Made by a program: the position numbers and the translations under genes
Source: Astrocystis sublimbata
Taxonomy: Eukaryota; Ascomycota; Sordariomycetes; Xylariales; Xylariaceae
NCBI GenBank assembly: GCA_022453515.1
Contig: JAJNNY010000015.1
Span: 434,001 to 498,000 of the forward strand
Direction of reading: 5' to 3'
DNA: 64,000 nt
Part shown: positions 1-64,000 of the stretch, piece by piece
Layout of the letters: each line of letters starts with the position of its first letter
Position numbering within the stretch: the first letter of the stretch is position 1
Notes under the pieces: generated by a model
The model's database searches: none
The model's input: the letters and a program-made list of their open reading frames with translations, nothing else
What the model was told of the DNA's origin: nothing

Positions 1-870
1 ATTGCCGTAATGGTACAGGGTAGTGTTCTTGAGAGTTTTACTCTGACTAGTAAACCCACGCGTAACTAGAGGACCACAATGCAAGACATGCCTCCATAGG
101 ATCCTTTTGTCAGATGGGGCATTCAGCCCTAGATTGTCGTGGCTGTCTATGTAGCCGGTATCAAGTCGCATGTTGTTCGAGTTATCCTTGCACATATTGC
201 TCTTGAAAGGACACGATGCCTTTATGTCAACCAGTCTGTGATTCGTAAGCCTTTCGTTGACAAATCTTTCGCAATTCAGGAGGCTGAGGCTGTCATTCGA
301 ATAGCATTGCTGAGCATATTTGGCTGCGTTGTCGATCCTCTCGGCCGAAAACAGTGGCATGTCGAAGTACGTAATCGCCCATCCATTGAAATAGCCACAG
401 TTGACGCTCTTGATTAGAACCTCATCACCGATGGCTGTAGAAATCCTAGAAGAGAAGCCTCCTGCAACAGTGAAGGCGGCCAGAAGTGAAAGCGCGGCAA
501 GGGCAATGGATAGAGGCCGGATCCATCTCCATTTCAAGCGACGGCTCTTCCACAGTAAGGAGAGGAAAAGAAGGATTCCCTCCTCTGGATTAGATGAGTT
601 TCGCAAGATCGCCTGGCTTTGGTGATAGACCACGTCCTGGGGCGCAGGTGTTGATAACGCCCTGTGAAATGCGAAGCAGGTGATTCTCCATGTGCGAGTT
701 GCGACGAATGCGATGAAAAAGGCCGTGAAGGCGATCACGAGATCAGCGTCTCGCCTTTCTAATGTCAGCGTGGCTCCTAGGACTTTCCCTCTGCTCCAAT
801 TGGTCCACGTTCCGGTGAAAACGTGGTACTGGTCGGTCGCGTTTGTATTGTCACTCGGGCTAGAGTCCAT
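1..870 (-). CDS. Fungal membrane protein of unknown function (3' end missing)
   Basis: A minus-strand frame runs without a stop from an ATG at 870 to the window edge, giving about 290 N-terminal residues of a longer protein. The start MDSSPSDNTN is followed by FTGTWTNWSRGKVLGATLTL, a hydrophobic segment of about 20 residues (near residues 45-65), a conserved-looking stretch VYHQSQAILRNSS and a second hydrophobic segment (about residues 120-145), then a Cys-containing presumably extracellular part (VNCGYF, QQCY, LNCERF, SCPF). This layout is typical of a large group of uncharacterised fungal integral membrane proteins with an N-terminal GTWTNWS-like motif. The family has no assigned biochemical role that I know of. 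No intron is needed in the visible part. The remaining part lies before the window, so the full length and any further membrane segments cannot be judged. Confidence 0.8.
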   Translation of the reverse strand, partial: MDSSPSDNTNATDQYHVFTGTWTNWSRGKVLGATLTLERRDADLVIAFTAFFIAFVATRTWRITCFAFHRALSTPAPQDVVYHQSQAILRNSSNPEEGILLFLSLLWKSRRLKWRWIRPLSIALAALSLLAAFTVAGGFSSRISTAIGDEVLIKSVNCGYFNGWAITYFDMPLFSAERIDNAAKYAQQCYSNDSLSLLNCERFVNERLTNHRLVDIKASCPFKSNMCKDNSNNMRLDTGYIDSHDNLGLNAPSDKRILWRHVLHCGPLVTRGFTSQSKTLKNTTLYHYGN

Positions 871-2128
871 TGCAACTCTTAAAGATGAATAAGAGAATAG
901 GTGTATGAAATGGAATCATAGGCAATGCTCTCATATCTCCTAGAAGATCAATGACGTGGGAGGCAGCCCCCTTTAATCCAAACTATCCCTTGGCCTGCCA
1001 TAGATTCCCAAGTCTTACGCTGTCTGACATTTGTTACCATGGTCACACATTAATCTTTACATAAAGGGCCGAATCTCCGCAAAGGCGACCATCGGGTAGC
1101 ACAAGTTCATGAAGAAAAAGTTTTTGCACCGGATCAACACCAAACTGGGTCGCATGTGTGACCTCTGTTCAGAAGGTCTAGGGACTCCCGGATGCTGTCA
1201 TAGTGGCTAAAAAGGCTATGGGAGTACCCTATATATACAAGTCAACAGTGAAGTCGTAGTGATGTGGATCTTGTGGCGAAAGTTACTTAAAATAGCCTAT
1301 GAAGGGTAGCACCACAGAGTGTTAGAAACGCTGTGTCGCATCATGTGGCAGTACGACATGAATAAGGGCAAAAACGCAGCCCAAATCAGGCAGCCTCATA
1401 AATTTCTAGTCTATCACGTCAATATCTAACGAGGCTGTATAAAATCCATCTTCGATGCATTGTTCTTGGCATATCTTAAGCAGACACACTATTACAAGGG
1501 GGTCAAGGCCTTGGGAAAATATTCCTTAAATAATCTAATATTTAGCTATAGCGTCAAAGGTCTTAAGGAGGAGAAGTTCCCCCTAGGCCTTGGGCCATGC
1601 CAGGTAGGCTTTATATATAGGATTACCCCGCTTAGGGGGGGTGGCCCGTGCGTCCGTATGACACACACGAAGTTGTAGTTTGGGGCTATGTTATTGTTAT
1701 TGTTCCATTTCACGTCGTAGAGGGACTATAGGCCCTCGTCCCCCCCGCACAAGGCACATTTGAAGTGGCAAGGTAGTACGGGGCGAAGAGTGGCAAATCT
1801 TTGATTAATGATACCTCCCTTATTGTATAATGCTACCCCGACAAGATCTGAAGACGAAAACGACTATGAAATGTGAATTCTGCAGAGTAAGATTGACTTC
1901 TTTAATGAATTGGCAAAATAATTCGATACACGACAGAGTGTATCCCCCTGCTATGAAAAAATGACCCCCCGCCCGTCTAAAGTGTGCAACCTCAACGAGT
2001 CCAATCTTTCTCTCCTCGTAAAGGCCAATAAACGTTTCGCTTAATCAAATATCCGATGTTGCATTTAGCCGGCTATAGCAACAACCGTTGAAATCGCTTT
2101 TCCATTCCCCTTTCGTTCACATCATATT
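871..2128. other. Intergenic, partly AT-rich
   Basis: The first few hundred bases should hold the promoter of the membrane protein gene that starts at 870. From about 1240 to 2080 the sequence becomes AT-rich with short G/C homopolymers and no coding frame that I can support. It may be the remains of a mutated repeat, but I see no inverted termini. Confidence 0.4.
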
Positions 2129-3574
2129 TCATTCGTGGATCGTATGCGGCTGCCCTTCCAAGTCTTGCGCTTCTCGTGGTCTAGTCACATCAGTTTCACC
2201 TATGCTGCCGTTTCCTTCTTCGCGAAACCCCTGCTCGCTTGGCTGCTTCACGTCCGCATCTTCTAACCTGTATGATTCACCAGAGTATTTGGAGTCGTAG
2301 TAATAATAAAATCTGCCTCCGAAGTCGCGGAACAGTCTAAACAATGGTTGGAGGTGGCCCAGGGAACCTGCTAGCAATCCTAGATTGTACTCGACAGCTT
2401 GCCAGTATAATGCTGAAGCACTATGATCTGGGTTGTGTTATTATCAGCACCAGTTTGCATGTCATGGCGGGTCGACTCAGGAAACTTTCTTACACGTTAT
2501 ATCGTCATCCTCCATTTTTAAAAACTTCAGGCTGGTAAAGCGTAAAGTTGGCGCAATGCAGGCAATGATAGCTGTGATGTTCAACTTCTATCCACTTGTA
2601 ATTATTGACTTGGCTTGCACCTACCAGGAACAAAGATCAGAAGAACCAGTATACTTTTTCCACGTTGATGAATGTTGAGAGACCAAACAACGGGCACAGG
2701 TAGTAGAAGGATGATGATATCAATAAGGAACAGCATTATAGCTTGAAATAAATATATGCTGTATAGTGTATCCGGAGAAAAGCAGTGTTTCGCCCGATCT
2801 GGAGCGACCAAAAGTTGGAGTTCGTATACATATGCTGGTGGGTTACATTGGAACGCATCCACGAAGACGAATGGGATTGTGATCACAACCATGAAGCCAA
2901 GAAGGACTGGTATCACCCGTCGTAGGTACGCTGGAATAGAGTATCAGTTTCCATGTATGACACCTTGTGATTCATATTGTTGGTAGAGACCTACAATGTT
3001 CAAATATTCGTCGTAGGTAGAGCAACAGGCTAACTTTCACGACAAGCGCTATGACTAGACTCAAGCATGCGCAAGCGTAGTAAAGCTGATGAATGTATCG
3101 TATGTCATCGGTCAACCCAGCTCTGAAAGGTTTGCATGGGTATTCTTACCTTAAACCAGTTCGCGAGCTGTGTAGGTGTTACGTGAATGATACTCTTTCC
3201 GGCGCCATTTGTGACCAATGCAATGCCGAGTCCATTGAATGTAGTGGTAAAAGCCTTTGAGGATCGCGTCGGTCAGTTGAAGTAACGTTCGACGTGGGTC
3301 GTCGTATGTCGTGGCAAACGTACTAGAGCCATCAAACATGCCCAATCATCGATTTTAAAAGCCCTGATAATGTATGCTCGTGTATATAACTGGATATTAG
3401 GCTATTGTTAGTTTGGTCCTCGACATGTTAAACGGAATTGATCATGGACATAGAACTTACACGTGCACAGCAGACTATTATACTAAGAAGGCCAGTACCT
3501 ATGATTGTGCCGTAAGTGACAGCAATCTGGTATCTTTCGTCACCACTAAGATCTGTCGATTGAACATCTGCCAT
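2129..3574 (-). CDS. SAT4/PTH11-like rhodopsin-fold membrane protein, 352 aa, seven exons
   Basis: My exon model on the minus strand is 3574-3461, 3389-3324, 3254-3150, 3085-2995, 2930-2625, 2571-2494 and 2427-2129. All introns are GT-AG and the sum is exactly 353 codons including the stop. It reads as a fungal SAT4-type seven-helix integral membrane protein: N-terminal helix (YGTIIGTGLLSIIVCC), then LYTRAYIIRAFKIDDWACLMAL (family pattern R-x-x-x-x-x-x-x-DDW), a helix before LRRIFEH, FVFVDAFQCNPP, the hallmark segment DIIILLLPVPVVWSLNIHQR, and ALYWQAVEYNLGLLAGSLGH (family pattern W-x-x-x-E-x-x-x-G). The C-terminal tail is polar. An in-frame ATG at 3610 would add 12 residues; I chose 3574 because the family usually begins just before the first helix. 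Members sit in the plasma membrane; some resemble PTH11-type receptors but most have no known ligand. Expression depends on correct splicing of six introns of about 50-90 nt. Confidence 0.85.
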
Positions 3575-3676
3575 GTTGATTTTTATGAGTGCCTCGAGAA
3601 GGACCAACACCGACTAGACATTGACGAAGCTAGCAAGCACAGCTTCAATGTTCTTATATGTAGGCCTATCGATTCC

Positions 3677-4285
3677 TCAATCAACAACAAAGGATTTATG
3701 ATAAAGAAAAAGACGTACCATGATGTGTGTAGCCCTCTTATAACCGCGCAAGCCACCTGGCAGGCAAGCGTCCCTATTTGCCGTGGCCATCCTTCCAATA
3801 GCAAGACGTAAGCCAACCCATGTTTGACTAGTGTTGAAGTTATTAGCTAGGATGAGCTGCGGCCAAAGAGCTATGTCTAAATAGAGCAGCATCCAGATGT
3901 CTCTATTTTGATATGCTACATTCGCGATGACATATGTGGTAACTGCATCATGAAGATATGATGACTAAGTATGTATGTACTATGGGTTTGGCTCAGGCTA
4001 GCTCAGACTCCAGATTACTCATCAGTTGCTTCTTTCTACACGTGCAGCATCAAATAATTCCTCGACTCCCATGGCTGGTCCAACTAATAATTCCAGTTTC
4101 CTCGACAACTTGTCATGCTTGACTTTCATCAGTGATTTCGAGATTCCCAAGCTGACAGCGTAACAATATTTGCGATTCTGAAACCGGATATATCTCGTTG
4201 CGTATCTGCTTCTACGGTATATTATCTCTCGATCATAGTGAATCGGGCTGAGATCGTTCGTTTCTTTGAAAGGGCCATCGAGGCC
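3677..4285 (-). pseudogene. Exon-like minus-strand open frames, unknown gene, probably incomplete or decayed
   Basis: Two long open frames follow each other on the minus strand. The first runs from 4285 to a TGA at 4024-4022 and contains strings such as HYDREIIYRRSRYATRYIRF and LELLVGPAMGVEELFDAARV. The second runs from 3964 to 3677 and contains YVIANVAYQNRDIWMLLYLD and ILANNFNTSQTWVGLRLAIG. A GT at about 4035 and an AG at 3965 would join them with a 71-nt intron, but the donor is weak. Just upstream the frame that looks coding (RRDPGLESLIRLRA) is offset by one base, which suggests a frameshift. Composition looks like protein rather than random sequence. I do not recognise a family and cannot give a complete gene; it may be a pseudogene or a gene whose exons I have not resolved. 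Confidence 0.35.
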
Positions 4286-6260
4286 CTAAGCCTGATCAGT
4301 GACTCGAGGCCAGGGTCTCTGCGGAACAAGAAAGCAACAAGGGAAGCGGGCATTAAACACCGGCCGCGATTAAAGTAACGGGGCTGCCGCACGCCGCCAA
4401 AGAAGTGATCGCCGAGATTCCATTGTATCTGCCCTTTGGGTCTGTTGAAAGACAAATTCACATGGCATCCATGGACTTGTAGGCATAAGTCAGGGATCCT
4501 GGTGTCTTACCAACTGTGTTTCCCGCTTGCCTAATCCAACGCTGCCAGGAGAATCCACCCCTGAGGATAGTTACTGGACTCGTCGTCATTGTCAAGGCGG
4601 AGCTACAGTGAGAATGTAAAGCGATTCCCAGATGTCTGAATGATCGAAATTGACATTCTACTATGAGCTGCCTAAAGGCTCGTGGGCAGTTCGGAGGAAG
4701 TTGAGCCTCTAAATGCGGTAGCGAAGCTGGTCCCGAAATCTGGGGTTCGACACTAACTTGAGCTTGCACTATCTCGGTAAGGCGCTGTCTTACGGAGTAA
4801 CATGGTGAAACTCACACACGCTATCACCTTTTTCGGAAGCGACCCTTGGTCCTCGGGACTGGCGTATACAAACAAGAACCGCTTTGTTGGTCTTGCCAAG
4901 CCGGGTGTCTTAATGCTAAGCACTAGCACGCCTTAGCCACAGGCCACGGTTTATTGTCTGATAGCCAGAATAACAAGCAAAGACGAAGTGAACAAATTTG
5001 GCGAAAGCAGTTAGAATTAGCTACATACGCGGCCGAGACATCTGGCTTACGGGCCATCGTCAAGGTAGAAGTCAAAGAGCCCCAAGAGGTTTCCAAGCAA
5101 GTCTGAATTGCGGCAATGAGGCTTGCTAATACCAAACCGCATCTAGACATACCAAGCCTAAGACGGACTTCCACGAAAAAGCAACGCCGTTGGTGGTAAA
5201 AGAACTAACAGTAGTATACGGACGCATGAGCCTACTACAAGCAATCGATTTACCACACTGGAAGATACCTAGTGCGCTACTTGTGAAAGTTAATCCACAA
5301 TGTTTGTATTTCTAGGTACTCATTGAACACTCTAGGGAGAATGACGAGCTAGGTATCTAGTCAAAGTTACGGGAGGCATTATATCGGCACCGAGAGGCAG
5401 AGATTGCTTTTTCATCTTTTGGGTGTCAAAACTCTCCGGAACAATGGGCTCATAGATGGCTCTAGTAGCTCTGTTCCTGCCAGCAAGGCAATAATTGTAT
5501 CCGACCCAATGGATTCGATGTGCTCAGCGGCACAGGGCCCAGATCATTACTCACTAGGCATACAAGGCAGTCTTCGCAACGAATCGACATCGAACATCTT
5601 TGTTTCGGGTAGTTCAGTGGCACTGCAAGCACGTGGTGGGTCTTGCAGGGTAAATCTATTGTCGGAACGTGCTGTGTGCGATCCAATCAGAGAGGCCGAT
5701 GAACACAAAGGGAACGGCTAACGGCTTAGCCATCGCTTCAACAAAGACTCAATCAAGCCCTCGACATCATGGCAGGGATAGCGCTTCCAAGACTGGGGTC
5801 GACCACCGCACATAGCATTGACACGGGCACGAGTCTCGTCCTCGCTTATCCTCGTTGATGTTTCGCAATCGAATTAGATTTTGGCGTTTCTGGTCAAAGT
5901 TTCAACCTAGGTGGCAGTAATTACAAAGACTGTTGACAATGGGGTCAGTTAGAATGTCTACCTCAAGACCAGTCGATCCTGGTCGTAAACGCGTGTCTTT
6001 TATATGAATTTTCAAAATTTCCAAAGTCGATATTCTCCGACAGGATCAAACATTGATCTGTATCAAGGTGGAACTGAACTCACGTCGCTGTTACATGGTG
6101 TGCCCTAAGCTATGAACAGTTAGAAGTAGAACCAAGGCAGCCGAGGCAGCAATTTTGCCGATGTGAAGATATTGCCCTTTATTGCGCACAGCTAGCCATG
6201 TGTAGACCACGTTTCCATGTAGCATAGGTAGTCATCAATTGCTTGTCATGCCAAGAAATT

Positions 6261-6355
6261 TTTGGGGGCCAAACTGATTTAAGGTAAGGATTGACATGTA
6301 CATAGCACAGGATATGGTTGTGGACTGGCCTGTGCGGCACAGTTTGGGGGCCAAA
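6261..6355. repeat. Two 13-bp copies of TTTGGGGGCCAAA
   Basis: The same near-palindromic 13-mer lies at 6261-6273 and 6343-6355, about 80 bases apart and about 640 bases before the next gene start. It could be a paired protein-binding site or chance; nothing else supports a role. Confidence 0.4.
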
Positions 6356-6989
6356 TACTACGGCAATAGTCGGAGACTGCAGTTTCAATTATATCCGGAG
6401 AATAAACGAGTGGCTGTATACCTAAAATAGTTGAACAAGTCTTGGCTACCTTGTAATTACTTACAATCCCTCTCAATAGAACCATAATCATACCTAGTTG
6501 ACTCAGCCCACGAGTGATTCTGATTACATCATAATGCTACCTTTCAGTTCTCGCTTCGCTTACGATCTCACTATTCCGCAATTTTTGGCTGACACTCACT
6601 GCGTTACCAATCATGAATGTGGCACTTAGAGTCCTAGTGGAGTTTGAACAATTTGCGGCAACATGGTATCGTGGTTCAATTGCTGGGATGTGTTGTGGTG
6701 ACTGACGTCACTTGCATCCAAATCTTTCGAGGTTATAGGTAGGTTGACACTATATTCGGTGTTGTGCTTGGATGTCAATAGAATGCCCTGATCGTCGAAT
6801 ACCATGTAGAGGGAGTCGGGGGAGTCACATCTCCGATGTTAGGTATATAGAGCCACATCCGACCGCAGTGCTCCCTATAATTGGACTATTCTATTTCTAA
6901 CATCAACCTCTCCAGTGGCATATCCCATATGTCCCGTTAGTTATTCAAGTATTCGAAGGAATCGTTTCGTGCATTCAACTGCCCTCGAG

Positions 6990-8588
6990 ATGGAGTCGAA
7001 CCCCGTTAGATATAACATCAACTGGACTGCGCCTGAATCATCATCTCTCAATCTCGATCTTACCAACAGCGACCTCTGTCGAAAAGCGGGAGGTTTTTTG
7101 GCCGAATTTGTCGACCCAGCTCGCGAAGAAGACAGCTTACCTGGACCGAACCGTCTCGCGTACCTTGCTTCTATACTTCCGCCCAATGCAACTCCACCAG
7201 ACAATTCTACTTTGTCGCTCTGGTCTATACATCTCGGTGAAGAAATCGGTTTGGTCGGAAGTGAAGGGTATGAAATTCTCGCAAGATTCCCTCTCCAGTG
7301 CGCGAATGAAGATGTCGGAACTACTTGTCCACAACTAAGAACATTTGAGGGGGATCAAGACGTTGCGGGTCGTGGGGTATGTATCCCTTATACTGAATCC
7401 AATATTCTGACATACACCGAAATTCCTAACAAGTCGGTTCAGATACTCGGTTCATATTACATTGCGGCTGTCTTGTCTACATTTTATTTCGTTGCTCTAT
7501 CTCTGCATCGTATTAGGGGTTCGAGAAAAGTGTCCTCCGCGAAATCTAGTAGAAAGCCGATGCCAAGTCTCATCCTGGAGAGCTTCAAAGAATCCGTCAG
7601 TTCCCTTCTAGACTCAGCATTGATCTTTGAAGTCTCATGTTAGCCGCTGGAATTGTACGGATCTCGCGCGGCCACCTTCAACTCCAAGACAGAGCCAGGG
7701 GAGAAGCAGAATTTTATTCTGTAATTCTTTCAATCTACATGTCAATATTCTCGGTTTTCCCAGCTCTCATACTGCAGTCACTCTCGACTGACCTTCGTCG
7801 GCATTGGTTACGCATCTTCATTTGGGTTCTGACCGCTGCTGGGGCCATCGCCAATGAGGTCTTATGGGAAACCTTCCTCCGCGCCTTGTTTCAAAAAATA
7901 GCCGACTTAAGCCATGCGCCGCCAAATGCGCAGTTGGAATATCAGTTCATATGGCTCTTGTACTGCAGCAAACTTGACCTACTTGATAATGGCATCTTAC
8001 CGACACTGTACTTGGCCCTGGCTCTTCTCGGCCTGAACACGATCGCCTGGACGGTGTACCACTGCTTCAAGCTCAGACAATCAGGTCACACCTACAAGCT
8101 CGCGGGTTCAAGCCACGGAAAGTGGCCGCGAACCGAAGCTTTTTTTAAGAAATGGGGTCATTACTTGCGGATTGTCAACGCAGCTCTATGCGTTTTGGTC
8201 ATGTGGGCCATGTTAGGCGTCTTCACTGCGTACAGAAGCGAGGTGGATGCCATTGGCCCCGAAGAAACCGACAACAAGGAATGGACATTTGGACAGGTCG
8301 TAGCCTTGGCGACATGGTTGCCGGCCATCATCGAACTCCTGACTATGCTCTTTAGTAAGTGCATTTCCGCTACTTCGACACTTATTTCTTTGGTCCGAGT
8401 GCTCGCTGACGCCTATGTCTTTGTTTGTAATAATAGGCAGCCCCCAGGATGGGCTTAATAAGAAAGTGTCGGAGAGTTATGCAGTTGTGCCGAAGAATGA
8501 AACAAACGCTGCCCCGGAGAAGCCGCAAGCAAGGGGAGATTCTTCGTCGTTAGATTTTGGAGCGAGAGATGCGCATAGTCAAGCATGA
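6990..8588 (+). pseudogene. Multi-pass fungal membrane protein gene with a single-base frameshift
   Basis: Translation from ATG 6990 (MESNPVRYNINWTAP) gives an extracellular-looking N-terminal part with NNT/NXS-type sequons and Cys pairs, then a helix (YYIAAVLSTFYFVALSLH). The frame hits TAG at 7641, while the next base frame continues the same protein at once: the segment SALIFEVS joins to MLAAGIVRISRGHLQLQD. One extra base at about 7636 would restore the frame, and no GT-AG pair gives the right phase. The second part has several helices, among them YSVILSIYMSIFSVFPALIL, IFIWVLTAAGAIANEVLW and LALLGLNTIAWTVYH. It ends through an intron (8355-8436, GTAAGT...AATAATAG) into a polar tail with the stop at 8586-8588. 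It resembles uncharacterised fungal integral membrane proteins. The rest is so well preserved that a sequencing error or very recent mutation is likely. An upstream in-frame alternative start at 6915 is less likely. Confidence 0.75.
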
Positions 8589-9566
8589 ATCTCGTACCCT
8601 CAATTGACCCAAACAACAGTATTTTGCCAGTCCGCCGAACTCTGTGAGGCTGCACTGTTCTTTTGTCCATTATTCAAACGCATGGTAAATCTAGCCACCC
8701 ACGCCAATATTGAGCAATTTCTTCACCACATGTCGGTTATGGAACAGTCTGGATTCATTCGTGCAGGTTCGCCAAGCTAGGCTATCACGACTCACCTACT
8801 CATCACCGCCGCGATAGCCGGTTACTACAGTAAAATATTGCCCGCCGACCCTGCCTTGTCGGATAGTTCACTCCAATTTCTGATCACACAACAAGGCTAT
8901 TTGGTGGCTAAGGCTGTCATGCATATTCATCGCAACCCCTTATTAGTGGAAATCAAGCAATAACGTGGTTTACAATAGTATCTCGCCTTTTAGTATGAAG
9001 GAACCATCTATGTTTCAACAAAATAATATGAATTTCCTTCACACAAAAAACTGTCGGGACCTACCCTCGAGTATCATCAAACCCTATCCTAAGAGACTTT
9101 GAAGTTATCATGCCGGTTGAGATCAACAGCTGAAAAGGTGACACGTATGGAACGCCACTTCGGATACTACCGTGGCTTGCAGTCTGACATTATCCCTTCA
9201 GGTCTAGAATCAGCCAAAGTGTTGCTCTACCGTCCAAGTACCCGTATGACTAATTCCAGCCGCAGTGCGCAATCTGGAACAGAAATTATGGCGTGAAAGT
9301 CTCGTGTGTGCCATTGTCTGGTGTCCAGCGGCAGGATAGACTCCTACCAATATTGCCGTCAAGGAAGACCATCCTCTTGACTGATGGTGTATAAGTAATC
9401 CATTGCCCCCCAGACATCCTATCTATGTAAGAAGGGTTCGTGCCTCACTCAACAATCTATCTTGTTCCAAAAGTCCCCATCTAATCCAAAACACCAAGAT
9501 CCTCGACGCCTAGCTCGGCCATCCTGATATCATTCCCGATAACTACCACTTATATTACTTGCCAAA
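8589..9566. other. Intergenic
   Basis: This stretch contains the 3' flank of the membrane protein gene and the presumed promoter of the secreted protein gene at 9567. I see no coding frame or structured element that I can support. Confidence 0.4.
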
Positions 9567-10085
9567 ATGCTCTTCCCAACTGTGACCCTTCTCCTCACCT
9601 CTCTGGCCTGCATCGCAGAAGGGGCTCCCACCAAAGAGGCAGCCGGTCTCATTGTCCTCGACCAGTTCCTAAGCAACGATGGCGTCTCGCACATCGTCGT
9701 CTACGGCGATGCCAAAAAGCAGCACTCCGAGGTCGCCCGCGACGCCGACCTTTTCAAGCGCTGCGGCAGCAACAACCTCGTCTGCGACAACTCCCACACC
9801 GCCAACCGCGGCGCATGCCAGAGCCTGATCAATGACCTCAGCGGCTCCAGTGCCTCACTGCCAGGCTCCCCGCGCTCCATCTGTGGAACCTACAGCGGCT
9901 CCCAGTGCTGCGTGAGCTGGCACGATCCCGTCTCGAACGCAATGCGGCGGAACCTCGCCTCGGCGGCGCAGAAGGCGCTCAATGGTTGTCGGGGAGACAC
10001 GGGCGTTTCGGCCAAGACGAGTGATACGCAAATTGGGTCAACTTGTACCAGCCAGTGCTTGTCGGACCGGGCTACGGGTTGCTAG
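9567..10085 (+). CDS. Small secreted cysteine-rich protein with Kex2-type propeptide, 172 aa
   Basis: This single-exon gene starts at ATG 9567 in a CAAAATG context. Residues 1-19 form a signal peptide (LFPTVTLLLTSLACIAEGA). Residues 20-65 look like a propeptide that ends in DLFKR, a dibasic Kex2-type site at 64-65. The predicted mature part (66-172, about 107 residues) begins with CGSNN and holds ten cysteines, including one adjacent pair (SQCCVSW), so five disulfides are possible. It is rich in Ser, Ala and Gly. GC content and codon use are those of a well-expressed fungal gene. I do not recognise a named domain. Size, secretion and cysteine content make it an effector-like or antimicrobial-like candidate, but that is inference only. 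Confidence 0.8.
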   Translation: MLFPTVTLLLTSLACIAEGAPTKEAAGLIVLDQFLSNDGVSHIVVYGDAKKQHSEVARDADLFKRCGSNNLVCDNSHTANRGACQSLINDLSGSSASLPGSPRSICGTYSGSQCCVSWHDPVSNAMRRNLASAAQKALNGCRGDTGVSAKTSDTQIGSTCTSQCLSDRATGC

Positions 10086-11434
10086 TCTCGCTATGACATA
10101 TACTATGGGTTCCGAGTGCAAGACATGGTTGTTCCTTGGGGGGAATGCAGTTTCATAATGTGGTGAAAGACTTAACAAAGGCCTTTCTTCCCCTCCTTGC
10201 TTCTCCCCTCTTTGCTTCTCCCCCCTTAAACTCCTAACCTAAGTACCTATTTATGGAATCTATCCAACTTTAGCGTTAGATTGCCCTCCACTTACGTAAC
10301 ACTACGTGATACTCCAGTGGAGAAAATCTCTAGCTATCTAATAGACTATTTTGGGCTAAAGAACGATCCTAGAAGCGTGACTGTCACAGAAACCGTTATG
10401 AAACTTAGACATAGTCGTAGAATTTGGGGGATGTCACAGGCCCTAAACGATTTACCTACCTGCATATGCCTACACCCGTACGTTGTTTCCAGTCTGCCAG
10501 TTACCTGATAAGATACATGTAGCTACTTCGTCAAGTACCTGTTTCCTTCAATTCCACGCCTCACACGCTCCCCAGGTACATGTGTGTATCTCCCTAGGTA
10601 CCGCCCAGCAAGGCCTGCGCGGTGCCGCGCATCACTCGACTTTTATTCGTGTTAAATATAAGCGGCGAGTCTTAGGAGACCCAAGCAACCGTAACACACT
10701 GACAATCAAGGAGTCCATGCCGATAGCACTAGTAGCACTTTGTAGCCATTCATCCACATCCAACTCCGCAAACACTTTACCGTGGTCAAGTTCATCTTGC
10801 CTTTGCTCCTCCCTCCCACCTTGTGCCGTCGCGGACTGAGGCAACTCGTCATGACCATCATCCTTTAACAACGGCCAATTACGAATGTCCCTGATCGCGA
10901 GTTCAGTTCCACTCAGGCCATGGAGATACTGAATCCTGCAATCGGCCACTCTTGTGTTGTTGCCCGTCTGGCCTTGCTGGTTGTCCTTCTCTGTCCGACA
11001 ACAGCGCACGTGGTCTTTATCATTTGCTGAGCCCGTACTTAGTAGTGCAGCAGGGGCCGAGATTGATTCCCATATCGCTCCTATGATGCCCTCGACGACT
11101 TTCTCTACCGAAACTAGATCCACGCTGCACGCAAGAGACCTCTGGACTTTCATAACCCAATTATACCCGGAACTGATTGACAATCATGTTTTATTTATCA
11201 AAACTACCAGCTAGCGGAGTATGTAAACGAGTGTGTTCATTCACCAAGAGAATGGGCCAAAAGCATATGATAAGGAATGGAAGGTATGAGTGTACGGCTC
11301 ATCCTTTTGAAAGGACAGCCCTGGCACTTCAGAATTGAGGTGACAGGGTTCCTGACTTGAACGTGTCCCAGCTAATTATCTCTCATGGAAAGTTGCAGAG
11401 ATCTTTGAGCTGCTGTCCCAGCCCAGGGAACCAT
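10086..11434. other. Intergenic, no supported gene
   Basis: The first part (10180-10240) holds two near copies of a CTCCTTGCTTCTCCCC-like pyrimidine run. An open frame on the minus strand (10632-11183) has no recognisable domain and no good start, and I leave it out. The last part is the 3' flank of the antifungal protein gene. Confidence 0.4.
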
Positions 11435-11855
11435 CTAAGAGCATGTGACCTTCTTGTCGACGCTGTCGAAGGTGCATTCCTTGTTATCGTTGGTGCACTA
11501 GGAAAGAAGAAGAACGTTTAGTGAAACTGAAATTTTCATCAATTCAACATTGAGCCAGACTTACCACCAAGTTTCTGGCGGTAGGACAGCTAACAATGGT
11601 TGTCTTCCCGTTTTGTCCGGTGTATTTGCAAGTGTTCGAGGACTTGGTGCATTTCTAATGAGACCCCATGTGTTTAGCAGTGTATCCTAGGATCTTTTAT
11701 GAAAATAGAGGGTATATTTATTGGCGTACCCCCTTGTAGGTGATCAGGACAGCATCGGCACCTCTAGCATCGAGACCGTCGGAGCCAGCCTCGAGAGGGG
11801 TGGCTACAGCGCCCATTGCGGCGAAGAGGAAAAGAGCTGCGTTGATGATCTGCAT
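11435..11855 (-). CDS. Antifungal protein of the AFP/PAF family, 92-aa precursor, three exons
   Basis: Exons on the minus strand are 11855-11730, 11654-11565 and 11497-11435. Both introns are GT-AG and the total is 92 codons plus stop. Residues 1-19 are a signal peptide (MQIINAALFLFAAMGAVAT), followed by an acidic propeptide (EAGSDGLDARGADA) and a basic mature part of about 55 residues starting near ITYKGKC. Six cysteines at 44, 51, 65, 73, 80 and 91 give C-X6-C-X13-C-X7-C-X6-C-X10-C, which is the spacing of the PAF/AFP antifungal proteins. Motifs KGKCTKSSNTCKY and CTNDNKEC also follow the family, as do the precursor length of about 92 and the two-intron structure. Known members are secreted, compact five-strand beta-barrels held by three disulfides that kill other moulds. 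All residues expected for the fold are present, so the gene looks intact. It stands alone between unrelated genes. Activity and host range cannot be read from sequence. Confidence 0.9.
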
Positions 11856-11966
11856 GGTGAATTGTTTTTGGGGGGCGATAGTGATGGTTTGAATAAGATA
11901 GAAGTGATGAATCGGAAATGTGTGGAAGGTAAGTGCTGCTGGATGAAAGGACCGTGGGAAAGCCTC

Positions 11967-11974
11967 TCTTTATA
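11967..11974 (-). promoter_or_regulatory. Likely TATA box of the antifungal protein gene
   Basis: The sequence CTATAAAG on the minus strand lies about 112 bases upstream of the ATG at 11855. This is a plausible distance for a TATA-driven, strongly induced fungal gene. Confidence 0.45.
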
Positions 11975-13256
11975 GAAAACCCTTCGAGCTCTTCATCCAA
12001 TGGCTATGTTGAGATTCTTCCCTCTATGGTGATACCTGCCACAGCATGGTTCTGACAGCAAGATTGATGGAGGCATCATGGAGCTTCGTATAGCCAGACG
12101 CCTGCGTATCCTCGTTGGCTGAGGTATAACTATGGAGATTATCGGCATGCGAGACATACTATTTAGTGAGTCGTGTACCAAGTAAGCAACTGCATATGGA
12201 CCCAGTAAGAGTTGTACTAGACGATCACTTTGGATGACGATCTAGAATTGAGTGAGATTCACACATGATTCATATGATCTACTCGGAGGTTTAGGTATGT
12301 AGTGTTATTATCATCTTGCCACGAGCCCTGTACTAGCAGTGCTTTGAGGACTTGAACCGTAGACTGAATTGCATATTTGTTCATTACCTAGTTGACAAAA
12401 TATCTAGGTATATAGCCATCTTCATGCTATTATTCATGCACAAGTCAATTCCTGCATAATTCTCTGTTAACTGCGATTCAAAGGAGGCGAGGGTGTAGAT
12501 AGACACAATGGAGTTGCTGGCGAAAGACGCTTAGGTAAGCTTTGCGAATGGAGTCTCGTGATTGTGCTACTGGGAAATTATGGACCGCCGAAGTCGGCGA
12601 CGCCACCATATCAAGCTAATAGCAGTAAGGTATGAATGGTCATGGTCTCGACTTTAAAGATGCAGCAGTAAGACCGAGTTGACAATGGCTTAATAACACG
12701 TCCTTTGCACCTTGGCTGTTATTAATCTGCTCTCGTCGTCGGCTCGGGGTTGCGGAGTTTTACACTTTTACTTACCATGAGACGGCTATAACGGCAGTTA
12801 AATCTTTGAGTCTCATCGTATATTTGGACGATCAACTAGGTCATAGTCATTGTTGTCTAACGTCTCATTTCGTCCTATGGAACTTTATGTCAATTTTGTC
12901 CAAGCTTAGAATGTCATCCACGGTTGTCTAGTCCATTGCATCCAGCAACTTAATACTCAACGCTAGCCAGATGTCGATCCCTACATTTTGGCTCTTCCTG
13001 TCAATGTTTTCTTGTCAAGCTCCTTAATACATGTTGATCTCGAGTCTGAAAGATTGTTAAAGTTGAGAATGTCGGTTTGCATGATCTATGTTCGATCGTT
13101 GTTCAATGAACATGATATGCTGATCGTGCCTCCGGCACATTCGGCTTCCCTATTTGATGTTACTCAGCGCGTGCCTTGCATGCAGATATGGCGGTGTAAT
13201 GACTGCTTCTTCCCAAGTGATCATCTAATTTATTGGGCGTCCAGGCTTCCAATTGG
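11975..13256. other. Intergenic, no supported gene
   Basis: This stretch holds the upstream region of the antifungal protein gene and about 1 kb of moderately AT-rich sequence. A 90-codon plus-strand frame at 12988-13260 has no recognisable features. Confidence 0.35.
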
Positions 13257-13704
13257 CTAGGGCGAGTGGACCTGTCTGACATTCTCTCGAGTCTCTAGAG
13301 CTGCGAGAAGATCGCCACGGGCAATCCGATTAGACATCATCTCACTTGCATCGTCTATGCGAATTCTATGACGCCTCAACCGTGTAGCTGAGGCGGGGAA
13401 AATCGGTATCACTTTGAGCACATTGCAGTTGGTTGCGAAATCTTCCCCTTGGTTTTCATCATGTAATGGATTGTTCCCGTAATTACAGGCTGCAGCATCA
13501 AAGTTCGCAACAATTCATTAATTTGAACGATGCATAGCTTAGCTTCTCCTTCTTGAAAGTTGCGACCAACTCAAACACCATTGGTCTGCTTGCGTTCATT
13601 GAAAAACCCACGAGTTCCCATTCTCTCACGTCATAGTACCGTTCAGAGTCAGCCGAGACATTTCAATCAATACCGTCTTCCAGTTCCATCATAGTGTCAA
13701 AGTC
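13257..13704 (-). pseudogene. Decayed coding sequence of unknown family
   Basis: Protein-like frames follow one another on the minus strand. A frame containing NDFDTMMELEDGID reaches a TGA at about 13665 and continues in the same frame as NVSADSERYYDVREWELVGF and FELVATFKKEKLSYASFKLM to a TGA at about 13502. After a shift of one base the reading continues from 13514 with YGNNPLHDENQGEDFATNC, VLKVIPIFPASATRL and SEMMSNRIARGDLLAALETR, to a TAG at 13259-13257. The amino acid composition is that of a folded protein, yet one nonsense codon and one frameshift interrupt it. I do not recognise the family. It overlaps the 3' end of the small-protein model upstream, so one of the two descriptions of that overlap must be wrong or the two are parts of one broken gene. 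Confidence 0.4.
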
Positions 13705-14335
13705 GTTCCCGTTGTTCTTGTTCGCATATATCCTGCGTCGCTAACGCTTGATGTTACCGTCGGCGGTTGGGTGATCATGTTCTTGGATCCTTCGACTTCG
13801 GTGCCTAGGGTGTCTTCTCCATCATGACTATCTTCATTCTCGTGAAGGACAGACTCGGGTCCGTCAGCTGCTGCGTCCATGACACCAAGGCCTTGAACTA
13901 CACCATCTACTACCACGGTGCCAGGACCAGCGGTAGCACCTTGGAGAATTACAGTTGGAGTGCCGGTTGGGCCATTGCCAAGGAATACTAGAAGGAAATG
14001 ACTTAGTTCAGCTGCTAGGATTAAAGGAACGTCTAGGAAAGAGAGGAATGTAAATGGATGTGGCTTTTCATTGAAAGTCAGGGCGAAGTGTCATTGCAGG
14101 GTTATCCTTGACTTTTTCTTTACTTACGAGGAGGGAGTTCATTTGCGCCGAATATTGGGATTCCCAATAATTCAGCCGCAATCATCCTCACCATAACAGC
14201 AGCTACATCGATAACTCCAACGGCCTGCCCATGATTGACAAGCGCCGATTCTGTGGCATTCGCAGCCCTGAAGGCTGCGAGTTGCATGCTTACCGTTGCC
14301 ATGGCCTTAGCATGTTCAAGAATGGAGGACAGCAT
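13689..14335 (-). CDS. Hypothetical protein, 168 aa, two exons
   Basis: The model joins 14335-14128 to 13987-13689 through a 140-nt GTAAGT...TTCTAG intron and gives 169 codons including the stop. The first exon is Ala- and Met-rich (MLSSILEHAKAMATVSMQLA; VGVIDVAAVMVRMIAAELLG). The second exon has a Gly/Thr/Val-rich stretch (NGPTGTPTVILQGATAGPG) and an acidic stretch (HENEDSHDGEDTLG). No signal peptide or known domain is visible. Another AG at about 14035 could serve as acceptor, and the 3' end overlaps protein-like sequence in another frame. Both the exon borders and the existence of the gene are uncertain. Confidence 0.4.
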
Positions 14336-15177
14336 CGTACATGGGTTTACTGTGGATGTCTTGTATAGTAAAGAATGGGCTAACGCAAGGCACACTGCGG
14401 GTGAGGCCAGAAGGTGGATAAAGAGGGAGATGGTATGTGTATGAATGGTGTGTAGAGTTGAATGAGAGTTGGTGCGACGGGGTAGTGGGCTACACAGTTA
14501 CATGGTAGGTAGGCTTTTTACTGACACAGGTAGTTACTTGCCTGGCACCAGAACTTAAAATTTGTTTGCTTAATATTATTTGTTTGTCCAACGTAAAACT
14601 TTAGTCAGGTCCTGTATTCTGGTGGGCTGCCTGGCTAGGCTGTTTAAACATCAAGGCCTTGTCTTGAATTTGATCGATTCAGTTAGCCTGCTGAATAACA
14701 GGTAGAATAGTAAAATAGCTAAAAACATGAAGTCTAGCAACTTCATGAGTGTTTTTCGTAAGTGCGATTCAACTGCCTTCGGCACATGGTCCTTCGGGCT
14801 TAATTGGTGAAGTAAGTGCCAATTGGGTTATCTAGAAACTGGACGATTCTATGAACAACTCTAGTCATTCTGTGTATGTTTCAGCATTGTGATCTTATGC
14901 TACTTAGCTTCTCCTCCTACTTGCGAATAACCCAAGCACTATTGATCCGCTTCCTTTCATCGAGAAGAACCATTAAGCTAGCAGTCCCAAGTCCTTTCAC
15001 CCTTCAGAGTCAACCTAGCCATTACAAACTGTCGCACTTCCTCCGCTCATGCAACAGTATATAAGTGATTTCCCCCATCCTTGTTTGTGTGGCTCTTGCG
15101 ATGCTCATACTCGACAGTTCGATTGGCATTCAGTTTGCGTTACGCTTGGCGTCCTCGGCTCCATGGTCTGTGACACC
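14336..15177. other. Intergenic
   Basis: This stretch contains the upstream region of the small minus-strand gene and the 3' flank of the IFI6-like gene. I see no supported coding frame. Confidence 0.4.
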
Positions 15178-15633
15178 TTACTTCCCATCATTTTCTTTGT
15201 TGTTGTCGAGGGCAGCCTTGAGTTGGGTAGCTGCTGCGCCGACAGCACCAATGCCTAGGGCTGCTCCCGCTACCAATCTGGCGTCAGATCTACCGGCATC
15301 AGGGCTTTGAAGGGCTCCTAAGAAATGGTAGAGATGATTAGCGAAAGGCATATATGTGGATCGGGATAATGTTTCACGAGGATATGCAGTAGGTCTTTCG
15401 TCTCAAGACTCTACTACAACTGCAAGATTTCATCAAGTCAATCAAGAATACATACCAGAAGCTGCGCCGATTGCCACAACACTCGGTGCAACGGTACAAG
15501 CTGCTCCGACGACGATTGCAGTGGTCTTCTCGGGATTGGCTTCCACCCATTCTTTGCCTTTCGCAGCAGTCTCAGCTATGTGATGCAGACCTTCTGAAGC
15601 AACGTGCTTGGCAACCTGCTGAACAAAATCCAT
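15178..15633 (-). CDS. IFI6/IFI27-like small hydrophobic protein, 105 aa
   Basis: Exons are 15633-15456 and 15317-15178, joined by a GTATGT...TTCTTAG intron. The protein begins MDFVQQVAKHVASEGLHHIA with an amphipathic helix, then GKEWVEANPEKTTAIVVGA, a Gly/Ala-rich hydrophobic stretch (TVAPSVVAIGAASG), a short polar linker and a second one (ARLVAGAALGIGAVGAAATQ). It ends in a charged tail (DNNKENDGK). Two Gly/Ala-rich hydrophobic segments after an N-P-E-K-T motif fit the ISG12/IFI6-27 family, which has many fungal members of unknown role; animal members are mitochondrial or ER membrane proteins. An in-frame ATG at 15648 would add five residues. The match rests on the motif pattern only. Confidence 0.65.
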
Positions 15634-17636
15634 GTTGAAGGGAAACATTGTAAGCTGGTGATTGGTGAATGTTGTGTGTGACAGATATACAGAACAATGT
15701 TGGGCAAACTGTGAGTGGAGGCGGAGATGAGGCGAGAATGGTGGTGTGTATGTGTGTGGTTAGAAGAGGTGAAGAAGGTGGGTGGTACTGTGTAGTGAGC
15801 TAGAAGTTAACCAACCTGACTGGCAAGTGAATGGCACTGGCAGTTGCCTAGACAGGGCTCTCAGTTTCCGTTTGCTAATTTCCGTTTGTTTGCTTGTACT
15901 ATGGTTTCGGGAAGGTTCTGTCCTCTTGGGCTGCGTCACTAGGGGCGACTGTTGTATGAAGCTGGGCAAGTATCCTTGCTACTTCAGTTACCCTAGTAAG
16001 AACGACGAGGCAAAGTGATAAACTTCGCTGGCAAATTTTCTGATTATAGCAACAGCCCGAGGTAATTACATGTAATAGTGTCAAGTAGCTAATTCTGGCC
16101 CATCATATCAAACGTAAGACGACTCCTTCAAATGTTGATTGGGTTGTTCTTAATAGCTAGGTGCGTCCGAAATACACTCCTCAAACATAAGTCAATACGG
16201 TGACTTCTATTTTATAGTTTCGCACTCTTGTCCTCGCTACTTGAAGATGCTGTTTGTCTAGGCAAATTTACTTTAGACAAGCACCACATCATAACTATCC
16301 TTCTTACATGCTATTGGAATCTCTCCTTATACCACTGAATAAATAGGTGCTTAATGTCTATTGATTAGTAAGTACTTTACTATAGCTGCAATTGTTCATA
16401 CGAAAACAAATGTTTCGCTTGATTTGCATAACCCTAAAGCAGCTTTTAACATCGTCCCCAAATCGGGTTGCATTGTTGCATTGTCGCCAGATATACCTTG
16501 TGCACTTTGCAATGCTCAGTAGTAACTAATGAGTTATGCCTTAGTTCATGTGCTCCGGAAAGGCTGAAAGATATGTTGAATTCCATACGGCTTTAAGTCT
16601 TGACCACAAGACTCAAAGAGCGATGCAACAATAACCACCTGATTCTCAACGCTCGTCATCAAATATTCAATCTTCCAATTCAGTTTATCCCTACCAAAGG
16701 CAAAATTAAAAGGTCTTCTTCGAAGTTACCTGTTATGAAATGTCAGTGCAACACACAGCTGGCCTTTTGCTTGTACCTTGTATGAATGGTCACGGGAGTT
16801 ACAGAGCAGTATTTGACATGACATTTGACGCTCAGACTCCCCTGCCCGCCCCAGAGCGAGATTAGACATGGGCCCTGGAGGTTGGAGTGCAAGTGGAGTG
16901 AAAACACAAAACTCCACCGACCCGACCAATGAGCCTCACAAACTTAGCGAACACGATCCGCCCTAAAACAGAGCACTAAGTCTTCTACGCTAGGGCTTGC
17001 GTCGCGCGCTTCGGTCAGCGTACACGATTCCGAGGTATCTTCCGACCCGCCATCTTGTTCCTTGTGTTTCGTTTGGTGTACTTGGGAGCGTCTTTAACAA
17101 GCCGCCAAGTGCCAATCGCCTCAACAACGCAGTGATTAATTCTAGCTTGGAGCGCTTTGCATCACACTGGAAGCATTGTGACTCAAATCTTCATCATTTT
17201 TTGCCTTTCTAGAGCTAGATTAAAGTCAAAGTCTTTAATACCGCAACACATTACAGCTAGCATGACATGAAAGCAACAACATCTGCAAGTCTGAACAACC
17301 CTGGGCAACGACCCTCGATCTCATCTAGTCGATGGAGCCTTGGCGGAATCCGTAACTCTTGAACCTGACTTCACACCAGCTATCCTTGTCAGCTAGGACA
17401 TAGGCTCCTACACTAGGTATTGGTATTTGTCAATTCGTGATGACTGCTGCGTAGGTATGCAGGTTGTTCAGCTTCCTGCTCTTATACGAGTCCTCTACAT
17501 ATAAACCCGCCGCCAGCCAACATGTCTCTGAACTCACTTCACTCTCCATCATTAACCCGTCCTCCGCCATTTAAATCGATAACATACCCGTAATCATAAT
17601 TCTACCTTTACGTTCTTCCTTACGCCAACAAACAAC
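15634..17636. other. Intergenic, about 2 kb without a supported gene
   Basis: The two ends should contain promoters of the divergently arranged IFI6-like gene (minus) and the GPI-type protein gene (plus). A TATAAA at 17500-17505 lies about 130 bases before the ATG at 17637. The AT-rich middle has only short frames. Confidence 0.4.
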
Positions 17637-18272
17637 ATGTACACCACCAAGGCTCTCGTCGCTCTGACCGTCCTGGCGGACGCGTCCCTTGCCCAGACCT
17701 ACATCCGACCTTCGTTGTGCAGCAGCCTCATCAACGACCTCAACGTCGCTGCCCCTACACTCCCCGCCACACTCTCATCCGCTTATGGCTACTACTACTC
17801 GATGGAACCCAACGCCGACGTCCTTCTAGCCGACCCCAAATCCTACGTCGCAGAAGTGTGCAGCGTCCTCCCCAAGCTACCAGAAGATGTCCTCCCCGCC
17901 TTTGCGAGCTGGGGCGTAGCCCTGCTCGACTTCGCCAGCAACACCATCGAGGCCTACGACGCCATCATCACGAGCTGCATCACCACGGGCACGGCCGCTG
18001 CTTCCGTCACCAGCTACCTGCACTCCATCGTCAGCTCGCCCGAGGCGCTCTGCCAGCCCACAAGCAGCCCCAGCAGAGGAAACGGCACGGCCTCTATCAC
18101 ACCTTACCCTACATCTACGCCTGCGCCTGCGCCAACGGGTAGCAACAGCACCGTCCCCGGCACTGGAGTCCCCACCACCTCGGTTCCCGTTGCCGCTGCT
18201 GCTAGGCCTACTGGTCTCCTCGCTGGCGCAGCCGCCATCGGTGGTCTCCTTGGCGCCGTGGCGCTACTGTAA
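17637..18272 (+). CDS. Secreted GPI-anchor-type protein, 211 aa
   Basis: This is a single-exon gene. Residues 1-19 are a signal peptide (MYTTKALVALTVLADASLA). The body has four cysteines (LCSSLINDL, EVCSVLPKL, TSCITT, ALCQPTS), which could form two disulfides. A Ser/Thr/Pro-rich linker follows (about residues 142-185; TSSPSRGNGTASITPYPTST), suited to heavy O-glycosylation. The C terminus is a hydrophobic tail (LLAGAAAIGGLLGAVALL) after a small-residue stretch, as in GPI-anchor signals. It is therefore probably a cell-wall or plasma-membrane-linked surface protein. The ATG sits in a CAACATG context behind a TATA box and pyrimidine-rich leader. No catalytic domain is recognisable. Confidence 0.8.
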   Translation: MYTTKALVALTVLADASLAQTYIRPSLCSSLINDLNVAAPTLPATLSSAYGYYYSMEPNADVLLADPKSYVAEVCSVLPKLPEDVLPAFASWGVALLDFASNTIEAYDAIITSCITTGTAAASVTSYLHSIVSSPEALCQPTSSPSRGNGTASITPYPTSTPAPAPTGSNSTVPGTGVPTTSVPVAAAARPTGLLAGAAAIGGLLGAVALL

Positions 18273-21161
18273 GCATCAGGCAGACAGACAGACAGCTTCA
18301 GTTCAAATATCTACAGTTCCCGGGTTTGATGTCATCCTCTGATCTGGCCCCAACTGGGCCCAACTCCCTGACCATCCATATTTACAATGAGTCTTGAGAC
18401 TCAATGGCCCAAGAATCTCGTCAAAACCTCTCGATCGGCAAGCGTGCCAATGAGGCAATTCGGGCGGCAACCGAATCCTCGCGCCGTCAACGCACCATAC
18501 TACTTCAAGTAGCGTCCGTTCTAGCGCGAGATTCGGGCGCGTCGGCAGCGGGTATTTGGCATTCGGATGACTCCGGGGGCTACTAGTGCGTTTTGTCTTA
18601 AGTACGAGTAGATGAGCCTTTATGATAGATAAAATAAATAAATATTACAGTTGATACCTTCTAAGCCCGACTTACATAGGCCAGCCCATTAGAGATTCCT
18701 CGTGTAAAAGTCATCTTACAGGTGACTGCTTGCTTACACCGCAGATCGATCAAAATCAGCTGGCTCAAGCAGACCGTTGGCGAGGCTGGTACGCTGAGCA
18801 GGGTATCATCAGTATCATCCTTCGCCTTCTCTCGGAACCATCAATTGGCCAGGCCGACATGGATTTTCGTCCGGCATCATGTATGTGTAAGGCACGGGAG
18901 GGATCGCGCGGGAGGAATCACGATATGCGCGCATTGGTGCTTGCTGACGTGCACGGTCCTCCGCTCAAGTAAGGGCCAGGAACTCATAGCATTGATTCGA
19001 CAAATTCGCGCTTCTCAACTCGGATTCTTTGCCTTCTTGGTAGCGAGTAAGTTGCGTTGATATGAGTCCATTTCACTGTCGTCTATGCGGCATAGCTGAA
19101 AATATACGGAGATCTATCACAATTGCAAGCTGCAAAGTGCACGTCATCTCTGATCTACGTGATCCTCATTGCAATGCTGCCTGCCTAGCATTAGATCCCT
19201 CTCTCCGCAATGGTGGTGGGGCTTGGGATTTGTAAACCGTCAGGTCTGGGCAACATGGGCTTACAGTAGACCTCCACTCTCCTCTCCTCCCCCAGTTAAG
19301 GCAACGAAGACTTTTTTATCAGATCAGTCAATAAGCACTACCCATCTCCAGGGCGTTTCATCATTTGAAACTCTCTGTCTAGACCTCTGATTAAGGCGTA
19401 ATTGGTGATTTGCTGCGACCGTCATAGTATATACTGCGCAACGCTCTCAAGAGAAATTGGATGATTGTTCTCGGATGTGTCACATTCTCTTCCTCGGAAT
19501 GCATATTGAGGGCAGTTGCTACCAGGTTATCCATGGGAGGTGGGAGGGCTTGGACTCAATCCGATAAGATGAGAGAAGATATTGTGAAACGAGTTGTCGC
19601 AAGGCCTGGCTTCATCATCTCTCTCCTCAACATGACGAGAACATGGTTCCAAAGACAGAACGGAGAAATTTCTATCGGATCAAGTTTCTCAGAAATAAGC
19701 AGGGTGGCCCATATATCGTAGGCAGTAGCTGAAAACATGCAGACGACGTGCCATCCTCCACAGAGCTGAAGACGCGCTCCACAAAGCTGCAAAAGCTCCA
19801 TGCCTGCTAGGGCGCGCCAAGATCGACGTTCAACACGTTGCTACCATGTCCTACCCCTGTAGATCAGCCAACCTCGCATACCGAGACTTGGAGGTAGTGG
19901 GGTCCAACAGGTTCAAATCAGTTACTTAAATCACTCAGCAGCTTTTTCTACATAAGCTGAGAATCCATTTGAGAGATAATCAGATCATAAGGGCTGTGCA
20001 ATTACTGGCTTGTGTAAAAATTTGCGAAGGACGGAGATATTATGTATGTGATCCGTGAAGTGATTTGCGAAGATGCTAGCAAGTTATTTTTTTTTTCTTT
20101 TTTGAAGCCGTTTGATGCAGTATCTGCATACTAAGATCTGATTGATCAAAGTGACTGGCTGGATCAGAGACCCTCACATCGCTGCGGCAAACTCCGTTGC
20201 ACCACCTACATGTACAGATGCCAAGTTAACATGCAGATGCGGACATCCATGAGCATACTGGATGTCACGATGATTTCAAATAACTACGTATAACAGCTGC
20301 AGGGCAAGCACGGCCAGGATTCCGCACTTGGTTCCGCGCATCACCCCAGTTAAATACAACTACACTCGTATACCTACTAAGATGTGCGTAAGGTAGTCCG
20401 TCGGCAGACAAGCATCACGACCGAAGCGGCATGCAGTACGCTACTTACCTAATAGATTGATTGATACCAGAGGGAACCTTCATACGAGTTGAAGCATACC
20501 AAGACACCTACTTTATGCAGTTCGTTACACTGCCGCGCGAACGGTTTCGGCAGCTATCAGCTAGTAAATAAGCCTCCTGTAGAAAGGTAGGACTGTTCAA
20601 CGGCTAAGAACCAGCGCTAGCTTGCTGTTTATGGCGATGACGTTACGCACAGTTAGTGTTGCTCTAGATCTGTTCTGGAATGCTTGTTGCTTGGCGATGT
20701 TGGTCTACTTTGACCGATTAAAACAGGTAATAAGCTTGATTAGACATATGGGAGTTTCGAGGCCTGTTCACGGGATATATTAGGTAACTGTCCACATCAC
20801 CTTCATTCACTGCATTAAATAAGAGCTGTTCGGGGGGGGGCAAGCATGTGTATATTTTGCATATGTGTGTATCTAGATTGACAGCATTCGTATATTGCGT
20901 CTTAAACAAGATAGCAGCAAGGTTGCATATCGGGGGAAAACAAGTAAGTTTCAATCTCTTCGGTTTCTTTGAAACTCGCTGCTCGTATGCTCCAGCTTCA
21001 GACCGGCCGCTGCATCACCACCAATCCCTCCACCTCAAAACAAAAAGTCAAAGTGCATCTCGATCCGTCCAACTCCGTCAAACCATCTCCGCCGGTTCAA
21101 TGAGTTGACAGCGTCGCATTGCGTCCCTTCATGTGCGGACGGCAGGGCTCACAGACGCATT
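18273..21161. other. Gene-poor stretch of about 2.9 kb
   Basis: I see no gene that I can support. Short open frames (for example 18722-19060 and 19461-19721, plus strand) lack domains and good starts. There is a T-rich run at about 20086-20103 and a G run near 20832-20840. Confidence 0.35.
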
Positions 21162-21643
21162 CTATTCATTCGTCTGCATGTCTCGCTGTCGCAGCAGTCA
21201 TGGAACGAGTCATGGAACGAGTCATGCAACGAAAGGAATCCGCCAGGTGAGATCAAATCACCAAGATTTCGCAGACCCGAAAGTGCCAATGTGTCAAAGC
21301 GGATTAGAACATGGTAGACCCATACCTTGGACGCGGCCGGGAAGGTTTGCATGCATGCCTTGTTAAGGTTCTGTTCTTGATCGGTTCGGAATCCGCACAT
21401 GAATATAAAAGACTCGATTTCGTCACTGTCGAATCGTTTGTCGAATGATTTGACAAGTCCAAAGTGCCCCTCTACCTCGATGATTTGGTACCAAGTTCCG
21501 GTCTCCTTTCGAAGATCTTGGAGAACCAGCCAGTATTGCACGGTTTCCTTCTCGCACGCGCCCTCATCCCGGGGTTTACCGTTCACAAGGTACAAATCCT
21601 GGAATTGCTCAGTCCGCATGTTGGGGAAGGGTATGATACACAT
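21162..21643 (-). CDS. Hypothetical protein, about 113 aa, tentative
   Basis: An open frame from ATG 21643 reads MCIIPFPNMRTEQFQDLYLV, then TVQYWLVLQDLRKETGTWYQ and IEVEGHFGLVKSFDKRFDSD, which looks like a soluble mixed alpha/beta protein. A GTATGG donor at 21325 and an acceptor ending at 21186 would give a short last exon (RDMQTNE, stop at 21162). Without splicing the frame continues to 21149 through a 12-bp repeat. The frame is also open upstream of 21643 as far as about 21840, so an earlier exon is possible. I do not recognise a family. Confidence 0.35.
21197..21232. repeat. Three tandem copies of a 12-bp unit
   Basis: The unit GTCATGGAACGA occurs three times in direct order, the last copy with one change (GTCATGCAACGA). 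It lies within or beside the proposed intron of the tentative minus-strand gene. Confidence 0.7.
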
Positions 21644-22782
21644 ATTGGGAAAGAGAGTGGCGACAGCCTTAAGATGATTCTTGAACAGAAGAGCAAGAAT
21701 GAATTCGGGCACAGGTCTGCTGTTGTTTGATGAGACGTTTTTTTGGATTGTTGGCGTGTAGGTTGACCTGAGGTGTTTGGCCGTACTGGCGGGGAGTTGT
21801 TCCTTAATATACCTCTAGTCGTGGCGAGACTGCTTCTCTTGTGACCAGGCCCTCCCTACCGGTGCGACTTACCACCATGACTACCTCCTTGAGTTATGAC
21901 ACTGTCGTCGGCCACTCACCGCCAATCAAAGTTACGTCTAACTAAGTAAATGTGATACAGAATCTGAAGTTAGGGATTTGCCGCTCACCCTTCTGCCTCG
22001 AAGCCCCTCGTTGTCCTTCGCAACTCCCCAGTCGTGCCTATGCTGCCACTATCTTTCGAAACTAAGATTCGTAGGCAGATGGCACTGTAACCCATGTAAT
22101 GAGATCTGGTAAGAGACACGTATTGTTCATGACGACATCAAAGGTGATTACGCGGCTTTTCGTGGCAAACCGCAAGGTAAGAGCATCGATGTTAAAAGCT
22201 TCGAAGCTTTGCCTGAGACGGCCTCAGGAAGAGACATCTAATCGTGCTAATTAAGTAATCAGGACAATTGACATATTACTGACCGACCTCCAAAGCCGGC
22301 GTCGAAGATGAATAACTGAGACTCAGGAAATTACTGACTGTGTAGACAAGCAAGTGCTGTGATTGATAGAACATGATGATTCTACAAAAGCGGCAATTGA
22401 GGTACGAAACGCACTGAAGCTGAGAAAGAACAGGCGACTAACGGCCCGTATCAGTGTGAAACTAGAATGCTGGAAGTTGAGTTTATGGAAGCGTCCATAT
22501 ATATGCTACTCATTCATCATCAAGTCAAACATGCCGCAATCCAGGGTTCTTGAAATCACAAGAGATCAAGGCGACTCAACCATTCAGCAAAATAGCAGCC
22601 AACCAGTAAGCACGCGAGTCGCACACAGCATCTTATGACGTTCCACTACAGAAGTACACACGAGCAAACCATCAGCACTACCTAATATATATCTAGGTAG
22701 TCTACTTAAAACTCTCAGAGATACTTGGTGTTCCAGGCACAAGGGAGTATGAATCAGCAAACAATCCAACACCTTGAGCGTA
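21644..22782. other. Intergenic
   Basis: No supported coding frame is seen. The sequence is moderately AT-rich and carries only short frames. Confidence 0.35.
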
Positions 22783-23355
22783 CTATAACAAGCTACTTGT
22801 GATCCTCCCAAACAACCCCGTTGCCGCACTACCGCGCAACGGTGACGTCGCATCTGACGTCTGATCAGGCACCCCAACTGCCTGAAAAGCAGGGAGATTC
22901 GCAACGAACTCATCCCACGACCTTTCCTCCATGATAGGAGCGACCGCAGCCTGCGACGTCCCACTCCCCGCCAAAAACTCCCTTAGAAGCGGCAAGGCCA
23001 GCTTAGCAATCTCCACATCTCTTGCAAAAAATTCATTGCGACTCAGACCATCATGCTCACAGTACCAGCTCAAGTCAGTTTTCATGCAAGTCGACTCGAA
23101 GAGCCGCATGGCCTCGGGTCTCAGTTTCCCGCTTGCGGCCGCCGCTTCGTAGGCCATTCTGTGTCCTGTGGCCTTGACCATGTCGCGGCAGCAGGTGCGC
23201 GCTGAACTCTTCGCTGCGGTGGTCTACACCTCCCAGCGACTTGATCATTTCCTTAGTTTCTTGCCAAACGCCTGCTTCATGGCGTGCTAATGGAGATGTC
23301 TTGTCTCTCGCTTCGGGCAGTGCATAACGGCCCAGCAGCACTTCCGAGACCAAAC
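22783..23355 (-). pseudogene. Remnant of an acyl-CoA dehydrogenase-like gene (C-terminal third)
   Basis: The minus strand from 23355 reads LVSEVLLGRYALPEARDKTS and VWQETKEMIKSLGGVDHRSE. After a one-base shift at about 23190 it continues DMVKATGHRMAYEAAAASGK, AMRLFESTCMKTDLSWYCEH and GLSRNEFFARDVEIAKLALP to a stop at 22783. The GHRMAYEAA and DLSWYCEH-GLSR strings are typical of the C-terminal helical domain of fungal acyl-CoA dehydrogenase family proteins. These enzymes oxidise acyl-CoA thioesters with FAD. The N-terminal two thirds, with the FAD- and substrate-binding parts, are absent: stop codons fill the sequence beyond 23460. The remnant starts behind an AG acceptor, and a GTGAGC donor plus branch site lies about 59 bases before it. 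Truncation and frameshift make this a pseudogene. Confidence 0.75.
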
Positions 23356-24182
23356 CTATTTCGTCTGTGTTAGCTTTCGCAGACTCACATTTTACGATAG
23401 GGAAACGAGCTCACGTATGCATAACACAGTATACAACCCAAATCGACTTGGCCTCGCGGATTAAGTGTATGCAAATTCGACAATGCGATTATGATGCCCT
23501 CACAGTGAGATCTTTGAAGCATTGCACCATGACCCAGGAAGTACGGTGCAGTAGGACGCCGTTATATCGCCACGTTTCTCAGCTTCATCTTCAGGTTGCA
23601 ACTGGACCCTGCATTACTACATTGTCCAGCTAGATTTATGTTTAATCAAAATTTCCTAGAGCAGAGTAACTCTGACATGTGATGTGGTTCACAAAATTTG
23701 CGAAAAGGGGATCCAATACCCACTTTGCCGATAGAGCGCTTTCTGACATCTAACCCAGCTGTTAGTTTCCTTGGTCAAAGTTGCACTCAGTAAAGTTACG
23801 TAGAACTCCCATTAGCAATGTAGACATATACACATGAGCTAGCACTTGGGCCAATCAGAAATTAATCGAGGGTCTCAACCTAAAAGCATCTAGAATTAGG
23901 ATTCAAGAACACATCCTAAAGATCCTGATACGCAGGCGATTTAGGACTATGTATATAACGAATACGCAAGCACTTCGCAAGATCATCTATGCATAAAGGC
24001 AGTTAGTTAGTATCTCCGTAGCTCATACCATTTATTCGCTATTGCCATAGGTAAACATTCATGATTAAGTAAGTTCTTGGTTGTTGGGCTTGGTATCATG
24101 CAGGTTTATAGTTACCTTGAAGAGGTATATAACATTGAACAAACTGCTCCAAATATACACTAGGAAACAGCTACGGTTCAAG
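23356..24182. other. Intergenic
   Basis: This stretch separates the dehydrogenase remnant from the tRNA gene. It is AT-rich and has no supported gene. Confidence 0.35.
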
Positions 24183-24253
24183 GCATCAGTGGTTTAGTGG
24201 TAAAATCCATCGTTGCCATCGATGGGCCCCGTGTTCGATTCACGGCTGATGCA
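24183..24253 (+). tRNA. tRNA-Gly (anticodon GCC)
   Basis: The 71-nt cloverleaf has an acceptor stem GCATCAG / CTGATGC with discriminator A, a D-arm with GGTTTAGTGGTA, an anticodon arm CATCG-TTGCCAT-CGATG with anticodon GCC, and a T-arm containing GTTCGATTC. No intron is present. A T-rich tail shortly after 24253 serves as RNA polymerase III terminator. It decodes GGC and GGT codons. Confidence 0.93.
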
Positions 24254-25214
24254 TCCTTTTGGCCTTTTCTTTTCCTCTTTTTCTTTTCCACTGTTTTACT
24301 ATATTAATCTGATTGACTTGTGACATGGCTTTTTAGCCTAAGTAGCTTGAACCAGGCATGCGTAAATAGTTTGCTGATTTTTCTTGCTTTTTTTTACTTC
24401 TTAAACTTGATATGTTCATCTGGTAAACAAACACAGGTATGGCGAGGCATTTTCATTCAACCTTGGATGTAAGTAAGGTAAGTAAGTAAGTATGCAGTTA
24501 GGTAGATCACTCACTCACTTACTTAATAGTAAGTTAGTCACTCATAAGTTTCCTGCCAACTCCACGAATAAGGAAACATGTTTCATGTCCATCCACCCCT
24601 CATCCACGACTCAACCCCCCCCAAACTAGCTCTTGCATAGAAATGAAGTTTACACATTATTTATTAACACGTACGTACCATACATACGCACGCAGCCCTA
24701 TAGCGTCTACCTACTAGTACCGTCCACACCTAAGAAAGGTGTCGAGGGTACCAAGATAGACTGGCTAGACTCGCTAGACTGAGACATCAAGAGTAAATCC
24801 AAAAACCAATCATGAATGAACCTTGATAAAAATGAAAATGGCAATGATGACGCCGTTCCGATCCGTTCCATTTGCTCATCCCAAAGGTCCCAGGTGCCAA
24901 GATCATCATAACAAACAAACCCCATCTTCCCATCTTCTCTTCTTTCCTTCCCTTCCCTCTTTCCCTCTTTCCGTCTTTCCCTGCTGTCCCTTGCTTTCCC
25001 CATCATCGTCTAAATTGTGAAAAAAGCCCGAAAGATAAAAGCCTATCGCGAATGCTGCCCAGTACTGTCGTGACCTGTCCTGTTCTGTCCGTGAAGCAAA
25101 GGTAAATAAATAAACATAATGTATAAACGACGCTCGTCTCGTGCGCTGAAAGAAGTTCCATCCCGTTCGCTCGTTCCCCTTCGCTTCTCACTACCACCAT
25201 CAGCAAATCCACCC
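24254..25214. other. Intergenic with GTAA-type microsatellite
   Basis: Near 24470-24530 there are GTAA/TTAC tetranucleotide repeats on both sides of a short spacer. The right part is the 3' flank of the alpha/beta-hydrolase gene and contains a long pyrimidine tract (about 24925-24990). Confidence 0.5.
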
Positions 25215-28068
25215 CTAATAAACACCCACACTCCTCACACTCCGTCCCCGAACCCCCTCATCCTCTCCCCCCTTCCCCCGTCCACTCTTCGTCAACCTCA
25301 CCCAATCCTCCCACTCCTTCCCAATCTCCATGAGGACGCCCCCCATAACACTCGCACTAGCCATCAACCCATGGCCCTCGCCCTCCAGCACTCTAACCTC
25401 ACACCTCCTCATCGCCTTCCCCAGCCACCTCACATTATCAACCGGAACCCTCGTATCCCTACTCCCATGATGGATCACAACGGGGCGCGTAATATCCACA
25501 TAGCGAAACCCGACCGTCTGCGTGCGCTCCAGACACACGAGGAGATCAACAGCCGGATTCGCCCCCGTAGTGGCAAGATCCCAGATCGCGTGCGTGAGAC
25601 GGAGATCATAGGCCATCTGCCGTTCCTTTTCTTCTTTTTCCTTCTCTTCTTTCTCTGCGAGGGCTTCGGCGGCCGTTATGGAGTTGACTTGCGTTATATC
25701 TAGATCCTCGCTATAGCGGAAGTTGGTGCGCAGCTGGTCCGAGGAGGCGGCGCGTCTCGGCGCCGAGGTCTTGCCGTTGGGTATGCTCTGGCCGGACACG
25801 ATGTCGTGTCTATTGTTGGTGTTAGTGGCGGTGGTGGTGGAAGCAACGTTCTCGCGGCCTGGGCCGACGTTCGACTTCCGCTTGCCGCGGCGGGGGCTAT
25901 TTCTCGACAGCGAGGCTGTGATGGAGTTGCTCGTGACCGTCATGAAGGAGGCGTTGGCGGCTTTGAAGAAGGGCGCTGGAAGAGCGCGGAGGATCTTTTG
26001 TGAGGTGGGGATGGCGTTGGTGGGTGGTAGGGCTTGGGTGGTTCCGAACACATTCATCTGCGAGGGGGGTATGCAAGGGGCCAGTAGATGGATGCGGCCG
26101 CGGATGTGTTGCGGCATGCGAAGGGCGGTGGCGAGGGCGTAGATGGCTCCTGCTGAGTGGGCTAGGATAGAGAACTTGGTGACTTTAAGGGTCTGGCAGA
26201 TAGCATATACATCATCTGATCGCCAAGATTAGCATATGATCATTAAGCGGTACTTTGTGGGGAAGAGGAGACATACCTGGCCAGCTGAGTGGCGTCGTTG
26301 TGCCGTCGTATGGTTCGCTGTCTCCAACGCCGGGTCGATCAGGGGTGATCAACCGTAGTTTCAATGCCAGTGCCAATTCATCATAAAATGCAGTGATGTA
26401 GCGAGTCAACCCCATACCAACACAGCAGAACACGGCCGAGCCTTCTGGGTCGCCTACTTCTGAGAAAGAGATGACACGACCTGTCTGGGGGTGCCGGATC
26501 TTCTGGGACAGTCGAGGTGAGCGCAGGTAGGCTTCGACGCCGTCATCTATCGAATCGGCACTCCCAGGTCGTTCGTAGCCAACGACCGGGTCAGGTATGG
26601 TCTCATCCTTCGCAGGTTCGGAACCCCTTGTGCCAGTCGAGACTCTATTTAGCCGGGAACTGCTTCGTTTCTGTTTGAGCATGTCGCCAAGATCAGGCGT
26701 GGCACGGCCCGACTTCCTGCGGTCGGTGCTCTGCGAGCTCTGGCGTCTGTTCTGGTATATAGAGGGAGACGGCGCGCCGTCTTCGACGCCCGGTACGTCT
26801 AGTGGCTGCCCATTCGATGCTTTCTCGTAGGAGAAGCTAGGGTTGGGGGACTTCTTGGCGGATGCCACTTTGTCTCGCGGCAGATCAGCCATGTCGCCCA
26901 TGAGGATGTCGTCTCGCCTCTTGTTGACGTCAGTGTAGGAAAGCGATGGGCGCGTTCGTTGACTCTTGGACGGGGAGCGAGAGCGGGCTGGGAACTCGAG
27001 AATGGGCTCTGCGGTCGGCGCCTCGCTTCTATGCCTCGAAGATTTGCGCGAGGACCGTCGCGAACTGCTGGCGGACTTGCGTAAAGAAGAGTCGCGCAGC
27101 GGGATGGGCTGCAGAAAGTGGGCGTTGCTGGTGGAGGGAAGGTCGTCGGGTGGGGGTACGTAAGGATCGGGCAGCGCAGGCTCTTCGCGGATGGGCGTCT
27201 CTGCCAGAAACTGGTCGGCCCTGGTGGAAGAATGACTAAAGCTCTTAGACTTGGACAGTCCTATGCGGGCAGGACCGTTGCGCTTCTTCTCGGTCTCAGT
27301 GGCTCGGAGACGTTCACGGGAGCTCATGTACATCAACCCCTTGTGCGTCCTACCTCCCCTGCCGAGCTTGGCGGACCAGCTATCTTGAGAGGGCAGCTTG
27401 CGCAGGTCGGTTGACGCGGACGGGCCCCGTTCAATGGATAGATTGCCAATGCTGTGCGCATCGTCGTGCGACGACGAGGCAGAGCTCTTAGAAGAGGGCC
27501 GTGAGGGGTGTCGCAGCAGAGACTTGAGGCCGCCTGAGGTTTCGCGGCGAGGGGACCTGGGGGCGGTGACGACGGAGTAGCCGGAGGGCGGCTTGGAGGT
27601 GCGGACGACAGGAGGGCTCGCGGCGAGGTCGTTGATGTCGTCCTCCTCGCGCAGACGGTCGAGGGCGTGGATGTAGGCGCCGTACTCGACACCGAAGCCG
27701 CCTTCAACAGGGGAGATGGGGCTGGGGATGGACAGACTGGGCTGACGGGGGTCGTCGAAATGGTCGGAGGCGGGCTGAGAGATGGCGGACAGGCTGGTAA
27801 TCAAGGAGGAGATGACCTCGGGTTCAGCGGGTGGAACGTAGGCGCGGTCGCGGTCTCGGGCTTTCTCTTTGTCGTCGGTGCGTAAGCGCAGGTGCATAGA
27901 GGGATCGATGGGTCTCCGGTGGGAGGATGACGACTGAGACAACGATAGCGACTGCGACTGCGACTGCGACTGCGACTTTGTCTGAGATGCCCGCTGAGAG
28001 GACTGCCTCGGCTGGGGACGCACACGGCTCATGGGCGCCGAGAGGTCGCTGCTCGAATAGTAATCCAT
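25215..28068 (-). CDS. Alpha/beta-hydrolase fold protein with long disordered N terminus, 930 aa
   Basis: Exons are 28068-26277 and 26215-25215, joined by a 61-nt GTATGT...GATCAG intron; the sum is exactly 931 codons. The first about 500 residues are Ser/Arg/Pro-rich and low in complexity, with an SQSQSQSQ run near residues 30-50 encoded by a hexanucleotide repeat. The hydrolase fold begins near GRVISFSEVGDPEGSAVFCC and has the oxyanion-side string GMGLTRY, RLITPDRPGVGDS and the nucleophile elbow AHSAGA (Ser near residue 618). The acid is probably the Asp of HHGSRDTRVP, and the His lies in EGEGHGLM. The catalytic triad is thus complete. A 140-residue insertion with Ser/Thr-rich and Glu/Lys-rich (EEKEKEEKE) parts separates elbow and acid. 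Substrate unknown; the phospho-rich tail suggests regulation by phosphorylation. Confidence 0.88.
27925..27976 (-). repeat. Hexanucleotide repeat coding for Ser-Gln repeats
   Basis: Tandem copies of a CAGTCG-like hexamer encode the SQSQSQ run of the hydrolase protein. Copy number may vary between strains, as is usual for such coding microsatellites. Confidence 0.7.
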
Positions 28069-30527
28069 GGCGGCTATTCGTGGATGCTTATCCCTATCCC
28101 TATTTGATATTGTTTGACTGGTTCTGTCTTACTGCCGATGCAACAGCAGCTGCATCTGCGACTGCAACGTAAGACACTGTCCCCTCCCTCGGGTATGTGT
28201 GTTGTGTGAGGTACAGCGGAATCCTTCTCCTTTGTGTCGATGTCTCGGGCGTAAGTGTCGGCCCTGTTCCGCAAAAAAAAGGAAAAAGCCAAGCGAAAAG
28301 AAAGTTGGACACTAGACTCAGAGCAGGTTGATTTCGAAGATGATGGGATCCATTGGGAATGGCGGCGACGATGGAAAGGGAGAAGGGCAGAGAGTCGATG
28401 GTGTCGGATCAAATTGGAGACCGAGACAGGTACCAGACCAGGCCAGACCAAACCACCCGAGTAAGTGCGACAATCCCTCAATTAATTACCTATTCTCACT
28501 ACCGTAAGTGTCCGTCTACCTTACTCGGCAGGTAGGTAGTAGTGTTGGGGACCAGTCGAACCAGTGGTGGTGGTGGTTGTGTCTCGGTCGGCCAGTGAGT
28601 GAGTGTGACGGGCGTGTGTGATAGATTGGCCTTGGTTGCCCTGGCGGGCGGACCAAACCACGGGTTCGGAGACGCGATGCAACCCAGCCCGGGAAAAGGG
28701 GTGTCGGTCACATGCACTTGCCAGGGGCGACGCACCTTCGCTGTGACCACTGCTGGTGTTGATGTGACCAGCCCGCTAACAGATCTGCTCATACCCTGTG
28801 ACGAGTCAGGGACGAGTAACGGGAAACACGCTGCGTGAGTCGTCTATCTCCTTTGCGGAACATTGGCAGGGGCAAAAGAGATGAGGCACAGGGGTCATGC
28901 GGGGCCCTCGCAGGGGGTGTGACAGGGATGGTGGCAACTGTGGATCTCCTAGATCAGCAGTGCTTGCAGTGCTTGGCCCCGTCGCCCCAGCACCGTCGCA
29001 GAGGTAGAGGGGCCGTCCTCAGGCGGGGCCCCAATCACTATCATCTTGGCCGCGAGTTCGCATGGGCACAGCGTCGGCATATGTCAGTCCTTGTTATCGT
29101 ACCCATGCTACACGAATCGGGTGTATGAATCATGGATTTAACGACGTCTTCCCCTCTCAATTGCGAAGTTAGTTCTGTCACTGTCAGTTTTCTTGAAACA
29201 CATATCGAACTAACTGGCAAGCGGAACGAATGATACCACTTATTTGTGTTCAATTCCGCTTCCGTTGGTGGCTGCTGGCGAATCGCACGATCCGGGGGCG
29301 AATAGCTTGGGATTTTCTGCGCTACCGATCTCTGCGCGCTAGCGCTGACGCTGTCAAATGCACCTCTTGTCTATCTGCTCCCCAATTGGAAGCCATCGTC
29401 AACGTCTCCTTCTCACACAAGAAACAGCTGAGGAACATAGCTGGCTATCATTGGTAGGAGTGCATGTTTTACCCGTAGAGAGGAACTTGCTTTTGCGACT
29501 CAACTTGACACTGAGGTCATTTCCTGCAGATAGATTGATTGAAATCCACTCTGCCCCGGAGAGCGTGGGCTGACGACTGGAATGCAATTGGGAGCTTTGA
29601 CTCGCCTTGGGCTACACCCCATTTGCCGAGTTGATGGAAAGTCACTGGCTTTGCTCAAGATGGGGTTTTCGCGGTTCCCAGTATTGACCTCCAAACCTAC
29701 CTACTAACCTTCAATTCGAGGATATGTCAACGTCGGCGGTTATCGCGGATAGTGGCGCATTTATTGCTCATTACAGTTGTAGAGTATAATGTTAATCAGG
29801 TATATCAAGTACTGTCGAAAGGCTAGTATCGTGTAATTGAATAAATCATTTCGATGCTGCCGTTACCTCGTGTTAGTGACTGAGTCGATTCAGATTGGAG
29901 AATAAGTAGGCACGCTGTCACTACCTAACCTAATGCGACATTGGTTGGTAGCGGAATACTCTCCGTGTGCTTAGACGTAAGTGAACATTTGCAGTTGTTA
30001 AACTAATTAAAGAGTTGCCGCAACCTTATCTTTTCATCTCATTTCTGTTCCTTTTAACTTACACTGTCCTTGTCCCGATGCGCCCCGCTACACGTCCCGC
30101 CCGTTCCCCAGGCGCCAGGCCAACCCGGCGCCGTTATGGAGCCCCGACCAGGGGGCCAGGGGTGCTGAAGGGCCTCCCCGTCGACCGTTGCCAAGCGCCC
30201 TACGTCATCGCCCTCGACACAGCAAACGCATGCCACCAAAAGGTCATCGAATGAGATGCGCGGCCGAAATCAAGGCATGAACTGGTGGGATGGATTGTAG
30301 TACTTTTCACAACCCTAACATCCAGATAATCAGTGATCTTACACTATCACATCAACAACCGAGCAGTTTTTCTGACTGGATTCTTTTTGAATCAATAGCG
30401 GCAGTAACTTGCATTGCAACCTTGGATAACATCGCATGCATAAGCTCCGAATACCCTCAAATGCCCCGACAGCAAAAGCAGAATTAACAAACGAACCTTC
30501 ACCCGCCTCTATCTTCCCTTCGCCATC
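28069..30527. other. Intergenic, about 2.5 kb between divergent genes
   Basis: The 5' flank of the hydrolase gene (minus) and that of the hydroxylase-like gene (plus) share this space. It contains GTG/GGT runs near 28563-28576 and a GC-rich island at 30075-30240 inside AT-rich sequence. Open frames here lack domain features. Confidence 0.4.
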
Positions 30528-31538
30528 ATGGACGTCATCCTCTCCCTCCCCATCGTCAGCTACTTCGCAGCGCCCATGCTCACATCCTGGTCGACGTCGA
30601 TGAACCTTCTCTTCTTCTACATGACCTGGTCGACCCTCGTGCTCTCGCACTCCCCCCTAAAAATCGAGCTCATCGGCACTCTCGCCGTGCGCCTCGTCTT
30701 CTGGCTGCTACCCTCGCTCCTCTTCCTCCTCTTCGACACCGCAGTCCCGAGCCTGTCCGAGTCAATCAAGATCCACGGCAGCGCCTCCGTCCCGCGACGG
30801 CACGCCTCATCACTCAGCAAGCAAGGCGCGCTCGCAATCTTCAACCTCGCCCTCTTCACCGCGCTCCAAGCCGGAATCTCCATCGCCGCAACAACCCTTC
30901 TCAACCGTCCATTATTCAAGACCAGCACGACGCTGCCGCTGCCCTGGCAGATGATCAAGCACATCGTCACCCTGTTTACCGCGCGCGAAGTCCTGACGTA
31001 CTACATCCACCGCCACATCCTGCATGCGCGGCGCCGCGGCACCATCGCAAAACTCCACGCGCAATACGCGCACGCTTACAAGACTGCGGCCCCGTACTCC
31101 CTCATGCTCTACGCCGACCATCCCCTGCCCCTCGCTCTTTCGCGCTTACTTCCCGTGTATCTCCCCTCTTTAGTGATCCGCCCGCACCTCCTGACATACT
31201 TCCTCTTCACGCTGCTCACGACGGTCGAAGAGACGCTTTCTATGTCGGGCTACAGCGTTGTGCCGGGGATCATCATGGGCGGCATCACGCGGCGCACGGC
31301 GACGCATTACGCGAGTGGTGGGAAGGGGAATTATGGTGCGTGGGGCATGCTGGATTGGTTTAGCGGCACGAGTGTGGGGAAGGATGTTGTGCAGGATATG
31401 AGGGACGAGGCGGAGAAACATCATGTTCAGGAGAGGGGGCGCAAGGCGGTTGATGATACGGGGAGTTTGGTTAAGGATGGCTTTGAGGGGTTGAAGAAGG
31501 GACGGAAGGGGAGGAAGGTGAAGGGGGGTGAGAAGTGA
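30528..31538 (+). CDS. Fatty acid hydroxylase-superfamily-like membrane protein with reduced His boxes, 336 aa
   Basis: This is a single-exon gene. Hydrophobic segments lie near residues 10-35, 50-70, 100-125 and 205-250. The first histidine cluster of the sterol desaturase/fatty acid hydroxylase superfamily is visible as YYIHRHILH (His161, 163, 166), followed by LHAQYAHAY (His177, 182) and YADHPL (His198). The later part TVEETLSMSGY and THYASGGKGNYGAWGMLDWF-GT corresponds to the last box, where canonical members have HSGY and an HxxHH followed by N-Y-G...W-D...GT. Several metal-binding His are therefore replaced (Met-Ser-Gly-Tyr; Thr-His-Tyr-Ala). The C-terminal tail is very basic (KKGRKGRKVKGGEK). 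It is probably an ER membrane protein; whether it still binds a di-iron centre is doubtful. Confidence 0.75.
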   Translation: MDVILSLPIVSYFAAPMLTSWSTSMNLLFFYMTWSTLVLSHSPLKIELIGTLAVRLVFWLLPSLLFLLFDTAVPSLSESIKIHGSASVPRRHASSLSKQGALAIFNLALFTALQAGISIAATTLLNRPLFKTSTTLPLPWQMIKHIVTLFTAREVLTYYIHRHILHARRRGTIAKLHAQYAHAYKTAAPYSLMLYADHPLPLALSRLLPVYLPSLVIRPHLLTYFLFTLLTTVEETLSMSGYSVVPGIIMGGITRRTATHYASGGKGNYGAWGMLDWFSGTSVGKDVVQDMRDEAEKHHVQERGRKAVDDTGSLVKDGFEGLKKGRKGRKVKGGEK

Positions 31539-32240
31539 GGGGGAGTCTGTCTGGGCGGAGGAAATAACGACTACCTTGGGCACTACTGAGGTAGTGAGTG
31601 GGTGGTGTTTATGACTTGACGACATGGCCGCTTCGGCTGGGAGTTGTTCTTTTCTGGTGTTATGAGTTTTAGATACCCAAGGATACCCGATTTGGATCAG
31701 GGAAGGTTTTAGTGTGTGTTGGATTACTTGGTGGGGATATATCTGCTTGTTATTACTTAATAACTAGGTACTTTCGCGGGATTTGTGAGTGAGGCAATGT
31801 TCAGGCTCAGGTTTATTGTCATTTACTACCCAGATGAAGTCTGGAAATGGATGATGTATACACATAAGCGAGAAGATCGAGATACCCAGATAACCCGTTT
31901 GGCCCCCATCAAGTCAGCTTATGCCAAGGGTTGCTTGCCACAACCTCCCGTTACATCGTGATGGACAGTATACCCAATCTATCTGTACTGTGAGTAAGTA
32001 ATATGCCACAAATAGAAACAAGGTTGCGTTTACTCGTGGCTGTACTCGACAACTCTCCACATACCATTTTCATGTTTCCTGACTTACCTTACATACAAAT
32101 GTAAAGATGGAACATAAAATGGCCTTCATATTCCTCCTCGACTCGTTCGGAGAACTGGCTGTTCAATCTTGTCAAGTCACTCCTTCTTCCTTCAACGAGT
32201 TGGAACTGACTAGACGAAGACTCCGTCCAAGTGGGCTTCA
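31539..32240. other. Intergenic
   Basis: This stretch contains the 3' flank of the hydroxylase-like gene and the promoter of the DUF3176 gene. I see no supported gene. Confidence 0.4.
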
Positions 32241-34810
32241 ATGGCTGAAAGAATGGGCGAAGCGCCGCGGAGTCCAGTCCAAGAACCTGGTCCTTCAGAT
32301 CGCAATCAAGATCCCACAACGCTGTCTGGAAATGGGACTGCGCACGAGCAAGCATCGTGTATTCACGATAAGCATCATTCAGCTGTTTCGATAGATGAAG
32401 AGTCGTCAATCAGCGAAACAATTACGGAGGGTAGCCAGTCGGGAGATTCTCGTAGTCCGGACTCGCCTCGCAGTAATAAGGCTCTGTCCTCCGCGATATG
32501 GATGTGGAAGTTCGAGCTGGGACTCTGTCTTTTGAGTCTGGGGACTTTGATCGGTACGTGTGTGCGTGAGGCGGGTTGAGGAATCTCAAGTTTCAACTAG
32601 TCAATTTCGATACAGTCTTCTCAACACAATCACAATCACAAGACTCTGAAATCCTGACCCCATTTATGATCTCTAGTAATCATAACCGTCCTCAACGCCA
32701 TCGACGGCCTCCCCCTTGACGAAAGCCCCTTATTCATCTCAGCCAACACCTTCCTCGCCTTCTTCGCATCCCTCGCGCGCGTCACCTTCACAGCGTCTGT
32801 CATCGAGGCTCTGAGCCAGTGGAAGTGGAACGCGCTGAGGCGCCGCAAGAGGCCGTTGAAGGAGTTTGTGCTCATGGATGCGGCGACTAGGGGGCCTTTT
32901 GGGGCGCTGGCTATGGTTTGGTATTTTGGTGTTCGGTGAGTAGAACTTCACGGTGCATTCATTCATTCGGTATTGAGCTGAGAAAAGTTCTCGACTACAT
33001 GAGTTCAGAATGAAAATTACTTTTTGATTTTTGAATTATTGACTGATGGAAATGTGACAATAGGAACGTCGCCGTCATCGGCGCCATAGTCTCAATCACA
33101 GGCCTTGTCTCGTCTCCTTTCACACAGCAGATGCTGTCGTATCCGTCGCACTTGGCGCCTTCGAATGGGACGGCGACTGTGCCTATCACGAGTTACTTTG
33201 AGATCGATCTCACTGAGTTCGACGCCGGAGAAGAGTTTGAACACACAGCGCTGGAAGCGGTTATGAGCTTCACGGCGCACCCGGCGAAGACAGTAGAGGT
33301 GGAGGCGCAGTGCAGTGCAGCGAATTGCACTTTTCCGCGTTATAAGTCGTTGGGTATTTGTTCTCACGTTGCTGATGTTTCGCATTTACTTTCTATCGTC
33401 CACACATCTTCAAACATGAATACGACAACATGGACGGCTTCGCTGCCGAATGGGATGCGTCTCACTACACCAGGTTACCTCCGCGCGTACAATTCGCAAG
33501 CTTCGAATGCGACGATATCGTTCGCGAACGACACGGATCGACGGGAGACTACACTTTTGAATAACTTCGTCATATGGGCTAATCCCAGCACTGGCTTGAA
33601 TACAAGCACCAATAGAAGCAGCAAAAGCAGCGTCTTTGATTTCGCGGCTGCTGAGGTTGCCATAGGTCTCTGCATTATTACGTACGAAACAATGGTGTTG
33701 CAGCCGGATTCGTTGACAAGTGCCGTGGGTACATCGTATGTGCCTTTGCGATTACAGCCGCTTGGGGCAGTTCATGATGACACAGACTTAAACGACCGTG
33801 ATAAAACACAGGACCGAGGGCGAGAATGTGTCTCCTTGGAGCAATCCAGCGCATGTGGGATATCGAGTCTTGTCGCTGGTATTCTGGATACTCGTACTAC
33901 CAATACCCAAGATGACAATGATAGTGTCAAAGATAACAACGTGAACAAGATCATCAAGATGACCCTCGTCGACCCTGGTTCAGACCCAACCTCGACCCCA
34001 GAAACATACACAGCTCACGGCGCCTCCTTAGTCCATCTACTAGGCAGTGTTCCCTTCCTACTTGATGCGAGTGCGGAATACTATGAAGATAACTACAGCA
34101 ATGGCAACAACGAAGACACGACCTTTGCGCATGGGCAAATGCAGGAATCGAGTAGAGAGAGAAAAAGTAGTTCAGGCAACTGGTTTATTCAAAGAGCCCT
34201 CTGGAGACGCGGCGGGCAAGCCTTCTTTGAGTACAATGGGAAAGGCAATGGTAACGGTACCGTTATGCCCATTGGTAACAAGATAAGCGATGCGCAGATA
34301 GGGAACCTCGAAGCGTATTACGCGGGCGTGGCGAGGATGTTGACGAATTCGTAAGATCTCTCCCGTCATCTCTCTCATTCTCTCATCGCCATTCATCCTT
34401 TCATTCCCCAACTACCTACTTACCTAGGTTACTGACAATTACTAACATCACGGTTCACACACAGCATGCGTACCAGCCCAACCCCAAACGAACACACCGA
34501 CCGAATAACCGGCACCCCCTGGCGGCAAACAACCTTCATCCATGTGCGCTGGGGCTGGCTCTCCCTCCTAGCCTCGCAGCTCGTGCTTTCTATCGTCTTT
34601 CTTGTGGTCACGATTGTCTCGACCTGGGCGCTGCAGATGCCGCTTGTGAAGAGCGATGTGCTGGGGCCGATGCTGGCTACTTCGGAGGAGGTGAGGGGGG
34701 CTGTTGGTGGAGGTGGTGATTTGAGCTGTGTGGGTGATGCGCGGAGACGAGGTGGGGGGTGGGAGACGGTTGTGAGGCTGGGGGAGAGGGGGGTTGTTGA
34801 GTTGGGTTAG
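32241..34810 (+). CDS. DUF3176-family membrane protein, 734 aa, four exons
   Basis: Exons are 32241-32553, 32677-32935, 33064-34350 and 34465-34810. All introns are GT-AG and the total is 735 codons. The N terminus is polar; the DUF3176 core follows: IWMWKFELGLCLLSLGTLI, then IITVLNAIDGLPL, ISANTFLAFFASLARVTFTA, SQWKWNALRRRKRPLKEFVL and MDAATRGPFGALAMVW. These are the family's diagnostic strings (W-E-L, SxNT, QxKW, D-A-x-RGP-G). A second helix (AVIGAIVSITGLVSSPFTQQ) leads to a long extracellular domain with many N-glycosylation sequons and Cys pairs. The last exon has the C-terminal helix (WGWLSLLASQLVLSIVFLVV). The family is widespread in Pezizomycotina and has no known function. The model is complete and shows no breaks. 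Confidence 0.88.
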
Positions 34811-35557
34811 GTTTAATACGTCATGCGAGTTGACTCGACTACTCGTTCAAGTAAATTGATAGGCATCTTCTTAAGATTGCGACCTTGGACGTGAGAAAAT
34901 GCTTTTGATTCGATTCCAAGGGTGGTGATCGTTGTAACTACTTAGGGCTACCTTAAGCGACGAGACGGTTGTTGAATTTGTTCTGCACTTTCGCCTGCCA
35001 GGTAGTGTTACTCCTATTAGCAAACCAAGCTGGCTTCAGTTATAGTAATAGTGCAATATTACCAAATCCACACCGGCCAAAGCCGAATACACATAATTTT
35101 CCTTTTGGACAGTTGGCTCGAAGGTGAATGATTGACACATCATTAGATAGAACGGAGATTGTATGATTATAGGAGGATCGCATTTGAGTCCGGTAAGTAC
35201 TTAGAGTGTACCCCAAGGTGTTAAGTGGTCATCGCCCCCAGCTCTTGATGCATGAAGTTGAATCGTAGGTTCCAATGTTGCGACCTGTTGGCGGTTGAGG
35301 AGAAGGTGATTTTCAGTCCATTATCAAGCCATACTCGCTGGGAACCTGCATACTCATCGTTGGAATCCTTGGTAATGCGCCAAATTGTAAGCGTTAGGTT
35401 CCAGTCTGACTGCGTTTGCTGGCACATAAAACTTGCTAACGATTCACTCCTTGTCAAATATGTTCCACTGCTTTTAAGGACTGCTATCGTCAGATCATTT
35501 GTGATTTGTGCTTTCTTCCCTTTCCTTCCCCCATACATCACCAACCTAGCCTTGTTA
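34811..35557. other. Intergenic
   Basis: I see no supported gene. An open frame that continues into the SAT4 fragment downstream begins at about 35252, but the part before 35558 lacks protein-like features. Confidence 0.35.
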
Positions 35558-35785
35558 ATGACCACCAAGACGGAGGTCTTGCCAACTGGCATATCCAGGC
35601 TTGCTGTTAACATAGTCGTTACCACCACTATACTTACCGCTCTGGGCTTTTTTCTAGCCATTTTCCGGTTTCATCTTCGACGAAGAGATGCCATCGGGGT
35701 TGATAATTACATTTTGATGGCAGCGCTTGTCTTCCTGATGTTGCAGCTTGTTTTTGCATATTTGAGTGCGTTGAGTATTGTCTTT
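35558..35785 (+). pseudogene. SAT4-type membrane protein fragment (N-terminal part only)
   Basis: From ATG 35558 the frame reads MTTKTEVLPTGISRLAVNIV, VTTTILTALGFFLAIFRFHL, then RRRDAIGVDNYILMAALVFL and QLVFAYLSALS. The first helix, R-x-x-x-R-R-R-x-x-x-G-x-D-N-Y and second helix match the start of the SAT4/PTH11-like family. After about 72 residues the frame ends in TGA at 35785; a GT at 35767 or 35774 spliced to an AG at 35849 leads to a stop within seven codons. No later helices or the LLPxPxxW segment can be found downstream. This appears to be a truncated copy, not an intact gene. Confidence 0.6.
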
Positions 35786-36228
35786 TGATAAATGGAATTT
35801 TATGTCATCGTTTTTGAGTGTGAATAGTATCATTAACATTGTATCGCAGTTGGGCTTTTTAGCGGTTGAGGATGGGAAATGGAAGACCTCGCCCAACGAC
35901 CCGCGATAGGGTCTTGGTCGGTTTCAGTAGTATCACCAACAGCGACTGCGAAGAAGGGGCAACTGCCAAAATCATGGAGAACCTACCTAAGCGGGATGGC
36001 GGCTATAATTGTGAATGGTTTAATATTTGGACAACTACTTGAACAGCTACTAGGTACTTCAATTAATACACTTCAAGCGTTCAAAGCGTCTGCTTATGTG
36101 CTATCACTATTATACGCCAGATAATATGAACAATTGTGTTTTTATCATCGATTCTACTGTGTATACATTACTGGGTGCAAGGAAAGGGCAAGCGTCGCCC
36201 GCCAGACGTCTTGATAAGGAGCAAACCA
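35786..36228. other. Intergenic between the SAT4 fragment and the cupin gene
   Basis: The sequence is moderately AT-rich. I see no supported gene. Confidence 0.35.
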
Positions 36229-36971
36229 CTAAAGCGAGTCAGGTTTTCGAGGCGCGATGAGATGTGCAATTCGTCCAAACACGGCCATGAACTCAATAGT
36301 ACGTTAGCGCAGTCTTTGCTCGAGATGCATAGTTGCTGTTTTCGCGGTGACTTACCAATTCGTCCAAGAATTGGGAGTGAAGGGGTAGAGCAATGTAAGT
36401 GTCTCCATCGTAGAAAGCCCTCAAGATGTGCCAAAACCCTCCAAATGTACCGGTTGAGAGTATATCGTTGAAGAACCTAAGGGTATTTGACAACGAGTCA
36501 GCGCAGTCGTATACCGGTAATGGAGACGTCGTTTTGTTTGCGACACAGCGGGAAGACGTACATTGCCTTGTAAAGACCGGCAGGGTCGGGTCTTTCGCGA
36601 AGAACAACTCGCTCCCCTGCGAAGGAGACAAAGCTGTGAATAGCCCTACGCGGCACTAGTAGCGCAGGATCACCCGGGCTCAGAATTACAGTGTCGCCAT
36701 TCAAAGTCAATTCAATCCTACCCTGGATAACACTGAGATATTCGGAGTGCTCCTAATGGAATGAAGTGTTAGAGATGCCCCCGCTAAAGCGCTGCTTTAA
36801 CCAACTCGCCTTATGCCAATGTGGTGGTACGTTGAGTGTTTCTTCGCCAGTGCAGATTGTGTCCATCGCATACCGATTAATGGAATCTTCGGGCTCAGAC
36901 TCGTCCATGGTGATGTTCATGGTGATACCCTTCCCTACTCCGAGTGTTTTTAGGATTTTAACGGTACCCAT
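36229..36971 (-). CDS. Cupin-domain protein, 178 aa, four exons with one GC-AG intron
   Basis: Exons are 36971-36810, 36752-36562, 36476-36356 and 36291-36229; the total is 179 codons. The cupin core reads NVPPHWHK joined to EHSEYLSVIQGRIELTLNGD, then SPGDPALLVPRRAIHSFVSF and ERPDPAGLYKAMFF. The metal-binding set H51-x-H53, Glu58 and the later His of AIHSF are present. The C-terminal part has GTFGGFWHILRAFYDGDTYI and a short hydrophobic end (FMAVFGRIAHLIAP). The first intron can only be spliced with a GC donor (AAG/GCGAGT) to the TTAG acceptor at 36753; this joins the two halves of the metal-site motif exactly. Such stand-alone cupins often accompany secondary metabolite genes, but no cluster is seen here. 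Substrate unknown. Confidence 0.8.
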
Positions 36972-38719
36972 TTGGGATTCCCTACGCCCAGTCAAGGATA
37001 TATTTATCGTCTAAATTGTAGTTGCGACTTCGAGGTACGGATGTGTGGGCCGATCATAGAATGGTGCAAGAAATAATAATGTTAGAGCATGTCAGGACGA
37101 AGAAATTGAAGGACGACGGAGGAACAAGTAAGTCTATTTGTACGGCTCCTATGGTCTGCCACCAGTAAAAGCAACACCCCCTAAGTACTCCCAAGGGCAG
37201 GGATTCCTCCCCTACACCCTTTATAATCTAGTTAGAGGCTACTCCTCTTTCTGATTTACGTGACAGATCGTGGCAAATCGTCTACTTATCGGACTAGTAA
37301 AGTATGTGTAGGGCTAGTTAAGGTGAGTGTGGGCTTAATTCTACATTATGTCTGGTGGTCTTATATAGGGGACCATAGTAGATGGCATGTGTGAGTGGGC
37401 ACTGGCAAGAGCCGTAAGGGCCCGGGATGCCGGGGTTCATTTGGTGGTCACTGCCCTGCCCCGTACCTGCTCGCCTGCCAGGTCGGTAACACCTAACTCA
37501 CAGCACATTTCGTCACGCTAGATCGCTAGATCGCTACCTAGATCGCTCGTCACCCATCCTTCCAACCTCATCTTGCCCTCTCGATTCAAATTATTCCTCG
37601 CCCACGTCTCCCAACATTCTTAAAGCGACAGTGACGTTATGCCCATACGCGACGCTCCCCGCATGAGGGGCACGAAGCCAAGGCCTCCCACCTACCTAGG
37701 TACCTATCTAGGTACCTAGTGAGCACACGTCGAAGCCTCCGAAGCCTACTTGCATTCAGCGCCTAGAGTGGCCGTGCTCCCAGCAACGAATGACGGAGGT
37801 GTTGCTATTTCTCATAGACCACCGTATTGCTGTCAGTCCAGCACATACATGTACATCCTGGGGGCGTGGCAATCATATAAACCCTGGTCCCAAGCTTTTT
37901 AAGTTAAGGAAGAGGGCATTCGGAAGCCTTGCCTGGGTGAAATTACTGATCGCTTCATTCAATATTGCTAACAGATTTACTGTGAGACAATGGCGTGACC
38001 ATCGGGATAAGATCTTAGGAATTGAACCTCGATAGAGCGGCACTGGGACAGAACCATGTTGAACTGACTGGTGATCGATAGGAAGATATACGAGAGAACA
38101 CCAACTCAAGACCGGCTTAAGACCCTCTCATCGCTTCAATGACGTTAATTTGGATTCCTCGGCAACACACATTCTCAGAAGGCGGCAAGGCAGATTTGCT
38201 CGTCTGCGATCTGCCCTTGGTAAGCCTAGGTACCGCCCTCATTGCTACGATTCGCTGACGCACCAGATTTTAGGCATACTGGTGTACTGCATGCGCGTAG
38301 CAGTGCATGTGGAAAATCGGAATTGTTTATATTCTTCATCTGCATTATCTGGGAGGGTTTCAACTATGCAGTAAGCTACTAAGTACCATCCGTCTGATAT
38401 CGCACTTATGTCATGTGCATACAAAATGCCAATGAACAGCGAGGGCGCAGCAAACTACTACTGTAGTGCATGCAGGTCTGCGCCCCCATTACGCCCATGC
38501 CACCAGATATCTAAGCATGGCGTCGCCAGTGATAGAGCCTGATCTGACTTCTATTCTCCTGTCCCAACCCTTTCTTTTTCTCCTTCATCAGGTTGCTCTC
38601 TTAGAAGGATAGCCCTCCTCCTTACATTGTACCTCTGCCTATCGCATACATCACCATGGGTGCTGTCCATCTCTGAGCGCCCCTCTTCCGGATCGGCGGC
38701 AGAGACCCGGATTGTAAGA
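36972..38719. other. Intergenic with TACCTAGGTA-type repeats
   Basis: At 37517-37546 there are three near copies of GCTAGATC, and at 37691-37719 a short palindromic array built from CTAGGTAC units. Similar TACCTA/TAGGTA strings recur across the window. I see no supported gene. Confidence 0.5.
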
Positions 38720-41570
38720 ATGGAGGTCATCGGCGCAATTGCAAGCTTTATTGCAATTGGCCAGGCCCTTGCGGTCACGCCCAAAATAATCACCGCTTTG
38801 AGATCAGTCGCAGGCGCAACTGAAGAATTGGCATCTTTGATCGACGAGGTAATACACAAAAAGATATACCAATATTTTGCTGGTCCTCCCCTGACATGAT
38901 TAACTAGCTGGAGTCATTGAATGAACTCTACGAGCAGCTGAAGGAGCATATCGAGGTGTTTTCTGGCGATCAGACCCCTTCTCTGCTCCGAGTCGACAGA
39001 CCTCCATTCCTGAAACATGTGCACGAGAAACTCGAGTCCTTGATTGTTGAGCTGCAGGAACTGGCCGCCTCGTGCCGGGCTGATCGGTCAAATAGCCTGA
39101 AAGCATCAAAAATACGTTGGTTGAAAAGGCGAGGGCACGTGGCAAGACTGCGAGACAAGTGCGAGAAGCAGCAGCAATCGTTGTTATGGTTTTATTATTT
39201 GTTCAAAGAACAATACAGCTTGTAAGACACTGACCAAATACCGTGCACTATATTGATATTGACTAATGCAATCCCAGCAAACAAGGCCACGCTCTCGTGC
39301 AAATACTATCCAATACCTCCCAAGCAAATGAAAGTGTTCCCCCTGCATCATTACCACTCTCTGAGAATGAGCTGAAGACAGCAGAGCACGTTCGGGATGA
39401 CACCGCCGCCCGGAGAAGCACATCTTCGCAGGACTTAGTAGTCACTGCCGAAGGATCCGCAGGCCTTGAATGTCGCTGTCCGTGCCACGTCACGAAGAAA
39501 CGGAGGCGGAGCTATTACAACCTACAAATCCCTTTTTTTGGTACTGGATTTTTCTCGTACCGACTCCAGCGGGTAAAAGATCATTCATGCAAGATGCAAT
39601 GTTGTGACGCTACTCGATCATTTGCCGTGCTGCAGTTTCGGGTGCCGATTTGGCTTTGCAACTCATTCGTGATAGGGACAGTCAGAGCGGGACCACCCTT
39701 GCGCATTGCTACGTCGCTTGACACAACAACGAGATATTCGAGCAACGTCAACCTGCTCTTTAGAGCATGCCACTTTGGAGAACCACAGTACTTCAACCGC
39801 ATTCTGTCACACCTATCTGCAAGTCCCACGAGTATAGATAAGTACGGCAATAGTATATTAGAAGTAGGTTACAAATCATTCATTTCCATACTATTTATGT
39901 ATGTGGACACTTACTTGACTCTGGCCATAGCGTCTCATAAGATACAAGGGAATTTCACTGGTGGCGTATTGCGCCACGGCCTGGCCCGGCCTGATAAGAG
40001 GGACGGAGCCGGGAATGTCAGTTCATCATATGTTTTTACTTTCACAAAGAAACTCTTGATCTGATTTCGTAACTATAGGAGAGCCGCCTGTCATGTGAGG
40101 ACAATACTTTTCCGTGCGAATAGTGCTTCAAGTCCTTTGACGTTGTCTACAAACGAGAAGAGTCTCTTGAATAAAATCATCGAAATTGCCGATTTGGAAG
40201 ATGATGGACAGGAGATCATTGAAGCGATTCGTTCAGAGGAGTCTTGCCCAACATGGGACACAGCGTTATCTGATCTACCCCATCTACTGAATCTACAATC
40301 GATGGATGGCTACACAGTACTTTCTTACGCCATCATGATCGACAATGTTCGACTGGTTAAGCGTTTGCTCGATCTTGGTGCACCTCTCAGTCGGCCGAAT
40401 GCGTACGGTGATATGCCGCTGAATCTTGCTATCAAGTATCGGGCTTATGGAACTGCACACCTCCTTGTGCAGGAGGGTCATCCAGTCGACACTCTTGATT
40501 ATCTGGGCTGCAGCTCGCTTTCCATAGTAATTTTCAACATGGGTCAAGCCGATGCCAAAGTAACCAGTTTTGCAAAGATGTTGTTGTCGCGAGGGGCCAA
40601 GGCCATCTATCCAGACGAACATCTGGGATGGACTGTGTGGCACCGAATCCCAGCCAGCAGATGCAACCAAAAAGACCAATGGGAGCTGTTCGAAATGTTG
40701 AACGTAGCAGGATGGGGAAAACGTATCAACGCGAGGAATTCATTTGGATACACACCTCTCCATACGGCGATCACGGTCCACAACTTGCTATTGGCATCAT
40801 ATCTTCAAAGTGTTGGTGCTGACATCAATGCCTTGGGCGATGGTGGAAAAAATATTTTACATGTTGTTGCTGACTTTGGGATCGAGGAAAGTTGTCAATT
40901 AGTAGAAATGTTTGAGCTCGATGGTATTGACATTCGGACCACAGACGGCCGGGGCTATACACCCCTGAAGGCCTACAGATGGTTTGTGTGGTGCCATGGT
41001 TCATCGTCGAATGCCCTCACTTATCAACAAGGCGTCATAAATGTAACGAATTATTACGATGAGAACCCAGGAGCCGATATTGTCAATAAAGAGGAAGCAT
41101 TCGAGAATCTTCTGCGTAGTGTCCGAGATCGGATGGTCATCCAGGAGATTGGGAAACTCCAGACCTTGGTGACCAAGATTCTCGCGCAGGACCTCTTGTC
41201 GGCTCGAGAAGAGCTGAAGAGAATTGCAGAAGACAAGGAAAAGGCAAAGATCTGACACGAAGCGGAAACCTTCAGAGCTATTGAGATGGATGTCCGAATG
41301 GGCAGGACTGAGCTTGCAGTCGACTCGATCGAGGAATTTATCGAAGCCTCTCGAGATCGAATGCGCGTTTCTCCATTTGATTCCGAGCGGCCTCCATGGG
41401 CGACTTCGAATTCTGATTCCGAGCGTGTATATGCAGAGAACCCGTTGGACGATGATGAAGAGTCCGATTTTGAAGACGATGATGATGAGGACCAAATTGA
41501 CGAGGAGGAAGAAGGGTATAATGATGTTCAAGACAAGACCGATAATGATGACGAAGACGACGCTTACTGA
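38720..41570 (+). pseudogene. PigL_N-type/ankyrin-repeat protein gene interrupted by an in-frame TGA
   Basis: My model joins 38720-38848, 38908-39221, 39278-39863, 39931-40016 and 40079 onward. The N terminus (MEVIGAIASFIAIGQALAVT; LASLIDELESLNELYEQLKE) is the helical PigL_N/Helo-like domain found at the start of fungal NLR-type proteins; a coiled region and a Cys/basic stretch follow. From 40095 there are ankyrin-type repeats (MDGYTVLSYAIMIDNVRLVK; NAYGDMPLNLAIKYRAYGTA; NSFGYTPLHTAITVHNLLLA; DGGKNILHVVADFGIEESCQ; DGRGYTPLKAYRW). The frame meets TGA at 41253-41255 (KEKAKI stop) and continues in the same frame as HEAETFRAIEMDVRMGRTEL with an acidic tail (DDDEESDFEDDDDEDQIDEE) to 41570. A CGA-to-TGA change, or readthrough of TGA-C, explains this. 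Exons 3-5 are less certain. No NACHT domain is present. Confidence 0.7.
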
Positions 41571-41895
41571 ACGGCTGGGGAGGAGGACGATGGACCAAAC
41601 AGCGCAGGGAGCGAGGGACTCTGAGACAAGGAACCGACGATTTTTAACTTGAAACAGCGGAATAGGATGTCTTGGGAAATTGTACTTGAGGGACTGATAT
41701 TTCAATTCGTATCGGGAATCTCACTCTTTTCGCTCAACATTCAGATGGACACTACTTCAGAGTTTTACACACAATTAGTAATTGCAGCGGTAGACTGACC
41801 AAATTCTTGTTAATCTATAACAGTTTCTCTCTCCCCTTCTCCCCTTGTCCCACTCCCTCTCCCTCCCCACCAAACCCCCCAACAGGTAATCCCCA
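41571..41895. other. Intergenic between convergent genes
   Basis: A pyrimidine-rich tract (about 41822-41880) precedes the 3' end of the DUF1295 gene. I see nothing else. Confidence 0.4.
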
Positions 41896-42831
41896 TCACC
41901 AAACCCCCGGAACAACCTTCCACCTCACCTCCCTCTTATACCCCTCCCACTGCACCCCATACCTCCGTCCACAATACTCATCCTGCACCGCCACCGCCCT
42001 CGTCCCGAGATCCCACGCCTGGATTACCCCCATCAGCACCCCGCCCACCCATCCGCTAGCAACCATGCAATACGCGCCGCGCCAAAGCGCATATCCGAAA
42101 TAATTAACATGGCGAGACCACCCCCACAAACCCTCTTTACACAACATCCCCCTATTCTCCCTCTTCCCCTTAAACCGCGCCCTCTGCGTCTCAGCGATCG
42201 TCTCAATGCCCAATCCCACAAGATACAAGACACTTCCCACAATGGTGCTAAGCGGAAGCGTCGTAAACGCCGGCCCGAAATACCCGCCCCACGGCGCGGC
42301 GGTAAAAGGCGATGGGAAAGATATTGCTGGGTATGAGAGTAGAGAGGTCGTTCCGAGCGCGAGGAAGAGGAGGGTGTTGGCGCTGTTCACAAAGGTGTTG
42401 TAGAAGCTCACGGCGGTCGCTGCCGCGGGAGGGAATGATTCTTGAGATGTGATGGTCTGCCAGTAGATTTGTTTCAAGGCGCTGCCGAGGCTCATGCTGA
42501 GCAGGATTAGGGAGGTCGGGGGCCAGGTGCCGCTCCATGGTGCGATGAGGGATGAGGAGAGCGTCGAGGGGGAGGAGAGGTAGTTTGTCAGACTACTAGC
42601 ACTACTGCTGAGGCCTGTGAGGGCAGGGCTGTCGTAGATTGTGCGTAGCCCTACGGCGCTGAGGAGGCGCACGCCGGGACTGGATGTTGAGGGCGAAAGC
42701 AACGCTGCTTGGAGCGGGATGTCGGCTAGGCGAAGCCCGACGAAGGTCAGGGTCCCGGATAAAGAAGGCTTTTTCTCGCCGCGTCGGATGAGGTCGTATT
42801 TTTTGGTATTGTTGGTGTCGGGTTTCGACAT
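41896..42831 (-). CDS. DUF1295-like membrane protein, 311 aa
   Basis: This single-exon gene starts at an ATG at 42831 (MSKPDTNNTKKYDLIRRGEK). Hydrophobic segments appear at about residues 95-125, 140-170, 185-215 and 255-275. The C-terminal part reads GLGIETIAETQRARFKGKRE, then GLWGWSRHVNYFGYALWRGA and AVQDEYCGRRYGVQWEGYKR, which follows the pattern of the steroid 5-alpha-reductase-like C-terminal domain (DUF1295), including W-S-R-H-x-N-Y and Y-G. Related enzymes are ER membrane reductases or methyltransferases that act on sterols or lipids; the reaction here is unknown. It is convergent with the ankyrin gene. The coding sequence is GC-rich and intact. Confidence 0.82.
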   Translation of the reverse strand: MSKPDTNNTKKYDLIRRGEKKPSLSGTLTFVGLRLADIPLQAALLSPSTSSPGVRLLSAVGLRTIYDSPALTGLSSSASSLTNYLSSPSTLSSSLIAPWSGTWPPTSLILLSMSLGSALKQIYWQTITSQESFPPAAATAVSFYNTFVNSANTLLFLALGTTSLLSYPAISFPSPFTAAPWGGYFGPAFTTLPLSTIVGSVLYLVGLGIETIAETQRARFKGKRENRGMLCKEGLWGWSRHVNYFGYALWRGAYCMVASGWVGGVLMGVIQAWDLGTRAVAVQDEYCGRRYGVQWEGYKREVRWKVVPGVW

Positions 42832-44053
42832 TTTGGGCGTTGTGAGGGAGGCTGGTTTGGTTCGTTTACATTGGCATTGGGATAAGGCGAGGTGAGGCGG
42901 AGTGAGATATCCAGATTTTAATGTGGGAAGATGAGAAACACTGAAATACTAGAATAGAGTAAAAAGCAATTGGAAGACACCAATGACCTGTGACAGATGA
43001 AATCGAAGTGAAACCAAGACACCGAACAGAGGGAATGAGGACGAGAATGCGATTAATAGACGGCGTCGGCAGTGGGGCTGGGTTCGCGAATTTGGTCCGT
43101 GACGGACGGAGATGGGGGGATGATTGATTAGCAAAACTCGTGTTTTCGAACTTTGCATCTTACCTAGTCCCGAATCCTTCGACGTTTTACAAGACGTTCT
43201 AGGATCGGGCTATTATCATAAGCAATTTAAGTACATTACAGTAGACGGCATGTCTTGTACAACCACCTGAGGGGTACCTGGGCAATCCGTTGATTCGGCC
43301 GCTGAGTGATGACGCGCAGTGACGCCTGGACTTTGGACTTAGTCCAATTCCAGGGTCCTGCTTACAATGACAGACAACTCAATGCGCGAGACCCTTAGAT
43401 CCCCTGGTAGTCCAATCCGCAAGACCAAATCCTTCCTATAACCAGATAGGGGCTCAATGGACATAATTCGGGTGACACTTGCTCATCGTGGGTATCAATC
43501 AACATGTTCGAGATCAAGTAGATTAATAGGATGATGGATAAGCACCTGGTCAGACTGCATTCACGCATGTCAAGATGCAATACCACCATCCCATCAACAC
43601 ATCCAAACGCAAAGCCTTAGCTACCCCTAATCGCATCGTGTCTGATTAAGGTCGGACAAGCATCTAGTATACATACATACATACATACATACATACATAC
43701 AGCGCAAAGAGCCCATGGCGGCGAATCCTTATCTACCTAGATATGCTCATCCACAGAAGGTCATCGTTTTCGGAAATAGGGGAAACCGTCACTCACTGCT
43801 CATCCGTCGCCGGTCGGTGTTTTTGATCTCATACGTACCTAGCCAACAACGCCAGGAAAGCGAGGCAAACCAGACACGGACAGCTTGCGATGTGCAAAAG
43901 CAACCATCCAAGCCTCCCGTAAGAGCACATTATTCAATACACGCAGGCCCAATCCACTCACTATCGTTTGAATGAATCTGGACCCGTTCTCCTGCTGTGA
44001 ACTCATGTTCGAAGCAGTTCTTTATAGTTTTCCATTAGTACCATCCTTCCTAT
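42832..44053. other. Intergenic
   Basis: This stretch contains the promoter of the DUF1295 gene and the 3' flank of SFH1. An (ATAC)n microsatellite lies at 43668-43700. I see no supported gene. Confidence 0.45.
43668..43700. repeat. (ATAC)n microsatellite
   Basis: About eight tandem ATAC units lie between the DUF1295 and SFH1 genes. Confidence 0.9.
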
Positions 44054-45877
44054 CTATATCGGTCGTATTTGTAAATCGGCAAGGTGCAGATTTTTGGTCC
44101 AGCGAGGCAGTTTTCTATACTTCTCGTAGGATTGGCCGCAGTTGGCACAAAGTGACTGTCGACACATGTTAGCATGGACGAACGCATTAGAACATAGGCG
44201 CATAATGATTCCACTTACTCTCGCACCGTACGGACCGTCGCGGACAGCCCAGACTCCTGTACCCCATATACGACAATGAGAGCAACGCCAATTAAACCTC
44301 TCTTGGTCGGTAAGGGAGCCTCCACCGCCTCCGCCGTAGCCGACGTCTGGCGTTCCTCGTCCACCGGGCGTGCCCGAGCGTCCGAGCGGACTCAGACTGC
44401 GCATCCTCCGCTTTTTTCTTGATCTCTCGCCCCGTCCCATCCGTTCCTCTTCCACGTCCACACCCATGCCGAACGGCATGCCGGCGATCAGGCCTGTGTT
44501 ACTGCTAAAGCGAGCCGTTTCACGTCGCAGGCGGCGGATCTCTCTCTCTCGGTCGATCTCACGCTTCTCTATCTCCTCCCTGGAGAGTAGCTCCATTTTG
44601 GGCTCCCAGCCATCACCGAGTTGCTCGGGATCATATCTCCAACCTGCGTCGGCGCCATGAGCGGCGTCATTGGTAATTTCCGAGCCCGTCACTAAGCCGC
44701 CAGCCTCGCAAGCCTCCTTCTTAAGACGCAGGACTGCCTCGTAGATGGCATGTGTCAGGGCCGGAACCCATTCGCCCGACAGTCCCAGGTCGGCGCAGGT
44801 GACCTTGGCGAAGGCCTCGGCGGTGCCGGGCGGGTGTAGCAGGGACCATTCGAACTTGTCGACATACACCTCGGACGAAAGGTTCACATTCAGATTCACA
44901 ATGCATCGATATCTGTCGTCGGGGTTGTAGTCGTCCGAGTCGGCGGTGATGGGTGTCGCAGTCGCAGTCACCTCCTGCAGATGGGAGGGGACGACCTTGG
45001 AGGGGGTATCGAGGCCGGGGAATTGCGCGGGTGTCTCGGGGCCACGGCTCGACTGGGGCATGGGCGTGACGGGTGTGGCGGAGGTGTCGCGGTACGTGGG
45101 TTGAGACCGCGATGGTTGTGAGGTAGCCGTATTGGGGTCACTGGGGGGTGTGCGGCCCTCGGAATGGAAGAGGGGGTGGAGGGCGACGCCGGCGTACTCC
45201 TCGAGCTGGGTGCGGATCTGTTTGCTGATCTCGCTGGCGATGGCGTTGGCGTTGGGCAGGTCGAGGTCCTGGACGAGGGTGACAGCGAAGTGATCGGTGG
45301 TGATGACGGTCTCGTGCAGGTTCCACAGGAAGATGTCGCGCAGCTTGTAGGGGACGGTGAGGTCGCCGTTGCGGAAGAGCTGGGGGTCGACACCCGGGGG
45401 CGGGTGGATGAGGCCGCGGGGCAGGGGGTAGGCGGCGGCGGGGATGAAGGCGGGGATGTCGACGTCGATGCGGATGGGGATGAGGGTGACGGGCATGGCG
45501 GCCTGGGCCTGGGCGCTCACATCGGCCGAGGTGCGGGCCTGGGCTTTGGTCATCCAGTCGCGCCAGATGCCCTGCATATGCACCGGCACGCGCGTGTCCT
45601 TGCCCACGCGGTCGCTGGGGTCGGCGCGGGAGGCACTATCGTCGCGGCGCAGACTGCGCAGACCGGTGGGTCGCCTACGGCCATCTTCATCATCGTCGTC
45701 GTCGTAGTCGTAGCCGTCCTCGGCGTAGTTGATGACGGTGGTGCCGCGCTTGGTGGTGCGGCCCTGGGGTCCTGGCGCGACGGGCTGCAGCACGGGCGCA
45801 AGCAGGGCGTTGTTGTAGGTGCGCAAGCGTGGAGCGTAGCTGGACGCGAGCGCCTGAGGGATACTCCTACTCTCCAT
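44054..45877 (-). CDS. SFH1: SNF5-family chromatin remodelling subunit SFH1
   Basis: Start at ATG 45877. The N-terminal part has an acidic tract (YDYDDDDDEDGRRR). The SNF5 domain spans roughly residues 125-400: TLIPIRIDVDIPAFIPAAAY, LRDIFLWNLHETVITTDHFA, a Ser/Thr/Pro-rich insertion, IVNLNVNLSSEVYVDKFEWS and WVPALTHAIYEAVLRLKKEA. A C-terminal GATA-like zinc finger reads WRCSHCRIWGTGVWAVRDGP and, across an intron, SLCANCGQSYEKYRKLPRW. Fungal SFH1/SNF5 proteins of this kind combine both features. The product should be a nuclear core subunit of the RSC/SWI-SNF ATP-dependent remodeller. A 63-nt GTAAGT...GACAG intron (about 44229-44167) must be removed to bring the Cys pairs together; it has no stop and keeps the frame, so the unspliced frame gives 607 residues and the spliced product about 586. 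Confidence 0.92.
   Translation of the reverse strand: MESRSIPQALASSYAPRLRTYNNALLAPVLQPVAPGPQGRTTKRGTTVINYAEDGYDYDDDDDEDGRRRPTGLRSLRRDDSASRADPSDRVGKDTRVPVHMQGIWRDWMTKAQARTSADVSAQAQAAMPVTLIPIRIDVDIPAFIPAAAYPLPRGLIHPPPGVDPQLFRNGDLTVPYKLRDIFLWNLHETVITTDHFAVTLVQDLDLPNANAIASEISKQIRTQLEEYAGVALHPLFHSEGRTPPSDPNTATSQPSRSQPTYRDTSATPVTPMPQSSRGPETPAQFPGLDTPSKVVPSHLQEVTATATPITADSDDYNPDDRYRCIVNLNVNLSSEVYVDKFEWSLLHPPGTAEAFAKVTCADLGLSGEWVPALTHAIYEAVLRLKKEACEAGGLVTGSEITNDAAHGADAGWRYDPEQLGDGWEPKMELLSREEIEKREIDREREIRRLRRETARFSSNTGLIAGMPFGMGVDVEEERMGRGERSRKKRRMRSLSPLGRSGTPGGRGTPDVGYGGGGGGSLTDQERFNWRCSHCRIWGTGVWAVRDGPYGARVSGIIMRLCSNAFVHANMCRQSLCANCGQSYEKYRKLPRWTKNLHLADLQIRPI
44167..44229 (-). other. 63-nt frame-preserving intron in SFH1
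   Basis: GTAAGT donor after GGTGCGAGA, branch-like TGCTAAC and acceptor TGTCGACAG. Removal joins GPYGAR to SLCANCGQ, the expected GATA-type finger. Because the length is a multiple of three and no stop occurs, retention would insert 21 residues inside the finger. Confidence 0.8.
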
Positions 45878-48601
45878 CTCGGCGGCAGCGATGGCGACGA
45901 GGGACGATGAGAGGTGGTGGATGCGCAGGTTGGGCGCCCACGCTCGCCGACAAGACTAACAAGGCAACACCCGCGCAGGTAGGTAGGCGTAGCTAGCTTG
46001 TTCGATTCGATTAGAAGGCAAGAGATGGGGCTTGGATCGGTAGAGAGACGCGATGTCTTGTAGACTTTGAAGCTACCTATGGCGCAGTGGGCGTTGGTGA
46101 TGCTGGGTAGATGCCACTTGTCGATGCACTTGGCTGATGACCTGAATGATCGAGATGGTGTGATGGAGTCGCGTTGGAGCTTCGGAGCTTTGGAGTTTTG
46201 GAGCTTCGATGTGTGGCTTCGATGTTGGTGGTTGGATGAGACTGGACTTTTGTTGGTATTGGTGTTGGTGTTAGTTGGAGGTGAGCTGAGTGTGGATGTG
46301 AGATTGGCGTCCCGCCTGTCAGTATCGCGTCAAGCTCATGAAATTTCCTACTGTAGCAACCAACAAACAGCCCCGAAATTAGAGGCTAGATCGTCGAGGC
46401 GCGCTGCCAAGAGAGAGGTGCGAGTTGGAATGGGGAGTGAAGGGCTGCGCGAGCACAGACCACCTGCACCTCCAGAGCTTCAGGGCTGCCCCGCCCCCGC
46501 TTTACACCAATATCTGGATAAATGCATACGCTTCAATTGAGACATAACCCATACCTTCAGTTGATGCAGGTGCTCACCGTCCCGCAGCGTTCTAACCATA
46601 ACCTTTGCTGACCTCATGATCTACCTAAATAGCCAAAGTAAAGTATGATGATATAAAGCAACTATAGATATCATATGAATTGCAATATTGATTATAGTTG
46701 TAACATATACAGGTAGTATATCGCTATCTTTGGGCATCTCCAATTAAATCCTAGTACTAAGGTATTTACTCATGAGTCCCTATTATAAAGAGCAAGTGGA
46801 AATATGTGGAGGATACCTGTGCGTGTGAGAGCTATAAATAGATATTCAAACTACCTTACCTACGTGTAAGTATTAGCTTTATTAGCTTTTAAATATATAT
46901 GCTCTAGGTAGGTAACTTTATAGCCCGACATCGTACAATTTGCCTTTGACGGGCAGTACGAAAGACGAGCGCAAACAGGCTGCCTTCTGCCGGGTCCAAA
47001 GAGCCAAGCGCTGCCTCGTGGTAAGATGCTCAATGAAGGTCACGATGTGGCACCAGAGAGGTCTAGGATATTCTTATTGGATAGCCACGTAGCTGAACTG
47101 GGCAGAATACTTCAAGACTCTGAAGCAGTAGGTCGAGCATCGAGGAGACTCACTCGTCGGACTGGGACGGGGTATCAGGTAGGTACCTACCTCATTTTGA
47201 CAAGATGAAAAGGCGATGCAGCACAGGGGTGCGTGTTCTGCAACCTGTCTACTAAGTGGTGTACGATGTATGTAGGTAATTAGATGGCATCATGGCGAGA
47301 ATGGAAGCTTACCTCTCGCCTAATCGCCAACCGGCAAAACGAGAGGTATGGCACGGAGCCGTGCGCTCCGGTGGCTGTGCTTTCATATCCGGCCTCGGAC
47401 AGAACCCGGAATTTCAGGTGGGTTATCGGTTGGTTCACGATGGGCCGGCCGGCGATGGTTCTTGCGTGCGGCACTTTCCGGTCGTTGACTTGGCTTGATA
47501 TGGGCAGGGATCTAGGCGAACGAGATCATAAGTCTCCGCTATTGATCTGCCTATATGTATCTTGTAGGCTTGGCTGGGACGAGGTGAAATGGGAGCTTTT
47601 GGAGCTCTCAACTCTCCCGGTAGTCGTAGTTCTGCATTGTTTTCAAAATTCAATATGGGCTATTGATATTTTGAATGTTATAATGTGTCTTCAATATGGT
47701 CATGCCTGAACGGGCATAGATGCAGAGTCAGTCAACAAGCTTATTTCAGCCCTAATGGTGACGATCATCATAACAAGCAACGACCGCTTGACATAGGTAC
47801 TTACGCATATGTCGGCTCCCGGGGGCTCCTCCATTCACGCCTCGCCATTCGTGTATCGAGTCTCGCGAGTAAACAGATTTTACCCCAGAAAAATCCAAAA
47901 ACTGTAATTGTCACGAATGCCAAGTCCCAATCGCCAGCCTTACAGTAAGCCAACCTCAGCTCTTGCCGGGATCCAGACGCATGTAAGCACAACGTCTCGG
48001 TATCGTTTACTAGACCCTGCCTAACATACCCTTAGTTCACTTATCAAAATCACAGACCGTGATTCCTGTTCCAGTGTGCTCTGCATCTCTCGGAGAGCAA
48101 TTGAGTGATCCATGTCTCTGAACCTGGTCCAGTCGTCTCTACGGTCACAACGACTGCCTACTCAGCCTGCAAGAACACTGTATCGGTGAGTATTGATAAT
48201 AGAGCATTAGGCATTCAACTTGCTATCTTTACTCACAGTTCCCTGCAACAACTAGTGTGCGTATACGATGCGGACAGAATCTCGGGATCGTTTAGCCCTG
48301 CCGAGACTTTGGAGCTTATGGATGGATGGTCCAGGGGCCGGGCCCACGATGATCTCATCCATGGACAAGCAAGCTAAGCGTGGCGTCGCAATGCGTAAAC
48401 GCCTAGGCATGCTGAGTTGATCAGTGATAAATATCGGCGTGCCTCGCGCAAGTCGGGTTTGTATTATTGTCGAGGTCACCGCCCTACCACTTCCTCGCTT
48501 GCTCAATACCACCAATCCTCAGACAGACGACCGGACGAGCCTATAAACGAACGAACAAATCGCAAACAGATATAGCAACGTTCAACGGCTCTTAGGCAAC
48601 A
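45878..48601. other. Intergenic, about 2.7 kb
   Basis: The first 700 bases are the SFH1 upstream region and carry GGAGCTT- and TTGGTG-type short repeats (46170-46290). From about 46620 to 46930 the sequence is strongly AT-rich. A 141-codon plus-strand frame at 47284-47709 has no domain or protein-like pattern that I can support. Confidence 0.4.
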
Positions 48602-49378
48602 ATGGCGCTCAAGACAGGCATCCTCCTTCTCACAGCCGCCCTCGGCGCCGTCGCCGGGCCCGTGACCCGGCGCCCAGCAGCAGAGCTCCACGTAACCGTC
48701 ATCGAAGGCGCATCCAAGGACCTGAACGCCCTCGAGATCCCCCAAGCCGGAAAAGCCATCAGCCTCTTCCGGTCGCGACTAGGCGAGAACGCAACCCAAG
48801 CCCTGATCGCGCCCGACGTGGCGGCCGCCAACGCCTACTGGCACAAGAAACTCTCGGCGTCGGCAGGGAAGTTCGTGGGCGGCACGATGCGCGCGCAAGG
48901 TGCGGCGCCGCACGCCATCTACAACGCCACTGCCGCCGCGACATGGTTTCTGACGAGCGGCATCGGCTGGCCGAATGACTTCCTTTCCTCCAGCCCGGAA
49001 CACTACCTCAGCCTGTCGCCGGCCGGGGTGCGCGACAAGACGGCCGCAATCGAGTCCATTGAGAACTGGGGGCCTGGGCCGATCACCTACTTCAAGGGCG
49101 TGCCGGAGGAGAAACCGGATTTCTTCCCCGCGCTGCCTGAGTTTCCGGCGCCGCTGCAGAGCGCGCTGGCGCTGCACCTTAAGGACGATACGGTTTTCGC
49201 CCACACCCTGACGGCTTTCAGGGACCTCCCTAGTGGCTGTGGCGTCGAGATCTTCCAGGGCATTTGGATCCCCGAGGCCACGCCGAAGGATGTCCTGGAT
49301 GGCTTGACGGCGCATATCACGGTCGAGTTCTCGAATTGGTTGAAGGTTTCGTATAAGAGGACTTTGGAGGCGTTGTGA
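48602..49378 (+). CDS. Secreted protein of unknown function, 258 aa
   Basis: This is a single-exon GC-rich gene with a clear signal peptide (MALKTGILLLTAALGAVAG, residues 1-19) followed by VTRRPAAELHVTVIEGASKD. The body has two N-glycosylation sequons (ENATQ, YNATAA) and motifs TWFLTSGIGWPNDFLSSSPE and GCGVEIFQGIWIPEATPKDV. There is only one cysteine in the mature part, so no disulfide within the chain is expected. The C terminus (ITVEFSNWLKVSYKRTLEAL) is amphipathic; no GPI signal or membrane segment is present. I do not recognise a family. It is probably an extracellular soluble protein. Confidence 0.75.
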   Translation: MALKTGILLLTAALGAVAGPVTRRPAAELHVTVIEGASKDLNALEIPQAGKAISLFRSRLGENATQALIAPDVAAANAYWHKKLSASAGKFVGGTMRAQGAAPHAIYNATAAATWFLTSGIGWPNDFLSSSPEHYLSLSPAGVRDKTAAIESIENWGPGPITYFKGVPEEKPDFFPALPEFPAPLQSALALHLKDDTVFAHTLTAFRDLPSGCGVEIFQGIWIPEATPKDVLDGLTAHITVEFSNWLKVSYKRTLEAL

Positions 49379-49995
49379 TTGGGTGGTACCTAAGTACCTA
49401 ATCAGTTTAGGTAGTACTTAATGTTGTGCACCCCACGTACTGAATTAGGGGATTGGGAACTAATTCTGTATATATGATCTTTCTCGTCTCCTCGTTCATG
49501 TAAATATGTAATCGATCAGCCGGACAGCACGCTCATGTTTCTTATAATGCATTATAATGAATAGTTTCAATGTAGTCCGAGTTCTCGTGAGTCCTCTCCA
49601 GTTGGGGAAATTCATGTCTTTCCGTGTGTGACCTTTCTTATCCGCTATGGCGAATAACACAGAGTGTCTGTTACTCGCTACCTAGTTATATTAGCAGATT
49701 ATTTAATAAGTCCACTAGTCCCATGTTACTCTTGCTTAAAGGAATTTACTTCTTGGTCATGCGATGCAGCTAAGCTCTATTGTAGTTATCCCAGGTGTCA
49801 AGCAGGGCTCCTTATGAGAGGACGAGTTTTGATGAAGGTACGCATCTCAATTGATATATACAAGAAGTCATGTCCAAACGGTAAAGGATAGGGTATGTAT
49901 AAGACCCTCACATTCTTATTGGTCCACCATGCCCTTGTTCCACGCGGAAAGAGCCGACAATCTACGCCCATGCGACCAGGATGTAAACAGCAACC
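49379..49995. other. Intergenic between convergent genes
   Basis: This stretch holds the 3' flanks of the secreted protein gene and the bZIP gene. I see nothing else. Confidence 0.4.
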
Positions 49996-51123
49996 TCACA
50001 TCCACAGACCCGGAATACCAGGGACCGCAAGGCTAGTCTCGACCTCATCAGCATCCACCACAGTCCTCCACTTACTCACAAACCACGGAGCCGCCTGCCA
50101 GCTGCGCATGTCCCACGGCTCCGACACCGATGCGCCCGCTGTAGAGCACACCAACGCATTACGCGTGTAGATGTCAAGTTTCAGCTCCCAGAGCGAAAAG
50201 ACATGCGGGAGTGCGGCGCACATGAGAATCGCGCGCTCGCGCAGTCGCGGCAGCGGAATCAGGTCGAGACTTGCGTGGTGAGGGATGAGGATCTGCGCCA
50301 GAGTCGGCCTCAGGCAGGGAGGCAGGGAGTCGTGCGATGACGTTGTGGCAAGCTCTGTCAAACTCGCCTTCGGCCGGTAGAAGGGGGACATGCAGGGCCG
50401 CGCACAGTACACCAGCTCGGCGAGGTCTAGGCCGATGCACATGGCGTTGGATAGACAGGCCCGGAAGACGGTTGTTGAGTTCTCTTCTAAGCTACCCCTT
50501 AGCCCTAGAGTCGTGTTGATCATATCTACAAGTCCTGGGGGGTGCATGTTTGTGTTGCCTGAGAGTATAATCGGGGCGAGAGCCGATATCTCAGTGGTGT
50601 CTCTATCTCGAGACGCTGGCGGAGGGTACGTCAATTGATCTAATGCAGACTGTGAGTTGATCGCTATTTGATTCTCATCATCGGCATCTTGCTGCCGTGG
50701 GGTATCGACGTCCTGAGAGACGGAAGATGACTCGGTAGACAGGTGCCAAGTCTCATTCTTGGTATTGAGCCCTGGTGTGCGTATATCGCGCAGTGCATCT
50801 ATGTCTTGCTGCGCATCTTGACGTGGTCTAAGTGGCCGTGGACCTGATATAACAGACCGCTTTTGTGCCTTTAGTTCCTTTTGGCGTATTCCTGGGTCTC
50901 ATTAGCGATTTCTGCCAAAACACAATCATACAATGCGGTCACCGAATTCGTGTGTGTCATGATTGTCCACGAAGGTGGCATTCGACGTACTGTAAGCTCT
51001 TTGAGCAGCCCTATTCTGTTCTTGTCGAGCCGCTGTGATCACCCGCTTCTTCGCTTGTTTTGGGGTCGAGGCCTCACTGCGAGGGCCGGCATGGGTCCGT
51101 TCTAGCTCTTGGCTACTCTCCAT
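49996..51123 (-). CDS. bZIP transcription factor with DUF3425-type C terminus, 342 aa
   Basis: Exons are 51123-50991 and 50891-49996, joined by a 99-nt GTACGT...CCCAG intron; the sum is 343 codons. The basic region is built across the splice: KQAKKRVITAARQEQNRAAQ, then RAYRIRQKELKAQKR, which carries the N-x-(4)-Q-R-A-Y-R signature of Yap/AP-1-like fungal bZIP factors. The leucine zipper that should follow is short and poor in heptad leucines. The C-terminal half (TTLGLRGSLEENSTTVFRAC; LYTRNALVCSTAGASVSEPW-type tail) fits the DUF3425 domain found behind such bZIPs. The protein is expected to be a nuclear DNA-binding regulator; targets unknown. The gene faces the NmrA-like gene head to head, about 550 bases apart, so shared promoter control is possible. 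Confidence 0.82.
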
Positions 51124-51673
51124 TCTCAGAATCTACCATCGTGTGAATTGTTCTAGTACAACCTGTATATTGGCTGACTCAATACTGAGTTCCCGTTCGC
51201 CGACATCCGTTATTGGCCTTGTTAATGGACGGCGAAGCATAAGCCATTGAGCCTGTACCCAAGATTGACGATGTCATGATTTATGTCCGTTAGCGCCGTA
51301 TCAATAGACGGTAAATGGGCACTATACTAAGTAATAAGCTAGTGTTTTGGCTTACTTACTGTGGCTTACGGCTTTTTAGCCAATCAACCCGCCCGAAAAT
51401 CGTCAGCCATGACTTGGTGAGTCTAAAGTCCGCGACTCTCAACTTACACATATGAGGTAATCTCAAAAATACATGTGAACCATATTATCTCGCTGCTTTC
51501 TAAACGTAAAGAAATTTGTCTATAAAAACCTAAGAGAGAACCCTTCAAAATGGCGCTTCTTAGGAACAATCATCACGCTCGCCTTTCAATACATTACACA
51601 TCCTCACTTTCAAGACCACAGCTTCAAGCCTTCGCACATCCTGCACCGCCAAATTTCGCATCTACTTATCAAG
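51124..51673. promoter_or_regulatory. Divergent promoter region of the bZIP and NmrA-like genes
   Basis: This 550-base space separates two genes transcribed away from each other. It is AT-rich in the middle and has TATAAAA at 51521-51527, about 150 bases before the NmrA-like ATG. Confidence 0.4.
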
Positions 51674-52669
51674 ATGACTACTAGCACGAAGAAGACGATT
51701 GCCATTATTGGCGCGACTGGAAACCAGGGATCGTCTGTCGCCCACACGTTTCTATCACTGCCGAACTGGCACGTTCGCGCCATCACCAGAGACCCAACTT
51801 CGCAAAAAGCCAGCGAGCTCGCCGATCTAGGATGCGAAGTCGTCCAAGCTGACCTTACGGACATCGCCTCGCTGACTCGTGCTTTCGCCGGGGCGCATGC
51901 CATCTTTCTCAACACCGATTTCTGGGCGACGTTCCGGGCCGCCACCCTTGCTGGAGAGAGCGCGGACAAGAGCAGCAAGCTTGGCTTCGAGGCCGAAGTC
52001 CTACATGGCAAAAATGCAGTCCAGGCTGCTGCTGGTATATCGACCCTGGAGATACTGGTCTACTCCGCGCTGGGCCCCATGAACCGCGCCTCTGGTGGCA
52101 AGTATCCGACATCTTACCACTGGGAGACGAAGGCTGCGATCGTCGATTACATCGAGAACGAGCAGCCTGCGCTTGCCAAGAAGACGTCGTTCATATACCT
52201 TGGCGCATACGTGACGAATCCGCACCTCATGCCCAAGCGAGATCCCGTCAGTGGCGATTACGGCATGATCATCAGCTGCAGCGGAAGCACCAAGTTCCCC
52301 ATCACGAACGAAACCAAGTCGACAGGAGTCTTTGTGCGGGCTCTTGTCGAAGAAGAAGGCCCCGGCACCAAGCTTCTTGCGTACGACAGCTATCTGACTC
52401 TTGACGAGGCGGTCGGCGCGTGGTCGAGGGTGACGGGGAAGCAGGCCGGGCTCACTACTGTGACTCTTGAAGAGATGCACAAGCTGACGGGCGTGCCGTA
52501 TGAGGTCCTTTGGGCACCGTCGTATATGGAAGAGTTTGGGTACATGGCGGGGATCAGCAATTACATTGAGCCGCATCAGTTGAAGGGGAAGGTGACGACG
52601 CCTAGCTACGAGGACTATTTGAGGACGAGGGATGTGGACCAATTGCTTTCCGTCGACTTCGAAATCTGA
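51674..52669 (+). CDS. NmrA-like NAD(P)-binding protein, 331 aa
   Basis: This is a single-exon gene. The start TKKTIAIIGATGNQGSSVAH contains the Rossmann dinucleotide motif GATGNQG (residues 13-19), followed by VRAITRDPTSQKASELADLG, QADLTDIASLTRAFAGAHAI and FLNTDFWATF. YSALGPMNRASGGKYPTSYH and WETKAAIVDYI are as in the NmrA/HSCARG subgroup of atypical short-chain dehydrogenases. The family senses NAD(P) redox state or acts as reductase; the Aspergillus prototype NmrA represses the GATA factor AreA in nitrogen control. The full-length domain is present. Its divergent neighbour is a bZIP factor, which would suit a regulatory pair, but that is only context. Confidence 0.88.
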   Translation: MTTSTKKTIAIIGATGNQGSSVAHTFLSLPNWHVRAITRDPTSQKASELADLGCEVVQADLTDIASLTRAFAGAHAIFLNTDFWATFRAATLAGESADKSSKLGFEAEVLHGKNAVQAAAGISTLEILVYSALGPMNRASGGKYPTSYHWETKAAIVDYIENEQPALAKKTSFIYLGAYVTNPHLMPKRDPVSGDYGMIISCSGSTKFPITNETKSTGVFVRALVEEEGPGTKLLAYDSYLTLDEAVGAWSRVTGKQAGLTTVTLEEMHKLTGVPYEVLWAPSYMEEFGYMAGISNYIEPHQLKGKVTTPSYEDYLRTRDVDQLLSVDFEI

Positions 52670-52967
52670 GGTCTCGAGTAGAGGCATCGAGCATGCGAAA
52701 TCCTCTTTTCCTGAGCGCGCTTTAAACTCTTTCGTGTTGTCTTTGAACGTCGTCAGCTTCGTCCCTGAGCCATCTATCATCGGAGCATAGAGTTGGCTCG
52801 GGGACATGTCAGACATCGCCGCTAGACACAATCAACACATGGCAATCGAGTACTTTGTGCCGAGATTAGCTGAATTTGGAATATATCATAGAGCTTAGTC
52901 TGAGTACTGACAAAATCATGCTGCTGTGTGACTGCGCTGCACCGTCTAGTTGTTGCACATAGTTATA

Positions 52968-53012
52968 TAACGCATCCCACAAGTGAATTTCCCACATAAG
53001 TGGGTTTCCCAC
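52968..53012 (+). repeat. Left terminal inverted repeat and TA duplication
   Basis: TA followed by the terminal repeat beginning ACGCATCCCACAAG. It pairs with the right end at 54616-54658. Confidence 0.88.
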
Positions 53013-54658
53013 TATTTACCACGTTCGTACAACGCGTTATACCTTCTTTTTTTTCTCATCTAAAACAACCCTAATTATAATACCGAAAAAATAGCTGTTA
53101 AATATGCGACAATAACCCACCTAAATCGAAGAAACTTACTAAATCCGAAGAGCAATCTATCGTATAGTACATATTTAACCTAGTTACAAGATCGTTTCCC
53201 CCTCGATATAGTAGTATCGAAGATATGGCCAATCGACTGCTAGAACTACGGGGCGAAAGCCGGGTTGGAAAGAACTGGACTTCGAACTTCGTACAACGAC
53301 AACCTGACCTCCAAACGCGTTTTAACCGCCGAATCGATTACGAACGTATCCTAAACGAAAATCCTATCGAATATCGCGTCTAGTTTACCCTTATATAATA
53401 CATAATTACTATATATAGTATTTAAAAAGAGGATATATATAACTTCGATAAGATAGGCTTTATAATAGGCAAAAGTACGGCCGAATTAGTTATAACTACA
53501 TCCGAACGGTCGAAAAAGCCAAAAGCTGCATAGCTAGGCAATCAGGAATAGTCAATAGTTATTTAAGCTATTTCGTTATATAGTTATACTATCCCGCTGT
53601 ATATTATATTAGCAGGGCAAAACTACTTAGGACCTTAGTACAAAAACAGCCTATTACTAGATAATTAGCGAGTTATAATAACAAAAAATAGATAGACTAT
53701 AAATAAGAGAGGTCTAAATTAGATTTAGTATTTTAATAAACATATTAGGAGTCGTATAATTGGGGGATATCGTCTGCTTATCCTAAATAGGTACGAAAGC
53801 TACTATTCGTACGACTTTAAACAATATACTAAAAACAATAAGATTATTACTTTTTATATGCCTCCCTATTCGTTATACAAGCTCTAACCTTTCGATATTG
53901 GGTGTTTTAGGCTATTAAAACAGGCGTACAGTAAAAAAATCGAACATCGAATACGAGCCTATGTTTCGTACGTATCTAAAAAGGTTTCTAAGGAACAGGA
54001 TTAGTACTGTACAACCTAGAATACGTTATTTAACAGTTCGACTTTCGTTTAGAAACTCCTAATATTAAACCTTTATTACCACACCTACCCCGCAATTAGC
54101 AGCCGACCACCCCGAATAACCTTACCGAAGCTGATTACCAGTCCCAATATATACAACAACGAGTTACCCGGCACTAGGATAGTTCGCTAATAGCTATCGT
54201 ACGAAGCGTAAGCCAATTATACCGCGGTACGGAGGCTGTTTTCCACCGACTTGCCTTATTAGAAGGGGAGGTAGCAAACCTTCGCGAAGCAAATAATAGG
54301 CTTAGTTAATATTATTATACAAAAAGAACTCGATTATAGGATAGAGGATCGCTTACTATACAAGAGGCAAGGGATCTATAAGCTAAGCGGGATAAAGCTA
54401 GGTAATAAAGAACTAAAAATCGTTAAGGTAGTCGTTGTATAAGGAGGCAAGAGATACGTGCGAGGCGCTATAGGGTTTATGGCGAACCCGGTCACAATGC
54501 GCGAACATGTCAAAATAATGTAGAGTCGACTAGTGAATCGGAATCTGAGTAGTTTCAATTAATTCTGTATGTCGTGGTTGAATTATTGGATTTGCGACAT
54601 ACGAACATGTAGAAAATAGGAAACCCACTTGTGTAGGAAACTCACTTGTGGGATGCGT
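52970..54658 (+). mobile_element. Fot1/pogo-like DNA transposon, RIP-degraded
   Basis: The element is 1689 bp, with imperfect terminal inverted repeats of about 43 bp beginning ACGCATCCCACAAGTGA, flanked by TA target-site duplications (52968-52969 and 54659-54660). All five differences between the two termini are C/T or A/G transitions. Inside, the plus strand shows a degraded transposase of the pogo/Fot1 type: RLLELRGESRVGKNWTSNFV and QRQPDLQTRFNRRIDYERIL (CENPB-like HTH domain), then further conserved scraps separated by many TAA/TAG stops. The interior is strongly AT-rich, as repeat-induced point mutation would give. The element cannot encode an active transposase. Orientation follows the readable transposase part. 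Confidence 0.88.
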
Positions 54659-54660
54659 TA
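54616..54660 (-). repeat. Right terminal inverted repeat and TA duplication
   Basis: Reverse complement of the left terminus with five transition differences, followed by TA. Confidence 0.88.
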
Positions 54661-54745
54661 TGTGACAATGTTGGCTTTTTTTCCCCCTAGATTTCCGACG
54701 CTTCAATTGAGAGAATAATTGAATATTTTCGATTTACATCATGCT

Positions 54746-56121
54746 TCAATCTGACTTGACTACATCTTCATCCTGACCAGGCCACATTATCTGCCCTTTT
54801 ATGACAGCTTTAGCGTGAAGCACAATGTTCATGAGCCACACAGCGAAAAGCAGTATAGTCATGACGGTAGCCACCCATTCAATAGCCCACGAGCCCAGTT
54901 CTTGACCGATGAATGCAGTGGCAATAGTGAAGCCGACGTTGGGGAATATCAGCCCCCACCAAGCGAGGGTGAACTGCATCTGCGGCTCGAAGCGGCCGCC
55001 TCTGAACGGCAGAATGTCTGGGGCTGTGGCAACTATGACAAGTGCAAACAGCCAAAAGGCCACGAGCCACAGGAATATAGACGACCACAATGCGAGGACT
55101 TGGAGTATGTCCACGGCAGCGGGATGCGTTGCGAAGTAGCCGTAGTCGCGGGGAAGGTAGCGAGAACAGCCGATGAAACATACCATCGCGTAGCTCGGCG
55201 CTGCGCCGACCATGAACATGCCGAATCTTTGATTCGGAGGTCCCAGGCCGTATTCGAGGATACTGGCGAGATGCCAAGATAGAAGCATCACAGTTACGAT
55301 CAGGCCCAGCCCTTGGTAAGCGACAGCCGCGACGATCATGGACATGCGGTATGCAGGTGGTTGAGTCTGGACTATGGCGCTGGCTACTGTGCCTGTGAGC
55401 ATGGTGTTGACTATGAGGAGGAAAATGGCCGGGTGCAATTGCATTGCCCGCAAGGGGGACTTCTTGGCTAGCACAATCCACATGGCTGTCGAGAACTTGG
55501 AGAGTTAGTAATTCCTCACATAGGTACTCTTGTATGAATCATATCATTTGACGCAGTTTAAACGAGATAAGGTAAGCTATCAGCTTCCTCGGACCGTTGC
55601 TAGAAGTAGGATACGGGTAACTTGTGACTCACAATCAGGGTAACGGCGGCATATATCCAGAAAAGCACACGCACAGCGACGATGAGCCAAGGTCCACAAT
55701 GCGGTACGCCAAAGCGCTGCGTGCATATAATGATAGTTTCCAGAGACACCCAGAACGAGCTAAAGTAGAAGGGCTCAGGCGGGTTCGTCAGCGACCTCTT
55801 GAGTTGGTGCGGGTGCAGTATGAACCGAGTGGCCATCGCCCAGCAGAATATGAGGAATAATGCCAGGTTGAGTATAAACATCACCACCCCGGCAGTCTGA
55901 AGACCACGAAACTGCAATGGCGCTTCAGATAGCAAGATCGCTATGCTGCCGGTAGATTGAGTGCAGGTGAAGTTCGCCCAGGTGAAGTGGGCGATGCGCT
56001 CCCTGAATCCGATCTTGCGTTGACCAGTGCTCGTTTCATCTTGTCGGTCTTCTTCGCCCGTTCTCAAGATTTCTATTCCTCTTATCCTATGCACGCGAGC
56101 AGCTTCTATATCCGTCGACAT
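54746..56121 (-). CDS. Ssu1/Mae1-type voltage-dependent anion channel-family transporter, 412 aa
   Basis: Exons are 56121-55633 and 55495-54746, joined by a 137-nt GTGAGT...CCAAG intron; the sum is 413 codons. The start HFTWANFTCTQSTGSIAILL and APLQFRGLQTAGVVMFILNL match the first helices of the tellurite-resistance/dicarboxylate (TehA/SLAC1) family, where fungal members have NFTPxWFxxxMGTGxxS and FRGL. Around ten hydrophobic segments follow, including FYFSSFWVSLETIIICTQRF, VRVLFWIYAAVTLIFSTAMW, LALWSSIFLWLVAFWLFALV and FTLAWWGLIFPNVGFTIATA. The family comprises sulfite efflux pumps (Ssu1) and malate permeases (Mae1). The Ssu1-like arrangement is more likely in filamentous fungi, but the substrate is not decided by sequence. 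It should lie in the plasma membrane. It begins about 90 bases beyond the transposon end, i.e. the element inserted just behind its 3' end. Confidence 0.88.
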
Positions 56122-57974
56122 TAGTACCTGTACATATGTTTTGGAATGAGTACGGTTTCGTATGAATTGGCGGACGATATCGCTCTAGGTAGGTAGTAGG
56201 GGAAGAGCCACAAGATCATCGGCTAGTAATGAACGATACGAGGTATTGTGACAGAAAACTGAATTTTCTATTTACGAAGCTCGAATGAAGAGTCGCGTAT
56301 TGCAATCTGAGTCTCCCAAGAAGCTGAACTTATGACGCGAACTAATGATTGATGATGCCGGTTGTGGGTGCATTTGATGTCCGGTTGACATCATGGAGCC
56401 GGTCGCTCGGCTCGGCTGTTCCCGACACTATGCATTAGGGCCTATCTACCTAGACTACTTGCCGAGGATGGACAATCATCATTGCAAAGACATTTGGACA
56501 GCTTCGTTTCTAAAGCAATAATCAATAAGGCTCTCAGTTTCTATGATGTTCCACGTGCGGATGAGTGTTAGCTGTTTGTTGTTAATAGAAGTGAGTAGAG
56601 CCGATGAGACTTCATTGACGAAGGTGTGTGTGTATTATCATACCACCCCTATTGACCAAACGGGTAAAATTGAGAACCTTGATCGCATAAGCTCAACATT
56701 TGAGCGCGCTTTACTTAGTAAAAAAGCATCTGACGACGATTGTACGATCTTTGCACACGATTCTACGATGTTCGAGTGCCTACCTACAGAGAAATTAAAC
56801 ATGCGGGGGTTGTGGCCAGCTAACGTCATGTGGCGTGTCGATAGCCTCTTTTGCCCCTCTCGGCAACATCTTCGTATGGCCATGGGGAATGATCTGGCCT
56901 ATTCAGAGTCTCTTCTCATTGTCCATTGACGATAGCAGCCGGGCCAAAACAGATTTGCAATATACTCAATCAAGTGCATTTAACTAAGATTGTATATACC
57001 TGGAAGCATTACCTTCTCCAAATTCCTGCTATGTTAGCTCCTGAGGGGTTCAGCTGGGGGTGGTGGAGCGCATAATGCATCGATCCAATGGGCGACCTCT
57101 AGATCGTCAGCTTGCTTAAATTGCGACCAATACACAAAGGGGCACATGAGAGCTACAAGCGAGCTTATTCCTGTTGAAGAAGGGCACGAGAGCCTCGATA
57201 GCGTCTGCATGCACAGCAGATCCCACACAAAGAAAATAAATATTGATGTTGCTGCGCAGACGAGATTTGATATTTCGATAAGAGCGATGAACCAATCATA
57301 TCACTGTTCCTGGACATTGCCACCATCAGTCGGAGCGGAGAATAACCAAGATCGGTGATGGAGTCTGCGTCTAAGCCACCCCCTCGACCCCCCAGCTTAT
57401 CCAGCTACCCCCAGCTTAATGCGGGGAACCCAGCAGCCGCGAGAATAAACAAAACAACGAGGATTCTCGGGGGTTAATGTGAAACGTGCGGACTCTGCGG
57501 AGTTAAATCTCCTACAGACTTAACAAAGAGATAGTAGAGATGGCGCCCGCACTTGCATATAGTCAGGTCCTGCCCTTCATCCGAGACAGTCTGTCTGAAC
57601 TATTTTAATCTAAGACATCTAAGAATGTGGCCGATGCGCCCAGGAACGGAAATTCGACAGCACGGCCGGTTGTCAGCCACGCTCAGTGTAGGTAGGTAGT
57701 GTAGAGGGGCTGGCAAATAGAGCAAACCTTGATGATCGGTAGGTATGTGGCTGATAGTTAGTGACCTCGTATGTATAAGTAGCCGAAGAATGTTGAGATA
57801 TTGAATGATTCATAAGGTGTGTCGTGTCGATGTTCGAAAACCAAACGGGTGTCAATGCAGCCAGAAAGTTTAAAGTGACGGATGTCCGGGGGTAGTGCCC
57901 TCTTTAAATGAATCGCGCGAGATTTGGGACACGACAGAAAAGATGATTGATTACAACTACGGCGGCTTAATATA
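56122..57974. other. Intergenic, about 1.85 kb between divergent genes
   Basis: This is the upstream region of both the transporter (minus) and the FSH1-like gene (plus). A plus-strand frame of 128 codons (56543-56929) has no recognisable domain. C-rich runs near 57375-57410 precede the FSH1-like gene. Confidence 0.35.
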
Positions 57975-58927
57975 ATGGAGACATTGACGGCAGACATGGC
58001 TGGGTTGGGCGTGTCCGACAAGCCCAGACCCAGAATCCCAAAAATTCTATGTCTTCGTGACGGAGATCGCAAAAACCAGGATTTGTTAAGTATGCCGAAC
58101 GGCTCGAATGGTGGCAATACGCTAATCAACATTTCGTGAATCTAGGCGCAGGAATCAAGAATCTCGAAAACCTTCATCATCTGAATCTATCATATGACAT
58201 CGTCGATACTCCTCTGCATCTAGTGGGAAGTTATGAATATTGGAACAAAGACAGTCGACCCCCCTTCAATGGCCACAACTTCGACAAACTCTACGTCCTC
58301 GAACCAAGTTATATCTATTATCGAGATTTGATGGATGATGCAACAATATGGCTGACGCTCAAAATATACGAAGATGGTCCGTACGACGGCGTTTTGGCCT
58401 TCTCCGAGGGAGCTGAGATCGTGTCCACCTTCTTCATGTTTGAGCAGTACTTTCGCGGCTTGGATTCCCCACCATTCAACTTTGCTGTGTTCGTCAACGG
58501 CAGTCTCTCGCTGGGTGCACTGAAGGCTTGGGGTGTTTCAGTCCCCATCGCCGCGAGCGAGATAGTGAGAGAAACGAAAAGCCGGCGTGCACAGCACGGG
58601 AATCGGTTCAGCCGGGCGGGGGTGGTGGCAGCACGGCGGGCGCTGTACGATTCCGATAATTGTTTCGGGCTGAATTTGAACCACATCCCGCGCGAATTGA
58701 AAATCAGAATCCCAACTGGCCACCTCTGGATTGAAAACGACCCCGGCGTGCCCACCTTCACCCACCTTGCCGCCATGTGTGATCCATATCTCAGAGAAAT
58801 CTTCTCGTTTGAAGGCGTCGCCTCCGAGAATTACGCCTGGGTGAGTTATCATGAGGCCGAGCTTGCCAATTGCGTCGTGGAATGTATGAGAAAGGGTGCC
58901 TTCCCGGGTCAATCACAGGCCCGGTAG
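57975..58927 (+). CDS. FSH1-family serine hydrolase, 298 aa
   Basis: Exons are 57975-58089 and 58146-58927, joined by a 56-nt GTATGC...ATCTAG intron with a GCTAATC branch site; the total is 299 codons. The N-terminal beta strand reads PRIPKILCLRDGD, where the family usually has KILCLHGxG. The nucleophile region GPYDGVLAFSEGAEIVSTF corresponds to the family GPFDGVLGFSQGA, so the catalytic Ser is kept with changed neighbours. Later parts are NFAVFVNGSLSLGALKAWGV, IPTGHLWIENDPGVPTF (probable Asp) and YAWVSYHEAELANCV, where the family has its His in a GGH-x-x-P motif; here that motif is weak. The family comprises alpha/beta-hydrolases, some releasing or modifying polyketides or acting as esterases. 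A second in-frame ATG lies at 57996. The altered LHG and GGH motifs make activity uncertain. Confidence 0.78.
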
Positions 58928-60134
58928 AACAAAAGCAAAGGCAGGGGGCGAACAGCTGCATATCTCTGTGCGGAAGTGTTGCATCCGGGCCGCAAACAAC
59001 CAACCTGGTGAGAGGATTGGATTTCTCCGGATGGCGAACTTGGAGGAAAGTCTATATACGCGATACTCACGCAGCGGGAAAGAATGCTGTCGAGCGCTAT
59101 CATACCATAGAAACGCAAGATGACGGGGATTCCTGTACGTAGCATCAACTACGGATACATAAGTACCTTACAAATGCTTCGAATCCCTTTTTTGTTGATC
59201 ATATGCAGGTATCTAATCCAGATCTGGCATTCTTCTGGGAAGGGTCCAGCAAAGTGGATAATTATTTCATAAGCCGAATGATCGCCCACCCACCCCTCGC
59301 ACCCCCTCAGGGAATTGATCGGTAGAGATGGTAGATCGCCTGCCGCTTACCATGGTAATGGGACGGGTGTGATCCCGCCACATCTTCATAGCATCCTTGC
59401 CACCCTCGCTATCGATTGTCATAGGTAAGTAAGTTGCCGGCAATTCCAGCTTGGATTAGCCTGAAAGCAGCTTAGTTCATAAGCTCCAGGTGCGTGCGTC
59501 GCGAAGGGACTAGAAGTGCTAGAGTCTCAGGATGACCCCTGATGGCATTTCTGTACATATCGAAATCCCGTGCTAGCATAATCTGTTCTCCATCGCGGGC
59601 CATTAAAAGTGCACCTAGTGCACAGTAGAACGATCCAGTAAGCGAAAGGGAAGAACGGCTATCGCTCGACTAGGCCGCGCAAAGGCAGCAGCAGTAAATT
59701 AGGTGGCAATAGTCTGCGGTTTACCCCAGCATGGGACCAACGAGATCTGGTATAGCTAGCTGTTTGTTCGTTTTCAGGTGGCAGAGTCTGTACGTCTTTG
59801 ATGCAGACAGGTTGGAGCTTGCTGTCTAATTTTATCTGCCACTCTATCCCTTTTGGACACTAAGAGCGATGGCTGCCGTGAATACTAGACTATGGGTGTT
59901 GCCGCCGTCGATCCTTGGGTTCTTAGTGAATAAGACTACCTTATCTAGAGCTCGACATTCACCATGCGCAGATTCTGACTCTGGCCAAGGAAGAAGTTTG
60001 GGTTTTGCAATGCTGTGAAAAACTCTCCCTCTCGCGCCCGTTTTCTATCTCAGGATCAGATCTAGCAGAGCACTTGTCAGAGGGGAGCTATCTCTGGTCT
60101 TTTCGATCTCGCCGTTTTCACTATTGCTGCTAAG
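58928..60134. other. Intergenic
   Basis: This stretch contains the 3' flank of the FSH1-like gene and the promoter of the P450 gene. I see no supported gene. Confidence 0.4.
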
Positions 60135-61886
60135 ATGGATTCGTGGACGCATAACTCGCTGTTGCTCAACAGCAACATTGGCTTCACGGCCATTGTTGTT
60201 GTATCGACTTGCATCCTATGGTATACTGTCTCGGCTATTCGATCATGGCACCGGCTTCGTCAGTTCCCGGGGCCTTTCTACGCCTCTTTCAGTTATCTGT
60301 GGGGATACTTCACGATGTCTACGGGCCGCATGCACCTTCGCCTAGCCGAGGAGCAGGAGAAGTACGGCAAGATAATGCGCATCGGCCCCAACGAGCTCCT
60401 CGTCTACGACCCGCAGACGCTGTGGCATATCAACAACGTGCGTTCGAGCTACGGGCGTGGTGACTGGTATGGCAGCATTCAGTTCGACCCGTACGGCCAC
60501 AGTGTGCTCTCCGAGCCCGACACCGCGAAACACGACAAGCGCAAAGCAAAGCTGGCGGGAGGGTATGCTGGAAAAGGCGCGGTAGACCTCGAGGCCAAGG
60601 TCGATTCGCAAGTGGCTGTCCTCGTCAACCTTCTCAAGACCAAGTATCTGATGAAGGGCACGTCTCACGTCCTGGACTTCAGCCGCCTCATTCGATTCTT
60701 CCAGGTCGACATTGTCACCCTCGCCGGTTCGGGTAAACCGTGGGGTGACCTGGAGACTGAGACGGACCAGTTTGATTTCATCGCCATATCGGATTCGTTC
60801 GTCCCGTTCTTGCATTCTTTTATGATGATCCCTGCCTTGCGAGATCTGTTTGCGTCGAAGTTTTTCCTCAAGCTGGCTGGCCCCAAGCACACGGATGAGA
60901 AGGGCATGGGCAGGTTCTTGGGGTGAGTGTTGTCTGTTGCCGATTCGGATCACAGCTAACAGGAAGATCAGGATTGTTAAGAGCGCTGTGGCCAAGCGCT
61001 TCGATGAATCGAGCCAAGACAAAGACACCCAAGGTGATATGTTGGTACGTAGCTTTGACTTTTACTCCTCATTATAACACACCCAGGTTGCTAACGTAAC
61101 AATAGGATGAGTGGATCAAGAACGGTATGACACGTCGAGAGTGCGAACTTGAACTGGCCATCCAAGTACCTGCCGGGTCCGAGACATCGACCACTGCGAT
61201 CCGAGGCATCATGCTTCACCTGCTGTCCTCCCCCAACGCCTACCGGAAGCTCCAAGAGGAGATCAAAACTGGTATTGAGGAGGGACGTATCTCAAGTCCG
61301 ATCACAAACGAAGAGGCCAAGCGTCTTCCTTATCTTCAGGTTCGTCTCTTATCGCCGAAACACAGAACATATGCCCAGATCCTAACATAGTCAGGCTGTC
61401 ATCAACGAAGGGCTGCGCATGATCCCACCGGCCATCACGGGCTTCCCGAAGAAGGTTCCGGCAGGTGGCGATACGATCTGTGGCAGATTCGTGCCCGAAG
61501 GCACAGACATATTCGTCAATCTTTGGACCATGTTGCGTAACAAAGAGGTATTCGGCAACGACACCGAAGTCTTCAGACCTGAGCGATTCCTCGATTGCAG
61601 CGCAGAGAAGAAGGCTGAGTTGTTGAGAAACATTGACCTCGCTTTCGGCCATGGACGATGGCAGTGTCCCGGCAAGACGCTGGCTTGGCTAGAGCTGAAT
61701 AAACTCTTCGTTGAGGTAAGTTTGAGAAGCTGGCCTTTCTTTGAGCCGACCGTTGCTGATAACCGAGGGCAGATTCTCCGAATATGCGATCTGCAGATCG
61801 TGAATCCCCAGACACCTTGGCGGTGTCGGGGTTATTCGAGCTTTTTGATCGACGACTTCTGGGTTCGCCTGATTGAGAAGGCTTAA
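60135..61886 (+). CDS. Cytochrome P450 monooxygenase, 509 aa, five exons
   Basis: Exons are 60135-60922, 60972-61044, 61106-61339, 61395-61715 and 61773-61886; all introns are GT-AG and the sum is 510 codons. The N terminus has a membrane anchor (IGFTAIVVVSTCILWYTVSA) followed by FPGPFYASFSYLWGYF. All P450 landmarks are present: I-helix AGSETSTTA (near 310-318), ExxR as EGLR (Glu370-Arg373), PERF-type FRPERFLD and the heme loop FGHGRWQCPGK with ligand Cys456. The sequence is most like the pisatin-demethylase/benzoate-hydroxylase-like group of fungal P450s, which act on aromatic or polyketide substrates at the ER. The last intron (57 nt) is a multiple of three and free of stops. No PKS, NRPS or terpene gene is within the window, so a pathway cannot be named. 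Confidence 0.92.
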
Positions 61887-63022
61887 TTAAGAAGAAGTGT
61901 CAGGCGAGAACTTAGGCACTCGCTATGTGTGCGGGAAGAAGGGAGGGCAATGGAAGAGATGGTGCAAGGTCATGATCATGGAAGCGAACAGGTGCTTGGT
62001 TATAAGCAGCGGGGAAGTAAAGGGTCAGCGACGTTGAGCGACATCTGAATTTGTAATGATATGTATGGCATCTAGTCAATTGTACTACCAGGTAGCGTTT
62101 TCGTTCTCTTTCTTTTCAACAGTCCGTTGCAGCGTGCTGTAAATGAAAAAATAAGTGGAATGTGTTTAGGATACTGTTAGGCAGGTTCGAGTCACAGTGT
62201 ATTATAAGGGACCCCTCACGGCCAAGGCCAGCTCTCTAGATTCCTCCCATCTACATCCCACTTTTTGGGTGTGGGCAATAGACCCCATTACAATACCGAC
62301 AGGTTGGCTCCGACGCAGGTTTCCGACGGACCGGCGATGGTCAATTTATCGGCTTTAAGACCCCCCAACAGATAGGTATTACCTACCTAGCAAGCGGAGA
62401 CAGGGTTTGGCGGAAAGGAACTTACTGCGGCAGGGGATTCCGTCGCCCGCTATTTATCCCGAAAGTGCACTCTTTTCGTGTAGAAGCGCCCCGAGACGAT
62501 CAACGTGGAGACAAGAATAAGCTTGCGAATAGTATCCTTGAGATTGGTAATGTTCGCGTGTGACATACGAGTACACGATGTCTGCATTGGCTTCCACTCC
62601 AAATCGTGATATTTACTTGGCATCAGCTTTCTTGGCTAGGCAATCTTCCTGTCCCAAACGGCCACGATCGCACATTTCAACTGCTTCGGAGGCTGAATCT
62701 CGGAAAATTTGGGGTCGGTTGCCACAACTGCTGATATGGACATTGCAGTGATCGATTGCGACTGGATTTTCGCAAATGCTCGCTGACAATCATGATGGCT
62801 GCCTATGATTAAGAATGCAGGCTGTGACTGCGCCGCAGCCACTCTGTCACCCTGTCATCCTGGGCCTGTATTACCTGTCGCAGAGGCATACACCCTTGCT
62901 TTTCGTCAGCTGAATCTCCAAAACTGTTGTCGCTTCTTCTGTGACAGCGACACGGTGATCTTCACCTTTTCAACTCTACCAGCCAACACCCCGTATGTTG
63001 TCCAGCACCGTGATACATCGCA
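61887..63022. other. Intergenic
   Basis: This stretch contains the 3' flank of the P450 gene and the upstream region of the HET-domain gene. I see no supported gene. Confidence 0.4.
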
Positions 63023-64000
63023 ATGAGGCTTCTTCATACCCAGACACGTCAAATGCGCGAATTCGCATCTTGTACTGAGAAATATGCCATCCTCTCCCAT
63101 ACCTGGGGGCTCGATGAGGTCACATTGTGGGACTGGCAGAATCTGTCCCCAGCTGATCTTGAATCGAAAGAGGGCTATCGCAAGATCGACTTTTGCTGCA
63201 AACAAGCACTGCAGGACGGCTACGATTGGGTTTGGGTCGACACCTGCTGTATAGACAAAACGAGCAGTGCCGAGCTGTCAGAAGCTATCAACTCCATGTT
63301 TCGCTGGTACAAGTACTCTGATGTTTGCTATGCGCATTTGACAGACGTTGACGACAATGTCACCCAGGACACACTTTCCGATGCGCTGTCAAAGAGCCGG
63401 TGGTTCACTCGGGGCTGGACTCTACAGGAATTGATTTCCCCAGCAGTGATCATCTTTTTCTCGCGAAATTGGCAGAGACTGACGTCCAAATACGAGTCGA
63501 GGATGCTCTTATCTGAAATCATAGGTATAGAGAGGCGGTATCTTGATCCGTATTGTCTTGGGGAAGCTTGTGCAGCAAAGAAGATGTCTTGGGCTGCCCT
63601 TAGGGAAACCAGTCGCGTTGAGGATATCGCCTATTGCTTGCTGGGAATCTTCAATGTTAACATGCCTCTTCTCTACGGCGAGGGTAAAAAGGCTTTCCAG
63701 CGACTACAAGAAGAGATTTTGAAGGGCAGCCCTGAAGACCACACATTGTTCGCTTGGGGTGAAGTAGCGTCAAGTATACGAGATCTCCCTTACAGAGTCT
63801 CTAAGAAGGATGCTGCTCGACTAAAAGATATAAAATGGGAGAGCCCCAAGGTGGATGAGCCTCTTTACGGCCTCTTGGCTGAGTCTCCATTCGACTTCAA
63901 AGATTCTGGCCGCTTCAGAATGGCTTACAATCTCGCCACAAGTTACTATGATCAAGCACCTGGACGTGGCGTTACACTTCTCCCGCAGATCCTCAAGAGC
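63023..64000 (+). CDS. HET-domain (heterokaryon incompatibility) protein, N-terminal part
   Basis: From ATG 63023 the frame is open to the window end (326 codons) without an intron. It starts MRLLHTQTRQMREF, then YAILSHTWGLDEVTLWDW, KIDFCCKQALQDGYDWVWVD and TCCIDKTSSAELSEAINSMF, RWYKYSDVCYAHLTDV, and WFTRGWTLQELISPAVIIFF. These are the core blocks of the HET domain (SHTWG, D-x-C-C-I-D-K, AINSMF-x-WY, RGWTLQEL). VEDIAYCLLGIFNVNMPLLY and GEGKKAFQRLQEEIL complete the usual C-terminal extension. HET domains trigger cell death on non-self recognition after hyphal fusion. The rest of the protein, which might hold a NACHT, ankyrin or other recognition part, lies beyond the window. Confidence 0.92.
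   Translation, partial: MRLLHTQTRQMREFASCTEKYAILSHTWGLDEVTLWDWQNLSPADLESKEGYRKIDFCCKQALQDGYDWVWVDTCCIDKTSSAELSEAINSMFRWYKYSDVCYAHLTDVDDNVTQDTLSDALSKSRWFTRGWTLQELISPAVIIFFSRNWQRLTSKYESRMLLSEIIGIERRYLDPYCLGEACAAKKMSWAALRETSRVEDIAYCLLGIFNVNMPLLYGEGKKAFQRLQEEILKGSPEDHTLFAWGEVASSIRDLPYRVSKKDAARLKDIKWESPKVDEPLYGLLAESPFDFKDSGRFRMAYNLATSYYDQAPGRGVTLLPQILKS

Follow-up and report, generated by a model that had tools for sequence, protein, structure and literature searches.

The window analysed here, a stretch of 64,000 nucleotides from Astrocystis sublimbata, almost certainly encodes a member of the PAF/AFP family of antifungal proteins, and the predicted protein lacks a basic residue at each of the three positions that correspond to Lys34, Lys35 and Lys38 of PAF. 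The gene is read intact on the minus strand (11855-11435) as three exons with two GT-AG introns (Table 1); its coding sequence of 279 nt gives a 92-residue precursor with six cysteines spaced 6-13-7-6-10, a spacing found also in PAF and in P0004, a protein of our set. A sequence-only reading of the window had proposed this gene with exons of 63-126 nt, the same precursor length and the PAF/AFP cysteine pattern: its coordinates proved right (126, 90 and 63 nt) and the spliced translation agrees with it, while the strand, which it had not given, is the minus strand. We consider it very likely that this is an intact PAF-type AFP gene, for which no second copy was found, and that its processing and antifungal role are as proposed below.

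Table 1. Positions in the window of the antifungal protein gene and of its predicted parts
Feature	Position	Strand	Remarks
TATAAA box-like hexamer	11969..11974	-	119 nt upstream of start codon; consensus match, without control
Exon 1	11730..11855	-	126 nt; signal peptide, propeptide and mature residues 1-5 (predicted)
Signal peptide	11802..11855	-	residues 1-18, cut after AVA; placed by eye
Propeptide	11745..11801	-	residues 19-37, LDAR then GADAVL; placed by comparison with Efe-AfpA
Intron 1	11655..11729	-	75 nt, GT...AG, phase 0
Gamma-core GKCTKSSNTC	straddles exon 1/2 joint	-	from the sequence
Exon 2	11565..11654	-	90 nt; cysteines 1-3; Leu-Val at its end
Leu71-Val72 codons	11565..11570	-	place of PAF Lys34-Lys35
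Intron 2	11498..11564	-	67 nt, GT...AG, phase 0; Cys4 codon immediately after
Exon 3	11435..11497	-	63 nt including TAG stop; cysteines 4-6

Family membership, previously assumed from the cysteine pattern, is borne out by the profile search, in which the spliced protein matches Pfam PF11402 (Antifungal_prot) with 72.4 bits against a cut-off of 25 (E = 3.5e-20, profile positions 1-50 of 50), and solved PAF/AFP-family proteins in the PDB were matched at the sequence level. The predicted fold comprises five strands, and in the structure comparison, which had been named as a test capable of refuting the assignment, AFP-family entries fill the top 15 among the best 50 rows (Foldseek, with a VIA-align second look that re-ranks Foldseek matches only). 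The segment GKCTKSSNTC conforms to the gamma-core pattern GXC-X3-9-C near the N-terminus. The family spacing is printed as CX(6)CX(11-12)CX(4-9)CX6CX10-13C in PMC6027536 (in excerpt), and the X13 of the window protein, like that of PAF, lies one outside this range.

Among the closest known proteins is PAF of Penicillium chrysogenum (PDB 2kcn). The two proteins have in common the cysteine spacing, the GKCTKS start of the gamma-core, Lys9, a single residue after the last cysteine, a (predicted) mature length of 55 residues and the predicted fold; they differ in that identity over the aligned part is 50%, and in that PAF Lys34, Lys35 and Lys38 are replaced by Leu, Val and Asn, and Asp19 by Gln. 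In PAF, Lys9 together with Lys34, Lys35 and Lys38 makes up a cationic domain called essential for full function, and Asp19 is needed as well (PMC5224997, in excerpt). The K35A/K38A variant of PAF folds like PAF, yet at 20 ug/ml it leaves Aspergillus niger growth at 78% versus 4.6% with PAF, and at 400 ug/ml it raises resting calcium by 3.8% versus 413% (PMC4424949, in excerpt). The glutamine at position 19 alone predicts nothing, since it is shared by Efe-AfpA of Epichloe festucae, which is reported to be active (PMC5514056, in excerpt).

How unusual these replacements are can be gauged from a set of 71 proteins, from which we counted the 38 rows with exactly six cysteines and X6 first, the remaining 33 being truncated, exon-1-only or otherwise spaced; the 38 rows are non-independent (37 sequences are distinct when read from the first cysteine, and many come from close species). 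Immediately before Cys4, at the place of PAF Lys35, 37 of the 38 rows carry K or R and the window protein alone carries Val, and the window protein is also the only row lacking a basic residue at all of positions 34, 35 and 38. By this count position 35 alone stands out. The other two are variable across the family: position 34 is basic in 21 and position 38 in 20 of the 38 rows, and nine other rows with a basic residue at neither of them still carry K or R at 35. The valine does not hinge on the choice of splice sites either, as none of 24 alternative splice models yields a basic residue before Cys4. The corresponding positions are KR in Xylaria, KK in Ustulina and HR in Apiospora.

Because lysines 34, 35 and 38 are all gone from a protein that retains Lys9 and the gamma-core, the activity of the window protein is expected to differ from that of PAF; most likely it would be weaker, or it would lack the sustained calcium rise that PAF elicits. 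The missing residues would allow such weaker activity besides the distinct antifungal spectrum suggested earlier. On balance, a PAF-like antifungal activity is somewhat more likely than not. A competing explanation, possible although we regard it as doubtful, is that the killing function has been lost or changed while fold, secretion and processing were kept, the protein now serving another role (e.g., developmental signalling) or being on its way to loss. It would account for the unique valine, which no alternative splice model replaces by a basic residue, and for the joint lack of basic residues at the three positions, and it gains from the basic residues retained by the Xylaria, Ustulina and Apiospora proteins as well as from the double mutant of PAF, folded yet much less active (PMC4424949, in excerpt); on the other hand, two of the three positions are poorly conserved anyway, net charge is still +5, Lys9 and the gamma-core persist, position 32 is Arg as opposed to Asp in PAF, and the frame, the splice sites and the six cysteines are all intact, which argues against decay.

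We tentatively raise the prospect that a PAF-type protein devoid of the loop-3 cationic site acts by a route independent of that site and of calcium overload, or else has a non-killing role. If this were true, the window protein would be the equivalent in nature of the PAF K35A/K38A mutant. The lack of the loop-3 basic site makes a mutant phenotype known from PAF a question about a natural protein: killing by PAF has been tied to lysines 35 and 38, with 34 named too, and all three are absent here from a protein with the predicted fold of the family. Whether active or inactive, the window protein would tell if the site is needed family-wide or in PAF only. It would do so for a member from the Xylariaceae, the studied members in the open-licence literature examined being from Eurotiales and Hypocreales.

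The precursor begins with a putative signal peptide followed by a predicted propeptide whose net charge of -3 (residues 19-37) agrees with the acidic propeptide proposed earlier. The order of elements is LDAR (11774-11763), GADAVL and ITYKGKC; the KGKCTKS motif that had been taken for the start of the protein is present, but the predicted mature start lies earlier, at ITYKGKC. This layout resembles that of Efe-AfpA (P0032), for which mass spectrometry found abundant ITYEGTCSR and, as a minor form six residues longer and following an LDAR-like site, AETGILITYEGTCSR; the longer form was less active than the shorter one (PMC5514056). A longer GADAVLITYKGK form of the window protein would be the counterpart of that minor form. 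The likeness to Efe-AfpA, also from a Sordariomycete, extends to the ITY start, Gln19 and a pI of about 9; the two differ in that Efe-AfpA has KK in front of Cys4 and retains a Lys at 38. The Y-x-G-x-C start could be read in 41 rows. Among them a pattern search located the propeptide site in 27, and in 24 of these its Arg is separated from the Tyr by eight residues; by the pattern used the site was absent from 14 rows, mostly of class B.

By analogy, the propeptide would be removed in two stages. Following removal of the signal peptide, the propeptide, which may keep the protein quiet, would be cut after LDAR, and GADAVL would be trimmed next, thereby releasing a basic mature protein that starts with ITYKGKC (predicted: 55 residues, a mass of 5,980.7 Da once three disulfides have formed, a pI of 9.02 and a net charge of +5). 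Its disulfides presumably follow the abcabc pattern (1-4, 2-5 and 3-6), which is reported for NFAP, PAF and PAFB (PMC11423270, in excerpt). The mature protein would be secreted and would act at the membrane and the cell wall of hyphae, those of competitors or of sister fungi.

As for its class, the window protein probably belongs to class A (PAF-type), which its shape fits in having X13 and a single residue after the last cysteine; NFAP and the class B AFPs (AnAFP, AfpB, PAFB) share with it the six cysteines, Pfam PF11402 and the fold predicted for it, and differ by an X12 spacing from Cys2 to Cys3 and by tails of greater length (CDFRH, CQTPV). Trees built on 95 columns, which carry little signal, placed the window protein with PAF-type rows in the first instance (85/81), weakly beside the long Dothidotthia row P0026 (81/60), and, with P0026 dropped as a long branch, weakly beside class B (67/73); in both it stood outside the class B clade itself (100/100 and 100/99). 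The placement in the tree thus changed with the removal of P0026.

The relatives retrieved by searches with alignments (28 proteins from 31 candidates, and 59 from 248) include Xylaria curta (P0014, 54% identity, the same cysteine spacing and basic residues before Cys4), Ustulina deusta (P0037, 53%, basic residues before Cys4 and X5 there), Pyrenochaeta (54%), Apiospora (49%) and Epichloe festucae (49%), together with rows from Fusarium and, in large number, from Penicillium and Aspergillus. The first two species named probably belong to the same fungal family as the host of the window. Occurrence of the family beyond Eurotiales, in Sordariomycetes and Dothideomyceta, had been reported earlier (PMC5106034, in excerpt).

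Acquisition of the gene by horizontal transfer, as opposed to descent within Xylariales, appears unlikely. In favour of it, the window protein is closest within the tree set to a row from Penicillium (57% identity across 92 columns), and an AU test rejected ten Sordariomycete rows as one clade (p-AU 0.035); the three Xylariaceae rows as a clade were not rejected (p-AU 0.46). Both groups were picked after the first tree, and neither result settles descent versus transfer. The rejected clade is consistent with the loss and transfer discussed for the family, transfer having been proposed for PAF and Epichloe inebrians genes (PMC5514056; PMC9605492). Against a transfer stand the unrejected Xylariaceae clade, the scant signal of the alignment and the 2.2 kb at 11300-13500, which have no other match in the genome, though some 1 kb beyond the stop codon there is a dispersed repeat of 105 bp.

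The exon structure itself was examined by enumerating splice models with two introns and GT or GC donors (n = 5,468). The outer pattern C-X6-C...C-X6-C-X10-C is kept in 24 of them, the full 6-13-7-6-10 spacing in six of these 24 and GT at both donors in two of the six, between which only the chosen model keeps the family Y-x-G-x-C start. Relatives break at the same positions, in agreement with the earlier view that the introns sit at family-like places. For intron 1, all 12 exon-1-only proteins that were opened, other short fragments being left out, match the family as far as the Gly in Y-x-G and then continue with Val, the run-off expected of read-through into an intron that starts GTN at the same position and in phase 0. 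For intron 2, P0042 (Curvularia) deviates with Val right before Cys4, and P0047 (Fusarium lateritium) has Y-W-G fused straight to Cys4, the joint that skipping of exon 2 would produce. Both intron positions are in this way supported by relatives, independently of the present gene. Two deposited family models have gaps, P0028 (Aspergillus niger CBS 513.88) lacking a piece around intron 2 and P0047 all of exon 2, and these are probably splice mis-annotations. In Epichloe the family is reported to be patchily distributed and to have undergone gene loss (PMC5514056, in excerpt). Even so, it is most improbable that the three exons were joined by chance or belong to a decayed copy instead of an expressed gene, in view of the Pfam E-value, the shared intron positions, the intact frame, the canonical splice ends and an identical deposited protein model.

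This deposited model also disposes of the claim that the gene was hidden and a new member. A search over 5.8 billion proteins, with one candidate and one match, returned 'antifungal protein [Astrocystis sublimbata]' from NCBI nr, 100% identical over all 92 residues; since the same protein stands there under the same family name, the gene is already a catalogued, annotated member of a known family. In the genome, the PF11402 profile search gave no second copy above the cut-off. One candidate (C157) was discarded, as it scored 17.1 bits, below the cut-off, contained three stops and on reading had no family features; the other matches were two exons of the window gene. The search reads exons singly and scores best candidates only, so that a divergent short-exon copy could escape it. 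The plasmid collection gave no match. Among the matches listed from the open-licence literature there was no study of the Xylaria curta or Ustulina deusta homologues nor, in titles and abstract starts, of an AFP from Astrocystis sublimbata or from Xylariales or Xylariaceae.

With regard to the flanks, the 1 kb upstream contains one match each to the TATAAA, CCAAT, BrlA and CreA patterns and none to the AbaA, StuA and CT-run patterns; as the matches are without control, they were set aside. Flanking repeats of the kind known from Epichloe were sought and discarded, 11300-13500 having no second genome match with very common words skipped. The dispersed repeat downstream of the gene (about 105 bp, 10342-10445) has at least nine other copies on nine other contigs of the genome (74-80% identity) and was not considered relevant. 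Tail-to-tail with the antifungal gene and some 1.35 kb apart lies a gene for a small protein, rich in cysteine and with a signal-like N-terminus (9567-10085, plus strand; Pfam PF20493 WD-like_fungi, 74.1 bits against a cut-off of 22.5).

Elsewhere in the window, two adjacent ORFs at 15181-15759 (minus strand), one starting MFPFNMDFVQQ, are partly Ala/Gly/Val-rich and match no Pfam family; they may be two exons that together encode a single small hydrophobic protein. An ORF at 17583-18272 (plus strand), also without a Pfam match, has a signal-like start, a Ser/Thr/Pro-rich stretch and a hydrophobic end, and by eye it looks like a GPI-anchored cell-wall protein. Downstream of an ORF at 60066-60926 that has no Pfam match, the ORF at 61386-61886 (plus strand) contains FGHGRWQCPGKTLA, which by eye resembles a cytochrome P450 haem-binding motif.
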